64,000 bases of DNA from contig NZ_CP083583.1 in assembly GCF_020091585.1 (NCBI RefSeq), forward strand, positions 1,054,001 to 1,118,000. The letters run 5' to 3'. Under the pieces are notes generated by a model. The model saw only the letters and a program-made list of their open reading frames with translations. It was not told where the DNA came from and did no database searches. Positions 1 to 64,000 of the stretch are shown one piece after another. The translations under genes and the position numbers were made by a program. Within the stretch, counting starts at the first letter, position 1. Each line of letters begins with the position of its first letter. This DNA is from Kovacikia minuta CCNUW1 (GTDB lineage: Bacteria; Cyanobacteriota; Cyanobacteriia; Leptolyngbyales; Leptolyngbyaceae).

Positions 1-1
1 A

Positions 2-187
2 CTTTCAGAATGTGAAATGAGTGTTCTCAAGTTACTCGTTGAAGGACAGAGTAACCCTGAAATTGCTGGGGTGTTGTATCTCAGTCCCAATACTGTTAAA
101 ACGCATGTCACAAGTATTTTGAACAAATTTGGAGTTGATAATCGCGTTCAAGCGGTTGTTTTTGCACTGCGTCATGGTTTGGTCTAA
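2..187 (+). CDS. LuxR/NarL-type response regulator, C-terminal fragment (cut by window edge)
   Basis: The reading frame is open from the window edge to the stop at 185-187 and encodes a GerE/LuxR helix-turn-helix: LSECEMSVLKLLVEGQSNPE followed by the recognition helix region LSPNTVKTHV and a terminal dimerization helix ending RHGLV. Proteins of this type are DNA-binding outputs of two-component systems. The receiver domain would lie outside the window. It ends 20 bases before the DevC-like gene, so it may regulate or be co-transcribed with the exporter; that is inferred from position only. Confidence 0.85.
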   Translation, partial: LSECEMSVLKLLVEGQSNPEIAGVLYLSPNTVKTHVTSILNKFGVDNRVQAVVFALRHGLV

Positions 188-207
188 AGCGTAGAAAAGA
201 GTCACCT

Positions 208-1374
208 ATGTTGCGTAACCTATTTCGTAAAACACCCTTAGCATGGTTTCAGCTAAAACGGGAAAAAACTCGTCTTGCGGTGGCTTTAGCGGGGATTGCC
301 TTCGCCGATATTTTGATGTTTTTTCAACTGGGGTTGCTCGATGCCCTGTTTGAGTCTGTCGTAAAACCCTACACTTCGCTGCAAGGGGATTTATTTCTGA
401 TTAACCCGTTGTTTGAGAGCCTAAATGTAGTCAGAAGTTTTCCCAGACAGCAACTCTATCAGGCGGCAGGAGCCAAAGAAGTTGAGTCGATTAATTATCT
501 CTATATTGGTCAGGGCGAGTGGCGGAATGCTCAAACCCGAACGAATCAGCCCACAATGGTTTTTGCGATTAATCCCTATAACTCAGCGATTACGCTACCA
601 GATGTACAGGCAAAACAGAATGAATTGAAGTTGCTGAACCGAATGCTCTACGATCGCGCCGGTGCAGAACATTTTTATGGCAATGTCGTTGGAGAACTTC
701 AGCAGTCTGGCTCAGCGCCCATTCAATTTAATAACTTTCAAGTCAAGGTCGTTGGAACGTTTGTGATGGGAGCATCATTCGCTGCCAATGGGAATGTCAT
801 TACGAGTCATTCAACTTTTCTTCGGCTCTTTCCAACCCGCCAGCCTGATGAAATTGATATTGGGGTGATTCAGTTGAAACCGGGCACCGATGTTGAGCAA
901 TTTAAGACTGCGATACAGTCGGAGCTTAAAAGCGTGCTGATCCTGACGCATGAAGAGTTTATTGCACACGAAAAGAAATACTGGGAAACCACCAGCCCGA
1001 TCGGGATTTTGTTTGGGTTTGGCGCAATTATTGGGTTTGTCGTCGGCACTATTATCGTCTATCAAATTCTCTATTCCGATGTATCAGACCATTTACCCGA
1101 ATATGCCACCTTAAAGGCAATGGGATACAGCGATAACTACTTAATTGGTGTACTCATCCAGGAAGCGCTGATTATGGCAGTTCTAGGATTTATTCCAGGC
1201 TTTGTCATTTCGCTTGGGCTGTATTCAGTCGCTGCCGCTGCAACTTTTCTACCGATTGGGATGACAGCCAGCCGCGCAATGCTTGTGTTGACGTTGACGA
1301 TTGTTATGTGTGCCGCATCAGGAGGAATCGCGATGCGTAAACTGCAATCGGCTGATCCGGCTGACATTTTTTAG
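208..1374 (+). CDS. devC: DevC-like ABC exporter permease
   Basis: 388 residues with the cyanobacterial DevC signature: N-terminal LAWFQLKREKTRLAVALAGI followed by a membrane helix (about residues 20-45), a large extracytoplasmic MacB-like domain (about 50-265), and three C-terminal membrane helices (about 270-375) of the FtsX/MacB permease type. DevC works with a DevA ATPase and usually a DevB periplasmic adaptor to export envelope lipids or other substrates across the cell wall. The matching ATPase lies two genes downstream. No DevB is seen in the window; it could lie upstream. Length is normal for the family. Confidence 0.9.
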   Translation: MLRNLFRKTPLAWFQLKREKTRLAVALAGIAFADILMFFQLGLLDALFESVVKPYTSLQGDLFLINPLFESLNVVRSFPRQQLYQAAGAKEVESINYLYIGQGEWRNAQTRTNQPTMVFAINPYNSAITLPDVQAKQNELKLLNRMLYDRAGAEHFYGNVVGELQQSGSAPIQFNNFQVKVVGTFVMGASFAANGNVITSHSTFLRLFPTRQPDEIDIGVIQLKPGTDVEQFKTAIQSELKSVLILTHEEFIAHEKKYWETTSPIGILFGFGAIIGFVVGTIIVYQILYSDVSDHLPEYATLKAMGYSDNYLIGVLIQEALIMAVLGFIPGFVISLGLYSVAAAATFLPIGMTASRAMLVLTLTIVMCAASGGIAMRKLQSADPADIF

Positions 1375-1395
1375 TTCTATCTCTCATGTAATCAG

Positions 1396-2064
1396 ATGTC
1401 ATCCTTACTTGCTTATCTCATTCCAATCGCGGCACTAGACAGCCTCAACCCGACTACTACAGCAGTCCAAATGTATCTGCTCAGTACGCCTAAGCCAGTG
1501 CCTCGCTCAGTTGCATTTATCGCGGGAGTATTTATCACCTATTGGGCAGCAGGGTTAGCGGTGGTGCTTGGAGCAAATCGATTGACCAGCAATTTACCAG
1601 GTCTGCCACCCTTACTGATGTACACGTTGCAACTGGTCATTGGCATCGTTCTATTGATAGTCGGTTGGAATCTTAACAAGTCTGCTACGAAGTCCCAGGA
1701 AGTTAAACGCCCTGCTCGGTTGACAATTGTTCAAACTTTTCTCTTTGGCAGTGCTGCAACGCTTTGGGATTTCCCGACCGCGTTGCCTTACCTGGCAGCG
1801 ATCGAGCGCATTGTGCGATCGCAGTTTGACCTCTTCACCACAATGAGTATCCTTGCAATCTACAACGCGATCTTTGTCTTCCCACTCATTGTTCTCTTAG
1901 GACTCTACATCTACCTCGGCGAACGCAGTGTTAATTTGATCCAGGCGATTAATCAATCCGTGCAGAAGTGGGGACAAAAAATACTGCGAGTCCTGCTCAT
2001 TGGCTTAGGTATTCTCCTGATCGTAGACTGTATTGCTTTTGCTCTAGGTCGTCCAATTTTTTGA
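1396..2064 (+). CDS. GAP-family (LysE-superfamily-like) membrane protein
   Basis: 222 residues with about six hydrophobic segments and the N-terminal pattern AALDSLNPTTTAVQMYLLST found in GAP/Sap-type members of the LysE/CadD-like transporter superfamily. Members in actinobacteria are linked to glycolipid transport; the substrate here is unknown. It sits between the DevC permease and the DevA ATPase, 21 bases after devC and 29 bases before devA, so it is probably part of the same export operon. That placement suggests an accessory membrane role. Confidence 0.75.
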   Translation: MSSLLAYLIPIAALDSLNPTTTAVQMYLLSTPKPVPRSVAFIAGVFITYWAAGLAVVLGANRLTSNLPGLPPLLMYTLQLVIGIVLLIVGWNLNKSATKSQEVKRPARLTIVQTFLFGSAATLWDFPTALPYLAAIERIVRSQFDLFTTMSILAIYNAIFVFPLIVLLGLYIYLGERSVNLIQAINQSVQKWGQKILRVLLIGLGILLIVDCIAFALGRPIF

Positions 2065-2093
2065 TTACTTACACACAGATAAGGACAAAAGCA

Positions 2094-2834
2094 ATGATTC
2101 AAACTTCGCAGTCCGATCAATCCCACTTAACAGCAGCAGAACCAGTTATTTCTGCTCGGCAACTTAATCACTACTTTGGCAGTGGCGAACTCCGCAAACA
2201 AGCCTTGTTCGACATCAATTTAGATATTTATGCAGGCGAAATCATTATCATGACGGGTCCCTCTGGTTCTGGTAAAACAACACTGCTAACGCTGATGGGC
2301 GGATTGCGATCGGCTCAAGAAGGTAGCCTCAAGATTCTCGGTCAAGAATTACGCAATGCCAGCAAACAACAGTTGACTCAACTTCGTCGCAACATTGGCT
2401 ATATTTTTCAAGCCCATAATCTATTGACCTTTCTAACTGCTAAACAAAATGTGCGAATGTCCCTGGAACTGCATGAGGAAATGTTCGATCGCGATATTGA
2501 TGGCGTGAGTGTTGCCATGCTGAAGGCAGTCGGGTTGCAACATCGGGTGGACTATTACGCCGACAGCTTATCGGGTGGGCAGAAACAGCGAGTCGCGATC
2601 GCCCGCGCATTAGCGAGTCAACCCAGGATTGTTTTAGCAGATGAGCCGACCGCAGCACTCGATAAAAAATCAGGACGCGATGCAGTAGAAATCATGCAAA
2701 AACTTGCCAAAGAGCAGGGTTGCACCATCTTATTAGTCACACATGACAATCGCATTCTCGATATTGCCGATCGCATTGTCTACATGGAAGATGGTCGCTT
2801 GGCGGCTAACCCGGAGACTACGATCACGGACTAG
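2094..2834 (+). CDS. devA: DevA-like ABC exporter ATP-binding protein
   Basis: 246 residues with Walker A GPSGSGKTT, Q-loop region, signature LSGGQKQRVAIARAL, Walker B IVLADEPTAALD and H-loop LLVTHD. It is the MacB/LolD-type ATPase expected to energize the DevC permease encoded upstream. The ATG at 2094 is chosen because it follows an AAGGA ribosome-binding site and gives the family's usual N-terminus; an in-frame extension back to 1968 would overlap the preceding gene and encodes no conserved sequence. Confidence 0.92.
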   Translation: MIQTSQSDQSHLTAAEPVISARQLNHYFGSGELRKQALFDINLDIYAGEIIIMTGPSGSGKTTLLTLMGGLRSAQEGSLKILGQELRNASKQQLTQLRRNIGYIFQAHNLLTFLTAKQNVRMSLELHEEMFDRDIDGVSVAMLKAVGLQHRVDYYADSLSGGQKQRVAIARALASQPRIVLADEPTAALDKKSGRDAVEIMQKLAKEQGCTILLVTHDNRILDIADRIVYMEDGRLAANPETTITD

Positions 2835-2921
2835 ATGTCTACCTTGCCAAAATGGTTTGTGGTGAATTATCACAAATCAGTTCAGACGTTTGAATGTACC
2901 AAACTAACTGAATGAGTCAAT

Positions 2922-3485
2922 GTGATGTATCAGAAATCTAATCCATCCTTCCAGCTAGAATATCCCTGCGTTAGGGACGAATTGCTCAAAGTCTTTCAAC
3001 AGCTAGTGAATGCAGAAGCCCAACGCCAGGATTGGAGCCGTCAGGAAGCTTTGCCTCGGACGGATACCAATCGTTTGAGTACCTTGCTTCAGTTTATCTA
3101 CGTCAGCACAGGTTTAGGCATAGAGCCTCATTTCATGATCGGTTTCTTCCTCAAAAATGCTGACGAGGTGCAATCAGTGGAGGCGGTTTTCAATGCCGTT
3201 GAGCAAGTTTTTCAGACCGCAGGCGTTGATGCTACTTGTGAAAATTACCTTACCTGCCCTCAGTGGTCAAAGCTCGTGCAAGCTGCTGATCGTGCTTTGC
3301 AGATTATGCAGGATAAACAGCAGAACCAGTTCTGTAGGTCGCAGACGATGCCAAAATTGATTTCTGAACGAGATCCTCGACTAGTTGCAGGTGCTAGAGC
3401 TATCTGGGTCACAGTGACTTGGTTGTCGATTCGTTTCCAAATCGCCTTCAGTCAGACTTCCATAGGTTTGCAGACCGCCACTTGA
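2922..3485 (+). CDS. hypothetical protein
   Basis: 187 residues, not recognised. The first 130 residues look like a soluble mostly alpha-helical protein (LLQFIYVSTGLGIEPHFMIG, then VEAVFNAVEQVFQTAG). The last 50 residues are less protein-like and may reflect a late frameshift or a degraded 3' end. It follows the DevA gene by about 90 bases on the same strand. No motif or membrane segment allows a function to be assigned. Confidence 0.45.
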   Translation: MMYQKSNPSFQLEYPCVRDELLKVFQQLVNAEAQRQDWSRQEALPRTDTNRLSTLLQFIYVSTGLGIEPHFMIGFFLKNADEVQSVEAVFNAVEQVFQTAGVDATCENYLTCPQWSKLVQAADRALQIMQDKQQNQFCRSQTMPKLISERDPRLVAGARAIWVTVTWLSIRFQIAFSQTSIGLQTAT

Positions 3486-3853
3486 GCAGATCTCCCCAGA
3501 TAAGAGCGTAAACTATCGCTGCACACCCGTGTCATTTACTGTATCCCCTGAACCAAGAGGCTTTGTGATGTTGTGCTCACTCGCCACAGGGATCTCAGCC
3601 TTCTATGACATTTCTGCTAGGAAATCGAACAGCCGCGATCGCACCATTGATTGTGGTTTCCTCAATGCCCCGATTTCAAGCAATGACAACTTGAATATTT
3701 TGTCTGTTTTTAGAGAACAGTAATTGTCGCCATCCATCATGAGCATCCACTTCTATCTCACCGGAAACCCCCCTCCAGGCACTCAGCCAGGAACCCTTTA
3801 TTCTGCCTCCCTCTCGTTTGGGGCAAGGGTTTTATCATCAAGTGCTGAACCTT
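3486..3853. other. intergenic stretch, no convincing gene
   Basis: About 370 bases between the hypothetical gene and the IS630 element. A short in-frame peptide begins around 3604 (MTFLLGNRTAAIAPLIVVSS) and looks like a transporter or membrane-protein fragment, but it is under 30 codons and has no ribosome-binding site. I see no RNA gene or strong terminator here. Confidence 0.4.
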
Positions 3854-4978
3854 TAAGTAGGAGGGTGAAATTAAGTGTAAGATAAAGCGTTCGCTAAAAT
3901 CGCCTATCATGCCCGCCCCTTTACGCATTCATTTGACCGCTGAGGAAGACCGAACCTTAACAGAACTGCGACTGGCTCAGAACCTGCCCCAGCGCACTCG
4001 TGACCGCGCCCACATGTTGCGGCTGAACGCTCAGGGATGGAACGTGCCAGCGATTGCGGACGTGTTCGAGTGCCATCCTCATACGGTCAGAGCGACGCTG
4101 CGACGCTGGGAAGAAAAGGGTTTAGGTGGACTCTGGGAAGCTCCAGGACGGGGTGCAAAACCAAAGTGGCACGCCTCAGACTTGGACTATCTGACAGAGT
4201 GTTTGGAGCACGAACCCCGAACCTACAACAGTTTGCAATTAGCCAAAAAGCTGAAACAAGAGCGCTCCGTCGATTTAAGTAGTGACCGACTCCGCCGACT
4301 CCTCAAAAAAAAAACTACCGATGGAAACGCACCCGACAGAGTCATCGTAAAAAACAAGACCCCTGCAAAAGGCGCGCAAGCAGGCAGACTTAGAGACCTT
4401 AGAGCTAGCCGCACAAGCGGGGCACATTGAACTCAAGTATCTCGATGAAGCAGGGTTCTGCCTCTGGAGCCCAGTCAGCTACAGCTATAGTCGGGTGGGC
4501 GTACAAAAACGGATGGAACAAACACTCAAGCGCTATGGCAACCGGATTAGCATTTTGGGTCTGTGGCAACCGGGAGAGCGGTTTGAGTATGCCTTAGTGC
4601 AAGGCGGATTCAAGGGCAAAAGCTACATTAAGGTGATGGATTGGATGGCAGACAAAGCCGCTCAAACCTTGGCACAAACAGGTCGCATCACAGTAGTGGT
4701 GCAGGATAATGGCTCTCTCCATACCAGTCAACTGGTGCGGCAACAGTGGTCACGGTGGCAGGAGCAAGGATTATTCTTTTTCTTTTTGCCGCCCTACTGT
4801 TCAGAGATGAATCCGATTGAAACCCAGTGGCATCAACTGAAATGTCATGAGATTGCAGGACAGATGTTTGATAACGAGTACGATTTAGCAATGGCTGTCA
4901 TGAATGGAATGACAGCTCGTAGCCAAGCAGGTGATTATGCACTGGAGCGTTTTATATTTAATTGCACCTAGCTACTTA
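3854..4978 (+). mobile_element. IS630-family insertion sequence, decayed
   Basis: An about 1.1-kb element bounded by imperfect inverted repeats of about 30 bases: the left end reads TAAGTAGGAGGGTGAAATTA and the reverse complement of the right end reads TAAGTAGCTAGGTGCAATTA. TA dinucleotides lie at both outer edges, as expected for the TA target duplication of IS630/Tc1-mariner elements. It contains a single transposase gene that is out of frame in two places. Confidence 0.8.
3909..4971 (+). pseudogene. IS630-family transposase, frameshifted
   Basis: The first frame (3909-4430) encodes an N-terminal helix-turn-helix region (NVPAIADVFECHPHTVRATL). At a run of ten A residues (4305-4314) the conserved reading moves to the -1 frame ([16 protein letters not shown]), consistent with the programmed slippage known in this family. 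Near 4360-4370 a further one-base loss moves it again into the frame that encodes [12 protein letters not shown], the catalytic region [17 protein letters not shown] and [11 protein letters not shown]. The second shift is not explained by slippage, so the gene is probably inactive. Confidence 0.8.
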
Positions 4979-5070
4979 CCAGGACAATGGGTTTGTCCCA
5001 TCGCCTGTGCTGCGCGAGTTTATTCAGGAATCCGTCACTATTTAAGGGATAGCAGCGCTAGAGTGCGTGA

Positions 5071-5454
5071 TTAGGCACCGAGGTCGGACGGTGGAAGGGG
5101 ACAGACTTCTATCGATTGAATCAAGCCATGCTCAATGGTGAAACGGTGACCCACGTGTTCATCGGCAAGCACGGCTCCGGTAAGATCACGCACGACCTGA
5201 TGCACCTCGACCAAGATTTTCCCATCCTCCTCCGGGTGAAAGGCAACTGGCTCAACGTGTGGATTGATCTCGCTCCACTGCTCTGTCCAGTAGGCACGGA
5301 CTGCTTCAGGTCCACGGACAAAACCGCCTTTGAATGCTTTCGGCCAATGCACGTCAGGAGTCATAAGGGCGAGGGCAGCATCAATGTCACGCGCATTAAA
5401 GGCTGCGTAGGCTGCACGTAGCAGCTCAGTTTCTAGTACAGGTTGATCTGGCAT
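5071..5454 (-). CDS. SnoaL-like / NTF2-fold protein
   Basis: 127 residues fitting the SnoaL-like polyketide cyclase/ketosteroid-isomerase family: an N-terminal helix LLRAAYAAFNARDIDAALAL, MTPDVHWP, and GPEAVRAYW, then beta strands ending in a short tail. Proteins of this fold bind small hydrophobic ligands or catalyse isomerization, but most such stand-alone members are uncharacterized. It lies 4 bases downstream of the VOC-family gene on the same strand, so the two are probably co-transcribed. Confidence 0.8.
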   Translation of the reverse strand: MPDQPVLETELLRAAYAAFNARDIDAALALMTPDVHWPKAFKGGFVRGPEAVRAYWTEQWSEINPHVEPVAFHPEEDGKILVEVHQVVRDLTGAVLADEHVGHRFTIEHGLIQSIEVCPLPPSDLGA

Positions 5455-5458
5455 AAGC

Positions 5459-5944
5459 TTAACCCCGGTGCGCCGACTCGATCGCAGCGATGTCGATTTT
5501 TTTCATCTGCATCATCGCCTCGAACGCACGCTTGGCAGCAGCAGGATCGGGATCGGTAATCGCTTTCGTCAAGGCGATCGGCGTAATCTGCCAGGACACT
5601 CCCCATTTGTCCTTACACCAGCCGCAGGCACTCTCCTGTCCGCCGTCGCCGACGATCGCATTCCAGTAGCGATCGGTTTCTGCCTGGTCAACGGTTGCAA
5701 CCTGAAACGAGAACGCTTCGTTATGTTTGAACGCAGGTCCGCCATTGAGTCCGAGGCAGGGTATTCCCATCACGGTAAATTCGACGGTCAACACGTCCCC
5801 CTGCTTCCCCAATGGAAAATCTCCCGGTGCGTGGTGTACTGCATCGACGGAGGACTCGGGAAAGGTCTCGGCGTAAAATCGCGCTGCATCCTCGGCGGTA
5901 CCATCGTACCAGAGGCAAATCGTGTTCTTTGCTGGCTTCTCCAT
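5459..5944 (-). CDS. VOC-family protein (PhnB / 3-demethylubiquinone methyltransferase-like)
   Basis: 161 residues with the PhnB-like glyoxalase/bleomycin-resistance fold: NTICLWYDGTAEDAARFYAE, GMPCLGLNGGP-type sequence (GIPCLGLNGGPAFKHNEAFS), then GWCKDKWGVSWQI near the C-terminus. Family members are often annotated as 3-demethylubiquinone-9 3-methyltransferase, although the VOC fold does not itself support that reaction. It forms a two-gene unit with the SnoaL-like gene. The substrate is unknown. Confidence 0.85.
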   Translation of the reverse strand: MEKPAKNTICLWYDGTAEDAARFYAETFPESSVDAVHHAPGDFPLGKQGDVLTVEFTVMGIPCLGLNGGPAFKHNEAFSFQVATVDQAETDRYWNAIVGDGGQESACGWCKDKWGVSWQITPIALTKAITDPDPAAAKRAFEAMMQMKKIDIAAIESAHRG

Positions 5945-6130
5945 GTCACTGCTCCATCAAGATGAGCCACCCAAAAACGGAGTCAACGATGTGCTCAGTC
6001 GAAGAGTATTGGCTCGGACGACATTCCGCTCATTCTAGCGCGCAGCACAACGACCGAGATACGCGGCGGCAGATCACCGTGGTAACCCTATCAGGATCTT
6101 TTAACCGCCCCATGCCTCGAAGCTAACGAC

Positions 6131-7696
6131 TTAAAACCTTTTTGCTCTTGTTGTTGAAGAATGCGCTTCAGGTATATCAAGACGTTGGTATAGCTCTTCC
6201 TGCTTCTGATATAAAAAAGAATGAGCAAAAGTTCTTTGAGTCTGAGAGCTTAACTCTTGAAGGACATCGTTAAACGTTTTTGTTAATAGATCATTTAAGA
6301 CTTGAGTCAGCTTGAAGCCAGCAGCAATATGCGGTTGTAGAGCTTCTAATTCATCAACTGATAGTATTTGCCAATTAAGTCCAGTAACACCTTCATCTGC
6401 CAATAAGCTATTGATATGTTCACGAAAGAAAGTACTATTTATGAGATATAACGGTTCCAGCGACACTAAAATTGGCTTTAATGTAGTACAGCCATGAAAC
6501 CTTTCTAGTTCCTGCACCTGAGATTGACAAGCAGCCATGAAGCTAGAAAGTTGCTTTAAGCCTTTCTTAACTTGTGCCAAACTACTATTTACTGTTTCTT
6601 CACTAGCTATAGCCTGTGCTGCTCTGGAAAAACGAGTAGCCTTGCACTCAAAAAGAATTAATGTTGAACCATCAATCAAAATCCAATCAGGGGCCTTTCC
6701 TTTGTTAGTTGGATAGAATTTACGAATGTCCTCTTCTGAAAGTAATTGTTCTGAGGTAACGCAATTTTCTATTACAAGACCTACATATCTCTCAAATACA
6801 TAACCAAAATAATCAGAAAATTCATTTCCAGATTTTGTGGAGTGAGCATTGTACATCTGATAGAAAATTCCTGTGGAAATTCTTGAACCAACCAATTCAG
6901 GTACTGGTGCATGAATAAAGTCCTTATCTGATGTGGAAAATTGTTTGTTTTGGCAAGGTTTTATAACAGGATAAGATAAGAGAGGATTAAAGTCATACAT
7001 TCTAAAACGACGGTCTGTATTTTTTCGTTTTTCATATAATTCAATCAAATTAAACTTGTCAGCGACAAGTTGGCTAAGAATATCTCTAACAATTTGATCA
7101 TTTGGTATGCTAATTCCCTGTTTGCGAGTCTTCTTGAAATAGCTTCTATTGACCGCAAAGTTTCCTTGAGATGCCGCAGAAATTACAAATCCTGTAGTTA
7201 TAAAGTCAAGAACTGAAACACCAGTTATATCTTGAAACCTACTTTCAAAATCAAACTGTGGAATACCCGGTAAGCCTTGTAACTGTTTTGAGATTTCATG
7301 AAACAGCAAAGAAGGACGTGAAAATTCACTAAAACGCCCTGGTTCAAAAGGAAACTGACTACTTACTAACCGTAACATCATGAAAACTGGATTTGAATCT
7401 ATAAACTCGTCATGTAAATCTTTGTCAAAAGTTATAGGATCAGCAAGATAGTATTTGTTGGATAAGTCAATCAAAAACCGAATGTCATAGTTATTGATTA
7501 ACTGAGATGCATTACTGGGAGGGCAAAACCTGATAGCAAATAAAGAGACTCCAGCAATCATAAAAGGTCTGAGATCAGACGAGTTTTTCTTTAGTAAATA
7601 TAGAGAATGTAAAACATCACCTAACTTGAGCTTTCCAAACTCCTTACCTATATAAGCTTCTAACCTGTCCAAATCGGCTAGAGATTTTATATCCAT
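6131..7696 (-). CDS. uncharacterized protein with PD-(D/E)XK nuclease-like domain
   Basis: 521 residues. The C-terminal third carries a nuclease-like motif: PD at residues 336-337, then a beta strand and E350-C-K352 (PDWILIDGSTLILFECKA), the spacing expected for the PD-(D/E)XK fold. The first 300 residues are alpha-helical and not recognised. The gene is AT-richer than its neighbours, lacks partner genes on its strand, and sits between short enzyme genes, which suggests lateral acquisition. A single-gene defence or restriction-like role is possible but not shown by the sequence. Confidence 0.7.
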   Translation of the reverse strand: MDIKSLADLDRLEAYIGKEFGKLKLGDVLHSLYLLKKNSSDLRPFMIAGVSLFAIRFCPPSNASQLINNYDIRFLIDLSNKYYLADPITFDKDLHDEFIDSNPVFMMLRLVSSQFPFEPGRFSEFSRPSLLFHEISKQLQGLPGIPQFDFESRFQDITGVSVLDFITTGFVISAASQGNFAVNRSYFKKTRKQGISIPNDQIVRDILSQLVADKFNLIELYEKRKNTDRRFRMYDFNPLLSYPVIKPCQNKQFSTSDKDFIHAPVPELVGSRISTGIFYQMYNAHSTKSGNEFSDYFGYVFERYVGLVIENCVTSEQLLSEEDIRKFYPTNKGKAPDWILIDGSTLILFECKATRFSRAAQAIASEETVNSSLAQVKKGLKQLSSFMAACQSQVQELERFHGCTTLKPILVSLEPLYLINSTFFREHINSLLADEGVTGLNWQILSVDELEALQPHIAAGFKLTQVLNDLLTKTFNDVLQELSSQTQRTFAHSFLYQKQEELYQRLDIPEAHSSTTRAKRF

Positions 7697-7784
7697 ACAA
7701 AATTTACTTAATACGATGACAGCTACTACGATAGCTCAATGCTCTTAAATCGCGCTTACCTCACTCAACTGAAGGATAAAACTG

Positions 7785-8288
7785 ATGGCTCCACTCATTC
7801 ATCACCCTGATCCTCAACTTGACTTGGTGTTTGAACGCATCGTTGATATTTCACCAGAACTGGTTTGGGCAGCTTGGACAACGCCAGAGCACCTCAAGCA
7901 CTGGTTTACGCCCACGCCCTGGAAAACGATCGACTGCGAGATTGATCTTCGCCCTGGTGGTCTTTTCCGCACAGTGATGCTTTCTCCAGAGGGGCAAGAG
8001 TTTCCCAATATTGGATGTTATCTGGAAATCGTCCCGAACGAAAAGCTGGTTTGGACAAATGCCCTTCAACCGGGCTATCGTCCCGTCATCCAATCATCTG
8101 AGAAAAACAGTGGTGATTTCCTGTTCACAGCCGTGCTTACGCTTGAACCGCATGAGCAGGGAACGAAATATACCGCGATCGTCATCCATGCCAATCAAGA
8201 GGACTGCAAGAAGCACGAAGACATGGGATTTTATGATGGATGGGGCAAAGCTCTCGATCAGCTTGTTTCACACATGAAACATTCTTAA
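7785..8288 (+). CDS. SRPBCC / AHSA1-type domain protein
   Basis: 167 residues of the START-like SRPBCC superfamily, Aha1 (activator of Hsp90 ATPase) C-terminal type. The family pattern is clear in [32 protein letters not shown] and [15 protein letters not shown] at the C-terminus. These small proteins bind hydrophobic ligands; the ligand is unknown. The ATG follows an AAGGA site at about 7772-7776. It converges on the ThiF-like gene at 8405. Confidence 0.88.
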
Positions 8289-8404
8289 TAGCAGTAGTGC
8301 AGCAGAAACAGAAGAAGCACTCCAGGTATCGACTTTCCAATTTCGTGCAACAACGAAGAGTGATGGTGATGGTATACGGAGAGTTGTTCGGCAACCATCG
8401 AATA

Positions 8405-9043
8405 TTACAGATTGAGGAATTGAACACTCAAATCTTTCAAGGTAATTGTGAAGTGCCGTTGTTCGCCTGTTGCAACAAAAGAAACGATCACCTCACAAGC
8501 CACAGCTACCGTTAACATCACTAAATTACGTGCAAGTGGATAATTACAGACATCATCATTGACATCAGATGGAACTCGATAGACATCGTTCCAAATCACT
8601 TCTGCATAATCGGCAGAGAGTCCAGCATGAAGGCAAGGAATCCCAGTATGATCGGCGTAATCCCTCACCGCTTGGCGAGAAGCACTGTTGTCAAATACAT
8701 CAACAATCAATCTACTCTCTTTGAGTAGTTGAGCAGCATTTGTCGCAGTCAGTTCTTTGGTTGCAGCTTCTACCTTGGTTCCAATCGCTCGATACAGGTT
8801 ATTCGCCAAAATCTTAGCTTTGAATGCCCCAACATCTGAACGGTAGTAGGGCTGCGTGGAGAGGTTTCGTTCTTCGATGCGATCGCGATCGATCACCTTG
8901 AGCTTACCAAAACCAGCACGAGCTAAATTCTCAGCCAGATTTGCGCCCAACGCTCCTGCACCACAGATGGTTACAGGAAACTCCTTGAGCTTTGCCATAA
9001 TCTCATCCGTTCGGTAAAGCTGTTCATGAAAAAAGATGCTCAT
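8405..9043 (-). CDS. ThiF/E1-like adenylyltransferase
   Basis: 212 residues of the ThiF/MoeB/E1 superfamily. The ATP-binding GAGALG (residues 28-33), the acidic VIDRDRIEERNLSTQ and the VGAFKAK segment are present, as is a downstream DVCNYPLARNL that could supply a catalytic cysteine. It is short and lacks the paired CXXC zinc sites of classical MoeB/ThiF. Such enzymes activate the C-terminus of ubiquitin-like or sulfur-carrier proteins by adenylation. It is the last gene of the minus-strand Ro60/tRNA module, 4 bases after its neighbour. A small beta-grasp-like protein is encoded upstream at 14114-14314 and may be its partner; that link is inferred. Confidence 0.8.
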   Translation of the reverse strand: MSIFFHEQLYRTDEIMAKLKEFPVTICGAGALGANLAENLARAGFGKLKVIDRDRIEERNLSTQPYYRSDVGAFKAKILANNLYRAIGTKVEAATKELTATNAAQLLKESRLIVDVFDNSASRQAVRDYADHTGIPCLHAGLSADYAEVIWNDVYRVPSDVNDDVCNYPLARNLVMLTVAVACEVIVSFVATGEQRHFTITLKDLSVQFLNL

Positions 9044-9047
9044 TGTT

Positions 9048-9905
9048 TCACCACTCCCGGTGTTCCATCACACCCACTAACGATTGCAAATCAAAGTCAC
9101 GATCGCGTCCACTCAAGCAAATTCCAGAACTCACAACGGTCAGATCATCTTTGGCGATAATGCTCCGCATCACTGGCGTGACCGCGCTGGTATGGCGAGT
9201 GCCATCCGATGTTATCCAATCCACCGTCCAGTAGTCCCCTCGATCCTGAAACTGGTGCAGTTCACCCCCGCCCAGCTTAAGAGCTTGCCGCAGCCGCTTT
9301 TCATCTCGTTGGGGTTGGGCAAATCCTTCTATTTGCTGAGTGGCTAATTTGTAGAGTGATCGCATTTCTGGAGTTATCCTCTTAAACTGCAATTCCTCAA
9401 CGGGAGTCAACTGCTTGAGATTGGATTGGAGGGTTTCAGCGATCGTAGGGTCAGCACGGCGATCGACTTCTTCAAACCAGCAGGAGTTGCCATTCCAGCG
9501 AGCCAGAATTTGTTCAAACCCAACACCTTCTGTTGTCAGATGCACAACCACAGGTTTAACTGTCTTAAACCGTTGCCGCATATCTGCTTCATTCATGGGA
9601 TACGCCAGCCAAGTTTGATTTTGTAAGCGATACGCCAACCGCAATCGAACCGATGGGAACTGCTGCAAGTAAGCCGCAATGTGGGGTAAATCTGCTCCTT
9701 CAACTAGCGTTGCTGTTTGTTCATCCACAGGCTGAAAAATACCCCATCCTTCAAACTGACGAGGTTTAGGCGTGAAGGTATAAACCATCCCTGCGACCCG
9801 TGTCCGAACTCGCCCACCCTTGACGCAAGGTGCAAGAAATTGAGTTGATTGCAAGTGTGCCTCAGCACTAGCAATTTGATTCAGTAGCTTGCGGATGTCA
9901 GTCAT
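9048..9905 (-). CDS. hypothetical protein of the Ro60/ThiF module
   Basis: 285 residues, not recognised. The N-terminal part carries the cysteine-containing FLAPCVKGGRVRTRVAGMVY and the aromatic-rich RQFEGWGIFQP; the C-terminal part is mixed alpha/beta (GGGELHQFQDRGDYWTVDWI). It ends 4 bases before the ThiF-like gene, so the two are surely co-translated. Its ribosome-binding site AGGAG (about 9912-9916) lies inside the 3' strand of the lower stem of the Y-RNA-like element at 9910-10122, so translation may depend on that RNA's folding or processing. An E2-like or target role beside the E1 is conceivable but not shown. Confidence 0.75.
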   Translation of the reverse strand: MTDIRKLLNQIASAEAHLQSTQFLAPCVKGGRVRTRVAGMVYTFTPKPRQFEGWGIFQPVDEQTATLVEGADLPHIAAYLQQFPSVRLRLAYRLQNQTWLAYPMNEADMRQRFKTVKPVVVHLTTEGVGFEQILARWNGNSCWFEEVDRRADPTIAETLQSNLKQLTPVEELQFKRITPEMRSLYKLATQQIEGFAQPQRDEKRLRQALKLGGGELHQFQDRGDYWTVDWITSDGTRHTSAVTPVMRSIIAKDDLTVVSSGICLSGRDRDFDLQSLVGVMEHREW

Positions 9906-9909
9906 AGTA

Positions 9910-10122
9910 ATCTCCTGCGTGCAAGTTTTGAGAGCATTGCGCTTTCTCAGTTACTTGTGGCGCTCCGCTGGTGGGTTATTACACACTCTTTCAAGGATGG
10001 CTACTTCTAAGCCCACCTCCCAGGTTCTTTGCACTCCCCGTTCACAAGCACCCACTGCTTGCAGTGGCATGTTTCCTCTCGTACTTGTATGTAGGCTCTA
10101 CAGATTAGGGCACGCAGGAGAT
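9910..10122 (-). ncRNA. Y-RNA-like element 1
   Basis: On the minus strand the ends form a perfect 13-bp stem (ATCTCCTGCGTGC with GCACGCAGGAGAT), then an internal loop with CCTAATC on the 5' side and AAAACTT on the 3' side, a short AGAGC/GCTCT helix and TACATAC. The same layout recurs in five other places in this module. About 170 bases between the arms hold further hairpins, for example CCACTGC/GCAGTGG. The architecture matches Ro60-binding Y RNAs, and a Ro60 gene lies 1.8 kb upstream. The 3' strand contains the ribosome-binding site of the next gene. Confidence 0.75.
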
Positions 10123-10138
10123 CATTGAATGCTACCGC

Positions 10139-11002
10139 TTACCAGGCAAAAATTCCTGATCGCGGTTTGGCAGGGACTGCTTTTGCGGCTCGAATACACA
10201 GTTGGGCAATTAACTCGGTGGAAGTGACGGCACTTTGCAGTTGAGCAAAATTGAGGGTGTCTGACTTGATTTGGGCGATCGCCAACACCTTATCAACACC
10301 GTCATCACTCAACTTCATACCTGCCTTCAGGAAGTCGGTGCAGGGTCCCTGATGCCGTTGAGTAGGCGTGCGACTGCGCTTGCACCAGAAGTGACTGATG
10401 ACATGGAAGACGTGCCCTTTGCCCCAATCAAAACTAACCGCAACCACAGGCGCACTGTGTCGTGATAGCAAGTCATGACTTGCCGCTTCGATCGCCACCT
10501 TATCGGGACTTAAAACCTCGATCGGATGGCTGCTCCCCTCCAACCACCACTGCGGGTCGGCTCCCAGCACCACCACATCAGACCACAGACTGTTCAGGCT
10601 TGGCTCCACTGAAATCACTTCATCTCCGGTTGCCCGTCCGGTAAACTTGACCATGCCGGGAAAGGCAGGTTCGATGAATCGTCCGAGTGCCCAGTCAGAA
10701 CTGACCAGCCACTTACCTTCATGCACCCGTTGGCTGAGATGTTCAATCAGGGCTTTGTCATAGCTGCTGGAGCAGTTCACAAAAAAGATTTGAGCATCCA
10801 GTTTTGATGCATCTGGGTTCAGCATGCAAGGCACCTTCAGACACGCCAGAATGTCTTCGACGCGATCGTAGCTCCCTGCATAAACGACGACATCCTGCTT
10901 TCGTAGCTTGTTCAATACTTGCAAATCTTCAGGGTGTTGTTCAGCAAGGCGTTGACGAACGGCGATCGCTGCCACCTCATACGCTTTCTTCATGTCGCTC
11001 AT
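10139..11002 (-). CDS. hypothetical protein, possible class I glutamine-amidotransferase-like fold
   Basis: 287 residues from the ATG at 11002, which follows a strong AGGAGGTGA; an in-frame GTG three codons earlier overlaps that ribosome-binding site. The sequence alternates beta strands and helices (DVVVYAGSYDRVEDIL, AQIFFVNCSS, EGKWLVSSDWALG, VVAVSFDWGKGHVFHVISH) like GATase1/ThuA-type ligand-binding proteins, with the cysteine at NCSS in a plausible elbow position. This is fold-level resemblance only. It lies between the CCA-adding-type gene and Y-RNA-like element 1 in the same transcription unit. Confidence 0.65.
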   Translation of the reverse strand: MSDMKKAYEVAAIAVRQRLAEQHPEDLQVLNKLRKQDVVVYAGSYDRVEDILACLKVPCMLNPDASKLDAQIFFVNCSSSYDKALIEHLSQRVHEGKWLVSSDWALGRFIEPAFPGMVKFTGRATGDEVISVEPSLNSLWSDVVVLGADPQWWLEGSSHPIEVLSPDKVAIEAASHDLLSRHSAPVVAVSFDWGKGHVFHVISHFWCKRSRTPTQRHQGPCTDFLKAGMKLSDDGVDKVLAIAQIKSDTLNFAQLQSAVTSTELIAQLCIRAAKAVPAKPRSGIFAW

Positions 11003-11078
11003 TACAATCACCTCCTGTAGTTGAGCGAGAATTGGAATTTTAGGGGAATATAGGGCAAGTATTTCCTGCCCTACGGGT

Positions 11079-11807
11079 TTAGTGCCGCGTTGTAGGCATC
11101 AGCCACATCCCCGGTCGCTCTAGCCAGTTCCTCACTAGCGGTTCTGGAAGACGGTTTAACAGCTTGAGCATATCCCAGGTGTTGACCTTCATGGCTTTGG
11201 CTAACTCCTCTCGAATGCGATCGGTGCTAACCGTAGCCATCAGGTCAGGTAGTTCTAGGTTATGCAAAGCTTCCTCCAGATCCGGAGCCAAGCGAAAACC
11301 CAATTTGACCGCAAAGCGCACAACTCTCAGTGCCCGGAGCGGGTCATCTGCAAGTGTCACCATTGGTGGCAAAGGTGTTCTCAATACCCGTGCTGCCAAG
11401 TCGGTTCGTCCGTTAAACAGGTCAATCAGTTCTCCTGTTTCAGACTTTGCCAAGGCATTCACTGTAAAGTCGCGGCGCTGCAAGTCATCTTCCAGAGTTC
11501 CTGGAACAACCACTGGCTTTCGCGTTCCCGGTAAGTAATCTAACTCCCGCCGTGCCAGCACAAAGTCAGCCACCAATGCCTGGTGAGGCGGTGGAAACTT
11601 GGCACGAATTGTCAAGCAATCCTCTGTTTCCAGAAAGATTCTGAACCCTGCCTCCAGCATCCAATCTTTCATGAACTGAAATGCCTCATGGATCTTCTTG
11701 TCCTGTGCCTCGGTGGGCGTGAGAACAAACGAGAAATCAGCATCCTTGCTTTTGATTCCAAGCAGTTCATCCCGAACTTTGCCACCGACTTCAAAAATTT
11801 GTGGCAT
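11079..11807 (-). CDS. CCA-adding/poly(A)-polymerase-type tRNA nucleotidyltransferase, short form
   Basis: 242 residues with class II nucleotidyltransferase motifs: GGKVRDELLG (residues 8-17) followed by the catalytic D-A-D of KDADFSF, then RRDFTVNALA and DPLRALRVVRFAVKLGF. Full-length CCA-adding enzymes are about 370-450 residues; this one keeps the head and neck and lacks most of the body/tail. The start is the ATG after GAGGAGGTG. Many of the array tRNAs encode no CCA end, so a dedicated CCA-adding enzyme makes sense in this position. Repair of damaged tRNA 3' ends in concert with Ro60 is an alternative. Confidence 0.88.
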   Translation of the reverse strand: MPQIFEVGGKVRDELLGIKSKDADFSFVLTPTEAQDKKIHEAFQFMKDWMLEAGFRIFLETEDCLTIRAKFPPPHQALVADFVLARRELDYLPGTRKPVVVPGTLEDDLQRRDFTVNALAKSETGELIDLFNGRTDLAARVLRTPLPPMVTLADDPLRALRVVRFAVKLGFRLAPDLEEALHNLELPDLMATVSTDRIREELAKAMKVNTWDMLKLLNRLPEPLVRNWLERPGMWLMPTTRH

Positions 11808-11883
11808 GGTCTTCACCTCCTCACCAATAGTCTGGATTGGAAGGGGACTACCCACCCCAAAGAGATATGGCAGTCCCAACTTC

Positions 11884-13526
<1,643 letters not shown>

Positions 13527-13606
13527 AACTGCCAGTAAAAGTGAAAATGGGTGAGGCTATTGCCTAAAAGTAGTGGCTGCGTAGACTACCGTCATATCTG
13601 CCACTG

Positions 13607-13771
13607 TTACGGCAACATCGCTTGAAAGGAACGTCCAGAAGCACAGGGACACAAATCGTCATCCTCCATCACCACCCGTGACCGTAACTCTTGCTGAAGG
13701 GCAACTGCTGCTTCGGGAGTAGCTGTCTGAGTTAGGGCTAGCAGCGGATGATGCATGAGGGAACCTTCCAT
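13607..13771 (-). CDS. small protein with partial SEC-C-like CPC motif
   Basis: A 54-residue open frame starting MEGSLMHHPLLALTQTATPE and ending with DDDLCPCASGRSFQAMLP. The CPCASGRSF segment matches the first half of the SEC-C zinc-binding motif (CPCGSGKKF) but the second Cys/His pair is missing. No strong ribosome-binding site precedes the ATG, so expression is uncertain. It lies between Y-RNA-like elements 2 and 3 on the module strand. It could be a remnant of a longer SEC-C protein. Confidence 0.4.
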   Translation of the reverse strand: MEGSLMHHPLLALTQTATPEAAVALQQELRSRVVMEDDDLCPCASGRSFQAMLP

Positions 13772-13824
13772 CTCGAATGAAAGCGTGAATTGAAGAATGG
13801 ACTAAATTTATCACTGAAATAAAT

Positions 13825-13950
<126 letters not shown>

Positions 13951-13965
13951 CAAGTTAAATTTGCG

Positions 13966-14106
13966 ATTCCACACAAGTTAGGAAAGCTATTGATACATTC
14001 AGATGCTCTACTGATTGAGCTATCACCCCAACCGGAGTAAGCAGGAGTCGCACCTGCAACCTTCTGATCCCTAAGTATGTAAGCTTTTCAAGTCAGGGCG
14101 CGGAAT
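13966..14106 (-). ncRNA. Y-RNA-like element 4 with circularly permuted tRNA module
   Basis: Ends pair over 9 bp (ATTCCGCGC with GTGTGGAAT). The internal loop is CCTGACTTG opposite CCTAACTT; the upper stem is AAAGCT/AGCTTT followed by TACATAC. The interior is a tRNA read from the anticodon 3' strand: TCAGA, T-arm GCAGG-TGCGACT-CCTGC, acceptor 3' strand TTACTCC, a GGTT loop, acceptor 5' strand GGGGTGA, D-arm TAGCTCAATCAGTAGAGC, then TCTGA closing the anticodon stem. All arms pair. This is the permuted arrangement described for the tRNA-like module of bacterial YrlA-type Y RNAs. Confidence 0.85.
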
Positions 14107-14113
14107 TGAATGA

Positions 14114-14521
<408 letters not shown>

Positions 14522-14527
14522 ATAAGG

Positions 14528-14604
14528 GGTGTCTAGCGGGACTTGAACCCTGCTAATGACTTGCTTCACAGGCAAGCGTCTCGACCACTTCGACTTTAGA
14601 CACC
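14528..14604 (-). tRNA. tRNA-His(GTG)
   Basis: Acceptor GTGTCTA/TAGACAC with the histidine-specific extra G at -1 (14604) facing C73. Anticodon arm CTTGC-CTGTGAA-GCAAG. T-loop TTCAAGT. No CCA encoded. Confidence 0.9.
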
Positions 14605-14609
14605 ATAGG

Positions 14610-14775
14610 TGGATCTGATCGGAATCGAACCGATCGCCTCCCGATGAGAATTGCACTCATCCCTCATACAAGTTCACAAAGCTGTTTTTGGCTTCTTAAC
14701 AGGAAGTTAGTATGTAAGCTTTGCTGGTTGGGGTACAAGGTGGTTTAGGCGCTCTGCCACTAGAGCTACAGACCC
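14610..14775 (-). ncRNA. tRNA/Y-RNA chimera (Y-RNA-like element 5 in a tRNA anticodon arm)
   Basis: The outer parts form a tRNA: acceptor GGGTCTG/CAGATCC (7 bp), D-arm TAGCTCTAGTGGCAGAGC, T-arm ATCGG-TTCGATT-CCGAT and the anticodon stem CGCCT/AGGCG. In place of the anticodon loop is a Ro60-type stem at 14662-14740: lower helix CCTTGTAC/GTATGAGG, loop CCCAACCAG opposite TGAACTT, upper helix CAAAGCT/AGCTTTG and TACATAC. A further hairpin, GATGAG-TGCAATT-CTCATC, lies on the 3' side. So the topology is inverted compared with elements 4 and 6: tRNA ends outside, Ro60 stem inside. It has no readable anticodon and probably cannot act in translation. Confidence 0.8.
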
Positions 14776-14783
14776 AGATTTGG

Positions 14784-14857
14784 TGGATTCTGGTCGGAGT
14801 TGAACCGACATCTTTCTGCTTGCAAGGCAGACGCTTTCCCAGTTAAGCTACAGACCC
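14784..14857 (-). tRNA. tRNA-Ala(TGC)
   Basis: Anticodon arm TCTGC-CTTGCAA-GCAGA, T-loop TTCAACT, CCA encoded. The acceptor GGGTCTG pairs with CAGATCC only if one extra A in the 3' strand bulges out, a small defect. The acceptor is almost identical to that of the neighbouring tRNA/Y-RNA chimera, suggesting common origin. Confidence 0.85.
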
Positions 14858-14863
14858 ATATGG

Positions 14864-14936
14864 CAGGAGTGGTAGGGATCGAACCTACACAAATCGATTT
14901 AGAAGATCGAGGCCCTATCCATTAGGCGACACTCCC
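14864..14936 (-). tRNA. tRNA-Arg(TCT)
   Basis: Acceptor GGGAGTG/CACTCCT, anticodon arm CGAT-CTTCTAA-ATCG, T-loop TTCGATC, CCA encoded. Confidence 0.92.
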
Positions 14937-14945
14937 ATAAGTTGG

Positions 14946-15017
14946 TAGTCCCGGCAGGATTTGAACCTGCAACCCTCTGTTTGTAAGACAGATGCTCCAC
15001 CCTTGAGCTACAGGACT
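14946..15017 (-). tRNA. tRNA-Val(TAC)
   Basis: Acceptor AGTCCTG/CGGGACT, anticodon arm CTGT-CTTACAA-ACAG, T-arm GCAGG-TTCAAAT-CCTGC, CCA encoded. Confidence 0.92.
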
Positions 15018-15022
15018 ACGAG

Positions 15023-15094
15023 AGCGGATGATGGGACTCGAACCCATGCGCTGAGTGTGGCGCACTCAGATGCTTGCCGCTACATCACACCCGC
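15023..15094 (-). tRNA. tRNA-Gly(GCC)
   Basis: Acceptor GCGGGTG/CATCCGC, anticodon arm TGAGT-GCGCCAC-ACTCA (anticodon GCC; position 33 is C rather than T), T-loop TTCGAGT. No CCA encoded. Confidence 0.88.
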
Positions 15095-15103
15095 ATTTTT
15101 TGG

Positions 15104-15175
15104 AGCGAAAGACGAGACTCGAACTCGTGTCTCCTGGTTGGAAGCCAGGGATGCTTGCCGCTGCACCACATTCGC
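15104..15175 (-). tRNA. tRNA-Gly(TCC)
   Basis: Acceptor GCGAATG/CTTTCGC with one T-T mismatch, anticodon arm CTGG-CTTCCAA-CCAG, T-loop TTCGAGT, CCA encoded. Confidence 0.9.
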
Positions 15176-15182
15176 ATTCTGG

Positions 15183-15255
15183 GGCTGGTGACAGGAGTTG
15201 AACCTGCAACCTTTCGCTTACAAGGCGATTGCTCTTCCGACTGAGCTACACCAGC
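15183..15255 (-). tRNA. tRNA-Thr(TGT)
   Basis: Acceptor GCTGGTG/CACCAGC, anticodon arm TCGC-CTTGTAA-GCGA, T-loop TTCAACT, CCA encoded. Confidence 0.92.
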
Positions 15256-15258
15256 ACA

Positions 15259-15331
15259 AGCAGATGGCGAGGCTTGAACTCGCGTCCAGGACATACCAAA
15301 TCCTGATGCTGACCGACTACACCACATCTGC
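15259..15331 (-). tRNA. tRNA-Thr(GGT)
   Basis: Acceptor GCAGATG/CATCTGC, anticodon arm AGGAT-TTGGTAT-GTCCT, T-loop TTCAAGC. No CCA encoded. Confidence 0.9.
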
Positions 15332-15337
15332 ATTTGG

Positions 15338-15410
15338 AGCAGGAGATGGGATTTGAACCCATACCACGAGCTTACGAGACCCGTATGCTTGCCAGTTGCA
15401 CCACACCTGC
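15338..15410 (-). tRNA. tRNA-Thr(CGT)
   Basis: Acceptor GCAGGTG/CTCCTGC with one mismatch, anticodon arm CGGGT-CTCGTAA-GCTCG, T-loop TTCAAAT, CCA encoded. Confidence 0.9.
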
Positions 15411-15414
15411 TCGG

Positions 15415-15488
15415 TGACGGGGGCGGGAATTGAACCCGCTGATGTAAAGGTTATGAGCCTTTCGAGCCGCCGTTGCTCCATCCCCGCA
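15415..15488 (-). tRNA. tRNA-Met(CAT), initiator-like
   Basis: Anticodon arm AAAGG-CTCATAA-CCTTT (CAT). Positions 1 and 72 (T and C) do not pair, a hallmark of bacterial initiator tRNA, and the D-arm GGAGCAACGGCGGCTCG is initiator-like. The three G-C pairs usual in the initiator anticodon stem are absent, so initiator identity is not certain. Confidence 0.82.
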
Positions 15489-15489
15489 G

Positions 15490-15563
15490 TACCCCTAGCG
15501 AGACTCGAACTCGCAAGATTCCAGTTTTAAGCCAGACACGTCTGCCAATTGCGTCACAGGGGC
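15490..15563 (-). tRNA. tRNA-Leu(TAA), short variable arm
   Basis: Acceptor GCCCCTG/TAGGGGT (wobble-rich), Leu-like D-arm TGACGCAATTGGCAGACG, anticodon loop CTTAAAA (TAA), T-loop TTCGAGT. The variable region is only about 5 bases, whereas bacterial tRNA-Leu normally carries a long arm. No CCA encoded. Confidence 0.82.
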
Positions 15564-15571
15564 ATCTTTGG

Positions 15572-15643
15572 TGGGCGCTGTAGGAGTTGAACCTACGTCA
15601 GTCTCCTTAAGAGGGAGGTGCATCACCGTTCTGCCAAACGCCC
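15572..15643 (-). tRNA. tRNA-Lys(CTT)
   Basis: Acceptor GGGCGTT/AGCGCCC, anticodon arm CTCC-CTCTTAA-GGAG, T-loop TTCAACT, CCA encoded. Confidence 0.92.
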
Positions 15644-15677
15644 AATTTTTCATTGCTTAACCCAAGATTGAATTTGG

Positions 15678-15749
15678 TGGGCCGCCCAGGGGTTGAACCT
15701 GGATCTCTCCGCTTAAAAGGCGGCTGCATATCCGCTCTGCCAACGACCC
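15678..15749 (-). tRNA. tRNA-Lys(TTT)
   Basis: Acceptor GGGTCGT/GCGGCCC, anticodon arm CCGC-CTTTTAA-GCGG, T-loop TTCAACC, CCA encoded. Confidence 0.92.
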
Positions 15750-15759
15750 GAATTAAGTT

Positions 15760-15794
15760 GATTTTTTGTGTGAGCATTGCTCACACAAAAAATC
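15760..15794. repeat. perfect 16-bp inverted repeat inside the tRNA array
   Basis: GATTTTTTGTGTGAGC and its exact complement are separated by three bases. A U-tract does not follow the stem on either strand beyond the paired A/T run, so it is not a typical terminator. It lies between tRNA-Lys(TTT) and tRNA-Ile(GAT), in one of the longest tRNA-free gaps of the array. It could be an RNA-processing signal or a transcription pause. Confidence 0.7.
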
Positions 15795-15805
15795 ATTCAT
15801 TTTGG

Positions 15806-15880
15806 TACACCGAGCAGGAGTCGAACCTGCTAATAACACGCTTATCGGGCGTGCGCGTCCACCACTTCCGCCTTCGGTGC
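15806..15880 (-). tRNA. tRNA with GAT anticodon (Ile)
   Basis: Acceptor GCACCGA/TCGGTGT, anticodon arm CACGC-CCGATAA-GCGTG, T-loop TTCGACT, CCA encoded. Position 33 is C, not the usual T, and the D-arm GGCGGAAGTGGTGGACGC is leucine-like, so the amino-acid identity assigned from the anticodon is less secure than for its neighbours. Confidence 0.78.
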
Positions 15881-15884
15881 TTGG

Positions 15885-15957
15885 TACTCCCGGTGGGAAT
15901 CGAACCCACAAAATCTAGATCCTCGGTCTAGAGCGTCTTCCCTTTCGCCACAGGAGC
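15885..15957 (-). tRNA. tRNA-Leu(GAG), short variable arm
   Basis: Acceptor GCTCCTG/CGGGAGT, anticodon arm CTAGA-CCGAGGA-TCTAG (GAG; C at position 33), T-loop TTCGATT, CCA encoded. The variable region is short for a leucine tRNA. Confidence 0.8.
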
Positions 15958-15962
15958 ATCAG

Positions 15963-16036
15963 TACCCTTGGTGGGATTTGAACCCACAAAATCTGGTCTC
16001 TGAAGCCAGCACGTCTGCCAGTTCCGTCACAAGGGC
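15963..16036 (-). tRNA. tRNA-Leu(CAG), short variable arm
   Basis: Acceptor GCCCTTG/CAAGGGT, Leu-like D-arm TGACGGAACTGGCAGACG, anticodon loop TTCAGAG (CAG), T-loop TTCAAAT. Short variable region. No CCA encoded. Confidence 0.82.
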
Positions 16037-16042
16037 AAATGG

Positions 16043-16115
16043 TCGGGATGGTAGGATTTGAACCCACGACTCCTTGGTCCCAAACCAAGGCTTCTGACCA
16101 CTGAATTACATCCCG
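16043..16115 (-). tRNA. tRNA-Pro(TGG)
   Basis: Acceptor CGGGATG/CATCCCG, anticodon arm CTTGG-TTTGGGA-CCAAG, T-loop TTCAAAT. CC but no A encoded at the 3' end. Confidence 0.92.
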
Positions 16116-16123
16116 ATCGTTGG

Positions 16124-16199
<76 letters not shown>

Positions 16200-16205
16200 G
16201 ATTGG

Positions 16206-16279
16206 TACTCCTGGCGGGATTTGAACCCACACATTGACTGGTTTTGAGACAGCCGCCTCTGCCGTTGGGCTACAGGAGT
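16206..16279 (-). tRNA. tRNA with CAA anticodon (Leu), short variable arm
   Basis: Acceptor ACTCCTG/CAGGAGT, anticodon loop CTCAAAA giving CAA if position 33 is T; one anticodon-stem pair is mismatched. T-loop TTCAAAT, CCA encoded. Closely resembles the TAG tRNA upstream of it in the D-arm, so the two are probably duplicates that diverged in the anticodon. Confidence 0.72.
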
Positions 16280-16330
16280 ATGAAACAGGAGGATAGAGAA
16301 CTTGACCCAGTAATCTCTCATGCCCCCCGA

Positions 16331-16404
16331 CTGGGAAGGAAGGAATCGAACCCTCAACCACTTGATTCAAAGTCAAGTCGCTTTACCTGTTTGCGTACTT
16401 CCCA
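16331..16404 (-). tRNA. tRNA-Gln(TTG)
   Basis: Acceptor TGGGAAG/CTTCCCA, anticodon arm CTTGA-CTTTGAA-TCAAG, T-loop TTCGATT. No CCA encoded. Confidence 0.92.
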
Positions 16405-16414
16405 ATAAGATTGG

Positions 16415-16488
16415 ATGCCGAGGCTGGGGTCGAACCAGCATCTCCGTGATTCAGAGTCACAGCGACTTTCCATGTCGTCCACTCGGCA
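16415..16488 (-). tRNA. tRNA-Gln(CTG)
   Basis: Acceptor TGCCGAG/CTCGGCA, anticodon arm TGTGA-CTCTGAA-TCACG, T-loop TTCGACC, CCA encoded. Confidence 0.92.
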
Positions 16489-16496
16489 AGGAATGG

Positions 16497-16568
16497 CTGC
16501 CCCAGTAGGACTCGAACCTACAACCCTGCGGTTAACAGCCGCTAGCTCCACCATTAAGCTATGGGGCA
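16497..16568 (-). tRNA. tRNA-Asn(GTT)
   Basis: Acceptor TGCCCCA/TGGGGCA, anticodon loop CTGTTAA, T-arm GTAGG-TTCGAGT-CCTAC, CCA encoded. Confidence 0.92.
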
Positions 16569-16590
16569 ATACAACTCCCTAAGTTAGGGA

Positions 16591-16663
16591 TGGGAACGGC
16601 AGGAATCGAACCCGCGTCTCCAGGGCTTCAACCTGGTGCTAAACCCAGCTCAGCTACATCCCC
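16591..16663 (-). tRNA. tRNA-Phe(GAA)
   Basis: Acceptor GGGGATG/CGTTCCC, anticodon arm CCAGG-TTGAAGC-CCTGG, T-loop TTCGATT. No complete CCA encoded. Confidence 0.92.
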
Positions 16664-16669
16664 AAGAGG

Positions 16670-16757
16670 CAGAGGCTAAGAGAATCGAACTCTTGACGGT
16701 GTATTTCACCCGCAGGCGTTTTCAAGACGCTTTCCTCGTCCGTGCCGGACAACCTCC
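16670..16757 (-). tRNA. tRNA-Ser(TGA)
   Basis: Class II: acceptor GGAGGTT/AGCCTCT, anticodon arm GCGT-CTTGAAA-ACGC, variable arm with GCGGGTG/TACACCG pairing, T-loop TTCGATT. No CCA encoded. Confidence 0.9.
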
Positions 16758-16765
16758 ATGTTTGG

Positions 16766-16862
16766 CGAGAACGGAAGGAATTGAACCTTCACTCTACGGC
16801 TACGCCGCGCTACGCGAACGGTTTCGTAGACCGATGTGTTCATCCAGTTACACCACGTTCTC
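16766..16862 (-). tRNA. tRNA-Arg(ACG) with repeat inserted in variable loop
   Basis: Acceptor GAGAACG/CGTTCTC, anticodon arm CGGT-CTACGAA-ACCG, T-arm GAAGG-TTCAATT-CCTTC, CCA encoded. Between anticodon and T-arms, where arginine tRNAs have about 5 bases, lie about 27 bases containing GCGTAGCGCGGCGTAGCC, a palindromic small repeat common in cyanobacterial genomes. All stems are kept, so the insertion uses the tolerant variable loop; whether the tRNA works is unknown. Confidence 0.85.
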
Positions 16863-16867
16863 AAAGG

Positions 16868-16970
16868 CGGAGAGCAGTGGAGTCGAACCACAATTGTTCA
16901 TCCATCTGTTTAGCAAACAGCGCCGTTAGCGAAGCTCAACGAAGTTGCTCGCCTGATCGATTTACTCTCC
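16868..16970 (-). tRNA. tRNA-Ser(GCT) with repeat inserted in D-loop region
   Basis: Acceptor GGAGAGT/GCTCTCC with at least six pairs, anticodon loop TTGCTAA, variable arm, T-arm with TTCGACT. The D-arm region is enlarged by about 25-30 bases with the sequence GAGCAACTTCGTTGAGCTTC, another small cyanobacterial repeat. No CCA encoded. Probably defective or needing an unusual D-arm fold. Confidence 0.78.
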
Positions 16971-16980
16971 ATAGATTTGG

Positions 16981-17062
16981 TAGGTCGGGCAGGAGTCGCA
17001 CCTGCAACGCAAGAAGCGGCTGTTTTACAGACAGTTGCCCATGCTGATAGGCGAGCCGACCG
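16981..17062 (-). tRNA. tRNA-Tyr(GTA)
   Basis: Class II: anticodon arm ACTGT-CTGTAAA-ACAGC, variable arm, T-arm GCAGG-TGCGACT-CCTGC, acceptor GGTCGG/CCGACC plus a C-T mismatch at 1-72, discriminator A and encoded CCA at 16978-16980. Confidence 0.88.
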
Positions 17063-17075
17063 ATGTCGAATTTGG

Positions 17076-17149
17076 CAGTGCCGACGGGAGTTGAACCCGC
17101 AAACGCAGCATTGAAAGTGCTGTGGCTTTACCGATTTGCCTACGGCACC
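17076..17149 (-). tRNA. tRNA-Glu(TTC)
   Basis: Acceptor GGTGCCG/CGGCACT, anticodon arm CAGCA-CTTTCAA-TGCTG, T-loop TTCAACT, CCA encoded. Confidence 0.92.
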
Positions 17150-17161
17150 AAACGTTGAGAT

Positions 17162-17296
17162 TTCTACGGCGTGCAAGTTTGAGAAGCTGTTTTTTTCAGC
17201 CTCCACGGTTGGCGGAGGCTGTAGGATTCGAACCTACTTCGCTGTTCAGGCGAGTGACCAGTATGTAGGCTTCTCGGATGAGGGCACACCGTAGAA
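17162..17296 (-). ncRNA. Y-RNA-like element 6 with permuted tRNA 3'-half
   Basis: Ends pair over 13 bp (TTCTACGGTGTGC with GCACGCCGTAGAA). The internal loop is CCTCATCC opposite AAACTT; the upper stem is GAGAAGC/GCTTCTC followed by CTACATAC. Inside is a permuted tRNA: T-arm GTAGG-TTCGAAT-CCTAC, acceptor 3' strand AGCCTCC then GCCA, a short loop, and acceptor 5' strand GGAGGCT; the D-arm is reduced to an A-rich stretch. The element's first paired base directly abuts the 3' end of tRNA-Trp, so one cleavage would release both. Confidence 0.85.
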
Positions 17297-17367
17297 CGCA
17301 CAGACGAGGGTTTGAACCTCGAACAACGGTTTTGGAGACCGTGATGTTGCCATTACACCATCTGTGC
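17297..17367 (-). tRNA. tRNA-Trp(CCA)
   Basis: Acceptor GCACAGA/TCTGTGC, anticodon arm ACGGT-CTCCAAA-ACCGT, T-arm CGAGG-TTCAAAC-CCTCG. No CCA end encoded: its discriminator is followed immediately by Y-RNA-like element 6. Confidence 0.92.
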
Positions 17368-17372
17368 ATTGG

Positions 17373-17444
17373 TCGCAGCGGCGGGAGTTGAACCCGCAAT
17401 GACCAAGTTATGAGCTTGGGGCTTTGCCATTAAGCTACGCTGCA
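17373..17444 (-). tRNA. tRNA-Met(CAT), elongator-like (or Ile with modified C)
   Basis: Acceptor TGCAGCG/CGCTGCG fully paired, anticodon arm CCAAG-CTCATAA-CTTGG, T-loop TTCAACT, CCA encoded. A CAT anticodon may also be lysidine-modified to read AUA; the sequence alone does not decide. Confidence 0.88.
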
Positions 17445-17452
17445 ATGGTTGG

Positions 17453-17524
17453 ACTCCAGGGAGAGAATCGAACTCTCGCTAGTTGGTTTTGCAGACCAAC
17501 GCCTTCCCACTTGGCGACCTGGAG
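17453..17524 (-). tRNA. tRNA-Cys(GCA)
   Basis: Acceptor CTCCAGG/CCTGGAG, anticodon arm TTGGT-CTGCAAA-ACCAA, T-loop TTCGATT, CCA encoded. Confidence 0.92.
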
Positions 17525-17528
17525 ATGT

Positions 17529-17630
17529 GGTGGAAACGTGGGGAATTGTAGCTTGCTTGCCGAAGGCTACCCCAATCCTGCAACCGTCCGTTTGTTGGTT
17601 TCGGAGCAAGTAATGCCAATCCGTTCCCAC
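17529..17630 (-). pseudogene. degenerate or interrupted tRNA-like sequence
   Basis: A 9-bp outer helix GTGGGAACG/CGTTTCCAC and a T-stem remnant TTGGGG/TTCCCCA enclose an insertion with GTAGC/GCTAC ends in what should be the T-loop. The anticodon arm is not clear (a CAAC/GTTG pairing with a 9-base loop). It fills the array position between tRNA-Arg(CCG) and tRNA-Cys. Most likely a tRNA gene destroyed by insertion of a small repeat. Confidence 0.4.
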
Positions 17631-17633
17631 GAG

Positions 17634-17707
17634 CGAGGATGACAGGGTTTGAACCTGTGACCACTTGCTTCGGAAACAAGTACTCTGTCCATCTGAGCTA
17701 CATCCTC
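17634..17707 (-). tRNA. tRNA-Arg(CCG)
   Basis: Acceptor GAGGATG/CATCCTC, anticodon arm CTTGT-TTCCGAA-GCAAG, T-arm ACAGG-TTCAAAC-CCTGT. No CCA encoded. Confidence 0.92.
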
Positions 17708-17712
17708 ATTGG

Positions 17713-17786
17713 GAGCATCGACGGGGGTTGCACCCGCTTCTCCATGCTTGAGAGGCACGGCGACTTCTCTAGTCGTCCACGATGCT
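17713..17786 (-). tRNA. tRNA-Glu(CTC)
   Basis: Acceptor AGCATCG/CGATGCT, anticodon arm CGTGC-CTCTCAA-GCATG, T-arm GCGGG-TGCAACC-CCCGT, CCA encoded. A CTC glutamate tRNA is unusual in bacteria, which normally use TTC alone, and a TTC species is also present in this array. Confidence 0.82.
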
Positions 17787-17792
17787 ACAAGG

Positions 17793-17868
17793 CGGGGATG
17801 ATGGGATTTGAACCCACGGTCTTTCGCTCGACAGGCGACTGCTTTGAACCGGACTAAGCTACACCCCC
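17793..17868 (-). tRNA. tRNA-Asp(GTC), first tRNA of the array
   Basis: Acceptor GGGGGTG/CATCCCC, anticodon loop CTGTCGA with stem TCGC/GCGA, T-arm GTGGG-TTCAAAT-CCCAT. CC but no A encoded. It is the promoter-proximal tRNA of the array, about 280 bases after the predicted promoter. Confidence 0.88.
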
Positions 17869-18142
17869 AAGGTGGCGATTCAGTTTTCAAGGTGCAGGCT
17901 GCTGATGAATCAGCCGGAATTAGAAGAAGCAACGCCGTTCCAGGGTATAAGTTTGCTGAAGGTGGCGGAGTGCTTGCGTGTGTGGAATGGAAAAGGACGT
18001 TCCCTGATTCAATGCGTTGTCTTGAAGTGGCGTGGAAGTGCCAAGAAAATGAGCGGGTAACCACTCTAAGAACTTCAAGAGACCATTGTTTTTAGTAAGG
18101 GAGTGAGTGTTCATTGGATGGGCTCCTCTGTGTCTCATCTCA
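17869..18142. other. leader region between promoter and first tRNA
   Basis: About 270 bases with no supported gene. Translated frames here are short and show no family resemblance or ribosome-binding site. On the minus strand this would be the 5' leader of the tRNA-array transcript. Confidence 0.5.
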
Positions 18143-18192
18143 TACTACAAACATAATACAATATACTACAAGGTGTCAAGGGGTTACTACAA
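18143..18192 (-). promoter_or_regulatory. putative tRNA-array promoter with three 21-bp-spaced direct repeats
   Basis: On the plus strand TACTACAA occurs at 18143, 18164 and 18185, an exact 21-bp period (two helical turns). On the minus strand the same stretch reads TTGACA (18179-18174), then 15 bases, then TATTAT (18158-18153), a sigma-70-like promoter facing the array, although the spacer is short. The repeats flank and overlap both hexamers, as expected for a cooperative operator. The regulator is not identified. Confidence 0.6.
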
Positions 18193-18262
18193 CTTTTTTT
18201 GAGATGCGAGAGAACGACTGTCAAAAAATCCTTGTATCGCGCTCTCCCACTGAATTTGATCC

Positions 18263-18697
18263 CTAAGCTGGAGAGGAAATGTGGGTTTCGCTCATCTGCC
18301 ACAACTTGTAGATGAAACGCTCAATTCGTTCACGAAGTGTCTCTGTTGGCGTAGCCGCCCCAAAGGGGCTAAGAGAATCGCTCATCACCGCCAAGAACAT
18401 CCCTTCGTGAGCGTCCTTGTCCTCGGCAATCCAACTTCCGCTCAGTCCGACCTCGACAAACGCCTCATTGACAGCAATGAGGGTGACGGCTGAGCCGTAC
18501 TCCTGATATAGTGCCGTCTCCAGCACTTTCAGTTCAGGAATATCAGCAGGCAGCAGAAAGGAGGCATGACCGGGTTCAACATAGAGCGTTTGCCCTAACC
18601 GCATTGCCAAAAGCACTCGCTGGGCAATCAACCGTTCGGGGTTGGTCATGGTCCGCTCCATGTACAGCCCCACGTCGGTGTAATTCAGCTTCAACAT
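18263..18697 (-). CDS. hypothetical protein
   Basis: 144 residues with a well-placed AAAGGAGG ribosome-binding site before MLKLNYTDVGLYMERT. Not recognised. It is a soluble mixed alpha/beta protein (ERLIAQRVLLAMRLGQTLYV, ALYQEYGSAVTLIAVNEAFV). Around 18345-18375 the coding sequence contains a small palindromic repeat (GGCGTAGCCGCCCC...) that keeps the frame and encodes SDSLSPFGAATPTE. It lies between the HNH gene and the tRNA array promoter on the module strand. Confidence 0.75.
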   Translation of the reverse strand: MLKLNYTDVGLYMERTMTNPERLIAQRVLLAMRLGQTLYVEPGHASFLLPADIPELKVLETALYQEYGSAVTLIAVNEAFVEVGLSGSWIAEDKDAHEGMFLAVMSDSLSPFGAATPTETLRERIERFIYKLWQMSETHISSPA

Positions 18698-18724
18698 CGG
18701 TTGTGCCTCCTTTCTGGCTTGAGG

Positions 18725-19255
18725 TCAGGTGTCAACAGGTTGCTGTTCCTTCCAGAACTGCTCAGCGAACGCAATGGCAGGGTGCATCGGTGCTTTAGGT
18801 TTGGTTCTGAGTACCATTCCGGTTTCATGTAAGAGACGATCGCCCTTACTGGAATTGCACTTCTCACAGGCGGTCACCACGTTGTCCCAGGTGTGGGTTC
18901 CGCCTTTTGAGCGGGGAATGACGTGATCCAGCGTCAGGTGCTTGGTGCTGCCGCAGTACTGACAGGTGTGGTTGTCGCGACGAAAGACTTCCCGACGATT
19001 TACAGGAGGAACCTTCCAATGCCGCTCTGGATTGCCACTGGTCAAACGAATGTGATCTGGGATTTGTAGTACGACACTGGGAGAGCGGACTTCCCATTGC
19101 TGGGTGCTACTAAATTCCAGGGTCTCTGCCTGTCCGGTAACCAGTAAAACGATCGCCCGTTTCAGGTTTATTCGTGCCAGGGGCAAGTAGTTCTTAGAGA
19201 ACACCACCACCTGGTTCTGGAGTATGGGAATTTTCTGTCGCTGTTCGATCTGCAT
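18725..19255 (-). CDS. HNH endonuclease
   Basis: 176 residues. The C-terminal half holds a complete HNH domain: RRDNHTCQYCGSTKHLTLDHVIPRSKGG then CEKCNSSKGDRLL, with the two CXXC zinc pairs and the catalytic DHV/N/N pattern. The N-terminal half (LQNQVVVFSKNYLPLARINLKRAIVLL) is typical of the cyanobacterial HNH family with an HNH5-like layout. The ATG at 19255 follows AGGAG. HNH proteins of this kind are frequent companions of mobile tRNA arrays; a role in homing or mobility is inferred. Confidence 0.9.
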   Translation of the reverse strand: MQIEQRQKIPILQNQVVVFSKNYLPLARINLKRAIVLLVTGQAETLEFSSTQQWEVRSPSVVLQIPDHIRLTSGNPERHWKVPPVNRREVFRRDNHTCQYCGSTKHLTLDHVIPRSKGGTHTWDNVVTACEKCNSSKGDRLLHETGMVLRTKPKAPMHPAIAFAEQFWKEQQPVDT

Positions 19256-19267
19256 GGGTTTTCTCCT

Positions 19268-19308
19268 CAAAAAATAACCCCCGCCTCTGACGACCAGGAG
19301 CGGGGGTT
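19268..19308 (-). terminator. rho-independent terminator or attenuator
   Basis: On the minus strand AACCCCCGC pairs perfectly with GCGGGGGTT (19276-19308) and is followed by TTATTTTTTG. It lies between the small gene at 19331-19543 and the HNH start, only 13 bases before the HNH start codon, so partial read-through must occur if both are on one transcript. Confidence 0.8.
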
Positions 19309-19330
19309 GGGGAAGTGAATATGCTTTTCC

Positions 19331-19543
19331 CTATGTCGGTGTCAGGGTTGTCCTGCACCGCCCGCTGCTAATCAGTTGCTCCGGATTGAGCCACTCGGTC
19401 ACTTTGCGATCAATACCTTCGCTGACGGCTTTACCGCCGCTAAACCGATACATCCCCTCAAACGCAAACAGCGCCGCTGCTCTACCCGAACAATGTTGGG
19501 GTCGAACATGGACGCTGGCTAAGGTGGTGAGGATGCGTATCAT
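19331..19543 (-). CDS. small hypothetical protein
   Basis: 70 residues beginning MIRILTTLASVHVRPQHCSG and containing AALFAFEGMYRFSGGKAVSE. Not recognised; no strong ribosome-binding site. It is the promoter-proximal open frame of the minus-strand module, just downstream of a palindromic operator-like sequence, and is followed by a terminator. It could be a regulator or leader peptide, but no DNA-binding motif is evident. Confidence 0.5.
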   Translation of the reverse strand: MIRILTTLASVHVRPQHCSGRAAALFAFEGMYRFSGGKAVSEGIDRKVTEWLNPEQLISSGRCRTTLTPT

Positions 19544-19582
19544 AGAAGGCTGTCGTCTTTGTATTACAATTTTGACTGTCTA

Positions 19583-19602
19583 AATACTACATTTGTAGTA
19601 TT
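19583..19602. promoter_or_regulatory. operator-like palindrome AATACTAC-N4-GTAGTATT
   Basis: Perfect 8-bp arms around ATTT. The half-site ATACTACA matches the TACTACAA direct repeats at the tRNA-array promoter, suggesting that the same protein binds both. It is 40-60 bases upstream of the first open frame of the module, near TAATAC, a possible -10 box on the minus strand. Confidence 0.6.
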
Positions 19603-19741
19603 AGATTGTCCACCATTTCAGAGAAATTAGGGCATTGGTTATGAATACACCGAAACGAGGTAGCACTTCGGAAATGCAGGTCACGAGTATTTGCATGGAA
19701 CCGAAACTGAAGGAGCGATCGCGGGAGGATTTGTGAGGAAC

Positions 19742-22700
19742 TCAGCTTCGTTCTCTGGATATTTCCCTTTCTAGGGAACGGTAGATATCTCTTGCCCAAA
19801 AAGACATTTCGGGCACTGGATGACTAAACCATGCTTGCAAAGGAGTTAAATATGCTTCAAGAGACGGAACTATGGAGCCTGACCATGTACTGGGATAGAG
19901 TCTTTGTTCTAGGGAATGTCGAAATTCTTCAACTGCTCCAAAATGGCGGCTGAGCCTTTCCAAAGCTGGATGCCATTGACTATTTCTCTCTTCATTTACC
20001 TCAATTACAGGATAGAAAATACATAGGAATGGCGCTCGAAGTTCTTGACTAGCTTTAGCCCAATCTACAAGTTCCGCTTCAGAAATACCAAATAGTATTC
20101 CTTCTTTGTTATGAGATTCTCCATCAAAAGTGTTTTCCAATGGTCCGACAAGAGCCTTTAAATAATGAGTTTCCGATGGAGTTGCAATTTCAAAGAAACG
20201 CGATAACGTTTTCCACAACAACTCTGGTTTCTCTTGAACTAATAACTGGATAACATTTCGGCAATAACTATCTAATGTAGAGAAGGCTTGGTAGTTTTCA
20301 ACTTGGCAAAGTTTTACAATTTGACTACTGAGTTCAAGGGCAAACTGATCATCAATACCATAATGTTTTTGAACGAGTAGAATAAGTTGCTCAAACAAAT
20401 GTCCATCTCTTACACCCGTTTCTCTACTTTCAAGAAGCTCTTGTGATGTAATTAGGTAGCGTATTTGGTTGGCAAGCTGCTCGTCAAGAGTCGCTCGATT
20501 AAGTTGGTACATAAGGATAATTTCGAGAGATACCCATATACCTTCTGAACCATGATTACTAGTTAACTCGTCAATTAAAGGAAGAATGTCCTTAGCTTCG
20601 AGATGATCTAATCCCCTGCTGTATGAAAAATATGCACATACTGCTGCAGGAATGCTTCCTTGTCTTATGCTTTGAGTAATTTCATTTAACCTGTCAACAG
20701 AGATGTTAACAGCAGTGTATATATTTACCATCTGATTATTGAGAGCATTAGACTCAAGAGCAATCTGGATACATTTAGATGCATATTCAGAGGATCTTCT
20801 ATCAATGCCAGCAAGTAAACCGCGAAGAAACTGTAATCCCCTTTTCTCGGCAGATTTCTCAAACTCCGTGACCGCAATTTGGAAAGCCTCAACTGGATCT
20901 TCTAACTTCGTTGCCAGCTCCTCGGTGAAGGGGAACACGTTATTGAGTTCTTCCCTAACCATTATTTGAATGGCACGATATGAAAGCTGCTTATCTTCTG
21001 CAATTTCAGCAGCAATTTCCTTGGCTTTTCTAGATGAGTACTCAAAATCTTGATTAGATCTATCGTCTCTGTCGTAGCTCAGATCAGGGTCACAAATATC
21101 TCCTGTCCAAAATTTGGTGTATAGAAGTGCTCGTTCGATTGGATCAGTTGGTATAAGATCATCATAAAGCTGCCTAACCTTCTGTGAAAAGCTCTCCGGT
21201 ACTTTTGTTCTGTCAAAATAAAGCCAATCACCAATTCCCTCGATCACCTCAAGCCAAATTCCCTTCTCTGTTGCAATTTTCTTGACAATACTTTCGATAT
21301 CACCAAATAAGTTTTCTAGAAGTAGAGACCGAATGTGAGAGGCAATAATCTTCTCACACCTACCTGCAAATTTTCTGTGGTTGACACGAACACTTGCAAG
21401 TCGTTGAAGACCATGCTTGTAGAAATCAAAAATTTCTCCCCAGATCTTTGGATTCCAAGCTTTAAGAGGAGGCTGGTTTCCTATTAATTCAGCGCCTCTA
21501 TCCCAAACAAAATAATCTCGCTTTAAAGTTCTTTCTAATGCTTCAATACAAACTAAAATGATCTTCTCATCGCCAGATAATAAACCTTGGTCAAGGATTG
21601 CAAACCTATCAGAGGGTTCAGCTTCAGTTCCACTAAGCTGTAGCTGAAAAAGCTGCTTAAAGCGCTCAGATGCGTCGGATATGTAAGTTCCATGCTCGAT
21701 CGCAGCCAATTGCATCAATAGTGATGCGGCTACATGAAATGAGTTCTTCCGAAAAACGAGGATTTCTAATACCTGTACAAGATTCCGTTTTCCCGTGACT
21801 ACTTCCTTTAGTTCATCTGTGGATAGCTTTCCATAGGTATACCTAATTATTTCAGCCACGCCATCAGGATCAATATGCACGATAGCAGCGAGACATTCTG
21901 AACCAATCTGCGTCTCTAGCTTTTCCAGTGAGCCGCACAACCCATCTCGTGCTAGAAGCCGCTGAGTAACTGTAAAGGCTGTTTTTGAACCATCAAAGTG
22001 ACGCAATTGGCTTAGGAAAGATGCACGTAATGCTGGAGGTGCGCTTTCTATGAAGTTCAGAACGGTCTTGACACGCAATAAATCTAATCTTCTTGTACCA
22101 AGGAACGCTGCTATGGGCAGAGGTTGTACTGCAAAGTAGTAACCACGATGATCGACAAGATGCTGTTTTGCTGCATGGGCTAAATGCTCATACATCTCAT
22201 CACCAGTTTGTCTAGCCAAAATCTCAGCAACAAAGTCAATCTCATCACTGCAACTTTCATCCGCGCCCAGTTGCTTGAATAAAGCAAGACACTCAATAGC
22301 TCGAACCTGTTCGACTTGATCGATGCCACACCCTACGAGAATGCGTTCTACAACATCTTCAACGGATTTTAGAATATGTGCGCCTTCTGAGTAATTATTT
22401 GTTGCGAGAACTGCAATACGTGGATAGCCTCCACTTAACTTTCTAATAAACCGGACATCTGAGCAGTCAGCTTTTGGGTATCGCTGCTGAATAATTCCAT
22501 CTATCAGAGCGTCATCAGCAGGAGCAACGGAAATATTGAGGCAGTTATCTTTCTCAATTGGCTGATTGTCATTGCCAATGGTTAAGAGCCTGAGTTTGCT
22601 TCCTTCAGTCGTGACAATTTCACAAAGTTTAATAGCAGTCTCACGTGGACATTCATCCACAATCATGAGCGCCGAACTGCCAGCCTCAGAAAGACTTTGA

Positions 22701-23617
22701 ACAATCTGGAAAATCTGACGACCGATATCTCTAAAATCACAGTAGATAGTGGATGTTGCAAGCGCCATTTTTGCTGTAGTGGTTTCGTCTCTGAAGATCT
22801 CGTACACAAACCGAGTCTTTCCCACACCAGATGAACCGAGAATTCTAATGGATGTTTTAGAGTCAGCCAGGTAATCCGAAATTCGCTCTTTTACTTTTGA
22901 AAACGTTAGCGAGTTTTCACCAGAGGAATCGTTGTTTGCTTGACTGCTATTATTTTTCCCCGCAATTAGAAAGCGGTTTGCTTTATCCTCAACCTGTGAG
23001 ATTGGCAGAATATCAGACTTCCTGCCCAATCTCTCAATGGTTTGAAAGCCTTTAAAGGTCAGATCAGATTGCTTCTCATTGAGCCATACTGCGATCGCAG
23101 GGTATCTAGACACCCAATCTGCAATTTTGTTCGCATCATAAATCTCAATCGCTTTCAATTGAGCAGGATCAGCCCCAGCTTCTCGAATCCCCTGTTTAAT
23201 GCCTTCAATTCGTTCGTCATACTTGGAACCAATCAATACAGCAGAGGTAAAGCCAATGTAAGATCCATTTTCAGCAATCGCCTTTGTTACTGCTTCATTT
23301 AGCGTCCGTGTGTTTCCATTCTTTTGACTACTCTTTGTCCAAACTTCTTTTTTCCACCCTGCTGGTTTTGGATCGGTAGCTTTTGACTGAAATATACAAA
23401 ATCTGGACGGTAAATAATCTGTTTGTTCGAGTCCCCCTACCCATGAAATTCGTGCATCCTCTCCTCCATCAGAGACGGTAATTTGAAGAGGAACTGAAAC
23501 TCCACCTAGGCTGATGCCAGAACACTGTGCTTCAGTGTGTAGCAATTTCTTCAGCAGTTCAACAAGCTGTTTACTTTCTAAGCATTCAATTTGAGATGGA
23601 GAGACATCAAAGATCAT
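19742..23617 (-). CDS. STAND-type NTPase with N-terminal nuclease-like domain (Avs-like)
   Basis: 1291 residues. The N-terminus resembles a PD-(D/E)XK-type nuclease: an acidic DGGEDAR at residues 50-56 followed by FCIFQSK at about 73-79. A P-loop NTPase follows, with Walker A GSSGVGKTR near residue 260 and Walker B SALMIVDECP. The remaining 800 residues are alpha-helical repeats, the usual sensor part of STAND ATPases. This nuclease/NTPase/repeat order and size match the antiviral Avs-type proteins, which recognise phage proteins and then cut DNA. No accessory genes accompany it. The assignment to Avs is inference; the domains are what the sequence shows. Confidence 0.72.
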   Translation of the reverse strand: MIFDVSPSQIECLESKQLVELLKKLLHTEAQCSGISLGGVSVPLQITVSDGGEDARISWVGGLEQTDYLPSRFCIFQSKATDPKPAGWKKEVWTKSSQKNGNTRTLNEAVTKAIAENGSYIGFTSAVLIGSKYDERIEGIKQGIREAGADPAQLKAIEIYDANKIADWVSRYPAIAVWLNEKQSDLTFKGFQTIERLGRKSDILPISQVEDKANRFLIAGKNNSSQANNDSSGENSLTFSKVKERISDYLADSKTSIRILGSSGVGKTRFVYEIFRDETTTAKMALATSTIYCDFRDIGRQIFQIVQSLSEAGSSALMIVDECPRETAIKLCEIVTTEGSKLRLLTIGNDNQPIEKDNCLNISVAPADDALIDGIIQQRYPKADCSDVRFIRKLSGGYPRIAVLATNNYSEGAHILKSVEDVVERILVGCGIDQVEQVRAIECLALFKQLGADESCSDEIDFVAEILARQTGDEMYEHLAHAAKQHLVDHRGYYFAVQPLPIAAFLGTRRLDLLRVKTVLNFIESAPPALRASFLSQLRHFDGSKTAFTVTQRLLARDGLCGSLEKLETQIGSECLAAIVHIDPDGVAEIIRYTYGKLSTDELKEVVTGKRNLVQVLEILVFRKNSFHVAASLLMQLAAIEHGTYISDASERFKQLFQLQLSGTEAEPSDRFAILDQGLLSGDEKIILVCIEALERTLKRDYFVWDRGAELIGNQPPLKAWNPKIWGEIFDFYKHGLQRLASVRVNHRKFAGRCEKIIASHIRSLLLENLFGDIESIVKKIATEKGIWLEVIEGIGDWLYFDRTKVPESFSQKVRQLYDDLIPTDPIERALLYTKFWTGDICDPDLSYDRDDRSNQDFEYSSRKAKEIAAEIAEDKQLSYRAIQIMVREELNNVFPFTEELATKLEDPVEAFQIAVTEFEKSAEKRGLQFLRGLLAGIDRRSSEYASKCIQIALESNALNNQMVNIYTAVNISVDRLNEITQSIRQGSIPAAVCAYFSYSRGLDHLEAKDILPLIDELTSNHGSEGIWVSLEIILMYQLNRATLDEQLANQIRYLITSQELLESRETGVRDGHLFEQLILLVQKHYGIDDQFALELSSQIVKLCQVENYQAFSTLDSYCRNVIQLLVQEKPELLWKTLSRFFEIATPSETHYLKALVGPLENTFDGESHNKEGILFGISEAELVDWAKASQELRAPFLCIFYPVIEVNEERNSQWHPALERLSRHFGAVEEFRHSLEQRLYPSTWSGSIVPSLEAYLTPLQAWFSHPVPEMSFWARDIYRSLEREISRERS

Positions 23618-23700
23618 GCAGTTGTTTGTTAATTTTAAAGTTTCAATAGCAAATAAAGTTTAGTTAATTAACAGTCGTTATTATTCTATTTCTAACTAAC

Positions 23701-24408
23701 CTACTTCCTCCTTCTCAACTGCTCCACAAACGCCTCATGCTCCGGTGACTGCAACCCTGTCTGCAAAACTTCTAACACCCGCGCCATCTGATTACTCAAC
23801 AACGCTTCCACCACCAACCACAACCCTGGAAATACCCGACTGCGAATGATGCCATCGGAATCAGGAGAGAGTAATTGATACTCCCCATCTGTCAGCCAAA
23901 ACCACTCCAGTTGGTTGTCATAGGATTGCCAGATCACATATTCCAGTACTCCATTGCGACGATAGACTTGCTTCTTGCTTCCGGTATCAATGGCTGCACT
24001 GCTAGCAGCAATTTCCACAATCAATTCTGGCGATCCTTCAATATAGCCATCAAGGCTGATGCGAGTCTGTCCACCGGCATTTGCTTCAACAAACAGCACG
24101 GCATCTGGTTGCGGCTCATTATCTAAATCCAGCCTGACCGTTGGTGCATCGCTTAAATCCACACCCGGAGTCATCGCCTGATAGACTCCTAGCCATGTCA
24201 TGACTCGACTGTGGGGTTTGCCGTGCTGCTCATGTCGTAAGGGAGATGCCACGTACACAGTTCCTTCGATCAGTTCTGCTTTCTTGATGTGGAGAGATGC
24301 CGCATACCGTCGTTCAAATTCAGAGCGAGTGAGGCAATCGCCACTTTGTAGGGGAGGATAGCTCTGCCCTTGGTTGGATTGCGTTTGAGGCGAAGATTCT
24401 CGAACCAT
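23701..24408 (-). CDS. Uma2-family (DUF820) endonuclease-like protein
   Basis: 235 residues with the cyanobacterial Uma2 pattern: ELIEGTVYVASPLRHEQHGK, then LDLDNEPQPDAVLFVEANAGG and GSPELIVEIAASSAAIDTGSKKQVYRRNGVLEYVIWQ, which carry the D...E-x-A/K residues of the PD-(D/E)XK fold. The family is expanded in cyanobacteria and of mostly unknown role. Transcribed alone. Confidence 0.9.
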   Translation of the reverse strand: MVRESSPQTQSNQGQSYPPLQSGDCLTRSEFERRYAASLHIKKAELIEGTVYVASPLRHEQHGKPHSRVMTWLGVYQAMTPGVDLSDAPTVRLDLDNEPQPDAVLFVEANAGGQTRISLDGYIEGSPELIVEIAASSAAIDTGSKKQVYRRNGVLEYVIWQSYDNQLEWFWLTDGEYQLLSPDSDGIIRSRVFPGLWLVVEALLSNQMARVLEVLQTGLQSPEHEAFVEQLRRRK

Positions 24409-24594
24409 AGGACAATCCCCAAAATCGCTGCATACCGTTCACTGTAGCAAATTCCTATTCTACAGAAGCACTTTAGCTTTGTTCTACCATCTTTGTTTCG
24501 AGAATGATTGTCATTTTGATTGAATGCAATGCTCTAACAAGCGATCGCCTTACAGATAGTTCAGAATACTTTCAATCATAAAGAATAATTAATT
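24409..24594. other. intergenic, nothing identified
   Basis: AT-rich spacer between the Uma2 and HEPN-like genes with one GCGATCGC-type site; no gene or clear hairpin. Confidence 0.4.
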
Positions 24595-26436
24595 TTACTT
24601 CTTCTCACTATCTAATTCTTTGGACGCCACGTTAGAAACATTTAGAGCGTCTTGCGGCTCAACTACAGTATCACTAGAATCTAATGCGCGTCGTATCAAA
24701 TTTTGAAGATTTGGATACAGTGCTGCATCTCCGTACGCTGCATCCAGCCACTTCTTCCGTCCTTCTTCAAAACCCTCGCTCTTGAAAAGTTTGGCAAGTT
24801 CAAGCATACATGCGACCTCCACACGGGTTGGGAGCAAAACTTTTTTGTTCTTCAGGTGTTTCTCAAAAATATCTTCAGCCTGCTTGCTTGACCAATGGCT
24901 CGTTTTGTTGTGAATCACGTCCACAACAAAACGCTCGAGTCCTAGTATGGGATTACCAAAAGTGCGTATCGCCATTACGTCCTTCCATTCTGCCTCTTCA
25001 CCATCCATGACGGTGAGATGAGTGCAAAGTAACGCAATGGCTTGAAGATATGCTTTTTCAGATTTCTTTGCTTGTGCTATTAGACGCAAAGCCTGTTCCT
25101 TAAGAGACTTCCAGTCATATGATGGATCAGGATCAAAGCGAAAGAGAAATCTGCCTGCCCATGAGCCGGAAGTGGCTACCCCCATAAATCGATCTCCGTC
25201 GTCTTGATTGTCTGAGATTTGCTTATGCAAATGTTCAATGTAGTTGTCCTGATAAATTTGCAGAATATCTTCAAACCAATATTGAGCATATTGGGATTCG
25301 ATGCTGTTGATCTGACCATCACGATTCTTCATGCGCGTGTACGCTGGAACACGAGGTAGGCTGACTACACCATGACTTACTTCTATTATCCACGGGTGAG
25401 AGTGTAATCCTACAGTCTCTTGTTGTTCAATAAACTCCAGTATGATAGAGCGCACTAAACGGAATAGACCTCGCAAGGTTAAATACGTCTCGCCCTCTTT
25501 TTCAATTTCTTCAGCACGATATGACTCGCTGATCAAAAACTGAGTAAGCGGTTCCAGTGCATGAGAGAAAGATGATCTTAAAACATAAGCGTTCTGGATA
25601 CTTTGATGAATTCTGGAGTGCCTGATTGGTGATTTTGATGTGCTGTTTGAAGCATCATATAAGTCATCAGGAATATGTTTAAGCGCAAAATTAGCAAACC
25701 TTCTTGTGGAACCTGGATGTACGACATCCACTAAAGCTTTGCGTAAATCTTCAATCCAGCTAATATCAACAGAAGAAATTCGATCATCTTCGAAAAGGGC
25801 ATCAAAACGCTTTCTCGGTTCACCTCGTACATCATCCCAAGTTGCCTGATGTGCTACATGATTATTCGCTAACGCTTCAATCACAAACACAAGTAGTGAA
25901 TAGGAAAGGGCAGGGTCGCTGGAAAGAACGTGGAGTGCACGTTCATAAGCGGCAAGAGCTTGACAGATAGCACAATATTTCTGCCGAGGTAGCGATAGAA
26001 CTTTCTGAAACCAAGCATCAAGGATTTCTACTTCCTTGTGAAGCAATCTTGGAGTATCACTAAAAACATTAGGCAGAATCTTTCTTGGAACAACGTTACT
26101 TCCCACAGACTGTGAGGTATTGCAGTACCTTTCAATTTCCTCTGGAGATTGAGCAAAAAGTAGGTTCATTCTTAGGATCAAGAGACGACGAATTTGCTCA
26201 CTTACATCATCGACTGATGTGTAAGCCGAACCAGCGCCAATCATGATCGAACAATTATTAATAACTAATGTCCAAGCATGAGTGTTGGATATTAACCCCC
26301 CACCAACCATAGCAAAAGCTGGACTTATAAAAGTCGGATGTGGAAATTCATGCTTACAAAAAAGAGTTCGGAACTCCTGAGTTGTATGAATTTGCTCGTT
26401 TTGTATCTGTCCTAACCAATAAATCTTTTGCAGCAT
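24595..26436 (-). CDS. uncharacterized protein with HEPN-like R-x4-H motif
   Basis: 613 residues. The middle (about 155-300) is a helical bundle whose last helix contains LRSSFSHALEP, matching the R-x4-6-H catalytic motif of HEPN RNases (R287, H292); the preceding SYSLLVFVIEALANNH helix fits the same fold as seen in ApeA-like abortive-infection proteins. The N-terminal 100 residues are beta-rich, and the C-terminal part is helical and unrecognised. HEPN proteins usually cleave RNA in defence or toxin systems. No partner gene is adjacent. The HEPN reading rests on motif and helix context only. Confidence 0.6.
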   Translation of the reverse strand: MLQKIYWLGQIQNEQIHTTQEFRTLFCKHEFPHPTFISPAFAMVGGGLISNTHAWTLVINNCSIMIGAGSAYTSVDDVSEQIRRLLILRMNLLFAQSPEEIERYCNTSQSVGSNVVPRKILPNVFSDTPRLLHKEVEILDAWFQKVLSLPRQKYCAICQALAAYERALHVLSSDPALSYSLLVFVIEALANNHVAHQATWDDVRGEPRKRFDALFEDDRISSVDISWIEDLRKALVDVVHPGSTRRFANFALKHIPDDLYDASNSTSKSPIRHSRIHQSIQNAYVLRSSFSHALEPLTQFLISESYRAEEIEKEGETYLTLRGLFRLVRSIILEFIEQQETVGLHSHPWIIEVSHGVVSLPRVPAYTRMKNRDGQINSIESQYAQYWFEDILQIYQDNYIEHLHKQISDNQDDGDRFMGVATSGSWAGRFLFRFDPDPSYDWKSLKEQALRLIAQAKKSEKAYLQAIALLCTHLTVMDGEEAEWKDVMAIRTFGNPILGLERFVVDVIHNKTSHWSSKQAEDIFEKHLKNKKVLLPTRVEVACMLELAKLFKSEGFEEGRKKWLDAAYGDAALYPNLQNLIRRALDSSDTVVEPQDALNVSNVASKELDSEKK

Positions 26437-26492
26437 TAGAACGGTTTCCCTAGTTTGATGAGATTTCTCGTGGTGCAGAGGTCAAGGTGAAG

Positions 26493-27194
26493 TTAATCAA
26501 TACTAGCCAGAACCCAAATTTGTTCAGCATCATAGAATGCCCCATGCTGTTCAATTGAAAAACCTCCTAGCAGCAGAGCCAGCCAAAGTTTTACCAACGG
26601 CATTCCAAGCGTCTTTTGAAGCTGCATTAGAGGAACCATTGAAGTTGAGTGGTCTCCCATCCATTGAGTAATCATTTCAACCCAAGCTGAAATGTCTTCG
26701 TCATGGGCGATATTAACTACCTGATCAAATGCTTCTGCTTCCGTCCACTTTGGATGCTCATTCATCTGCTCATCCAACGCTTGCAGTAATGCAACCCTGT
26801 CCAACTCACCGACTACCGAACCCGGTTCATCCGGTAATGGCTTTCGCTCTGGCACTTTTCTCGGTAAATCAGCTAGCGGTTCAACAAATTGTTCAAAGTC
26901 TAGCTCCATTGTTTGCCGGACATAGCGATCGAACGCATCAGTCGGCATGATGGGACCGTCACTGCTGTTTGCCGCCTCCAGTTCTTCAAATGCCAGTGCA
27001 GATCGCTCTTGAAACACCTGCACAATTTGAGCAATCGCCTCGGCTGCCACCTGCAACTGCCCCACCGTATCCAACTCTGGTAAAGACTCATCCAACGCCT
27101 TCAGCAATTGCCATAAGTCTGCCGTGTCCGGAGCGATTGCAGCGACCTGCAACATATCCCACAACAGTAATTCTAGTTGCTCTATCTGTCTCAT
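26493..27194 (-). CDS. hypothetical protein (paralogue of the gene at 55123-55903)
   Basis: 233 residues, acidic, mostly helical. Not recognised, but the C-terminal part (AHDEDISAWVEMITQWM, then GMPLVKLWLALLLGGF and AFYDAEQIWVL) matches the other copy near 55 kb, so it defines a small family in this genome. It follows the zinc-binding hypothetical gene by 10 bases and completes a three-gene unit with DUF4058. Confidence 0.75.
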   Translation of the reverse strand: MRQIEQLELLLWDMLQVAAIAPDTADLWQLLKALDESLPELDTVGQLQVAAEAIAQIVQVFQERSALAFEELEAANSSDGPIMPTDAFDRYVRQTMELDFEQFVEPLADLPRKVPERKPLPDEPGSVVGELDRVALLQALDEQMNEHPKWTEAEAFDQVVNIAHDEDISAWVEMITQWMGDHSTSMVPLMQLQKTLGMPLVKLWLALLLGGFSIEQHGAFYDAEQIWVLASID

Positions 27195-27203
27195 CGCCTT
27201 CCC

Positions 27204-27695
27204 TCAACCCTGCAATGGGCAGGGACGCAACCCACACAACTGGGGATCAAGCCGAGTTTGACTGGCAAACTTTTTGATGCCATAGCGCTCTTCTAGCACA
27301 CTCAGCATTTTGCCCACGTACTGATGTACTTGACTTGGCACCATCCCGCTACAGTGAACCGGAGGCACGATCGCTACCTTTTCCTGTCCCTGCCAGATTT
27401 CAGCCGCGATCGCATGGACTGGCGTATCCACTCCTGCCTGACGATACACCACCAATACCCCAAACACTATCTGGCTAAGTGGTTCAAACTCAACTGGAAT
27501 TTGCTCTAACTCGCCTTCCTTGCGTTTGCGACTGCGGGTTTGGTTAATGCGATCGCGGTTTCGAGCATACGACCGACGACTGTAGCAGACCGATGGCTTC
27601 CAACAGCCATCGCCTTCTGTTCCATGCAATGCTTGGGCTTGTTGCGCTGACAGCATGCCACACTTGCGACATTTCTCAGGTAATGCTTTGACCAT
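27204..27695 (-). CDS. hypothetical protein with N-terminal zinc-ribbon-like cysteines
   Basis: 163 residues from MVKALPEKCRKCG. Cysteines C9-x2-C12 and a later GCWKPSVC pair could bind zinc, followed by a basic stretch RRSYARNRDRINQTRSRKRK. The start ATG overlaps the stop of the upstream DUF4058 gene (TAATG), which points to translational coupling. A nucleic-acid-binding role is plausible. Function unknown. Confidence 0.75.
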   Translation of the reverse strand: MVKALPEKCRKCGMLSAQQAQALHGTEGDGCWKPSVCYSRRSYARNRDRINQTRSRKRKEGELEQIPVEFEPLSQIVFGVLVVYRQAGVDTPVHAIAAEIWQGQEKVAIVPPVHCSGMVPSQVHQYVGKMLSVLEERYGIKKFASQTRLDPQLCGLRPCPLQG

Positions 27696-28495
27696 TACGC
27701 ATCTTGCAAAGGAGCGAGCAATGCTTCGACCCACTGTTGATCCAGCTCAGATAGGGCTGGAGGTGGGAGCGGCTGACGATAATCAATGCGAGTGGCATAA
27801 CGCGCACGATCGTAAAGATCCGAAAAGATGACTTGAAATGGAACGATCGGTTCTGGATCTTCTGGCTTGAGTGGGATGGGAAAGCTCGGTAAGGGGTGTT
27901 GCAGGTCAAACCCGTAAAGCTCTGCTGCTGGACGCTGGTGACTACGGCTAATCAAGATTCGATACGTGGAGTTGGAGCGTGTGCCTCGCACCGCCATCGG
28001 TTTCCCCCCCCGCAGCAAGTCAATTTCGACTAAATGAGTGGCACTCCCCAAAATCAACTGCCGCTTCTTCTCATAGGCAGTTCGTCCTTCGCCACTGCGC
28101 TTATTGGTCGGTGATAGGAGTTCAACCACCGTAATCACAGTATCAGTTGTCATCTCCCGCACTTCCAAATAGCGCTGTTTCACTTCGATCGGCATGGGCA
28201 CAAAGACCTTCTCCGGGCGCAATTGGGTAGTGACGGCGGTCGTTTCTGACACAGGGGGTTCCGTCAATGTAGCATCGGCTCTTCCAGCAAAGACGATCGC
28301 ATCTGGAATACCAATCAGTAACTCCTCATCAGCCTCATCACTTTGATAGGTGCGGGACTCTACTTCGACATAATACTGCGAACCGAGTTGAGGGGTAATG
28401 GCATCCGCGATCGCTACCATGAATCGAGTATGAAACGACGACCAGAAAGCGGGATATTCAAGGTAAAGATCCATTCCTGGAAACAGCGATGGCAT
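27695..28495 (-). CDS. DUF4058 family protein
   Basis: 266 residues beginning MPSLFPGMDLYLEYPAFWSS, the characteristic DUF4058 N-terminus, with FHTRFMVAIADAI and EVKQRYLEVREMTTDTVITVVELLSPTNKR, which has a nuclease-like E-x-L/S pattern. The start at 28495 gives the family N-terminus; upstream in-frame codons are probably untranslated. The family is common in cyanobacteria and its function is unknown. It is the first gene of a coupled three-gene unit. Confidence 0.88.
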   Translation of the reverse strand: MPSLFPGMDLYLEYPAFWSSFHTRFMVAIADAITPQLGSQYYVEVESRTYQSDEADEELLIGIPDAIVFAGRADATLTEPPVSETTAVTTQLRPEKVFVPMPIEVKQRYLEVREMTTDTVITVVELLSPTNKRSGEGRTAYEKKRQLILGSATHLVEIDLLRGGKPMAVRGTRSNSTYRILISRSHQRPAAELYGFDLQHPLPSFPIPLKPEDPEPIVPFQVIFSDLYDRARYATRIDYRQPLPPPALSELDQQWVEALLAPLQDA

Positions 28496-28674
28496 GACCA
28501 AACTCTCAAGCCCAGTAGATGTCAGTATTATAGCCTCTGCCGATGACTCCAAATCTTCAAGTTGTCTTAGACTATTCTTATCCCAGATATTGGTCACATA
28601 TCGGGGGTAAGATTTTACCGAATGAGTAGAAATGCTTATTAATGCCCGCTTGAAATGAAGGATTTCCGTTCTCC

Positions 28675-29676
28675 TTGTCCCGCGCTTTAATTGAAAGGGC
28701 AGGGATACCGACCATGCCTTGTTTTTACCCCGTGATCGCGATGAAACGTCCAGATATTCCAGACCCCATCATTGTGCATCTCGTCGGTGGCAAAGAGACT
28801 ACCAAGATTCCTGCTGTTGGAAATATGTCTCCGACGGATCTTAGGCAAATGAAGGTGGATGAGTTTATGGCAGCACGATCGCTCAAGCCCAAGAGTGAAC
28901 AGGCTTACCGACGCGATTTGCAGTACTTCATGGACTGGACACAACAGGCATGGGCGAATGTGACTCGGCGTCAGGTGGCGCAGTTCAAGCAATATCTGTT
29001 GCAAGAACGGAGGCTGGCAGCTAATTCTGCCAATCGTATTTTACGGACGCTCAAGACCTTTTATAAGTGGATGCTGGAGTCGGAATACGTCACGAGTGAT
29101 CCGACAACTGGGGTGAAGCAGGAGAAGGTGCCAGAAGCGCAATCCCAAGAGCTTGAGGATGAAGAGGTCGAGCGGATTTACGCTGCGATCGCAGAGGTCA
29201 GCCATGACCCGGTGCGCGATCGTGCCTTGTTCTCAGTACTGCTGCATGGTTTGCGGGCAGAGGAAGCCATTAACCTTAATTTTGAAGACTATGATGGGCA
29301 GCAAGTTGTCATCCGAGCCGCAAAACATGACAGCGTAGGGGAAGTGCCACTGACTCGACCAGCACGGGCAGATCTCAATGCTTATGTGCAGCAGCGGCAG
29401 ACGCAGGCAGAGTCTACCGGACAAAAAGTTACGGCTGAAAGTCCCTTATTTGTCTCGAACTCGAACCGCAGCAAAGGTCAACGGCTGACGTATTGGGGAG
29501 TGCAGGAGGTGATGAGCCAGCTTGCCGAACATACGGGGATAGACTTGCACGCGCATCGCGGTCGGCATACGTTCTGTACTAACTTAATTGTCAAGTTGGA
29601 GATGGATACGGCTCTAGCGATGGAGCTATCGCGCCATCGCGATCATTTGCAGCTTCAAACGTTATACCAACCGTAA
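28675..29676 (+). CDS. tyrosine recombinase / phage-type integrase
   Basis: 333 residues. N-terminal core-binding SAM-like domain (SEQAYRRDLQYFMDW ... NSANRILRTLKTFYKWML), then the catalytic domain with R in LLHGLRAEEAINL, a lysine in AAKHDSVGEVPL, HAHRGRHTF (H-x-x-R box) and terminal SRHRDHLQLQTLY with the tyrosine. All catalytic residues are visible, although the protein ends only two residues after the tyrosine. The start could be MKRPDIPDP at 28741. It may serve integration or dimer resolution of the replicon. No attachment site was recognised. Confidence 0.88.
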   Translation: MSRALIERAGIPTMPCFYPVIAMKRPDIPDPIIVHLVGGKETTKIPAVGNMSPTDLRQMKVDEFMAARSLKPKSEQAYRRDLQYFMDWTQQAWANVTRRQVAQFKQYLLQERRLAANSANRILRTLKTFYKWMLESEYVTSDPTTGVKQEKVPEAQSQELEDEEVERIYAAIAEVSHDPVRDRALFSVLLHGLRAEEAINLNFEDYDGQQVVIRAAKHDSVGEVPLTRPARADLNAYVQQRQTQAESTGQKVTAESPLFVSNSNRSKGQRLTYWGVQEVMSQLAEHTGIDLHAHRGRHTFCTNLIVKLEMDTALAMELSRHRDHLQLQTLYQP

Positions 29677-29836
29677 GAACAAAGTAGCTGCGAAGCGAGC
29701 GTTTCTCAAGGCAACTGATCAACTGGACTAGATGAGTCATTGTTGCAATTGCTCAGAGTCGGAAAAAGAACCTTAGTTCTAGCTTAATTTTATATTTATA
29801 CTGCTAGAACCAAAATCTACTCTTTTGCCCCCTCCC

Positions 29837-30280
29837 ATGCCCAAGAAAGTTTGTGGTTTTGGTTTTGACTGTGGTTCAATGCTGCTCCAACCGGGACTGG
29901 AGCCAGGCGAGTGCCCGAATTATGTTACCTGCGGTCGGTCAACTCGTCTGGCACCGGATGAAGAAATCGAACTCATTCGGGTACACCAAGTACAACAGGA
30001 GGAGACAGAGCGACGGTCGCGCCAAGCACGGCAAGAACAGGCACGGCGGCAAGAGGTTTGGAGAACCACTCGACGGCAGATTGGGCTAGAAATGCTAATG
30101 CAGCGTGGGTGCCCACAATCCGTTGAGCAATATATTTCTAGCGACACCTTTGAGCAGTTGAATGGGGCGACCGCCCAGCTTCAGGCACAACTTGCCGAAT
30201 TTGAGGGTATGTACATTCCACCAGAGGGAACGATCGTGCATCGTTACTGGGTACGTCGTCCGCATGGAAGCTATCCATAG
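29837..30280 (+). CDS. hypothetical protein with N-terminal cysteine cluster
   Basis: 147 residues from MPKKVCGFGFDCGSMLLQPG; cysteines in CGFGFDCG, GECPNYVTCG may bind a metal. A basic, Arg/Gln-rich coiled segment follows (ERRSRQARQEQARRQEVWRTTRRQ). Seen as a conserved hypothetical in cyanobacteria. Start chosen at the ATG that gives the conserved N-terminus rather than the earlier in-frame ATG at 29825-29836. The next small gene follows by 9 bases. Confidence 0.65.
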   Translation: MPKKVCGFGFDCGSMLLQPGLEPGECPNYVTCGRSTRLAPDEEIELIRVHQVQQEETERRSRQARQEQARRQEVWRTTRRQIGLEMLMQRGCPQSVEQYISSDTFEQLNGATAQLQAQLAEFEGMYIPPEGTIVHRYWVRRPHGSYP

Positions 30281-30289
30281 AACAAGCTG

Positions 30290-30499
30290 ATGGCTCCTAC
30301 AACTGTATTTCCAGCAGTCGAGCAGGATCGATGGGAGCGGACACGAGTCATTCACCTTTCTAATGATGATGATTCTCGTAACTTGGAGGCTCGAAAAGGG
30401 ATGACCCGAATGCATCGACTCATCGAGATTCGATCGCAACTCCAAATGGCTCAAGCGGCGATTAACCCAAGCGATCGTACTAACAGAAACGATGGTTGA
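30290..30499 (+). CDS. small hypothetical protein
   Basis: 69 residues, charged (QDRWERTRVIHLSNDDDSRN). It begins 9 bases after the cysteine-cluster gene and is likely co-transcribed. Nothing in it identifies a function. Confidence 0.5.
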   Translation: MAPTTVFPAVEQDRWERTRVIHLSNDDDSRNLEARKGMTRMHRLIEIRSQLQMAQAAINPSDRTNRNDG

Positions 30500-30556
30500 A
30501 CCCTACTGGGCAGAAAGTAGAGAAGAGACAGCAGAAACAGTTGAAGCGACTCATAA

Positions 30557-31462
30557 TCAGGCTGATGTTTGAACACTGGTTGCCCGCAGTGAAGAGATGA
30601 CATACAGCCCAATTGCACTCCAAACAAGCCCAAACGTGATGAAGTGAGTCAGCGTAAATGGCTCGTGATAGAGAAATACGCCCAACAATAGTTGCAAACT
30701 CGGTGCCAGGTATTGAAAGAAACCTAACGTTGAGAGACGGAGGCGTTTTGCAGCCGTGTTGAACCACAACAAGGGTAGAGACGTGATCACGCCACATCCC
30801 ATAAACAGGGCAGTAATCCTGTCACTCTGTCCCCAGTGAGTCGTTCCAACTATCGACCAGTAGCTCATCAATCCAATCGCGATCGGCGTGATCAATAGTG
30901 TTTCTATAGTCAACCCTACCATTGGAGCAATCGCGGCTGACTTTCGCAGCAAGCCGTAAACACCAAATGAGAGCGCTAATGCTAGCGCAATCCAAGGAAT
31001 AGTTCCCAATCGCCAGATGAAGATTGCGACTCCGATCGCAGCTAAGGCAACCGCACTCATTTGCATTCGACTGAGCCGCTCATTGAGAAACAGGACTCCC
31101 AGCAGGACGTTAACCAAGGGATTTATGTAGTAGCCTAAGCTTGTTTCCACGACTCGATCACTATTCACACCATAGATGTATAGTCCCCAGTTAGATGTCA
31201 GGATAGTGGCTGTGAGCAGTAGAAAACTCAATTGCTGAGGCGATCGCAATACTGTGACAAATTCTGGTAGCCGTTGCTGGAGCAACAGTAGCCCCACCAG
31301 GAACAGGGCTGACCACACAATGCGATGACTGAGAACTTCGATAGCTGGAACGGAACCGAACAACTTCCAGTAGAGCGGCAGTAGTCCCCAAGCAGTATAG
31401 GCGAAGACAGCGTAAAGCGCCCCAGAGTTTGAAGCTGAACGGAAGTTAGACAAAATACGCAC
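30557..31462 (-). CDS. rarD: EamA/RarD-family transporter
   Basis: 301 residues with ten hydrophobic segments in the drug/metabolite transporter fold. The N-terminus GALYAVFAYTAWGLLPLYWKLF and SNWGLYIYGVNSDRVVETSLGYYINPLVNVLLG are characteristic of RarD, an EamA-type permease whose substrate is not firmly known. Monocistronic and of chromosomal type. Confidence 0.92.
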   Translation of the reverse strand: MRILSNFRSASNSGALYAVFAYTAWGLLPLYWKLFGSVPAIEVLSHRIVWSALFLVGLLLLQQRLPEFVTVLRSPQQLSFLLLTATILTSNWGLYIYGVNSDRVVETSLGYYINPLVNVLLGVLFLNERLSRMQMSAVALAAIGVAIFIWRLGTIPWIALALALSFGVYGLLRKSAAIAPMVGLTIETLLITPIAIGLMSYWSIVGTTHWGQSDRITALFMGCGVITSLPLLWFNTAAKRLRLSTLGFFQYLAPSLQLLLGVFLYHEPFTLTHFITFGLVWSAIGLYVISSLRATSVQTSA

Positions 31463-31641
31463 AAATCAATAAATAAGAGCGGTAGATCAGCAAACTTATG
31501 ATCCACCAACCTCATCATCAAGTCATCCCACGGTTGGATGAACGTTTGTTAAAGGGGATAGCAAAGTGCAGCGTAGCTGTGTACGAGATAAGTAAGCGAT
31601 TTACCTAAATTCCATTTGTCTAGATTAATCTTCCTCTGCTA

Positions 31642-32694
31642 CTACTCCTCAGTATCTTTAGCTTCAGCAGTAACTTCAGACGCAATTGCTTCCAACTCCA
31701 TTTCTAGCTGTTCTACAGATGGAAGGTTTTCCTCAATATGCTTTGTGAAACGATGAGTAGCCACTCCAATAGGAGTGCTGAGGTTTCGGAGCGCATACTC
31801 AACCACTGTCTTGCTTTTAGATGTACATAAAATCAGACCAATTGTAGGCTGATCATCAGGATGCCGAACTAAATCGTCGATCGCAGAGATATAAAAATTG
31901 ACCTGAGAGCCAAAACTGGGTTGAAAATCCCCAATCTTTAATTCCACTACCACGTAACAACGAAGCCGCAGGTGGTAAAAAAGCATGTCAATTCGGTACT
32001 CCCTGCCATCGACATCGATCGGAAATTGGCTGCCAACAAAAGCAAACCCAACCCCCAGTTCTAGTAAGAAATCTCGAATATGAGTGACCAGGGCATTCTC
32101 TAAATCTCGCTCTTGAGCATCTTTGCCTAGAGATAAAAACTCTAGATGATAGGGGTCCTTCAGTAAACTATTGGCAAGATCAGATTGCGGCTTGGGAAGT
32201 ATTTGCTCAAAATTGGTTGTTGCGCCACCCATGCGAAGATGAAGTTGGCTCTCAATTTGAAGAACCAGTACGTCTCTGCTCCAACCATTTTCAACTGCCT
32301 GTTCTGCATACCAAAGCCGCTCATCCCTCGCTTTCAACTTCTCAAGCAGGGCAATGTTATGCCGCCACGGTAATTTTGCAACGCATCGTTGCAAAATTGT
32401 CTCGTCAGGATAGGCTTCTGCGAAGGACTTCATATAGCGTATGTTCCGGGCAGAAAATCCTTTCATCTCAGGAAATTCTCGTTTCAAGTCTAGGGCTAGC
32501 CGCTCCACAACTTTCGCTCCCCAACCCTGATCCTGCTCCTTAGACAGAATTTCCCAGCCGATTTGCCAATAGAGTAGGATTAGCTCCTGGTTAACTGCTA
32601 GCGCTGCCTGAACTTGAGAGCGTCGAATATGTTCCTTAAGCGAGTTCAGGAAGTCATCATAATTTGCTGGAGAGGTAAGGAAGTTTTTAGCCAC
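31642..32694 (-). CDS. DUF1016 (YhcG-type) PDDEXK nuclease-domain protein
   Basis: 350 residues. N-terminal helical DUF1016 region (RRSQVQAALAVNQELILLYWQIG, KGFSARNIRYMKSFAEAYP) and a C-terminal nuclease-like part with FPIDVDGREYRIDMLFYHLRLRCYVVVELKIGDF, which contains the D...E-x-K core. Proteins of this type are linked to restriction and mobile-element biology. It follows the ParB gene on the same strand with a 49-base gap. Confidence 0.9.
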   Translation of the reverse strand: MAKNFLTSPANYDDFLNSLKEHIRRSQVQAALAVNQELILLYWQIGWEILSKEQDQGWGAKVVERLALDLKREFPEMKGFSARNIRYMKSFAEAYPDETILQRCVAKLPWRHNIALLEKLKARDERLWYAEQAVENGWSRDVLVLQIESQLHLRMGGATTNFEQILPKPQSDLANSLLKDPYHLEFLSLGKDAQERDLENALVTHIRDFLLELGVGFAFVGSQFPIDVDGREYRIDMLFYHLRLRCYVVVELKIGDFQPSFGSQVNFYISAIDDLVRHPDDQPTIGLILCTSKSKTVVEYALRNLSTPIGVATHRFTKHIEENLPSVEQLEMELEAIASEVTAEAKDTEE

Positions 32695-32743
32695 GGTAAT
32701 TGTTCTCAGTCTTCGGCAAAAAATCTTTCTGAAGCTTTGAGGA

Positions 32744-33922
32744 TTATTTCAACAATTGTTTGACATGCTTAAGTCTGTCTTCAAGCATTTGTTGAAGTTC
32801 TCGTAATTGTTCCGGCGAAGCTTCTGTGTTGGTTAAGTCTAACTTCTGGATACTGGATAGAAAGCGATCGACTTGTTTGTCTCGGGTTGCAGAGGTAGAG
32901 GACTGTGTATCTTGTGATTTTTGTTGAGTTACCCACTGTTGAGTCTGCGCTGTAGAAAGATTCTGATCGATAACTTCTCGAATCCCTTTTTCACGCAGTT
33001 TCAAAGCTTGCCGCTCTGAAACACCAAGGTCTGCTGCCGAAAGCCGATTTAGAATTAAAGCTTGGGCACAACCAAGTGATTGTTCACGTACCGCTGCTTT
33101 CAAATCTGAAGTGAGATTCAAAGCCGGAAAAATGTTTCGATTCAGCGAGGCTGGGTGCTCTTGCAATCCTAGAAGAATTAGAAAGACCTGAAATTCAACA
33201 GGATCAACCTCAAGTTGCTGTAGAACAGCTTGCTGTTGCTCACTAGGCTGTAAATGTAAACGTTCTCCCAAGCTTTGCTTTCTTCGCTTCAAACGGGTCA
33301 AAACCCGATTAATGATCCGTGGAACTTCTTCTGGAGGTAAATCAGGAATTTCATCACACGCAATCGCGACCAGTGTCTCTGCTTTATCAAGAGCATTTAA
33401 GCCACGTCGATGTAAGGTCGTGAGATAAGCTCTACGGCGCAGAGCCTTTGGCTGGTCGGGTTTTGCAGTGAAGACAGCCTCTATCGTGTCCCAGCCTAAA
33501 CCTTTGGCGGCCCGCCAGCGGCACTCTCCATCAAACAACATACCATCTTCAAACAAGATAATGGGGTCAAGTTGCCCCTCCTGCTGAAGAGAAAGCGCCA
33601 TTGACTCCACTTCTTCAGTAAATGTTTTACGAGGCTGATCGGGATTTGGCTGAATTTTCTCAACTGGATACTGATGGGTCCCCTGGCTTTGCTTCAGGTG
33701 TTCCCGTAACTCGCCAATTTGATTCTGCAACTGCGGACTGTCTTGTGCTTGAGACTGTGCTCGCAACTGCTCAATTTCGGCAACCAGATGTTGTTCATGA
33801 TTAACCTGTTCATTGAGCTGATCTTCAAGCGTCTTGAGTCGTTCCCGCAGATTGTAAACCTCTTGGTTTTGATCAACTTCAGAAAAAAAGCTATCCACGT
33901 CGAGTCGATCTCGCTTTGCCAC
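32744..33922 (-). CDS. parB: ParB-family partition protein
   Basis: 392 residues from a GTG at 33922 preceded by GGGAGG. Residues after about 105 form the ParB/Srx-like CTP-binding region: EKIQPNPDQPRKTFTEEV, SLQQEGQLDPIILFE, DGECRWRAAKGLGW. A helix-turn-helix-like region follows, and coiled coil occupies residues 25-90, an N-terminal extension not seen in chromosomal ParB. The start lies within the 3' end of parA (overlap 32 bases), so the two are coupled. Confidence 0.9.
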   Translation of the reverse strand: MAKRDRLDVDSFFSEVDQNQEVYNLRERLKTLEDQLNEQVNHEQHLVAEIEQLRAQSQAQDSPQLQNQIGELREHLKQSQGTHQYPVEKIQPNPDQPRKTFTEEVESMALSLQQEGQLDPIILFEDGMLFDGECRWRAAKGLGWDTIEAVFTAKPDQPKALRRRAYLTTLHRRGLNALDKAETLVAIACDEIPDLPPEEVPRIINRVLTRLKRRKQSLGERLHLQPSEQQQAVLQQLEVDPVEFQVFLILLGLQEHPASLNRNIFPALNLTSDLKAAVREQSLGCAQALILNRLSAADLGVSERQALKLREKGIREVIDQNLSTAQTQQWVTQQKSQDTQSSTSATRDKQVDRFLSSIQKLDLTNTEASPEQLRELQQMLEDRLKHVKQLLK

Positions 33923-34718
33923 GTTTTCCTCCCTTAATTTCTTGCTGAATCGCTTTAGCAATCACCTCAATTGGCTCCAAAGCTGGATGAGTCGCTCGAT
34001 GTACCCTCAACGGAACTGCCTCCGACCAAGCATTCGTAAAGGCAGTGTAATGCTTAATCGCAGGAAATACTCGATAACCTCGTGCTTCATATCTTGGAGG
34101 AAGTTCCTTTGAAAGGCGCTGGTGTTCTGCTCCATCTTCTACATTGTTAATCACAAAGCCTAGAAAAGTAGGTGGTGGAGATAGTTGAAGCTCTTGAACA
34201 TTAGCTGCATACCAATCCAGCAATACCCGTGTCCCATCAATCGCCTTAGCATCTGGCATTAGAGGAACCAGCAGATGTGTAGCTGCAATTAGGGCAGACT
34301 TTGGAATCTGTTCCAATGTAGCTGGGCAATCAAAAATGATCAAATCGTGAGTAAGCGGGTATTCAGAAAGAGCTTCTTGCAAAAGATGACTTCCACCTGC
34401 CTGAGCAAGATTGGGCATAACCTTAAACAGAGCACTCCCTCCTTGAAACACCTCTAATTCCTTTATATGCTGATCCCATACTGGAACCAAAGTATAAGAC
34501 CCATCAAAAAAACCAGAGTAAATCCAAGCTGTAGTTGCTTTGGGTGCGGGAGTCTTGTTTAATCGACAAGCTACATTGAGAGACCCTTGCGGATCAAGAT
34601 CAAAAATAGCAACTTTGTACCCTAATCGAGCCACTTCAAAACCAAGATTTGCCGCCAGGGTGGTTTTCCCAACACCTCCAGCCCCCGTCATAATAGCTAG
34701 TCGCATCTGATTGAGCAT
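33891..34718 (-). CDS. parA: ParA-family partition ATPase
   Basis: 275 residues with the deviant Walker A GAGGVGKTT (residues 12-20), Walker A' DLDPQGSLN and Walker B LIIFDCPATL. It is the type Ia/Ib plasmid partition ATPase that moves ParB-centromere complexes. Two identical 22-bp palindromes lie upstream and may be the operator or centromere. This operon strongly suggests that the window belongs to a plasmid. Confidence 0.93.
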   Translation of the reverse strand: MLNQMRLAIMTGAGGVGKTTLAANLGFEVARLGYKVAIFDLDPQGSLNVACRLNKTPAPKATTAWIYSGFFDGSYTLVPVWDQHIKELEVFQGGSALFKVMPNLAQAGGSHLLQEALSEYPLTHDLIIFDCPATLEQIPKSALIAATHLLVPLMPDAKAIDGTRVLLDWYAANVQELQLSPPPTFLGFVINNVEDGAEHQRLSKELPPRYEARGYRVFPAIKHYTAFTNAWSEAVPLRVHRATHPALEPIEVIAKAIQQEIKGGKRGKARSTRRG

Positions 34719-34748
34719 AACAGTAGGATTGGTAGTAGAAGTAAATTT

Positions 34749-34770
34749 TGTACTGTAACGCTACGGTACA
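34749..34770. promoter_or_regulatory. 22-bp palindrome upstream of parA, copy 1
   Basis: TGTACTGTA and TACGGTACA (one mismatch) flank ACGC. The same 22 bases recur exactly at 34899. Position 31 bases before the parA start suggests an operator or parS-like site bound by ParA or ParB. Confidence 0.65.
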
Positions 34771-34898
34771 CCTCACAATTAGCCGTTAACATTCCCCAAA
34801 TCACTGCGCTTCTCATAAAATTTCTGCTAGGATTCGCAGGATTGAGTGTACTAAAAATGTACCACTTCAGGTCTGTGGTAAACGGTATTAGCCATTTT

Positions 34899-34920
34899 TG
34901 TACTGTAACGCTACGGTACA
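34899..34920. promoter_or_regulatory. 22-bp palindrome upstream of parA, copy 2
   Basis: Exact second copy of the palindrome at 34749, 150 bases further upstream, each preceded by TTTT. A weaker TGTAC...GTAC sequence lies between them at about 34849-34861. Such spaced identical sites fit a partition centromere. Confidence 0.65.
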
Positions 34921-35087
34921 TCATCGTTTAGGAGTGTTTTACCAAATCGTGTGCAATCTAATTACACTCTTGAAGTGAGGAAATGGAGCAAGTATTTTGA
35001 ACGATATTAAGAATAGCTTCAAACCTTCAAAGTGCTACAAACAATTAAGCCATCTCTCGTAAGCAAGTCCTTTTTGAGATAAAAGTC

Positions 35088-35285
35088 ATGAGCTTCTTGA
35101 ATAAAACAATTGTTATTACAGCTGCATCGACTGAAATTAGACGATCACTCGCTATCTACCTTGCTCAGCAACAGGCAAATTTAGTGCTAGCTACTCGTAA
35201 CCAATCAGGATTGGAGAATGTGGTTGCTGTCTGCACTGAAGCGGGAGGAAAGGCGATTCCTTTAGAGGGTATTATCAACTTAACT
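35088..35285 (+). pseudogene. short-chain dehydrogenase, 5' fragment
   Basis: The frame starts with MSFLNKTIVITAASTEIRRS and the Rossmann beta-alpha-beta of SDR enzymes, including ARLVLATR-like ANLVLATRNQSGLENV, but it stops being SDR-like at about 35270 where IS sequence begins. It lacks the Ser-Tyr-Lys active site, so it is a remnant. The usual TGxxxGIG glycine motif is also altered (TAASTEI). Confidence 0.65.
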
Positions 35286-35304
35286 TTGGACAAGAGATAG
35301 AATA

Positions 35305-35450
35305 CAGGACTGCGTCTTACCTGTTTGCTCGGTCTGTGTATTCGCGTCACCGCTTTCCTGCCGAAATCATCAGTTACGGCGTCTGGCTCTACTACACCTT
35401 CCCGTTAAGCTACCGAGACATCGAGAAGAAGATGCTGTATCGCGACGGCT
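35305..35450 (+). pseudogene. IS6-family transposase, N-terminal fragment
   Basis: RHRFPAEIISYGVWLYYTFPLSYRDIEKKMLYR matches the beginning of IS6/IS26-type transposases (FKGRHFPxEIILxAVRWYLRYxLSYRDIEEMM). Only about 45 codons remain and the catalytic DDE residues are absent. It abuts the truncated SDR gene, suggesting that the IS inserted there and was later largely deleted. Confidence 0.7.
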
Positions 35451-35458
35451 CTTGTCAG

Positions 35459-35503
35459 ATTTTGGTGATCCAGGTGCCAACCTTAAAGCTGGATCACCAA
35501 AAT
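35459..35503. repeat. 15-bp inverted repeat between IS fragments
   Basis: ATTTTGGTGATCCAG pairs exactly with CTGGATCACCAAAAT across 15 bases. It separates the IS6 fragment from an oppositely oriented IS1182-type fragment and is probably an IS terminus or transcription stop. Confidence 0.65.
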
Positions 35504-35526
35504 CGATACTGCTGGCGAAACATTGC

Positions 35527-35913
35527 TTAACCTGTAGGCGGAGCCATGAGCTTTGCATATTGGGAAGTCCGAGTTGTGGTTTGTGGAATTCCCGATAGCC
35601 AGTTGAAAATTCGCTTCAGGTTGATCGCTGTTGCAGTGATCAGGTGCTGTAAGTGAGTTTTTGCCAGTCCAATATATCGAGCATGACGTAGGCGATAAGC
35701 ACGAACCCCTTCCGAAAGAGTCCCTTCAATCCCTGCACGACGAGCATACTCCTTTTTATAGTCGGTAGTTGTTGCTCGTTCTCGAGCAGCTTGTAATGCT
35801 TTGTACTGCGGTTCTGGGCGAATAGTAACCGTGCGTTTTTTCCGTTTGCTCTGAGTACAGAATGCCAAGCTGCAACGAAACGCCACGCGATCGCTGTAAT
35901 ACCTACGCAGCAA
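35527..35913 (-). pseudogene. IS1182-like transposase, C-terminal fragment
   Basis: The encoded RPEPQYKALQAARERATTTDY, YARRAGIEGTLSEGVRAYRLRHARYIGLAKTHLQHLITATAINLKR is the C-terminal end of IS1182-type DDE transposases, including the final catalytic glutamate region (AGIEGTLSEG). About 300 N-terminal residues are missing, so it is not functional. Confidence 0.75.
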
Positions 35914-36284
35914 AGGACTCAGCAGAAAAAGCCTAAAAATTGAAACTTGCCCGTCAATGATGACTGAACTGCTGACAAAATTTATAACAGAATCGGCTTT
36001 TCACACCTTTTTCGTCTGGAAACTTGCCTGTAAATGGGCTTTTCTTGGTATGTTTCACCTAAATCATGAAAATTCTTCTAAGAGCCTTATGTGTCAGAGG
36101 TTTCCAGCACTGCATTGCGTTTGGATGCAGCTTGGCTATCCTTGCCCCATCCTGGAAGCTGGTGCAATGTATAGTAACCCCACTGTGCTGCTTGTCTGGG
36201 ATCAAGGCCATCACCCTGCGTCGCCATTTTGTCGGTCTCCTACAACACAGAACCACATTTAACGATTAAGTGTCTCAACAGAGC
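35914..36284. other. IS-rich junction, no intact gene
   Basis: About 370 bases between the IS1182-like fragment and the DUF3732 gene. Short frames on both strands show no recognisable domains; the minus-strand frame ending near 36059 (RRRVMALIPDKQHSGVTIHC) could be another decayed fragment. No RNA gene seen. Confidence 0.4.
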
Positions 36285-37372
36285 TTAAGTTTCGTGGGCT
36301 ATCCATGCAGCAGGAATCAGTGCATTCCCATTCCGCCAACGCTCTTGTACAGCATCTTGATACCAATTTTCTGAAAGGTCCGCATGCTCAGTGATGATGA
36401 CTTGAAAGTCAGGGGCGAGCTCATTTACGACATCACGGACCAATTCAAACATACGAATAACTGCCGCTCTGTCTTCATCCTCAAGATTTACCAGGGAACT
36501 TTCAATATTTTGCTCCGGTGGATAATACACCTGCGATGGTTGGTCCAGAAACAGAAAACGTGGAACTGGTCTCGACTTCCGCGTGAACCATAAGTGCAAA
36601 GCTAGATGAGCTATCAGGTGGCAGCCGACCCAGTTGGCACCACTCCCCATATTATTCATGCGGATCGGCCCATTACTCGTGTCTGCCACTATTTGCAAAT
36701 ATCGAACATCTAAGCGAAATGGATTTCCTTGGTGTTCAAGTTCAAGTCGGTCCGCCCATAGGGTCAAGTCTCTAGAGATAAAAGAGAGGATGGAGTCTAA
36801 ATGCTCCTGAATATTTTCGTCACTGAGTTCTGCCTCCAGTTGCTCAATTGCACTTTGGAGTTCCGAAATTTCAGCTCGCAAAGCAGAATTATCAGCAACT
36901 TGTGGCAGGGTTTCAAGAAATAGACTAACACGCCCAAGAACAAACGACCGACGAGAAGCATTTTCTTGCAGCTGAATGAGACGTTCGTCTGCACGCCGCA
37001 CAGCATCAAGTGCCGTGCGGTTCTCCTGCAAACGTCGTTTCGTTTCATTTATTCTTTGTTGTTGCTCAATTATGCGTGACTCTAATCCTGGGGTTTGTCT
37101 AGCCACGCTTTCAAGCTGTTCCGACGCCTGCACCATCTCCAGTTCCAGAATCATGGGCGAGGGGAGGTTAATTGTAGGCTGAGCACACAATGGGCAATGC
37201 GGTTCTCCTGAGTTTGTGAAAAGGCGCAAACTAGATAGACGAGAGACTTGCTCACGTGTCTCCCGAACATAGCCACTTTCATCAGAAAGTAATGACCTCA
37301 TTGACTCAAGATCATCTTGATGACGATGAAGTTGCTCTCGCAAGGATACACGCTCATCATTGAGCCTTAAGA
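36285..37372 (-). pseudogene. DUF3732 SMC-like ATPase, 5'-truncated by Tn3-family transposon
   Basis: The remaining about 360 codons encode a coiled coil with a zinc-hook CPLC (PHCPLCAQPTINLPSPM), a second coiled coil, and the DUF3732 C-terminal ATPase lobe: MNNMGSGANWVGCHLIAHLAL, RFLFLDQPSQVYYPPEQN (Walker B) and QVIITEHADLSE. The N-terminal Walker A half is missing: the frame runs straight into the transposon inverted repeat at 37373. Such proteins act in DNA-defence-like gene sets; this copy cannot bind ATP normally. Confidence 0.8.
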
Positions 37373-40300
37373 GGGATTGAGCCGAGATACGGGCAAAAAA
37401 GTGCAAGATGAGCTGAAAAGCCTTACCCAGATTGAGTTTTAGAAAATCTATCGAAGTGAGGCTCAGGATGAGGACTTCTGCCGGGGAGAGCAGAAGTGCA
37501 GAATTATGAGACGGCACTTCTTTCCTTACAGGGCAGTGATTTCATCCTCGAAGAGGATGAGCTGGTCTCGCTTTCCGTCTCACGTATTTGGGACGTTTTG
37601 GCGTACTACAAACCTGCAATTGAGTTCAATTCTAGTCCAATGCCTTTTTGAGACTCCTAATCTCACTTTGGGACAGAGGCGTGTGACAGCACCGATTGGG
37701 TAAAAGCGATAAACCAGGTTTTATCCTCACAGGATTCCACTGCTCACTAATTCCCGAAGATGACCATTCTAGAACGGACTGCCTATCCTACGTTCAAAAT
37801 CGCGCCAACGTCCAAGGAACTTGCTGAACACTATACTCCAACTGCGTCTGAGGTTGCATTTGCTCAAGCTCAAGCCCGTAGCAAAAATGGGCAACTGAGC
37901 ATCTTAGTGATGCTGAAAGCATTCCAACGACTGGGCTATTTCCCAGCCTTAACGGATATTCCACCAATTCTCATCCAGCACCTCCGCGCCTGCTTAAATC
38001 TGCGTGACCATATTGCAGCGCGGCCCTCATTGCGCTCACTCCGCTACTACCAAGCTGCAATTCGGCACTATTTAACGATTAAGCCCTATGACCAAACTGC
38101 TCAAGCCTACTTGAAAGACCAAGTTGCAGCCGCAGCGATCACCAAGGATCACCCTGCCGATTTGCTCTATGTAGCCGTCGAATTACTGCTCAAGGACCGC
38201 TATGAACTGCCTGCCTTCAGCACCTTAGATCATCTCATCAGTCACATTCGCTCAACGACCAATAGCCACCTGTTTCAACAAATTTCAGAGGGTCTATCAA
38301 CAGCGGAACAGACTTACTTGGATCAGCTGTTGCTAAGTGAAACGCCTGAAACTCAGGCGTCCCTCAATCTGCTCAAATCACCTCCCAAAAGTGCAACATT
38401 TGCTCACCTCACGCACCTACAAACGAAATTCAACCAGCTCATGACCTTTGGGGATGCAAAACGCTTACTACAAGGACTACCCAGCACGAAGCGACAGTCT
38501 TTTGCAGCCCAAGCCAGAGCGCTTGATGTTGCTGAATTGCGTGAGCATCAGCCCCAAAAGCGACGCACACTCCTCCTCTGTTTGCTTTATCAAGCCCAAG
38601 TCCAAACCCGTGACCACCTGGTAGAGATGTTTCTCAAGCGGATGCAGCGGATTAAGCAACAGGCAAAAGCTCGCCTAGTAGAATTGCGCGAGTTACATCT
38701 CAGCCAAACTCAAAGCCTATTAGAACAGTATGCCAAGGTGCTGACCGCTGCCATAGCACCACAAAGTGCAACGACTTTGGGTGAGCAGGTGCAAACCGTT
38801 CTGGCGCAGCATGGCGGTGCAAAACAACTGCTCCTGCAATGTGAGGAGATCGCCAGCTACAACAGTGACAACTACCGACCGCTGTTGTGGCGCTTCTATC
38901 GACATTACCGGAAGCAGTTGTTCCAATTGGTGCGCTCACTCGACATTCGTTCCACCAGTCAAGACCAGTCTTTGGTTGAGGCGGTGCAGTTTATCCTGAG
39001 TCAGGAACATCGTCGGGGTCAGTGGTTACCTGCTGGGTTAGATCTTTCCTTTATCAGTCATCTCTGGCGACAATTAGTGATTGATGGCTCAGGAAAATCC
39101 CAACGCTTAGCACGACAACCGTTAGAAGTCTGCATCTTCACCTATCTCGCATTGGACTTAAAAACAGGCGATGCCTGTGTCCTGGGCTCAGAGAGTTATG
39201 CTGACTTTCGTGAGCAACTCCTCCCGTGGCACGAATGTGAACTTCAGCTCACGCAATACTGTACTGAACTCGGTTTACCCACACAAGCGCATCAATTTGT
39301 GGCTGCATTACGAACTCAATTAACAGAGACTGCCCAGCAGGTTGATAAGGATTGCCAGACCTCAGAGCAGTTCAGCCTCTCACCCAAAGGTGTCCCTGTC
39401 TTGCAACGAATCAAAGCATTGCCCAAACCGCCTGGAGCAGACACACTGGAGGCGGCGATTTGGGAGAAGTTGCCGGAGCGGAGCATCCTGGATATTCTTT
39501 GCAATACTGAACATTGGTTGAATTGGACCCGTCATTTTGGTCCCGCTTCTGGGTCTGAACCGAAGCTGGAGCAGCCGATGGAGCGCTACATCCTCACCAC
39601 GTTTGGTTATGGCTGTAATCTCGGTCCCAATCAAACCGCACGACACACACGCGGCTTAGTCACGTCCCATATGCTGTCTTATACAAATCGACGGCATGTA
39701 GATGCGACCAAAATTGAAGCGGCAATCCGCGATTTGATTGCTGCTTACAATCAGCTCAGTTTGCCTAAAGTCTGGGGCACAGGGAAAACGGCAGCAGCTG
39801 ATGGCAGTCAGGTGGCGATTTACGAGAACAACCTGATGTCGGAATATCACATTCGCTACGGCGGCTATGGAGGGATTGCCTACCACCACATTTCGGATAT
39901 GTACATCGCTCTGTTCACCCACTTCATCACCTGTGGTGTGTGGGAAGCTGTTTACATTCTCGATGGATTACTCAAAAACACCTCCGAGATTCAGCCGGAT
40001 ACCCTGCATGCCGATACGCAAGGGCAATCCACGCCCGTATTTGGACTCTCCTATTTATTGGGTATCAAGTTGATGCCGCGGATTCGTAACTGGAAGGACT
40101 TAACCTTCCTCAAGTCCAGCCAAGATGAGCTTTACCCCTATCTTGAACCGCTGTTTAAGGGAACGGCTGATTGGGCACTGATTGAAACGCATTGGCAAGA
40201 CATGATCCAGGTTGCGTTATCGATCCGTGCAGGTAAGGTGTTACCGTCAACCTTGCTCCGTAAATTGGGTAGCTACAGTCGGAGGAACCGCCTTTATCAA

Positions 40301-40788
40301 GCTTTTCAAGCTTTAGGGTTGGTGATCCGCACACTCTTTCTACTTCGCTATATCTCCGATGTGGGCTTACGCCGTCAAATCACGGCTTGTACCAATATTG
40401 TCGAGGACTATAACCGTTTTGTGGACTGGCTCTTCTTTGGCAAGCAGGGGGTGATCACAGACAACGACCCAGAGGAGCAGGAGAAACGACTGAAATATCT
40501 GGACCTGGTGGCTAATGCGGTGATTTTGCAAAATACGGTGGATATTTCATTGGCGATCCAAGCGTTGAGTGCAGAGGGGATGAAGATAGACCGTGCAGCA
40601 CTCAAGACGCTGAGTCCCTACATCACCCGTCATCTCAAACGCTACGGAGATTATGTCGTCGATTTCAAGCAAATTCCTTTACCCTTGGAAGCTGCCATTC
40701 CCTTACCAATTCAATTTGACGAACAGCAGTTGGAGTAAGGCTTTTCAGCTCATCTTGCACTTTTTTGCCCGTATCTCGGCTCAATCCC
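37373..40788 (+). mobile_element. Tn3-family transposon (tnpA only)
   Basis: A 3.4-kb element with near-perfect 54-bp terminal inverted repeats (37373-37426 and 40735-40788) beginning GGGATTGAGCCGAGATACGG. It contains one long gene, the transposase, and no resolvase or cargo. The five bases outside the two ends (TAAGA and CACTA) do not match, so the usual 5-bp target duplication is missing. Both flanking genes are cut at the ends, which points to an adjacent deletion after insertion. Confidence 0.9.
37760..40738 (+). CDS. tnpA: Tn3-family transposase TnpA
   Basis: 992 residues, the normal size for TnpA. N-terminal DNA-binding region (ERTAYPTFKIAPTSKELAEHYTPT), central LVIDGSGKSQ region, and the conserved catalytic C-terminal domain: FGYGCNLGPNQTARHTRG, WGTGKTAAADGSQVAIYENN (first D of the DDE triad), YHHISDMYIALFTHFI and LRRQITACTNIVEDYNRFVDWLFFG. 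No frameshift is seen, so it is probably active. It lies between the 54-bp inverted repeats. Confidence 0.95.
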   Translation: MTILERTAYPTFKIAPTSKELAEHYTPTASEVAFAQAQARSKNGQLSILVMLKAFQRLGYFPALTDIPPILIQHLRACLNLRDHIAARPSLRSLRYYQAAIRHYLTIKPYDQTAQAYLKDQVAAAAITKDHPADLLYVAVELLLKDRYELPAFSTLDHLISHIRSTTNSHLFQQISEGLSTAEQTYLDQLLLSETPETQASLNLLKSPPKSATFAHLTHLQTKFNQLMTFGDAKRLLQGLPSTKRQSFAAQARALDVAELREHQPQKRRTLLLCLLYQAQVQTRDHLVEMFLKRMQRIKQQAKARLVELRELHLSQTQSLLEQYAKVLTAAIAPQSATTLGEQVQTVLAQHGGAKQLLLQCEEIASYNSDNYRPLLWRFYRHYRKQLFQLVRSLDIRSTSQDQSLVEAVQFILSQEHRRGQWLPAGLDLSFISHLWRQLVIDGSGKSQRLARQPLEVCIFTYLALDLKTGDACVLGSESYADFREQLLPWHECELQLTQYCTELGLPTQAHQFVAALRTQLTETAQQVDKDCQTSEQFSLSPKGVPVLQRIKALPKPPGADTLEAAIWEKLPERSILDILCNTEHWLNWTRHFGPASGSEPKLEQPMERYILTTFGYGCNLGPNQTARHTRGLVTSHMLSYTNRRHVDATKIEAAIRDLIAAYNQLSLPKVWGTGKTAAADGSQVAIYENNLMSEYHIRYGGYGGIAYHHISDMYIALFTHFITCGVWEAVYILDGLLKNTSEIQPDTLHADTQGQSTPVFGLSYLLGIKLMPRIRNWKDLTFLKSSQDELYPYLEPLFKGTADWALIETHWQDMIQVALSIRAGKVLPSTLLRKLGSYSRRNRLYQAFQALGLVIRTLFLLRYISDVGLRRQITACTNIVEDYNRFVDWLFFGKQGVITDNDPEEQEKRLKYLDLVANAVILQNTVDISLAIQALSAEGMKIDRAALKTLSPYITRHLKRYGDYVVDFKQIPLPLEAAIPLPIQFDEQQLE

Positions 40789-42736
40789 CACTAGTGTTTA
40801 GCCAGGGCAGCGATCGCAACGCCTCTACATCCATTCCGTTTTGTAGCCAGTGTTTGCGGATTTCCCAGAGGTTGACGCGTTTGAGGTCATTGACCAGGAG
40901 CCGAATGGCTGACGCAACTTGGGGAGAGTAAACGTAGGCTGGGAAAATGTAGAGAAAGACGGGCTGTTGTTCCTCCAACTTGCCCGCGGGTGCAGACCAC
41001 AGAGCCTGCCGTAACAGCATTTCCAGCGACCAGATTTTGGAGATGCCCCGCTTAATCTGCCGTCCACCGAGAGCGTTTTTGTTGCTGTACTGCTGCGGCT
41101 TAAACAGCACTACAGAGTCCATCTGGTCTTCTGAGGCAAATTCGCCAGAGCTTAGAGAACAAATGGGTTGTCTGGCAGCTTTGGTCTTTGACACTGTGTA
41201 GCTTGCCAGTTCGTACTGGAACGATCGTTCCTGCTCGTCCCACCCCTGAACTTCCAGGTACTGAGCCAGGTAGTTAGAGAAGATGTCGCGGGTTGGGCTG
41301 AGATGTTCTGGGAAGAAGCCATTTTCTTCAGCCCAGGTCGCCAAGTGCTCAGCAAAATCCTGAAGTTTCTCTGAAAGACCATTGAGGTCTAGCGTAGCGT
41401 TGCTGGCAACATAGTAAGCTGCTGCATGATACCAACCCCAGTTCACCCCACCTGATTGAAGTTGAGTTTGTTCAGGGGTGATAGCACTTTGAATACCCAA
41501 TGTTTCAAGCATCCAGGGGATAAATTCTGGACGATTACCAAAGAACTCCTTTTGCGCGAGGAAGATGAATTCGGCAAGGCGATCGGCCCTCAAATCTTCA
41601 CCACGAGCCAAAAACTCTCGCTCCGTCTGGCTAAGTTCCAGCTTTTCTAATCGCTTCGGAGTTGCAGGAGATTTAGCATTATTGACATAGGATTGAATGA
41701 CACCGGGTAGATTCCGAATTAATTGAGCAGGCGAGAATAGCTCCAACGTCTGAGGAGCCACCTTGAGTCCCTTGCCATCCCGCTTAAAGCCCACTTGCCC
41801 ACCAAGCATTTCCTCAGCCAGAAATTGGCTAATCCGCTCCCAAAGAAATTCTTGAATGGATAGCCTGTCTGGAATTTCCTCATCTAACGGCGCAAGATAA
41901 ACTATACCTTGAGCAAAAAATAAAATTGGGTGCCAATCAAATTCTTGAACAAAACGTAGAACTGAATTGTGAATTGCATTGGTTAAGATACCTGTACAGT
42001 TACGCAAACGGTGATAGACCAATCTGCGACGGATGCCTAAGAAGCGCAGATGTTCTCGTAAGCGATCGCCTCCCGTCTTCGTCACAATGTCGGCTGGGTC
42101 GCTCAAATGCACCGCAACGTCTCCAAATGCCAGTAACCAGCGCAAGGGCGAGTCTAGGCGGCGGGTATCAGGAAGTTTGAAGCTGCCCCAGTTTGTTTTA
42201 GGTAGGTTGGTGCCGACTTTGCCCTGAGTGTTTTGAGCCAGGTAAGCGATTTCTGTCAGATACTCCCGCCAATCCACCCAAAAGGCATCGAAGTTAAGCT
42301 GCGCTCCCAGTGTGTTGCATAACTTGAGAATATCTGCGACTTCCGAAGCGTGGGGTGAATCCTCCTCACCCTGGCACCACTTGTTGTAATCATGCAGGGT
42401 CAGTCCCAGACAAAAGAGTCGTTTTTCATCTTCTGATACTGCAAGCGCGGGACTGAGAAATGGCAGCAAGTTCCAGCCTGTCAGCAGAGCATTTAAGACG
42501 TGAACTAACAGGCTTTGGTCAGACCGACTGGCGTAGCGTCTGGCATTTTCCGCTGCGAATTTATTCCCACGTTGTTTTTGTAGATAGTAATGTGCCTCCT
42601 CAGAGCCACCGAGGGCTGGAATCATGCCAAACTCCCGCTCCATTGCGGGTAGCACCGTCTCAATGTAGGCACGGAGAATTGGATCGGTGTCTGGAGGAAG
42701 TGTACGCAGTAGAAGGGTTTGAAGTAAGGTGGTCAT
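40781..42736 (-). pseudogene. cas10d: type I-D Cas10d (Csc3), C-terminally truncated
   Basis: 651 codons of the type I-D Cas10d/Csc3 subunit, which forms the large subunit of the I-D Cascade and carries an HD nuclease domain (LFCLGLTLHDYNKW, residues about 120-145). Full-length Cas10d is roughly 900-1000 residues. Here the frame reaches the transposon end and stops on a TGA inside the inverted repeat (final WLNTSGD), so the C-terminal domain is lost. The rest of the I-D operon (csc2, csc1, cas6, adaptation genes, repeats) is absent. Confidence 0.85.
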
Positions 42737-42745
42737 GACAAAACC

Positions 42746-44869
42746 CTAAAAAATGAGTGATTGGGGCTGGAGGCGACAGAATTTAGTCAATCGCCCATGC
42801 AAAGCAGCAAGGAGTAACGCATCCTGATTAAAAGCACAGGCGTAACCCTGCTTGTTAGAACCATCGGTGAGGTAGTGCAAGCCAAAGACGGGACTCAGCT
42901 TCAAATGACGGCTGACTTCCCAGTGCAACTGACGGATACCGAGCGGCACCAGAAAAGCTAGCAGTTTCTTCTGATAAAGGCACTTGCCGACCTCGGACTG
43001 GGGATGTCCAACCAGGCTGAGTCTGCTGAGTAACGTCAGTTCGCAGCACTTCAAGTCGCTACTGTTCCAGTTACAGTGCAGGCTGACATCGAAGCGATCG
43101 TCCACCCATTCCTGCACCCGTAAGTAAATCTGGGTGTGATCCTGGGGAAAGGCTTCTGCTCCCAGTCCCGCGCTGGTTGCAGCATCTAAAAATGCTTCTC
43201 TGGTCGTCGTTTCGACCAGGGCGTAGGGCAGCAGCCTGAGCAGGTCATAGGTGTAAAAATGGCTGCCATCCCATACCGCTGCTTGCAGCGTTGACCCACC
43301 CCGAAACCGGAGCAACTCTTGCTGTGTCGCTTTACCAATGTCGCTTTTGGCTAAATCCTTCCAGTCGTTTAACCAGGGTTTGAGTTTAGAACCGTAGACT
43401 TTTTGCAAGTCAGCAACCATACGATCGCGCACAGGTTGCATGACCTTGGCATTGCCTTCGCCCATCTTCCAGAGCATTCCCTGTGCCTGGATTGCCCCCC
43501 AGCGGTTGCGATACTCCTGAAACTCTTTAGGCGCGTCAAAAGCTTCTGCGATCGCCTCCTGCAACTGACTCCGTTCGACGGACTGTTCTGGCTCTAGGTG
43601 TTCCTGCAACCGAGCTATTACCCATGGGGTGCGACCGGACAACAGCACAAACGCTTTGTAGGCTGAAAAACCTGGATGTCGCCCCAGTCTGCCTAAACGC
43701 TGAATGACCGTGGCAGAATCGCTGCTTTCAAAAATCAGCAGGTGAATCTTGAAATCAACTCCAACATCGACGGCGGAAGTGCCAATGACTAGAACAGGTT
43801 GAGTGGCATTCTTTAAGGCTAACTGGGTTTGCGATCGCTCCCGTCGGTCAATACGTCCGCTAATTTCTCGCACCAGGACTCCCGGTAGTAAGCGTTGCAA
43901 CAAGCGTGCTGCCCGTCCGGCTTGAGCCACTGAGTTGAGAATGACCAGCCCTCGACCGTGCGACTCTATTTGCAAAAGGGCTGTAAGGCGATCAACATTC
44001 TCAGTGAGCCAATCTAGCGAGTCTGCGTCCTTCAGTGCCACAAATTCCAGCTCGACGGGCTGCAAGACCTGGCGGTATCCAGGGGTGGTTTCACTGGCAT
44101 AGTTGCCTGAAATCTCTACAGCCTTTAACCCGGACTGCTGGAGTTGATTGATGAAATCTGGTTTTGGGGTTGCCGAGGTAAACAAAAAGCGTCGGGGTCG
44201 TTGATCTGACTGCGCCCGACGAATCAGCGTCATGCTATTCAAAACGGCGGCTTCCTGGTGGGGACCGAAGATATGGAACTCGTCGAACACCCAGAGGTCA
44301 GGGAAATCAGCCAAAGCGAAAGGCAGGAGGTCGTTACCATAAGCAGGATGGCGGTATTGAAAATGGGTAATCAGGTGGAAGATGTCCGGGTTGGTCAGCA
44401 GGATGGGCTTGTGCTGAATAGCTAGAAGCAATTCCTGAAACTTATTGCTGTTTTCTGCCTGTTGAACGCGGCGGCTTAATTCCTCACCAAACAGGCGATC
44501 GATCCGCTCCTCCGCATCCAACCCAAACAGGGAATGCCAACCCTGCTGGCTGCGAGTCTGGTCTTCTACCAGTTCGATCGTGGGGTACAATCCCATGATT
44601 CTGAAGTGAGGATTTATCAGACCAGGCGCATAGGCAGCCAGGGATTTACCATCACCTGTAGCCGCTTTGTTGAAAATGACATCGGTGGTTCCGTGTACCA
44701 CTTCCGCGCAGGTTTGAGCCTGGTGAATGGACAAGGGGCAGGTGTAACCAGGCGGCGGTTGGAGATTAGGAGCCTGTTGGTGAACCTGACAGACCTGCTC
44801 ACAGCCCAAGGGGCAATTGCTGATACCTGGATTGAGTTGGGAGTAGAGTGGCTTCAGAAAAACTTTCAC
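42746..44869 (-). CDS. cas3: type I-D CRISPR helicase Cas3'
   Basis: 707 residues of the I-D-type Cas3' helicase, which lacks its own HD domain because the nuclease resides on Cas10d. Helicase motifs: AATGDGKSLAA (motif I), DLWVFDEFHIFGPHQEA (DExH-type motif II), FLFTSATPK (motif III) and VIGTSAVDVGVDFKIHLLI with QRLGRLGRHPG (motifs V and VI). An N-terminal cysteine cluster (CPLGCEQVCQVHQ) is also typical. It is 9 bases upstream of cas10d. The gene itself looks intact but has no complete effector partner here. Confidence 0.92.
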   Translation of the reverse strand: MKVFLKPLYSQLNPGISNCPLGCEQVCQVHQQAPNLQPPPGYTCPLSIHQAQTCAEVVHGTTDVIFNKAATGDGKSLAAYAPGLINPHFRIMGLYPTIELVEDQTRSQQGWHSLFGLDAEERIDRLFGEELSRRVQQAENSNKFQELLLAIQHKPILLTNPDIFHLITHFQYRHPAYGNDLLPFALADFPDLWVFDEFHIFGPHQEAAVLNSMTLIRRAQSDQRPRRFLFTSATPKPDFINQLQQSGLKAVEISGNYASETTPGYRQVLQPVELEFVALKDADSLDWLTENVDRLTALLQIESHGRGLVILNSVAQAGRAARLLQRLLPGVLVREISGRIDRRERSQTQLALKNATQPVLVIGTSAVDVGVDFKIHLLIFESSDSATVIQRLGRLGRHPGFSAYKAFVLLSGRTPWVIARLQEHLEPEQSVERSQLQEAIAEAFDAPKEFQEYRNRWGAIQAQGMLWKMGEGNAKVMQPVRDRMVADLQKVYGSKLKPWLNDWKDLAKSDIGKATQQELLRFRGGSTLQAAVWDGSHFYTYDLLRLLPYALVETTTREAFLDAATSAGLGAEAFPQDHTQIYLRVQEWVDDRFDVSLHCNWNSSDLKCCELTLLSRLSLVGHPQSEVGKCLYQKKLLAFLVPLGIRQLHWEVSRHLKLSPVFGLHYLTDGSNKQGYACAFNQDALLLAALHGRLTKFCRLQPQSLIF

Positions 44870-44910
44870 GGTAGTTTGGTGAGGAAGTTGCTGCTAGTCT
44901 AGACCCCATC

Positions 44911-45906
44911 TTGAAAAAGACAGTATCAAAAAAAGACAATAACTCTAATCAGTTTGGATTTGCGCTGGAAATCGTCAAGCTGTTAGCGGAAAAGCCGCGC
45001 CGACGAGAAGATCTAGCCACCCTTTTATCAGCTTTTCTAGAGAAAAACGAGAAATCCGCAGAAGATATTCTGCAAAAGCTGACTCGGACGATCGCCAAGC
45101 TTAGGGCGTGTGGATTTGAAATTCGCAGCGCGCCGAATTGTCCCTATGAACTGGTGGAGTCGTCCTTTCCAGTCATTCTGTCTACAGAGCAGCGGCAGGC
45201 GCTGGCACTGGCAGCCTACTTTCTGTCGGATATGGGGTTTTCGGCGCAGGCGAGTCAGATTATTCGCATTGGCAAGCTGACAGAGGGAGACCTGCCCAAG
45301 GATGTCAAAGTCAACTTCAGTCCGCCTGTAGACTACAGCGAAGATAAGCTGGAAGAGACGGTGCGTAAGCTGCAAGAGCGGTTTCGGCAGCAGTGCCGTT
45401 ACACGATCCGTTATCGCAGCAGCCAGGGTAATGAGCAAAACTGGGACTGCGATCGCTCTGAGCTCCGGCTCCATAATGGGGTGCTCTACCTGGTCGCTTT
45501 CATTCCCGATTTTTCACCCCGCTACATTGAGAAACGCCCAAATGTGGAGCAGAATCTTGCTTTTAGGGTTGATCGTATTCTCAGCGTCCGTGCCGCATCC
45601 ACAACTTCCTGGAGCCTTTTCAGCTTTCCCACTCTGGAAATTTACTACCGCATGAGTGGGGCCTTAGGAACGTATCAGCCGCGCCGCGCCAATGAACGTG
45701 AATTACTACGGGATACGCAAGCCAATTTTGTGGAGGTTGCCACACACGAGGACTATTTGTTCTGGTTCCGGCAGCGAATTTTGCAGTACGGCGCGAATGT
45801 TCGGATTTTGCAGCCAGAGTGGTTTGCACAGCAAATTGCTCAGGAATTAGAACAGGCAAGTACATCATATCGGGCAGAAAAACCATGCACTGAAGACATC
45901 CATTAA
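44911..45906 (+). CDS. WYL-domain transcriptional regulator of the CRISPR locus
   Basis: 331 residues with an N-terminal winged helix-turn-helix (RREDLATLLSAFLEKNEKSAEDILQKLTRTIAKL) and a C-terminal WYL domain (RYTIRYRSSQGNE..., LRLHNGVLYLVAFIPDFSPRYI). The start is a TTG. It is divergent from cas3' with only 41 bases between them, so the shared promoter region is probably its target. WYL proteins in the same place in other cyanobacterial I-D loci repress crRNA accumulation; a similar role is likely. Confidence 0.85.
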   Translation: MKKTVSKKDNNSNQFGFALEIVKLLAEKPRRREDLATLLSAFLEKNEKSAEDILQKLTRTIAKLRACGFEIRSAPNCPYELVESSFPVILSTEQRQALALAAYFLSDMGFSAQASQIIRIGKLTEGDLPKDVKVNFSPPVDYSEDKLEETVRKLQERFRQQCRYTIRYRSSQGNEQNWDCDRSELRLHNGVLYLVAFIPDFSPRYIEKRPNVEQNLAFRVDRILSVRAASTTSWSLFSFPTLEIYYRMSGALGTYQPRRANERELLRDTQANFVEVATHEDYLFWFRQRILQYGANVRILQPEWFAQQIAQELEQASTSYRAEKPCTEDIH

Positions 45907-45967
45907 AGGGGTATCAATGACACAGGGTTCTTTGGGGTTTGAGTAGGAATGAGCGATGACGGCCTTA

Positions 45968-46672
45968 CTAACTGCCAGCCCCTCTTGGCAGGATTGGTGG
46001 GCTGTTGACCTGACCTAGTTTCCCCCTCGTTACTCGGTATGGATCTTTGGACAGCCCTATACTGGCTAACGCTGCCGCAATTCGCTGCGGTGCTTTGGGG
46101 CGCTGATACATCCTCTCCATATATCCCACCAGGTTCGGAAACGCTTCAAGGAGCTGAATCTCGTTCGCCCAATCCAGCGTGTAGGCCAGCACAAAATCAG
46201 CGATCGTCACCGCCTCACCCACTACAAACTCGCGCCCTGACAGGTGGCTCTCTATAACCGCAGCCATCCGCGTAAACTCCTGGCGAGCCAGGGGAATCTC
46301 AGCCGGGATTCTCAATTCCTGAGGATACAAAGAGGTGTGGAGGGAGATCCGCCACAGGGGTTGTTCGAGTTCAGTGACCGTAAAAAACAACCAGCGATAG
46401 AACTGCGCCCGGAGCAGCAAGTCGGTCGGTATCAGGTCGTACTCCGGGTACTTCTCTGCCAGGTATAAGCAGATCGCCACCGACTCTGTTAGAGACTCTT
46501 CCCCATCCACCAGTGCCGGAAGTTTACCCGCCGGATTGACTGCCAGAAAGTTAGGTTGGCGATGCTCCCCCGCCCGCAGGTTGATTGGAATCGATTCAAA
46601 TTCCACCCCCAGTTCTTGCAGCACCCAACGAACACGAAGGGAGCGAGTGGGACCGAATTCATAGAATTTCAT
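45968..46672 (-). CDS. glutathione S-transferase family protein
   Basis: 234 residues. N-terminal thioredoxin-fold domain MKFYEFGPTRSLRVRWVLQELG with the catalytic Ser/Tyr region and NPAGKLPALVDGEESLTESVAICLYLAEKYP (glutathione-binding ES), and a C-terminal helical domain with FVVGEAVTIADFVLAYTLDW. It would conjugate glutathione to electrophiles. Convergent with the WYL gene. Confidence 0.92.
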   Translation of the reverse strand: MKFYEFGPTRSLRVRWVLQELGVEFESIPINLRAGEHRQPNFLAVNPAGKLPALVDGEESLTESVAICLYLAEKYPEYDLIPTDLLLRAQFYRWLFFTVTELEQPLWRISLHTSLYPQELRIPAEIPLARQEFTRMAAVIESHLSGREFVVGEAVTIADFVLAYTLDWANEIQLLEAFPNLVGYMERMYQRPKAPQRIAAALASIGLSKDPYRVTRGKLGQVNSPPILPRGAGS

Positions 46673-47605
46673 TCGTCAAACTTCCCTGCTACAAGGTGGT
46701 GGATCTGGCTGTGCCCCACTCATCCTACGCGATTACCTTCACCTTCCAGTTGCGGTTCTGCTGCAACTCTCCGTTGAGGATTGGGACCGCCCACAGCGAC
46801 CAGGGGAACACGCCGGGAAAAGAAGACCGACCACCGTAGCGACCGGTTACCTTTAGGGAGCGTTGTTGATAGGACAGGAAGCATAGGGAAAGATCTACCT
46901 GTCAGCGGAAACTGACCACTATCGTCTGGCAATCCTGCCGCGTTCTGGATAGAGTTGGTCCACTCCGTTAAGCAGGGAACTGCCCTGTTATGGAGGAGAT
47001 CGCCCTACCGCTAACAGCAACACCCCATCCACAACCACCCATAAATCCCAGCCCAATCCAACAAACTAATAGATGGCGTTGGCACAATCCAGGTGCCAAC
47101 GAGAGCAGAGATAATTACCCTGCAACCGCCGAATTAGACCGTATCAAACCAGACATGAAGTGCCCCGAAACCGAAGTCGATATCATCCTGTTCGATAAAA
47201 GGCATTGATATTCTCCCCTCTAGTTTATAAGAGAATTAAGACGAGAAAGAGACCGAATAAAATACACAGCAAATGACCAGCCCTGCCAGTAATGGTGGGG
47301 TTTTTTATTGGCTCAAATATCTAGCCAACTATTAGCTGAACGGCTCTATCTATCTGTAATCCTGCGGATTGGTCCACAGAACCCGTCCACAAAAACTCCG
47401 TAAAGATCATGGCGACAATGGCCGTTTGGTCGGGCACCTTTGATCTGCGCCGTTTCGTTCCCCCCCACTCGATCCGGTAAGGATCAAGCTGAAACCTGGG
47501 TACTCGCTTCGCTCGCCGACCTGCGGTCTATACCCAGCTTCAGACTTGCCGGGGAAGAATCCCCCGGGCCCCTCTCCGACCCTAAACCACACCCTACGCC
47601 ACGCT
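46673..47605. other. 930-base non-coding region before mob genes, candidate oriT region
   Basis: No convincing gene: translated frames are short, proline-rich and lack ribosome-binding sites. Two features stand out: a terminator-like hairpin at 47279-47306 and a GC-rich stretch from about 47420. As this region directly precedes mobC and the relaxase, an origin of transfer would be expected here, but I cannot identify a nick site. Confidence 0.4.
47279..47306 (+). terminator. probable rho-independent terminator
   Basis: CCCTGCCA and TGGTGGGG form an imperfect stem around GTAA and are followed by TTTTTT on the plus strand. Confidence 0.6.
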
Positions 47606-48043
47606 ATGCCCAACCGAAAAAAACCACCCGAAAAAAAGCAGGACCACGCCATCAAAGCCTCATTTACCGCAGCCGAATACGAAGCCATCTTAGAGCGTGC
47701 TCGCAGCTGTGGACTCCTCCCCGCCGAGTATGCCCATGACGCGATCGTACGCAAGCAAGTAATTAGTATCCCTGCCGTCAATCAACAGGTCTGGACACAA
47801 TTAGCGCGTCCCTTAGGCAATCTCTCAAAGATTACCCAACTGCTTTATCAAGCCAAATATAAAGGGACCACTATACCCACCCGCTTGCTCAAATTGCTGG
47901 AAGCAGAACTGCTGGAATTACAACAGCTCCGTTCCGCTTTAGTTGGGCAAACGAATGAAGAGATTGCCCTTGAAACGGTTAACGAGACGGTTAGTAACAG
48001 ACCCACAAATCACCCGACAAACGATGAGGGATTGGCTGCATGA
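47606..48043 (+). CDS. mobC: MobC-like relaxosome accessory protein
   Basis: 145 residues from MPNRKKPPEKKQDH. The N-terminus is basic; HAIKASFTAAEYEAILERARSCGLLPAEYAHDAIV is a ribbon-helix-helix-like region typical of MobC/relaxosome proteins that bind oriT and help the relaxase. Its stop overlaps the relaxase start (ATGA), so the two are coupled. An upstream in-frame ATG at 47546 gives a proline-rich extension without conservation. Confidence 0.85.
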   Translation: MPNRKKPPEKKQDHAIKASFTAAEYEAILERARSCGLLPAEYAHDAIVRKQVISIPAVNQQVWTQLARPLGNLSKITQLLYQAKYKGTTIPTRLLKLLEAELLELQQLRSALVGQTNEEIALETVNETVSNRPTNHPTNDEGLAA

Positions 48044-49344
48044 TTCCGAACGTGGTGAGAGGTAATGGCTTTCGGGGAGCGCTGGACTACATCTTTGATA
48101 CCGAGGCCCAACGCCAGGGCGAGAGTACCAAACAACCCGAAATCATTGACACCAACATGGGCGAGCAGACGGTTCGAGGACTGGCGGCTGAGTTTGGGGT
48201 GGTGCGTCAACTCAATCGCCGCTGCAAGAATCCCGTCTGGCACGTGTCGCTCTCCTTTGCGATCGAGGACACGCCCACCGAAGAGCAGCTAGACCAGATT
48301 CCGGCCCTCTTCATTGATAAGGTGGGCGCCCAGGCGGGAGAGGGCGAACGGGGCATCAACAGTGAAGATAACCAGTGGGTTGCCGTTGCTCACTACAACA
48401 CTGACCATTTCCACATCCACCTCTTACTGAACCGCATTAATTATGAGGGAGAGGTCTGCTACTGCAAGTGGGATAAGAACCGCTCCCAGGCTGCCTGTCG
48501 GGAGATTGAGCAGGAACTGGGGCTAGTAGAGGTCAAGGGCGACTCAAAGCGCCTGTTCCTGGACGGTCGGTTGGTTGCCCAGTTGGAGAAAGAAGCCAAG
48601 CAGACGGGCATCCTTGACCCCAGGCTGGAACGATATCGACAAGAACAACAACAGAGTTTGGAGGCAAGCCATGAACGACGACGAACAAAGCAAGCAGCAG
48701 TGCTTCGAGGAGCAGTTGGAGGCCTGTCGGAGCGAGATCCAGTTGGAGTTGCGAGTTCAGGCACTGGAAGCTCAGATAGTGACCCTGCTGCAACAGCAGT
48801 CCCCTACCCCCGACTCAACCAGCTTGAGCAGCAGCTTGAGCGAGAGCTTCGGGCGCATCTTGACCGACTCCTTGCAGCCTCTGCTGGCGAGAATCGAGCA
48901 CCTGGAGAGCTTGAACCGGAAGCTGATCGCTGCCTACAACCAGAACATGAAGACGACCCACCCCCAATAGGAACACAACCTACCATCTCCTATGACCCAC
49001 CCGCCAAACCGGACGCAGACCCACCCGTTCCCTTGCAGCAACTTCAGAGTGAGACGGAAGAGTTTGCCCCCCTCCTGGTCGAGTATCTGGTCCAGCAAAA
49101 GCGGCGGGTGATAGAAGGGGACCACATTAGAATTGAGCTTTCAGAGAACGTATTGACTTACACACGCAAAGCGGATGCCATCACCCTACTCGAAGCCAAG
49201 TGGATGGGCGATCGCTGGCGGGCACTTCGCAGTCAAGGACTACCGGAGGAGCATCAGCAGGCATGGAGGCAGCAAAAACAACGACCACAGCAGGTGAGAA
49301 ACTCCACTTCCAATCGCTCTGCTGGTCCTGAGATCGGAGACTGA
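48040..49344 (+). CDS. MobP-type relaxase
   Basis: 434 residues. The N-terminal relaxase domain has IPNVVRGNGFRGALDYIFD, then NPVWHVSLSFAIEDTP and the metal-binding HYNTDHFHIHLLLNRI three-histidine motif. After about residue 200 the protein is low-complexity and then ends in a short alpha/beta part (IRIELSENVLTYTRKADAITLLEAKW) that is often found at the C-terminus of such plasmid relaxases. It nicks oriT and pilots the strand in conjugative mobilization. A second gene is nested in another frame. Confidence 0.9.
   Translation: MIPNVVRGNGFRGALDYIFDTEAQRQGESTKQPEIIDTNMGEQTVRGLAAEFGVVRQLNRRCKNPVWHVSLSFAIEDTPTEEQLDQIPALFIDKVGAQAGEGERGINSEDNQWVAVAHYNTDHFHIHLLLNRINYEGEVCYCKWDKNRSQAACREIEQELGLVEVKGDSKRLFLDGRLVAQLEKEAKQTGILDPRLERYRQEQQQSLEASHERRRTKQAAVLRGAVGGLSERDPVGVASSGTGSSDSDPAATAVPYPRLNQLEQQLERELRAHLDRLLAASAGENRAPGELEPEADRCLQPEHEDDPPPIGTQPTISYDPPAKPDADPPVPLQQLQSETEEFAPLLVEYLVQQKRRVIEGDHIRIELSENVLTYTRKADAITLLEAKWMGDRWRALRSQGLPEEHQQAWRQQKQRPQQVRNSTSNRSAGPEIGD
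48671..48970 (+). CDS. nested MobB/MbeD-like small mobilization protein
   Basis: 99 residues in the +1 frame inside the relaxase gene, beginning MNDDEQSKQQCFEEQLEACR with a good GGAGG ribosome-binding site 6-7 bases upstream. It is a coiled-coil-like, glutamine/leucine-rich protein (LRVQALEAQIVTLLQQQ, LLARIEHLESLNRKLIAAY). ColE1-type plasmids carry comparable overlapping mob genes within the relaxase gene. The codon pattern of the relaxase in this stretch (low-complexity) fits double coding. Confidence 0.7.
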   Translation: MNDDEQSKQQCFEEQLEACRSEIQLELRVQALEAQIVTLLQQQSPTPDSTSLSSSLSESFGRILTDSLQPLLARIEHLESLNRKLIAAYNQNMKTTHPQ

Positions 49345-49387
49345 CGGCAGAGAGCGAACAAAGTGTAACCATCATAGATGGTTAACT

Positions 49388-50251
49388 TCATAGCCCCAGC
49401 AGAGCCTCACATGCCAGCAGAACATAGTCTGTTTCTGATTTCACTGTTCGCATTGATTGTTCCAGATAGTGCCCTACCCGCATAAATCGCTCGATGTGTC
49501 GGATGGTGAGGGCCGTTGAATCAAATCGATAAGCGGGTTGCCCCTCAACCCTGTCGGGGTATAACCGCAAGAGGGTGTGATGTCCTTCGGGTGGACCTGC
49601 AACCGACAGCACGAATAGCTCCTGCTCCATCTCGGCAAAGGAATAGAACTGGTTGCCCTCGATCGCTCGGCTCCCTAAAGGCTGATGCTTGCAAAGCAGA
49701 TCCAGAATTAATAGGGCAATGCCGGCAATATAGCACTCTGTTTGCAGATTCCAGGCAGCCCTGCGCCATTCCATGGCGGCTTCTGCAGACCGGGCAACGC
49801 CTCGGAACTGGATATATTGCAGGACTTTCTCTTGAGGGAGCGTCCATTCTGGCAAAACACCTTCATCCTTTTTAGGGGTGAAGGTCTGACCAGAATCTTG
49901 CTTTGGTAGCGGGACGACTGGCTGTGATTCAAGGGGCTTCTTTTGGGATTGGAAGTGCATCGAGTACAACAACTGCAACAAAGACGTTCTGACTTGAGTC
50001 CGGTCGCCCAGGGAAAGGTGTTCCAAGACTGGTTGTAGTTGAGTCTCGAAATCATCCCAGCGGCAAGCAAGGTCTGAGTGAAGGATAAATTGATGAACCA
50101 TTTCTAATGGCTCACCTGCATCTAAGCGGCGTGCGATCGCCAGCAGCAGATCTGCGATGACGGCTGGCACTCGAATCACTTTTGTTTCCCGGTGGTTCCA
50201 GGTGGACTTAAACAAATGGGGTTTATCTGGAGTTCCGCTAGCATCGCCCAT
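49388..50251 (-). CDS. hypothetical plasmid protein
   Basis: 287 residues. The N-terminus HRETKVIRVPAVIADLLLAIARRLDAGEP resembles a short conserved motif found in cyanobacterial plasmid proteins; the rest is helical (LEHLSLGDRTQVRTSLLQLLY, WRRAAWNLQTECYIAGIALLILDLL). No enzymatic motif is seen. It is divergent from the parM operon. Confidence 0.65.
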   Translation of the reverse strand: MGDASGTPDKPHLFKSTWNHRETKVIRVPAVIADLLLAIARRLDAGEPLEMVHQFILHSDLACRWDDFETQLQPVLEHLSLGDRTQVRTSLLQLLYSMHFQSQKKPLESQPVVPLPKQDSGQTFTPKKDEGVLPEWTLPQEKVLQYIQFRGVARSAEAAMEWRRAAWNLQTECYIAGIALLILDLLCKHQPLGSRAIEGNQFYSFAEMEQELFVLSVAGPPEGHHTLLRLYPDRVEGQPAYRFDSTALTIRHIERFMRVGHYLEQSMRTVKSETDYVLLACEALLGL

Positions 50252-50329
50252 GACCGATTAATTGTCCTGAAATATCTTGTACTTCTTGCTTCTACTGAGT
50301 ATTCCTATTTTTTCAGTATTTATACCTTC

Positions 50330-50519
50330 TCAGACTGGAAAAGTACTTGTTACAAGTAGTATCAGGCATGATCCAGTAGTGGCCACCTCAGACCCAGTTC
50401 TGCCCAGTCTTGGCTATTGCAAACCAAACAAGGGGCACTGCTGCCCAGATCTAGCCTACTGCTGCCTACATCGGCGGCAGCTATCTAACCCAACCCAACT
50501 CTCTTAATGCACCCAAATT
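50330..50519. promoter_or_regulatory. parM upstream region with palindrome and direct repeats (candidate centromere)
   Basis: A palindrome TACTTGTTACAAGTA lies at about 50343-50357, followed by three imperfect repeats containing CTGCCCAG or CTGCCTAC with TCT.GCC spacing (about 50400-50470). ParM-type systems have their centromere as repeats just upstream of the operon, so this is the likely site. The exact repeat boundaries are unclear. Confidence 0.5.
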
Positions 50520-51536
50520 ATGTCTACCGCTTACCGACCTTTCTCAATTGACCTGGGCAACCGATTCTTAAAGTACCGCAGCGGCACTCAACAGCCTGAA
50601 ATTATGCTGTCAGTGATGGCTGAAGTGCTCGCAGATAGTCGCCCCAACCTTGACCCCAAAACCAGTGCAGATATTCTGTACCTCGAAGGGAAACCGGAAT
50701 ACGAAGGGAAACGGTGGATTGTGGGAGAAAGCGCCCGCGAAACTCCGGGCTACACCAATACTGTCAGTCTGCAAAATAAAGTCGAGGAAGCATTACGCCT
50801 AGTGTTGGCGACGCTTGCTCCCGCTTCAGCCAAGGAAACAGAAATGGTGATCGATCCGTTATACATTACTGTGCCGGATGCAGAACGCGACCAATCGCTA
50901 GCATCCGCAGGGTTAGTCGGGACGCACCGAATCTTGCGCAACCAACAGGCAATGAGTGTCACCTTTAATCGGGTAGTGGTTTGTGCAGAAGCGGCGGCGG
51001 GTTACCGTTACGCGATTCAGAAGAAAGTCCTTGTACCCGGACGTCTGAATGGGGTTCTGGATATTGGCGGGGGAACGGCGATTGGAGCTCTGTTTAATGG
51101 CAAAGGGCAGGAGATTCAGGATGCCCGGGCCGTTTTCCGTAAATCTGGTGCGTTTGCGCTTGCTACTCGGATTGCGGCTGCCCCTGAAATGAAGCAGGCG
51201 GCGCGGGGTGCAGCAGCCATCGACAAGCTACTGGACGGGATTGCGCGAAGGGATTATTTATATGGCGCAACAGGGGTGTCATTCAAGCAACTCTTTGATG
51301 CCCACCATCCGCTCTGGCTTAAGAATCTAATGAACGAGGTTGTTTCCCGTTGGGATGGGTATCTCGATGACGTCGCAAATATTGCAATTATTGGCGGTAG
51401 CGCTCCTTTAGCGGCTCCCCTTGTGAAAGGAGCTAAAAATAAGTGGTTTCGCCTTTGTCCTAACCCTCAATTCGCCAACGTTCTGGGGTTGGCGCAGGCA
51501 GAGCGGGAACTCACAGCCCCAGGAGCCGGACGATGA
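50520..51536 (+). CDS. parM: ParM/StbA-type actin-like plasmid segregation ATPase
   Basis: 338 residues of the actin-like superfamily: phosphate-1 region FSIDLGNRFLKYRSG, phosphate-2 region GVLDIGGGTAIGALFNGKG and adenosine region ANIAIIGGSAPLAAPLVKG. Such proteins polymerize and push plasmid copies apart with the help of a ParR-type adaptor. The next gene overlaps the stop by ATGA. This is the second partition system in the window besides ParAB. Confidence 0.9.
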   Translation: MSTAYRPFSIDLGNRFLKYRSGTQQPEIMLSVMAEVLADSRPNLDPKTSADILYLEGKPEYEGKRWIVGESARETPGYTNTVSLQNKVEEALRLVLATLAPASAKETEMVIDPLYITVPDAERDQSLASAGLVGTHRILRNQQAMSVTFNRVVVCAEAAAGYRYAIQKKVLVPGRLNGVLDIGGGTAIGALFNGKGQEIQDARAVFRKSGAFALATRIAAAPEMKQAARGAAAIDKLLDGIARRDYLYGATGVSFKQLFDAHHPLWLKNLMNEVVSRWDGYLDDVANIAIIGGSAPLAAPLVKGAKNKWFRLCPNPQFANVLGLAQAERELTAPGAGR

Positions 51537-51865
51537 ACCAACCGCTTAAACGCTGTGCCATCCGCAATGATTTGGTTGAAGATGCCAAGCGCATCCAGGA
51601 GCGCTACGCTCTGCGGAGTTGGGGAGATGCGATCAATATGATTTTTGCTGCGCATCGGAAGCTTTATCTAGAAGACAGTGAATCAACCAGTAGAAATTCG
51701 CTGGTTCTACCGAGGGTGGAGAGCAAACAGAACCGGCAAGAGTCAAGCATCCATTCAGGAATAGAATCTCCACCACTACTGGTAACAGGAGAGCTAATAG
51801 AGCCTATAGACGATGGGAATGATTTAAGGAGCTTTCTAGGGGAGGCAGATTATCGCCTCGATTAG
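51533..51865 (+). CDS. small ParR-like partner protein
   Basis: 110 residues. MNQPLKRCAIRNDLVEDAKRIQERYALRSWGDAINMIFAAHRK could form a ribbon-helix-helix DNA-binding domain, and the C-terminus is acidic and flexible. It overlaps parM by four bases. Both features fit a ParR adaptor that links the centromere to ParM filaments; homology is not certain. Confidence 0.65.
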   Translation: MNQPLKRCAIRNDLVEDAKRIQERYALRSWGDAINMIFAAHRKLYLEDSESTSRNSLVLPRVESKQNRQESSIHSGIESPPLLVTGELIEPIDDGNDLRSFLGEADYRLD

Positions 51866-52281
51866 GCTCCCTTACCCAGTTCAGCCTGAGGATAGCTGTG
51901 ATGAAACTTTGTGTATTCGAGCGTTTGAAATGGTGAGCCACGTAGGGTGAAAAGACTCATCAACGGATGCTTAGAGAGAGAAGGGATGTTACTTTCTTCC
52001 TCAGGTGTACCTCCTAATCCTATGAACTAAGTCCTGTACCATTGTGATGGTTCAAGCGGCTAAACAACAGGTAACACGAAGTAAAACTGGACTAGTCGAG
52101 GCTTCTTGACTCAACAAAAAGACGAGGATGGTCGTGAATCATCGCTCTACTATCTGTCATGTTTTGGAGCCTGCATACGTGCGTCCTGCACCACGGACAG
52201 AGGTGCCGTAACAGCTGTTGGATGGGTCATACAGGAGATAAAGTCGTTCGGTGATCGGTGAGATTTATCCTAGCGGTTGTC
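51866..52281. other. intergenic, nothing identified
   Basis: About 415 bases without a supported gene between the parM operon and the mobilization region. Short frames lack ribosome-binding sites. No obvious long inverted repeat. Confidence 0.4.
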
Positions 52282-52527
52282 CTAGCAATACCGAACCTGT
52301 CGCTTCAAAATTGGGGACTGACTGACCGCTCGCTCAGGACGGGTTACCTCGGAAGGGGGGCCATCCACCGGAGCGGCAGCCTGGGGCAGCGGTTGGTCGG
52401 GTGAGGTAGGGATATAACGACCCCGAGTCTCCTGTCGTGCTTCCGCCAGCTCTCGCTTGAGCTGATGCAATCGGCGGGAGTGGTTACTCTGTTCTTGCAA
52501 TAGCCAATCGGTCACGAATCGTTCCAT
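52282..52527 (-). CDS. small hypothetical protein
   Basis: 81 residues: a charged helical N-terminus (MERFVTDWLLQEQSNHSRRLHQLKRELAEARQE) likely to form a coiled coil, then a proline-rich tail. It diverges from the MobV relaxase gene and could be a relaxosome or regulatory protein by position. Not recognised. Confidence 0.5.
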   Translation of the reverse strand: MERFVTDWLLQEQSNHSRRLHQLKRELAEARQETRGRYIPTSPDQPLPQAAAPVDGPPSEVTRPERAVSQSPILKRQVRYC

Positions 52528-52637
52528 AAGATGCTTCCTAAAACCAGATCAATGTAACGCTCATCGAGTGATTGGTTGCGTTGAATTTTGACATTCTTGC
52601 CCTCGTTCAGGTTCATTCTTTGGGGAATCCTAAAGCA

Positions 52638-53816
52638 ATGGCCTATCCAATTCTCCGCTTCGGCAAGATCAAATCCCCAGCCCAGGTCAAAGCTTCCCAG
52701 GACCACTGCACCCGCATCCGTGAGACGAAGAATGCAGACCCCAATGACACGTCCCTCAACCGTCAGCTATTAGGGAGTGCTGAAACTTTGTGCGAACAGG
52801 TTGAAGGGATTCTGCAAGCGGCAGAACAGAAGCGAAAGACCAGACCCGATGCCAATCGAGTGTGTGAAGTGCTGCTGAGCGCTAGCCCCGAATGGTTCCG
52901 CCAGGGCAATCATCCAGGCGGGGAGATTGACCCCAAGAAGGTGGAGCAGTTTGCCGAACGGGCAACAGAGTTTCTAACCCAAGAATTTGGTGAGTGCTGT
53001 CTTTCTGCGGTCTTGCACCTGGACGAAACGACGCCCCACATCCATGCTCATGTCGTGCCGATCCATCGTGAGAAAGGCTGGCTCAGCTGGGAGAACTGGT
53101 TTGGCGGGCGGGAGAAGCTCCAAGAGTGGCAGGACAAGGTTGCGGAAGCGATGGAGCCGTTGGGTTTACAACGTGGCATCAAAGGGACGATCGCCGAGCA
53201 TGAGCAGATCCAGAACTTTTATGGGCGGATCAAGCGAGAAGTCGAGGTGCCGGACCTGGAGCGGGAGTTCGTACTGCCTTTGCCTGCCGCGCAGGAATCG
53301 GCGCAGGACTATCATCAGCGGGCAAGTGAGTTTCTGGCGCAGAAGGTACCGCAAGTGCAGGATGCCATCTCAACGGTGGTTGCCCACGCCAAGAACGAGG
53401 AGTTTGCCCTTAGAAAGGAACGGGAGACACGGCTCACTTCCCATCGGCTAGCAGACAAAGTCGAGCAGCTGGAGCGGCAATATACCCAGTCACAAACCAA
53501 CCTGAAGACGCTCAGTGAAAACCAAAAGCAGGCGATCGCTCAGGAGTTAATCACAACGGCGAACATGGTGCTCAACCTGGCTCAAACCAATTACTGGAAA
53601 GGTCAGGCCTATGTGCTCAGCCGTCGTCGAGGCTTTACCAAGATTGATACCCGTGCTGGTAAACGGCTGGTCCATAACCAGGAGGGACCGCCAACGCTGA
53701 CCCCAAATTTCAAGATGAGTGACCTGGAGAAGATCAGGAAAGACCGAGACCGCATCCTCCTGTCAATCTCCCAGATGTATGAGCAGCAGGAATTGAAGCG
53801 GGCAAAGCGACGGTAA
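52638..53816 (+). CDS. MobV-family relaxase (Pre/Mob)
   Basis: 392 residues from MAYPILRFGKIKSPAQVKAS. Motif I near NADPNDTSLNRQLLG, and the three-histidine metal-binding motif in LDETTPHIHAHVVPIHREKGWLS; the second half is coiled coil (ADKVEQLERQYTQSQTNLKTL). MobV/Pre proteins mobilize small plasmids and promote recombination between them. It is the second relaxase type in the window. The ATG at 52638 gives the family N-terminus; earlier in-frame codons are unlikely to be translated. Confidence 0.9.
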   Translation: MAYPILRFGKIKSPAQVKASQDHCTRIRETKNADPNDTSLNRQLLGSAETLCEQVEGILQAAEQKRKTRPDANRVCEVLLSASPEWFRQGNHPGGEIDPKKVEQFAERATEFLTQEFGECCLSAVLHLDETTPHIHAHVVPIHREKGWLSWENWFGGREKLQEWQDKVAEAMEPLGLQRGIKGTIAEHEQIQNFYGRIKREVEVPDLEREFVLPLPAAQESAQDYHQRASEFLAQKVPQVQDAISTVVAHAKNEEFALRKERETRLTSHRLADKVEQLERQYTQSQTNLKTLSENQKQAIAQELITTANMVLNLAQTNYWKGQAYVLSRRRGFTKIDTRAGKRLVHNQEGPPTLTPNFKMSDLEKIRKDRDRILLSISQMYEQQELKRAKRR

Positions 53817-54204
53817 TGGATGGAATCAGATCAGGGGCGAGCGCTTGAATGCCCTTCTAGACCAGCGATCGGTCCTTCATCCCATACCTGGGAAAAAAAG
53901 CCATACTGCGTATGGGATGATTCTTCACCTTCAGATGTGGGGAAACTCTGAGTCGGAAACCCTTGTATCAGAGGCTGTTCCGGTTGGGAGGGCAATTTCC
54001 ACAAGCGGATTGGAAGGCTAAGGGGATAGGGTTGATTGTAGGGGACGACCTCACAGAAGTCATCTCCCAGGAGTGGAGGTGAACTCGGATCTTGCTGATT
54101 CAGGGGTCTTGCTGGAGTTGCCAGAGAACGGGTTTAATCACAGAAAGTGTGATCCACCGGAAAAAGCTGCACTACAATCACACTGGTCTTTTGAAGGGTT
54201 TGAG
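53817..54204. other. intergenic region before HU gene
   Basis: About 390 bases. Apart from the inverted repeat at 53878-53919, a spaced TGTGAT...ATCACA pair flanks TACAAT just upstream of the HU start (about 54147-54182) and may be its promoter/operator. No gene. Confidence 0.45.
53878..53919. repeat. 10-bp inverted repeat after mobV
   Basis: CATCCCATAC pairs with GTATGGGATG across 22 bases that include an A7 run. It may end transcription from the MobV gene or be a regulatory site. Confidence 0.5.
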
Positions 54205-54525
54205 ATGAATAAGGGCGAATTAATCGACCAGATTGCTGACAAAGCGGGCTGCACCAAGAAGGATGCCGATGCTATTTTGACAGCATTTTTGGACACCATT
54301 TTAGAAACCGTGGCTGAAGGTGAGAAGGTAACGTTAGTGGGCTTTGGCACCTTTGAGGTGCGCGACCGTTCGGCACGGGAAGGGCGCAATCCTTCGACTG
54401 GCGCAACGATTCAGATTCCAGCGACGAAGGTTCCGGCATTCTCAGCCGGCAAGCTGTTCAAGGAGAAGGTGGCACCCCCTGCTGTAGAGGAGAAGCCCTC
54501 AGCGAGTAAGGGCAAGGGGAAGTAG
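54205..54525 (+). CDS. HU-family DNA-binding protein
   Basis: 106 residues from MNKGELIDQIADKAGCTKKD. The HU fold is complete with VTLVGFGTFEVRDRSAREGRNPSTG, the DNA-contacting beta arms, and KVPAFSAGKLFKE; a lysine/serine-rich tail is appended (PSASKGKGK). HU bends DNA and supports replication initiation. It lies beside the repeat-rich region, where it could assist origin or centromere folding. The longer in-frame start at 54073 is not supported. Confidence 0.92.
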   Translation: MNKGELIDQIADKAGCTKKDADAILTAFLDTILETVAEGEKVTLVGFGTFEVRDRSAREGRNPSTGATIQIPATKVPAFSAGKLFKEKVAPPAVEEKPSASKGKGK

Positions 54526-54593
54526 AGGATTGAGCAACCTTTGGGGTTGGGTTGAGTGCCCGAGCTAAAAGCAGGAAAACAAACCGCCAAAAG

Positions 54594-54776
54594 TTTGGTA
54601 ACTTTCTGGTAGTTTTCTGGTAGTTATTTTCTGGTAGTTTTCTGGTAGGTTTTTGGTAGGTTTAGCTGCAAATCCACCAGAAATCCACCAGACCACTGAA
54701 TCAAACACGGGGTTCGATGGAGTCTGGTAACTTTCTGGTAGTTTTCTGGTAGGTTTTTGGTAACTTTCTGGTATTC
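54594..54776. repeat. CTGGTAG-type tandem-like direct repeats
   Basis: Two clusters of TTTCTGGTAG/GTTTTTGGTAG units at a period of about 11-13 bases (54594-54662 and 54722-54772) flank a spacer with two copies of AATCCACCAGA. AT-rich short-period repeats of this kind are typical of replication origins or protein-binding arrays. No spacer regularity of a CRISPR is present. Confidence 0.7.
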
Positions 54777-54798
54777 CTGCCCCAAGACCCAAATTGAA

Positions 54799-55096
54799 TT
54801 GAATCGATTCAAAACGTCTGCTAATTGAATTGAATCGATTCAAAACGCAGGCTCAAATAACGAATTGAAACGGATCGATTCATTCATAAGCCAGAGGAAT
54901 TGACTCATTTCACTAGATAAGCTTTCCTCATGAAGCTTAAATCCGACGATTTTGGGACGTTTTGTCACCTTCCTTCGACATCAGACCGGGGAACTGAATT
55001 GAATCGATTCAAAACGATGCTTTCATCCTAAGGAGTTGAATTGAATCGATTCAAAACGATAATTTCTTCATCTCAACTTAATTTGAATCGATTCAA
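54799..55096. repeat. five copies of palindrome TTGAATCGATTCAA (iteron or centromere)
   Basis: The perfect 14-bp palindrome occurs at 54799, 54830, 54999, 55041 and 55083, always followed by AACG; a degenerate copy lies near 54865. Four of five are also preceded by GAA/GAATTG. Identical oriented palindromes in a non-coding region next to HU suggest an iteron-type origin or a partition site. No replication initiator gene is recognised nearby. Confidence 0.8.
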
Positions 55097-55122
55097 AACG
55101 GAGTTTGTAAAGGAAGGGTGAA

Positions 55123-55903
55123 CTAAGGGGTAGTGAGGACCCTCACTCCCGTCGCATCATAGAAGTCCTCCGACACCTGCACTAACCGTCCCCCTCCTTC
55201 CCCCAACAGCAACGACAGCCACACCTTAGAAAGGGGCAATCCCACCGCGAGCAGGTAGCTCCAGCAGGGGTATCCCTTCCCTATCCACCGCTTTTGATAC
55301 TCCTTGCCTGCGACTCAAGCTCGCCCATCGATGTTGCAAGTACTGGCCCACAGCAGCACTCCAACCTGAGATATCCTCATCGTAAGCCAGCGCCTTCAAC
55401 TGCCGCTCAATCTCCACTTCCAGCAGAGGTTCAGGGGGAGGCAACTCCTTGAGGAAGGCTGCCTTCTCCTCATTGGGCTCATAGAACGCCTCTGTTTCCC
55501 CATCTCCATCAACGACACGCAGGGGCGATCGCCAACGGGGAATAGGGGGTGCCTCAATCAGGAACTCACTGACATCAACCTCAGTGGAGCTAATAATCAG
55601 GCCCGCCAGGTCATCGGCACTCAATAGCACATCCGTGGGGCGATGCTTCTGTTCCCATGCCGCTAAGCTCTCCTCTGCCCGTTGCAAGACCAGCTCACTG
55701 AGGCGCAGCAGAACATCTGATACGATTCCCATCTGAATGACCAGAGGGCGATCGCCAATGACCGCTTCCAGGTGCTCTATCGCCTGAGCGATCGCATCTC
55801 GATTCGCATTCAGGGGCATCTGTTCGAGGGAGGCTAACCAATCCCAGAGCAGTTGGATGGGCAGAGAGGTTGATAGGGCTGGAGGGAGAGGAGATTCAGT
55901 CAT
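55123..55903 (-). pseudogene. hypothetical protein, frameshifted near the 3' end
   Basis: The frame 55226-55903 encodes 225 residues of an acidic helical protein sharing ALAYDEDISGWS with the gene at 26493-27194. Beyond about 55255 the conserved end continues in another frame: GLPLSKVWLSLLLGEGG and EDFYDATGVRVLTTP with a stop at 55123, matching GMPLVKLWLALLLGG and AFYDAEQIWVL of the paralogue. The gene therefore carries a late frameshift, or the window has a sequencing error there. Confidence 0.65.
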
Positions 55904-56118
55904 GGTGAGCCAGCTTAGGAGAGGAGGGGCATCTCACTGCCACCAGTCTATGCTGATGCTGGGGAGAAGAGAACACCCACAGCCTTTTCGGAGAACATGC
56001 ACCAAGAGCGGAAAGAGGTTTATCATATCTTCACTCCGCTCACTGTAGCTGCACGGTTGGAGTGCCGGAGTTGCCTGGAGGAAACTGGTAAAGGTCTCAC
56101 CGGTACTCCTGCATTTCT

Positions 56119-57696
56119 ATGTCTATTTTTTGCAACCCTGCTTCTCGTCTTGGCTCCACTGCTTCAAATCGCTCGTCTTTGTTACTGGGACTGATGGGAT
56201 GGGGGATGTTCTCGTTGGGACTCCTGGGAAATCCTGAGCCAGGAATCAGCCAGAACGTTCAAGTCGCGCGCACCAGGGGACGACAGCTTCAACCCCAACG
56301 AGTTGAACTTCCAGCACCCACAGTTGAGGGTGCAAAGAGGATTAACCCTTATACGGCTGAAATTGTCACTCAAAATCAGACCCTGACATTGAGTGGAACA
56401 GCCCCAGCGGGCACAACCCTGAAGCTGCGTTTTTATGCCCAGCGCCGCCGTCAAGAGTTGCAACCAGTGGTTCAACCGGATGGCTCCTGGTCAATCCCAC
56501 TAACGGTTCCGTTGCCAGAAGGTCGGAATGAGCTATACCTGTCTGCTACTGCCCTAAAAGACAACCACAGAAGTTCAGGGCTGCAACTGGTTATCGTTGT
56601 AGACAGGACGCTTCCAACCTTGCAGGTGCAGCAGTTTAGAAACAATCAAGTCGCCCCTCTGGTTGAAGGAAGTGTGCTTGCGGTTGGCGATCGATTGTTA
56701 GGTCAGGTTGATGGCACAGGGTCACGGGTGAGGAGTTTGACCTATCGGATGGATGAGCAGTCCACAGAAACTCCGATTCCGGTTTCGACGGACGGATTAT
56801 TCAATGAGGTCTTAACGGCGAGGGGATTGGCTCCTGGAAGACATCAGTTGACACTAACAGCAACTGATGCGGCAGGCAATCAAAGAATTGTTTCTTATCC
56901 AGTCATCACAGGTTCGACGTTTAATCAACAGCGCTCAGTTGGTGAATTGCTGGTTAGACTGCTTCAAATTACCGGAAGTAACCGGAAGCTGGCTTGGACG
57001 AAACAGCCAGATATTGTCGGTTATGTTGTGGGTTCTCAGAAAATTACGCATTTAGAAGGACGGTTGTTACCGCGTTTGATTAGTGAAGCTCCAGGCAAAC
57101 GGCAAGGGACTCAAGCGTTGGCAGATAATCACATCCCATTCCAGGATATGACCGCACTGTTGCAGCCCAATGGAACATTTTGGTTGAAGGAGAACTTCCT
57201 GCGGACGATCGATTATGCCAACCTGGATGATGGACCTTACACGCTCGAACTCCGAGGGCAAACGGCGGACACGGCTCAATTCTCCCAACGCTTAGAGTTT
57301 GTCTTAGATCGCACGTCACCTGAAATCCAACTCTCCAATATTGACGGGATTGCCTGGGATTGGGGCACTCGGCTACAGGGCAGTGTGCATGAGAATCTCA
57401 GTGAGGTGCAGGTCGATTACCAGTTTGTGCGGGAGAAGGATCGGGCTGTTACGTCCAGGGGGGCATTTAAGGTGCAGGGGAGACGAATTGATCTGCTGCT
57501 GCCGGAGTTTGTTAAGACCAATCGGATGTTGGAAGAAGAGGAAACTTACTACCTGCTGTTGAATGCTCACGATTTAGCAGGAAATGTCGAGTCTTTGAAA
57601 TACACCTTCTTTATTCCTGGCGATCGCCGGGTCATCGATGATGATGTTCTCACTCCAGCCCAAATTCAGGAGCTAGAGCGTAGAAGGAGACGTTGA
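56119..57696 (+). CDS. exported protein with bacterial Ig-like domains
   Basis: 525 residues. An N-terminal hydrophobic segment (SSLLLGLMGWGMFSLGLLG, residues 19-37) looks like a signal peptide. Several Ig/cadherin-like beta domains follow, with repeated patterns such as LTLSGTAPAGTTLKLRF, GSWSIPLTVPLPEGRNELYL and LTLTATDAAGNQRIV, and again LLNAHDLAGNVESLKY. It probably acts as an adhesion or surface protein. It ends four bases before the GT8 gene and is likely co-transcribed with it. Confidence 0.75.
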   Translation: MSIFCNPASRLGSTASNRSSLLLGLMGWGMFSLGLLGNPEPGISQNVQVARTRGRQLQPQRVELPAPTVEGAKRINPYTAEIVTQNQTLTLSGTAPAGTTLKLRFYAQRRRQELQPVVQPDGSWSIPLTVPLPEGRNELYLSATALKDNHRSSGLQLVIVVDRTLPTLQVQQFRNNQVAPLVEGSVLAVGDRLLGQVDGTGSRVRSLTYRMDEQSTETPIPVSTDGLFNEVLTARGLAPGRHQLTLTATDAAGNQRIVSYPVITGSTFNQQRSVGELLVRLLQITGSNRKLAWTKQPDIVGYVVGSQKITHLEGRLLPRLISEAPGKRQGTQALADNHIPFQDMTALLQPNGTFWLKENFLRTIDYANLDDGPYTLELRGQTADTAQFSQRLEFVLDRTSPEIQLSNIDGIAWDWGTRLQGSVHENLSEVQVDYQFVREKDRAVTSRGAFKVQGRRIDLLLPEFVKTNRMLEEEETYYLLLNAHDLAGNVESLKYTFFIPGDRRVIDDDVLTPAQIQELERRRRR

Positions 57697-57700
57697 TGCG

Positions 57701-58510
57701 ATGACTGGAGCCGCAGTGAAACGGGGTGTGGTTTATTGTGCCCTGAAGATACCCGAATATTTGGAGGCAGCAGTGATCAGTGCCTTCGCGCTACGGCAGC
57801 TTGAGCCAGAGTTGCCGATCGTGCTGCTGACAGATTTTGCTGGAGTGGAAGGGTTGGGGTTAGAGCGGTTCAATATTACGGTCAAGCGGATTGTTTTACC
57901 AGAAGTGTGGCGGCTTCCTGATGCAATGGAATCGAGATTGGTGAAGACGAGCTTGCCGGAGTTGGTGGAGTTTGATGAGACGTTGTATCTGGATGCGGAT
58001 GTGTTGCCGATTCAACCGCTTCAGCCGATTTGGGAGTTTTTACAAAGAGGGGTGATCTCGCTGGCGATCGATGTCAACAAGACACTGGCTCAGTGTGACC
58101 ATGTGGGAACTGAGGAGAAGGCGTATACGTTGCAGCGATGTCCGGCTGATTCGGTGCAGTTCAATAGTGGGGTGATGCTTTGGCGACGCTGCCCGGAGGT
58201 GTTGGGGCTGTTTGAAACCTGGAAGGAGGAGTGGATACGGTTTCAGCGGCAGGATCAGTTGGCACTGTTACGGGCGATTCAGGCAACGGCTATCAAGTTG
58301 GTTGAGTTACCGGAGGTCTATAACTTTCCGGCATACCGGGTGACACCGGATGTGATTGAGCGGAATGAGGTGAGGCTGTTGCATTGTTTGAAGGGATTTG
58401 TCCGCATCGGGCGGTTTCGGGCGATTGCCCAGCGGTTGATGCCCACTTCAACGGCATTGGCGCTTGAGGTGTTAAAGCAGAAGCGATCGTTCTGGGACAA
58501 GATTAGTTGA
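57701..58510 (+). CDS. family 8-like glycosyltransferase
   Basis: 269 residues of the GT-A fold, GT8/glycogenin type: RGVVYCALKIPEYLEAAVISAFALRQ at the N-terminus and the metal-binding DXD in ETLYLDADVLPIQ, then FNSGVMLWRRCPEVLGLFETWKEEW and a late LLHCLKGF histidine. It would transfer a sugar from a nucleotide donor; acceptor unknown. Overlaps the convergent GT2 gene by eight bases. Confidence 0.85.
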   Translation: MTGAAVKRGVVYCALKIPEYLEAAVISAFALRQLEPELPIVLLTDFAGVEGLGLERFNITVKRIVLPEVWRLPDAMESRLVKTSLPELVEFDETLYLDADVLPIQPLQPIWEFLQRGVISLAIDVNKTLAQCDHVGTEEKAYTLQRCPADSVQFNSGVMLWRRCPEVLGLFETWKEEWIRFQRQDQLALLRAIQATAIKLVELPEVYNFPAYRVTPDVIERNEVRLLHCLKGFVRIGRFRAIAQRLMPTSTALALEVLKQKRSFWDKIS

Positions 58511-59270
58511 TTTGGGGCTGTCTGGGACGGATGGAAAAGCGGCTGGTTACTTGCAGGTCAATCTGATATTTCTGGTCTAAGCCCCGACGTTTGAGGGCTT
58601 GGGTGCTGGCTTTGTATGCCCAGCGGATCATTTCTAGCTGGTCGTTGGTGGCGTTGCTGTCGTGTTGGCGGTAGAAGTAGAGGGGTTGGTTGAGGTGGTG
58701 GATCTGGGTGACTTCGGAGAGGCGCAGGCAGAGGTCGTAGTCTTCGGCGCGATCAAAGGTAGGATCAATGCCGCCGACTTGCTCGTAAACGGAGCGGCGC
58801 ATCAGGCGGAAGTGGAAGGTCATGAAGTCGAGCAATAACTGGTCTTTGGTGTAGGGGATGCGGCAGCGCTGACCAGAACCGCGATCGCGTCCATCTGCGT
58901 CAATCACTTTGTAGTCAGTGTAGACCATGCCGATGTCGGGGTGAGTGTTGAGGATGGCGATCGTTTGCTCTAGGGCGGTGGGAGCAAGCAGATCGTCGCT
59001 ATCGACCCAGCCAAGGTAGGGGGCGGTGGTGGCTGCGATCGCACCTTTGAGAGCGGGGGCGATGCCTTGGTGGGGGACAGCAATGACGCGAATGCGATCG
59101 TCCTGATTGGCGTAGTGCTGAGCGATGGCAAGGGAATCATCGGCGGAGCCGTCGTCCCAAATCAGTAGCTCGAAGTGAGGGTAGGTTTGCGAGAGGATAC
59201 TGGCGATCGTTTTTGCCAGGTATCGCTGGCGGTTGTAAACGGTTGTTACTAGAGAAATTAAAGCTGGCAT
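58503..59270 (-). CDS. family 2 glycosyltransferase
   Basis: 255 residues with the GT2 signature: SLVTTVYNRQRYLAKTIASILSQTYPHFELLIWDDGSADDSL, the DXD-like WVDSDDLL, and RAEDYDLCLRLSEV (catalytic ED motif). It probably builds extracellular or envelope polysaccharide together with the neighbouring glycosyltransferase and Ig-like protein. Confidence 0.92.
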   Translation of the reverse strand: MPALISLVTTVYNRQRYLAKTIASILSQTYPHFELLIWDDGSADDSLAIAQHYANQDDRIRVIAVPHQGIAPALKGAIAATTAPYLGWVDSDDLLAPTALEQTIAILNTHPDIGMVYTDYKVIDADGRDRGSGQRCRIPYTKDQLLLDFMTFHFRLMRRSVYEQVGGIDPTFDRAEDYDLCLRLSEVTQIHHLNQPLYFYRQHDSNATNDQLEMIRWAYKASTQALKRRGLDQKYQIDLQVTSRFSIRPRQPQIN

Positions 59271-59528
59271 AAACCGAGACAGCAGGGGGCAGGACTGAAG
59301 AGGGAAGGTTCCTCAATCTAAAGTGCCCAGGAAAGTTGGTGTAGGAACTTGAGATAACGGATTATTTGAGAGGGCGATCGCACTACGCGAAGGGGCGGAT
59401 CGTACTCCATCAACAATCCTGAATGCTCTTGAATGCTTGTGGTTGTGGGTTTCGCAGACCAACCCAACCTACGGGGCGGGGATCGCGCTACGTGGAGGGG
59501 CCGCACTATGGGTAAGGAGAGATTACGC
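59271..59528. other. intergenic with dispersed repeat
   Basis: A degenerate copy of the cyanobacterial GTTGGGTTTC...AACCCAACCTACG-type dispersed repeat is present at about 59440-59480 (TGTGGGTTTCGCAGACCAAC then CCAACCTACG). No gene. Confidence 0.5.
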
Positions 59529-60134
59529 TCACCTGTCGTCAAATAATAAGTAGAGGAATTTAGATGCCAATGAAATGGTTATAACAAACCCTGTAAGTAT
59601 ATAAGTAAGTTTAGCATCTGCTTGTAGAAAGCTGTTGATACCTGAACTAACAATTAATACTGCTGCAGCTAGAGGAAGTATCAGTGCAGCCCATAGTTGC
59701 AATCCATATTTAAGTAAGATTTCAATCCAAACTCCAGTTCCCCAACCAGTTACCATTCCAAGAAGAGAGCCTGCTATGGCATACGAAGAGATTGAATTTG
59801 CGTCGTTTGCAGACATCCCATGAGGTTGAATTATGAATCCTTTATCTAGCATAGCTGTTCCCACAACATGCCCAAAAAATATTGCTATAGATGAGGCAAG
59901 GAGAATGGTAATGATTTTCTTTACACCTCTAAAACCACGCACAGAAAAAATTATTGAGACAAGCACACAAGAAGATAGTAAAGCGAAAGAGAATGCTAGA
60001 GTTGAAGCCGTAGATAAGCCACCATAAAAAACATCTACGCCGTTAAGAATCCCATATAACGGCGTAATAATTGAGGAGCAAATAATCAGCCATGGAATCT
60101 TTATAGAGGATGGGCGCTGAGGTTGATGAGACAT
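59529..60134 (-). CDS. multi-pass membrane protein, candidate RHS immunity protein
   Basis: 201 residues with about five hydrophobic helices (for example STASTLAFSFALLSSCVLVSI and ALILPLAAAVLIVSSGINSF). Not recognised. It follows the RHS toxin C-terminus on the same strand with a 62-base gap, the position of immunity genes in polymorphic toxin loci. Its AT content is higher than that of its neighbours, also common for such cassettes. Confidence 0.6.
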   Translation of the reverse strand: MSHQPQRPSSIKIPWLIICSSIITPLYGILNGVDVFYGGLSTASTLAFSFALLSSCVLVSIIFSVRGFRGVKKIITILLASSIAIFFGHVVGTAMLDKGFIIQPHGMSANDANSISSYAIAGSLLGMVTGWGTGVWIEILLKYGLQLWAALILPLAAAVLIVSSGINSFLQADAKLTYILTGFVITISLASKFLYLLFDDR

Positions 60135-60196
60135 CGTGGCAATAAATTTGGGGATGGGTGATGTTGAAATTAGTAGCCTACTTTAATCTCCTATTT

Positions 60197-60592
60197 TTAC
60201 TCATAGTAAGGATATTTCTTAGGTTTACCTCGGTAATCAGTGTATTTATAGCCTAATGGTTTTGCATTGGGGCTTGCTTTACCTGTAAATGGATTTATGT
60301 GCCAAGCTGGTACCCAAAGTCCTGGTAAAGGTTGAGGACGTCTGTGCCCAGGTAAAGCATTTTCGAGTGACTGAAATGCCGCTGAGTTACTATTTAGGTG
60401 TTTAGTATCATAACGAATGTTGCCTACTTGATTAATAAGTAAGAAAGTAGCTCTTATCTTTTGATCAATCTTTGCGCCATCCGGTAAACAATCACTAAGT
60501 TGATACACGAATTGCTTCAAATTCTGTGGATGTACTCTATTCCACGGAATTCCTATGTTATGTGAATGCAAAGGTCCAGACGCATTGGTTCG
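60197..60592 (-). pseudogene. RHS polymorphic toxin, C-terminal domain separated by an IS
   Basis: In the RHS frame this stretch encodes TNASGPLHSHNIGIPWNRVHPQNLKQF ... PGLWVPAWHINPFTGKAS ... YKYTDYRGKPKKYPYYE. When the IS at 60593-61779 and one 9-base duplicate are removed, it joins in frame to the RHS core (VFGTNASGPL). It is therefore the original toxin tip, about 130 residues, of unknown activity. Here it lacks its own start. Confidence 0.8.
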
Positions 60593-61779
60593 GGTGCATC
60601 CCAGTCTTGTAAGTCTTAGAGTGAGAGTTGCCCATTGAGATAAGCGCAACGGTGCAGCAACACTTGCGGCACATTGTCCGCTTTCCACTGTGCCCCGGTC
60701 AGTTTGATACGTGCGCTGATCTGCTTCACCGTCGATTCAATCATGCCCGACCCAATTGAAATGCCTTCGGCTTGGTAGTAACTATAGTTGACAATGCGAT
60801 GACGATGTTTGGTGAGATAGGCGATGAAGTTGTCAACCTGTTCATGCTGCCAACCCGTGAATTGCTCAATTGCGCCATCTACGTTACCCTGCCACAACAA
60901 GCTTTCCACAGTGGCTAATCGTTGCAGTGAACCACCGACTTTGTACAGATTTTCGACCAGATGAAACCAATCTAAAATCTCACGTCGTTGGCTGACTTCA
61001 GCAATCCCTGCAAACAAGTTCCAAATCCCATCATGACCATCACCGAGACAAGTGACCGGAGTGTTCAGCGGTTGTTCGTTGACCCATTGGACTAATTGCT
61101 CATTGTCTTGCAAAAATGCCTCACAGCAATGTCCATGCAGATTCACAGCTTTGTAATCCTGCCATCTACAAATCTCTCCTTTTGGAGTACGAATCCGCAC
61201 CTTGCCGCCATCAATACTCATTTCCTCCACTGCGGTTTCAATTCGTGGCAACTCGAAGCACTGCCGATGCACTAACCGTTGCTGTGTCCCTCTGGAAACC
61301 TTCATTCCCGTTAGAATCGGAATATCTTGAGCAGATCGCTCATAGGACACATTCGCACTCAAAATCAAGCAGCATTTCTCCAAGTAAGGACTTAACTGAG
61401 TGCGCTCTTTCACGTTCAAGACTTTCGCTTGGTTTTCGGTGAGGCTGATGCTGCCAAGGATGCTTTTGAGTTGCCGACTTCGTCCGCTGCTAGGACCGCT
61501 TGCCCTTGTGATAAAAAATTACCGATTTCTGGACTGACCTGCTCCAGGACATGTCCTCTTACTGCCGCTTCGATGCCTTCAAGGGTGGTTAATTGCTCTG
61601 GGGCAGTTTCATCGTAGAGCAATGCCGCTATCGCACGAGCGTGAGCTTGAATTTGTTGAAGTTTCTCAGCATCCATCGTCGGCATCCTTGGGAAATAGTA
61701 GGGGGTCCCTTTAGCATAATCGAGTCTTCCCAATTCGCTGCCTAAGTATTCCTACTCATTGCATAACTGGGATGCACCC
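60593..61779 (-). mobile_element. ISKra4-like insertion sequence with 9-bp target duplication
   Basis: 1187 bases with terminal inverted repeats GGGTGCATCCCAGT and ACTGGGATGCACCC. The 9 bases CATTGGTTC occur directly on both sides (60584-60592 and 61780-61788), proving insertion in the RHS gene. It encodes a two-frame transposase on the minus strand. Confidence 0.88.
60616..61733 (-). CDS. ISKra4-like transposase in two overlapping frames
   Basis: The first frame (61416-61733, 105 residues) holds the N-terminal part (AEKLQQIQAHARAIAALLYDETA); the second (60616-61419, 267 residues) carries the catalytic domain with EEMSIDGGKVRIRT, VTCLGDGHDGIWNLF (acidic), REILDWFHLVENLYKVGG and SIGSGMIESTVKQI (final E). 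The frames overlap at SPKTKRKS/MNVKERTQ, the position at which this family uses frameshifting, so the element may be active. Confidence 0.8.
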
Positions 61780-61788
61780 CATTGGTTC

Positions 61789-63658
61789 CAAACACAGTAG
61801 TAAGAACAGCATTGTGGGCTCCTGAATTTGAAGGTCCAGCCTCATAAGCTTTCTTTCTTCCCGCTCGATCAGTAACAACAATGCGAGAATGATAACCTTT
61901 TACTCCCACTGTAGGAGATCCGGTTAAGTCATATTCAATTTCCACTTTAAATTGACCCGATGGATCTTTATAATTAACTGGATTGCTCTGTACGTAACGA
62001 TATAAGTTGGTATCTCCCGCCTCAAACCCGATCGGATCTTGCCCAATAAACCTACCTATTCCTGCATCGTGGTAACGTGCCCGGTAGTAGTGCAGTCCCG
62101 TCTCGCTATCGTACTCCCGTCCTGTGAACTTGTAGCGGGTATCTACTGTTCCTGTTGAAGATAGAACGTTACCAAAGGAGTCATAGGTGAAGTGGTTAAC
62201 AACTAAACCACTGCTATTAACCAAATCCCTGACGCTACCCAGATGGTCAGCTAACGTCCAGGTGGTTTGACCATTGGACTCCTGCGCCAACACCTGATCA
62301 ACCATTGGTCCATGCAAGTAACGGGTGCTAGGAGCAGACGAATTACCAGAGAACTCCAGATAGACATTGCCTCTGTCGTAGACAAAGCGTGTGGTTGTTC
62401 CATTGGCTGATTTTGCAATCCGCTGATTCAAGGCATCGTAAGTGTAGGTGGTCGTGCCACTCGCACTATCTGTCACTCCAGCCAATCGATTCCGGTAATC
62501 CCAGGTAAAGGTGCGGGTTGTACCATTGCCGACTCGCTGAATCAAATTCCCTTCATCGTCGTAGTTGTAGGTGTAAGTCCCATCAAACGACAATTGATTG
62601 TTTACTCCAGTTTGATATTCTTGCCCTATTTGAGTTGGATTGGGATCTTGACGATTACCATTGGCATCATACTTATAGCTTTCAGTAATTGTTGAATGGT
62701 TGGCTCCTGTTAACTGACTGGTGCTGTCATAGTTGTAAGTAGTGTCGTCGTTGTAGTTAGAGTTGAGGAACTGACTACCAATCGTTTTGATTCTCCCAGC
62801 AGCATCATAACCGTAGGTGTAGGAGGCAACATTTGAGCCGTTCGCTTTATGCTGTAGCTGTTGCAGATGATTGAGATTGTCATAGGCAAAACTGGTTCCG
62901 GCCACCAGATTGCTACCTAACAGATCCGAATAGCGGTTGATTGATGCCATCTGACCAACTGCGTTGTAGCTCAAGTTCACCCGCTTATTCTGCACCCCAG
63001 TCCCACTCTGGGTAATTTGAGTCACCTGATTCAACACACTGTAACCATACGTCGTTGTGCCTCCGCTAGTATCACCTACTGATTTGATATTGCCATTGGC
63101 ATCATAGGAGTAAGTCAAGACAACCGTTGCTCCTGATGTTCCGGCATTACTCACAGTCTTGAGACGACTATTGGCATCGTAGGTGTATTGATAACCAGAA
63201 AGTGTCTGATTTGAGGCGTTGAGGTCATTAACGCCTATTAACTGACTGCCCACATTATAGGTAGAGGCAATATCGCGAATCTTCAAACTCTGATTCGTCT
63301 TATCCCACCAGTATTCATGCGTCTGCCGATTCAACCCGTCATAGGCAAACGTCCGCTTCTGGTTATTGAGATCGACCATACTGGTCTGATTACCCACCGC
63401 ATCATACCCATAGGTGCGCGTCTTACCCAACTGATTCTTGTCCGTTATCAAACGGTTCAAGCCATCGTAAGTATATTCAGTTTTATTTCCAACCGGATCT
63501 GTAATCGATAGAACATTGCCCACCTTATCGTATTGGGTCAGCGTGAACTTCCGACTCGCCTCTGGAATCGGGTTGCCACTCACATCAAGGGTATTGTTAG
63601 CGTCGAATACTTTAACTTGCCTATCACGCTTATCAAAGCGATACTCCATGCGATGCAC
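61789..63658 (-). pseudogene. RHS-repeat protein, N-terminally truncated and interrupted
   Basis: About 620 codons of RHS/YD repeats (GNKTEYTYDGLNRLITD, YGYDAVGNQTSM, YTYDALNQRIAKSANGTT) ending in the RHS core hallmark YDSETGLHYYRARYHDAGIGRFIGQDPIGFEAGDTNLYRYVQSNPVNYKDPSG, after which the toxin part begins. A TGA lies two codons before the first possible start and no N-terminal export region is present, so this is an orphan-like 3' RHS module. Its toxin tip is cut off by the ISKra4-like element. Confidence 0.85.
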
Positions 63659-63777
63659 ATTTCATTAATTTGAGTGAGGCATCGCACCATGAATGCCCTA
63701 AGTACCTGTGGATGTTGGTTTCGCGGACTTAACCCATCCTACGAGGAGGGCGATCTCATTATCAGAAAAGTTTGAAT
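63659..63777. other. intergenic with cyanobacterial dispersed repeat
   Basis: Contains GTTGGTTTCGCGGACTTAAC followed by CCATCCTACGAGG, a degenerate copy of the same inverted dispersed repeat seen near 59450. Confidence 0.5.
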
Positions 63778-64000
63778 TCAGCTAAGAGTAATTATTTCAT
63801 GATGAACATACTTGCCATGATGAGCATAGAGAGAGAACCCATCGGCAAATTGAATTGCTGGTTCATCGTTTTCTGCGTGAATACGACCTCTCAAATCAAA
63901 ATTAATTTTGATTGGTCTATCACTAGCAATACAAATGCCTTGATACAAATAAACCTTGTAAAGTTCCGATGACAATGCCTGAAATACTTTCCATTCTTCC
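63778..64000 (-). CDS. partial hypothetical protein, C-terminus
   Basis: The frame is open from the window end to the stop at 63778 and encodes about 73 residues ending RIHAENDEPAIQFADGFSLYAHHGKYVHHEIITLS. The ENxxAIxFADGxSLYAxHG pattern is found near the end of DUF6745-like hypothetical proteins of cyanobacteria; I am not sure of the family. Its start lies outside the window. Confidence 0.6.
   Translation of the reverse strand, partial: EEWKVFQALSSELYKVYLYQGICIASDRPIKINFDLRGRIHAENDEPAIQFADGFSLYAHHGKYVHHEIITLS

Follow-up and report, generated by a model that had tools for sequence, protein, structure and literature searches.

A tRNA-Ala-like body interrupted by a Ro60-type stem: an apparent Y RNA of new topology in a cyanobacterial tRNA array

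On the minus strand at positions 14610–14775 of the analyzed 64-kb stretch of DNA (the window), we observed a tRNA body whose anticodon stem is broken by a Ro60-type stem together with a second hairpin. Related genomes have kept this arrangement, and the element, here called chimera C, therefore appears to be real and to represent a new kind of Y RNA by topology. The first-pass annotation had described a tRNA with a Ro60-type stem in place of its anticodon loop; that observation is real, conserved and correct in outline. The sequence and its comparison with other copies establish the predicted fold and show that it is conserved, that the element is packed among tRNA genes and that it is linked to a gene for a Ro60-like fold.

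Chimera C runs from acceptor G1 at 14775 to the discriminator A73 at 14610, and was matched by the R1 model at 14606–14778 with 209.5 bits, the window copy being itself part of the model's alignment. The body consists of a 7-bp acceptor, a D-arm, a 5-nt variable loop and a T-arm. All seven bases of the acceptor 5' strand GGGTCTG (14769–14775) pair with those of the 3' strand CAGATCC (14611–14617), including G3-U70, which is the alanine identity pair. In alignment A2 of 18 full-length copies, the D-arm GCTC-TAGTGGCA-GAGC (14751–14766, with GG in the loop) is paired in 100% of cells and the T-arm ATCGG-TTCGATT-CCGAT (14618–14634) in 96.7%, with one pair changed on both sides. The window copy ends in A-CCT, and an encoded CCA is not universal among copies.

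The interior opens from a short anticodon stem, in which CCT (14747–14749) faces GGG (14640–14642). Helix 1 of the Ro60-type stem has the 5' strand CCTTGTAC (14733–14740; 97.9% paired in A2, two pairs with changes on both sides), and helix 2 the 5' strand GCAAAGCT (14717–14724), a 5' motif common to the other Ro elements that is directly followed by TACATAC (14710–14716). At the apex lies a hairpin resembling an anticodon arm, CTTC-CTGTTAA-GAAG (14692–14706), with the loop CU-GUU-AA; it is paired in 95.8% of the A2 cells, with no double changes there and three both-side-changed pairs in the model-fitted alignment A3. The 3' strand of helix 2 is AGCTTTGT (14676–14683; 96.5% paired). A conserved GAACTT joined to the 3' strand of helix 1, GTATGAGG (together 14662–14675), resembles the AaAcUuG of the Rfam YrlA consensus. 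A second junction hairpin, GATGAG-TGCAATT-CTCATC (14643–14661), absent from the first-pass description, is paired in 100% of cells with both-side changes in five of its six pairs, and its loop UGNAAYU resembles a T-loop.

An unconstrained minimum free energy fold of the minus strand reached -53.7 kcal/mol (z -2.89; 2 of 200 shuffles were equally good) and contained the acceptor, the D-arm, the T-arm and both Ro helices. The outer tRNA halves claimed earlier are thereby recovered, with all seven acceptor pairs, and the Ro60-type stem at the anticodon position is borne out both by this fold and by the 18 full-length copies with covariation.

Two details of the earlier description had to be modified. 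The anticodon stem had been given as CGCCT/AGGCG. Only four inner pairs of that stem could be counted, because the C of the fifth is used by the D-stem, and these are paired in 84.7% of the A2 cells versus 100% for CCT/GGG, whose third pair occurs as UG, CG, UA and GC across copies. One pair of the longer stem (31/147) is changed on both sides in 2 of the 18 copies, in its favour, and is unpaired in five. The totals for the whole structure are nearly equal under the two registers (15 versus 14 both-side-changed cells, nine pairs each). On the aligned sequences, CCT/GGG is the better reading of the anticodon stem; with it, AGGCG becomes an ordinary 5-nt variable loop (GGG and the loop together, 14635–14642). 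The element had also been said to have no anticodon. This holds for the normal place, whereas the anticodon-arm-like apex carries CU-NNN-AA in 18 of 19 non-nested copies and varies among those only at the anticodon letters (CTGTTAA in 16, CTTTTAA and CTGCTAA in one each, and a different loop in G047:C37).

A search for similar chimeras elsewhere had been proposed, and it brought matches. A covariance model scored at least 60 bits at 26 places, which are spread over 19 of 388 genomes of the cyanobacterial class and over four families. The next-best match had 57.2 bits over 80 nt, an ordinary tRNA length. At E 0.001 or better, the model matched in 96 of the 388 genomes, as a tRNA or a Ro stem by itself already satisfies part of it; we counted the 19 at 60 bits or more, and the part of the weaker matches that was inspected consisted of tRNA-length or Ro-stem-only matches. 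The class-wide scans scored two, four or seven candidates per genome, so the genome counts are lower bounds. An exact 31-base core was carried by Myxacorys, Pantanalinema, Scytolyngbya, Stenomitos, Microcoleus sp. FACHB-1515 and Oculatella (7 stretches), and one exact pattern searched among viral contigs gave no matches.

The base pairs are retained while the sequence changes. In A2, which holds 18 of the 19 non-nested full copies and leaves out L138, a copy with an internal deletion (G168), the nested copies and the C2 family described below, 97.6% of 825 cells over 46 pairs were paired. When the partner strands were slid out of place, pairing fell to 39–46%. Nine of the 46 pairs change on both sides, as compared to 1.9 in shuffles (sd 1.0; none of 500 as high). 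Alignment A3, consisting of the A2-type copies, two nested copies and one further copy (21 in total), gave 14 of 46 such pairs; it was fitted to the model, and its counts therefore lean towards the model. G3-U70 is G-U in 20 of the 21 copies in A3, the exception being a copy with an insertion. Most full copies are 92–97% identical to the window copy, and copies at 75–80% identity keep the helices with compensatory changes. A second copy in the window's own genome (G000:C1) has 24 extra bases between the T-arm and the acceptor, and the genome with the deleted copy holds only Ro60 fragments.

We also surveyed 133 Ro elements in the loci examined, some of them overlapping (L035 and L139 are the same element). 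Nineteen passed a test for flanking tRNA halves, one of which (L129) looks like chance, and the test missed two true copies, L027, which has an insertion, and L138. Of the 27 copies taken for parsing of the acceptor, three (G000:C1, G002 and G168) are described from the sequence instead.

The first-pass annotation had named, as grounds for doubt, that the outer halves might not pair or might belong to two unrelated RNAs, and comparison between copies speaks to this. Within family C, covariation of acceptor pairs was never seen, so the C acceptor pairs alone say little. A sister family, C2 (G002, G227 and G091), keeps the plan of the chimera with a different interior. Its acceptors are GGGTCTG/CAGATCC in G227 and GAGTTCG/CGAATTC in G091, both with 7 of 7 pairs; three pairs are changed on both sides and G3-U70 is kept. 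The acceptor thus changes on both strands and stays fully paired, which argues that the outer halves pair across the insert. The third member, G002, has 6 of 7 pairs when parsed without gaps, with one extra base as in the array tRNA-Ala, and G3-U70 is present in two of the three C2 copies in the ungapped parse. The support for the acceptor is conservation plus the C2 family, that is, one compared pair of sequences; together with the covariation in the 18 copies of family C, it carries the case for the chimera as a predicted structure. Covariation of the C2 anticodon stems was considered as well. TCTGG/CCAGA in G227 and TTTCG/CGAAA in G091 have 5 of 5 pairs each, and were not counted, since the sequence alignment sets them off from each other by one base. 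The C2 chimeras (L025 5009–5230, L140 609–828 and L139 5472–5690) share a conserved inner hairpin, GTGCC-...TTGGTTGGAGGGYGGGA...-GGCAC. Rfam gave nothing credible for the L025 copy, with tmRNA at 10.7 bits.

ARAGORN identified 33 tRNAs in the window and made no call at 14610–14775. Compared with a tRNA, chimera C has an acceptor, a D-arm and a T-arm with canonical pairing, and lacks a 7-nt anticodon loop on a 5-bp stem, the stem being broken by the Ro stem and hairpin. Its upstream neighbour is tRNA-Ala(TGC) at 14785–14857 on the minus strand (ARAGORN; R1 match 45.3 bits), which is the probable source of the outer body. At 13 of the 20 loci examined, the chimera begins 4–11 nt past a tRNA, which is tRNA-Ala in 12 of them. 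By this gap, the chimera as a whole keeps the spacing of a tRNA gene. At two more of the 20 loci the upstream neighbour is a C2 chimera. As a separate observation, the 3' strand of the array tRNA-Ala, CAGAATCC, extends against GGGTCTG one base beyond the need of a 7-bp acceptor, and the letters CAGAATCC also lie upstream of most chimera copies.

When introns were allowed, ARAGORN found the outer body in all three C2 copies, in 1 of 15 other non-nested copies and in neither of two nested copies. In the array this mode made five calls, one of which fused the 5' half of tRNA-Ala to the 3' half of chimera C, and it made none in the other 58.5 kb of the window. We regard the evidence from this mode as weak.

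In three genomes (G231, G297 and G335) the chimera is nested, so that the outer body and Ro stem enclose another, complete tRNA, which ARAGORN types as Ser(UGA) or Cys(GCA). Contig C2 of G297 and the Dolichospermum flos-aquae plasmid pAfl69 (L046) have the same match coordinates, are probably one record and were counted once. In G335 and in the Dolichospermum plasmid, the nested chimera is close to Ro60, and no tRNA was called immediately beside it in the stretch examined. The nested forms suggest that chimera C originated when a Y RNA of the usual layout came to lie within a copy of tRNA-Ala, and that the inner tRNA of an ancestral nested form may later have shrunk to the apical hairpin.

The Ro60 gene of the window lies 1.3 kb downstream of chimera C on the same strand (11884–13317, minus; 477 aa). 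In the protein sequence, Pfam TROVE had no match at E up to 1, Pfam vWA_Ro60 reached E 0.019 with 15.3 bits versus a cut-off of 27.7, and a sequence search of the PDB gave no match. Since proof by sequence profile failed, fold comparison was used instead. An AlphaFold2 model was built from 23 homologues (mean pLDDT 77). Foldseek ranks 1–12 were all Ro60, with E-values from 4e-10 to 5e-8, including D. radiodurans Rsr and a protein of Thermus phage phiLo. VIA-align gave Z 18.1–19.9 against Ro60 over 419–436 residues; the next rows were unrelated proteins with Z about 13, aligned in the vWA part only. According to the modelled structure, the 477-aa protein is a divergent Ro60 with the full-length fold.

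Chimera and Ro60 occur together. Ro60 matches were obtained in 40 of the 388 genomes, several of them fragments or weak. Among the chimera genomes, 18 of 19 had a match, as compared to 22 of 369 others (Fisher p 5e-19, kinship ignored); three (G168, G227 and G262) have Ro60 pieces only, and two (G231 and G297) a split match. The chimera is located no more than 3 kb upstream of a same-strand Ro60 match in 16 of the 19 genomes, the match being a fragment in G047, G168, G227 and G262, and in G011 and G192 the two are on different contigs. In genome G025, a single contig rated 100% complete, the chimera is present and Ro60 gave no match, an argument against strict dependence. Among 72,556 plasmid records, the sole record matching this Ro60 was also the sole one matching the chimera (E 1e-5; near relatives of the window's genome were possibly excluded). 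Directly downstream of Ro60, at 11079–11879 (minus), lies a gene for a short protein of 266 aa resembling the head domain of a CCA-adding enzyme. It was considered as a conserved partner and set aside, as it adjoins Ro60 in no loci but L025, L026 and L043, the last of which is a fragment locus; the count covers the stretches examined, several of which end within 2 kb of Ro60.

The genome comprises 8.56 Mb in three contigs, with the window in contig C2. Its cyanobacterial origin is read from its relatives, namely plasmids of Nostoc, Calothrix and Tolypothrix and the named cyanobacteria that carry the element. On the minus strand, the order is two TGTAGTAT boxes (18142–18149 and 18163–18170), the tRNA array, several Ro elements, the Ro60 gene and the CCA-enzyme-like gene. 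The window contains four TGTAGTAT boxes versus 0.83 expected. Passages of PMC10272220 describe such a box at the promoter of the trn operon of Anabaena, where it is protected by the repressor TrcR; TrcR also controls rtcB, and the operon is switched on by translation-targeting antibiotics. By analogy, the array of the window may be regulated like the Anabaena trn operon. Two facing TGTAGTAT boxes were also seen at 19584–19601, upstream of an HNH gene (18725–19270, minus), and the HNH endonuclease gene all8564 of Anabaena is listed among the genes raised in a trcR deletion in the same parts of PMC10272220. A match to a group II intron domain was observed at 3505–3680 (minus; RF02001, 51.8 bits, gathering 32).

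The other Ro elements of the window described here are all on the minus strand. Two sequences that pair with each other, AAGCYTACATAC and AGCTTNNNNAACTTG, form a motif that is repeated both within the window and at the Ro60 loci. The element at 13827–13948 (usual orientation; R1 local match 26.1 bits) holds a tRNA-Met(CAT) call by ARAGORN inside its stem, at 13852–13924. Its neighbour at 13961–14107 (outer limits approximate) has a permuted tRNA-like interior of the YrlA type, and the full Rfam YrlA model matched 13980–14087 with 32.7 bits, below the gathering value of 69. In both elements the Ro stem is outermost, with the tRNA-Met call or the permuted tRNA-like fold within. As stated in the first-pass annotation, the topology of chimera C is the inverse of these neighbours, whose Ro stem holds the RNA ends. 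Further elements lie upstream of the Ro60 gene (13377–13525; motif pair, limits approximate) and in the upper part of the array (17167–17291; R1 local match 31.8 bits). An element at 9910–10122, with a 12-bp helix 1 of ATCTCCTGCGTG/CACGCAGGAGAT, encloses a segment resembling 23S rRNA (RF02541 model positions 1081–1156; 55.1 bits, gathering 50; 49.5 bits for the stretch alone), which is probably the GTPase-associated centre. In a search of 194 genomes, matches of about 200 nt were obtained in, among others, G002, G047, G010, G133, G162, G174, G092, G140 and G154, and the shorter matches from this search are probably real 23S genes.

Chimera C would count as a Y RNA in the wide sense, as it has two helices flanking an internal loop that contains AACUUG and is encoded beside a Ro60-fold gene. 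It gave no match to Rfam YrlA (RF02553) at E up to 5. Like YrlA, it has a Ro60-type stem in which one internal-loop strand is AACUUG-like, it contains a tRNA-like part, and its gene is close to Ro60. The two differ in topology: the Ro stem of YrlA is formed from the RNA ends with a circularly permuted tRNA-like domain beyond, according to passages of PMC8394870 and PMC11472068, whereas the predicted ends of chimera C form a tRNA acceptor and the Ro stem would lie inside. The same passages describe that the basal stem of YrlA tethers Rsr while the tRNA-like domain binds PNPase (PMC8394870), and that YrlA superposes on tRNA with circular permutation (PMC11472068). An Rsr-like gene paired with candidate Y RNAs is also described for a Listeria phage in part of PMC12282133.

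The likeness to tmRNA (RF00023) consists of a tRNA-like domain and a long RNA replacing the anticodon arm. The tmRNA acceptor likewise has the alanine-type G3-U70. Chimera C differs from tmRNA in its complete D-arm and in its insert, which is about 100 nt long and includes a Ro60-type stem; identity with tmRNA was rejected, as the full-length match to RF00023 was weak (15.3 bits versus a gathering value of 47). In the engineered tRNA scaffold, as presented in passages of PMC3753655, an RNA of interest is placed in the anticodon arm of a body with acceptor, D-arm and T-arm; the scaffold is man-made, whereas chimera C is natural and conserved. The nearest designed object is thus the tRNA scaffold, and the nearest natural ones are tmRNA and YrlA. 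The trn operon of Anabaena PCC 7120 (TrcR regulon) is similar in its long tRNA array and TGTAGTAT promoter box, and the main text of PMC10272220 contains none of the terms 'Ro60', 'Y RNA' and 'tRNA-like'. In the open-licence literature, to which our search was limited, we found no report of a Ro stem inside a tRNA body.

We consider it fairly probable that chimera C is a natural tRNA-scaffolded Y RNA, which is excised by tRNA processing and tethers Ro60 to a tRNA-like handle. The locus would encode one RNA of about 166 nt. Its outer halves would form the tRNA-Ala-like body, and the anticodon stem would open into a three-way junction carrying the putative Ro60-binding stem and the short T-arm-like hairpin. 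The RNA would be co-transcribed with a putatively stress-induced tRNA array and excised by tRNA end-processing enzymes, which would also give it stable CCA-type ends. Ro60 would then bind the internal stem. Finally, the tRNA-shaped body would serve as a handle that brings Ro60 to tRNA-handling enzymes, with processing, CCA repair and possibly AlaRS or a nuclease as candidate targets. The description of the acceptor as aminoacylatable-looking is borne out in the sequence, by G3-U70 and A73.

The excision and the binding of Ro60 are common to this explanation and to one in which the tRNA body frees the Y RNA from a long precursor, protects its ends and has no later role. That more modest function is possible, if on the doubtful side. 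The chimera is packed like a tRNA gene and engineered scaffolds work in this way (in passages of PMC3753655), and set against this are the nested chimeras without a directly adjoining tRNA call in G335 and the Dolichospermum plasmid, and G3-U70 kept in the single copy with a changed acceptor (G091). The main functional rival, which can overlap with the preferred explanation, is a decoy or competitive inhibitor, in which the Ro60-bound tRNA body with its anticodon-like loop baits nucleases or toxins that attack tRNA under translational stress and so spares the genuine tRNAs. The CU-NNN-AA apex, with its variation restricted to the anticodon letters in those 18 copies, would suit such bait, as would the tRNA or 23S piece carried by other Ro elements of the window; moreover, TrcR of Anabaena controls the trn operon as well as rtcB (parts of PMC10272220), and a decoy role was once suggested for YrlA (passages of PMC7790460). 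The anticodon letters are, however, nearly fixed (GUU in 16 of 19), which makes for a narrow target at best, and G047:C37 has a different loop. We judge the decoy unlikely.

Two further explanations were weighed. In one, a Y RNA gene was inserted by accident in a duplicated tRNA-Ala gene and is now decaying, its apparent conservation reflecting recent spread. The near identity of most full copies, the internal deletion in G168 and the insertion in G000:C1 fit such a history, yet the divergent copies keep their helices with compensatory changes, the chimera is found in four families, and the C2 family repeats the plan around an interior of its own, G091 also having another acceptor. Because of the covariation, we regard an accident as very improbable. 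In the other, the insert is an intron: after its removal the two tRNA halves are ligated, with RtcB as one candidate enzyme, and a tRNA that can decode results. The insert is indeed located in the anticodon arm, and rtcB belongs to the regulon of the trn operon in Anabaena (parts of PMC10272220). Inspection of the alignments revealed no consistent U33 or anticodon in the joined loop across copies, on which grounds this reading was rejected, and the second hairpin would stay in the product. We know of no bacterial splicing endonuclease for such a stem, and the probability that the insert is an intron is close to negligible.

In a wider and more speculative reading, which as a whole is rather unlikely, Ro60 is the hub of an RNA display in which one Ro stem presents whole tRNAs, a permuted tRNA, a 23S piece and an inside-out body that can be charged with alanine. 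The chimera would be an aminoacylated Y RNA with tmRNA-like ends, carrying Ro60 into translation or tRNA repair under translational stress.

Chimera C turns the described plan of bacterial Y RNAs inside out, with ends of the tRNA type, and in the nested copies a tRNA would sit in a Y RNA that itself sits in a tRNA. What the laboratory tRNA scaffold does by design has here a counterpart in nature. If the proposed explanation is true, the tRNA machinery makes, and perhaps also charges, an RNA for Ro60, and the role of tRNA mimicry in bacterial Y RNAs would become testable by the change of a single acceptor pair.
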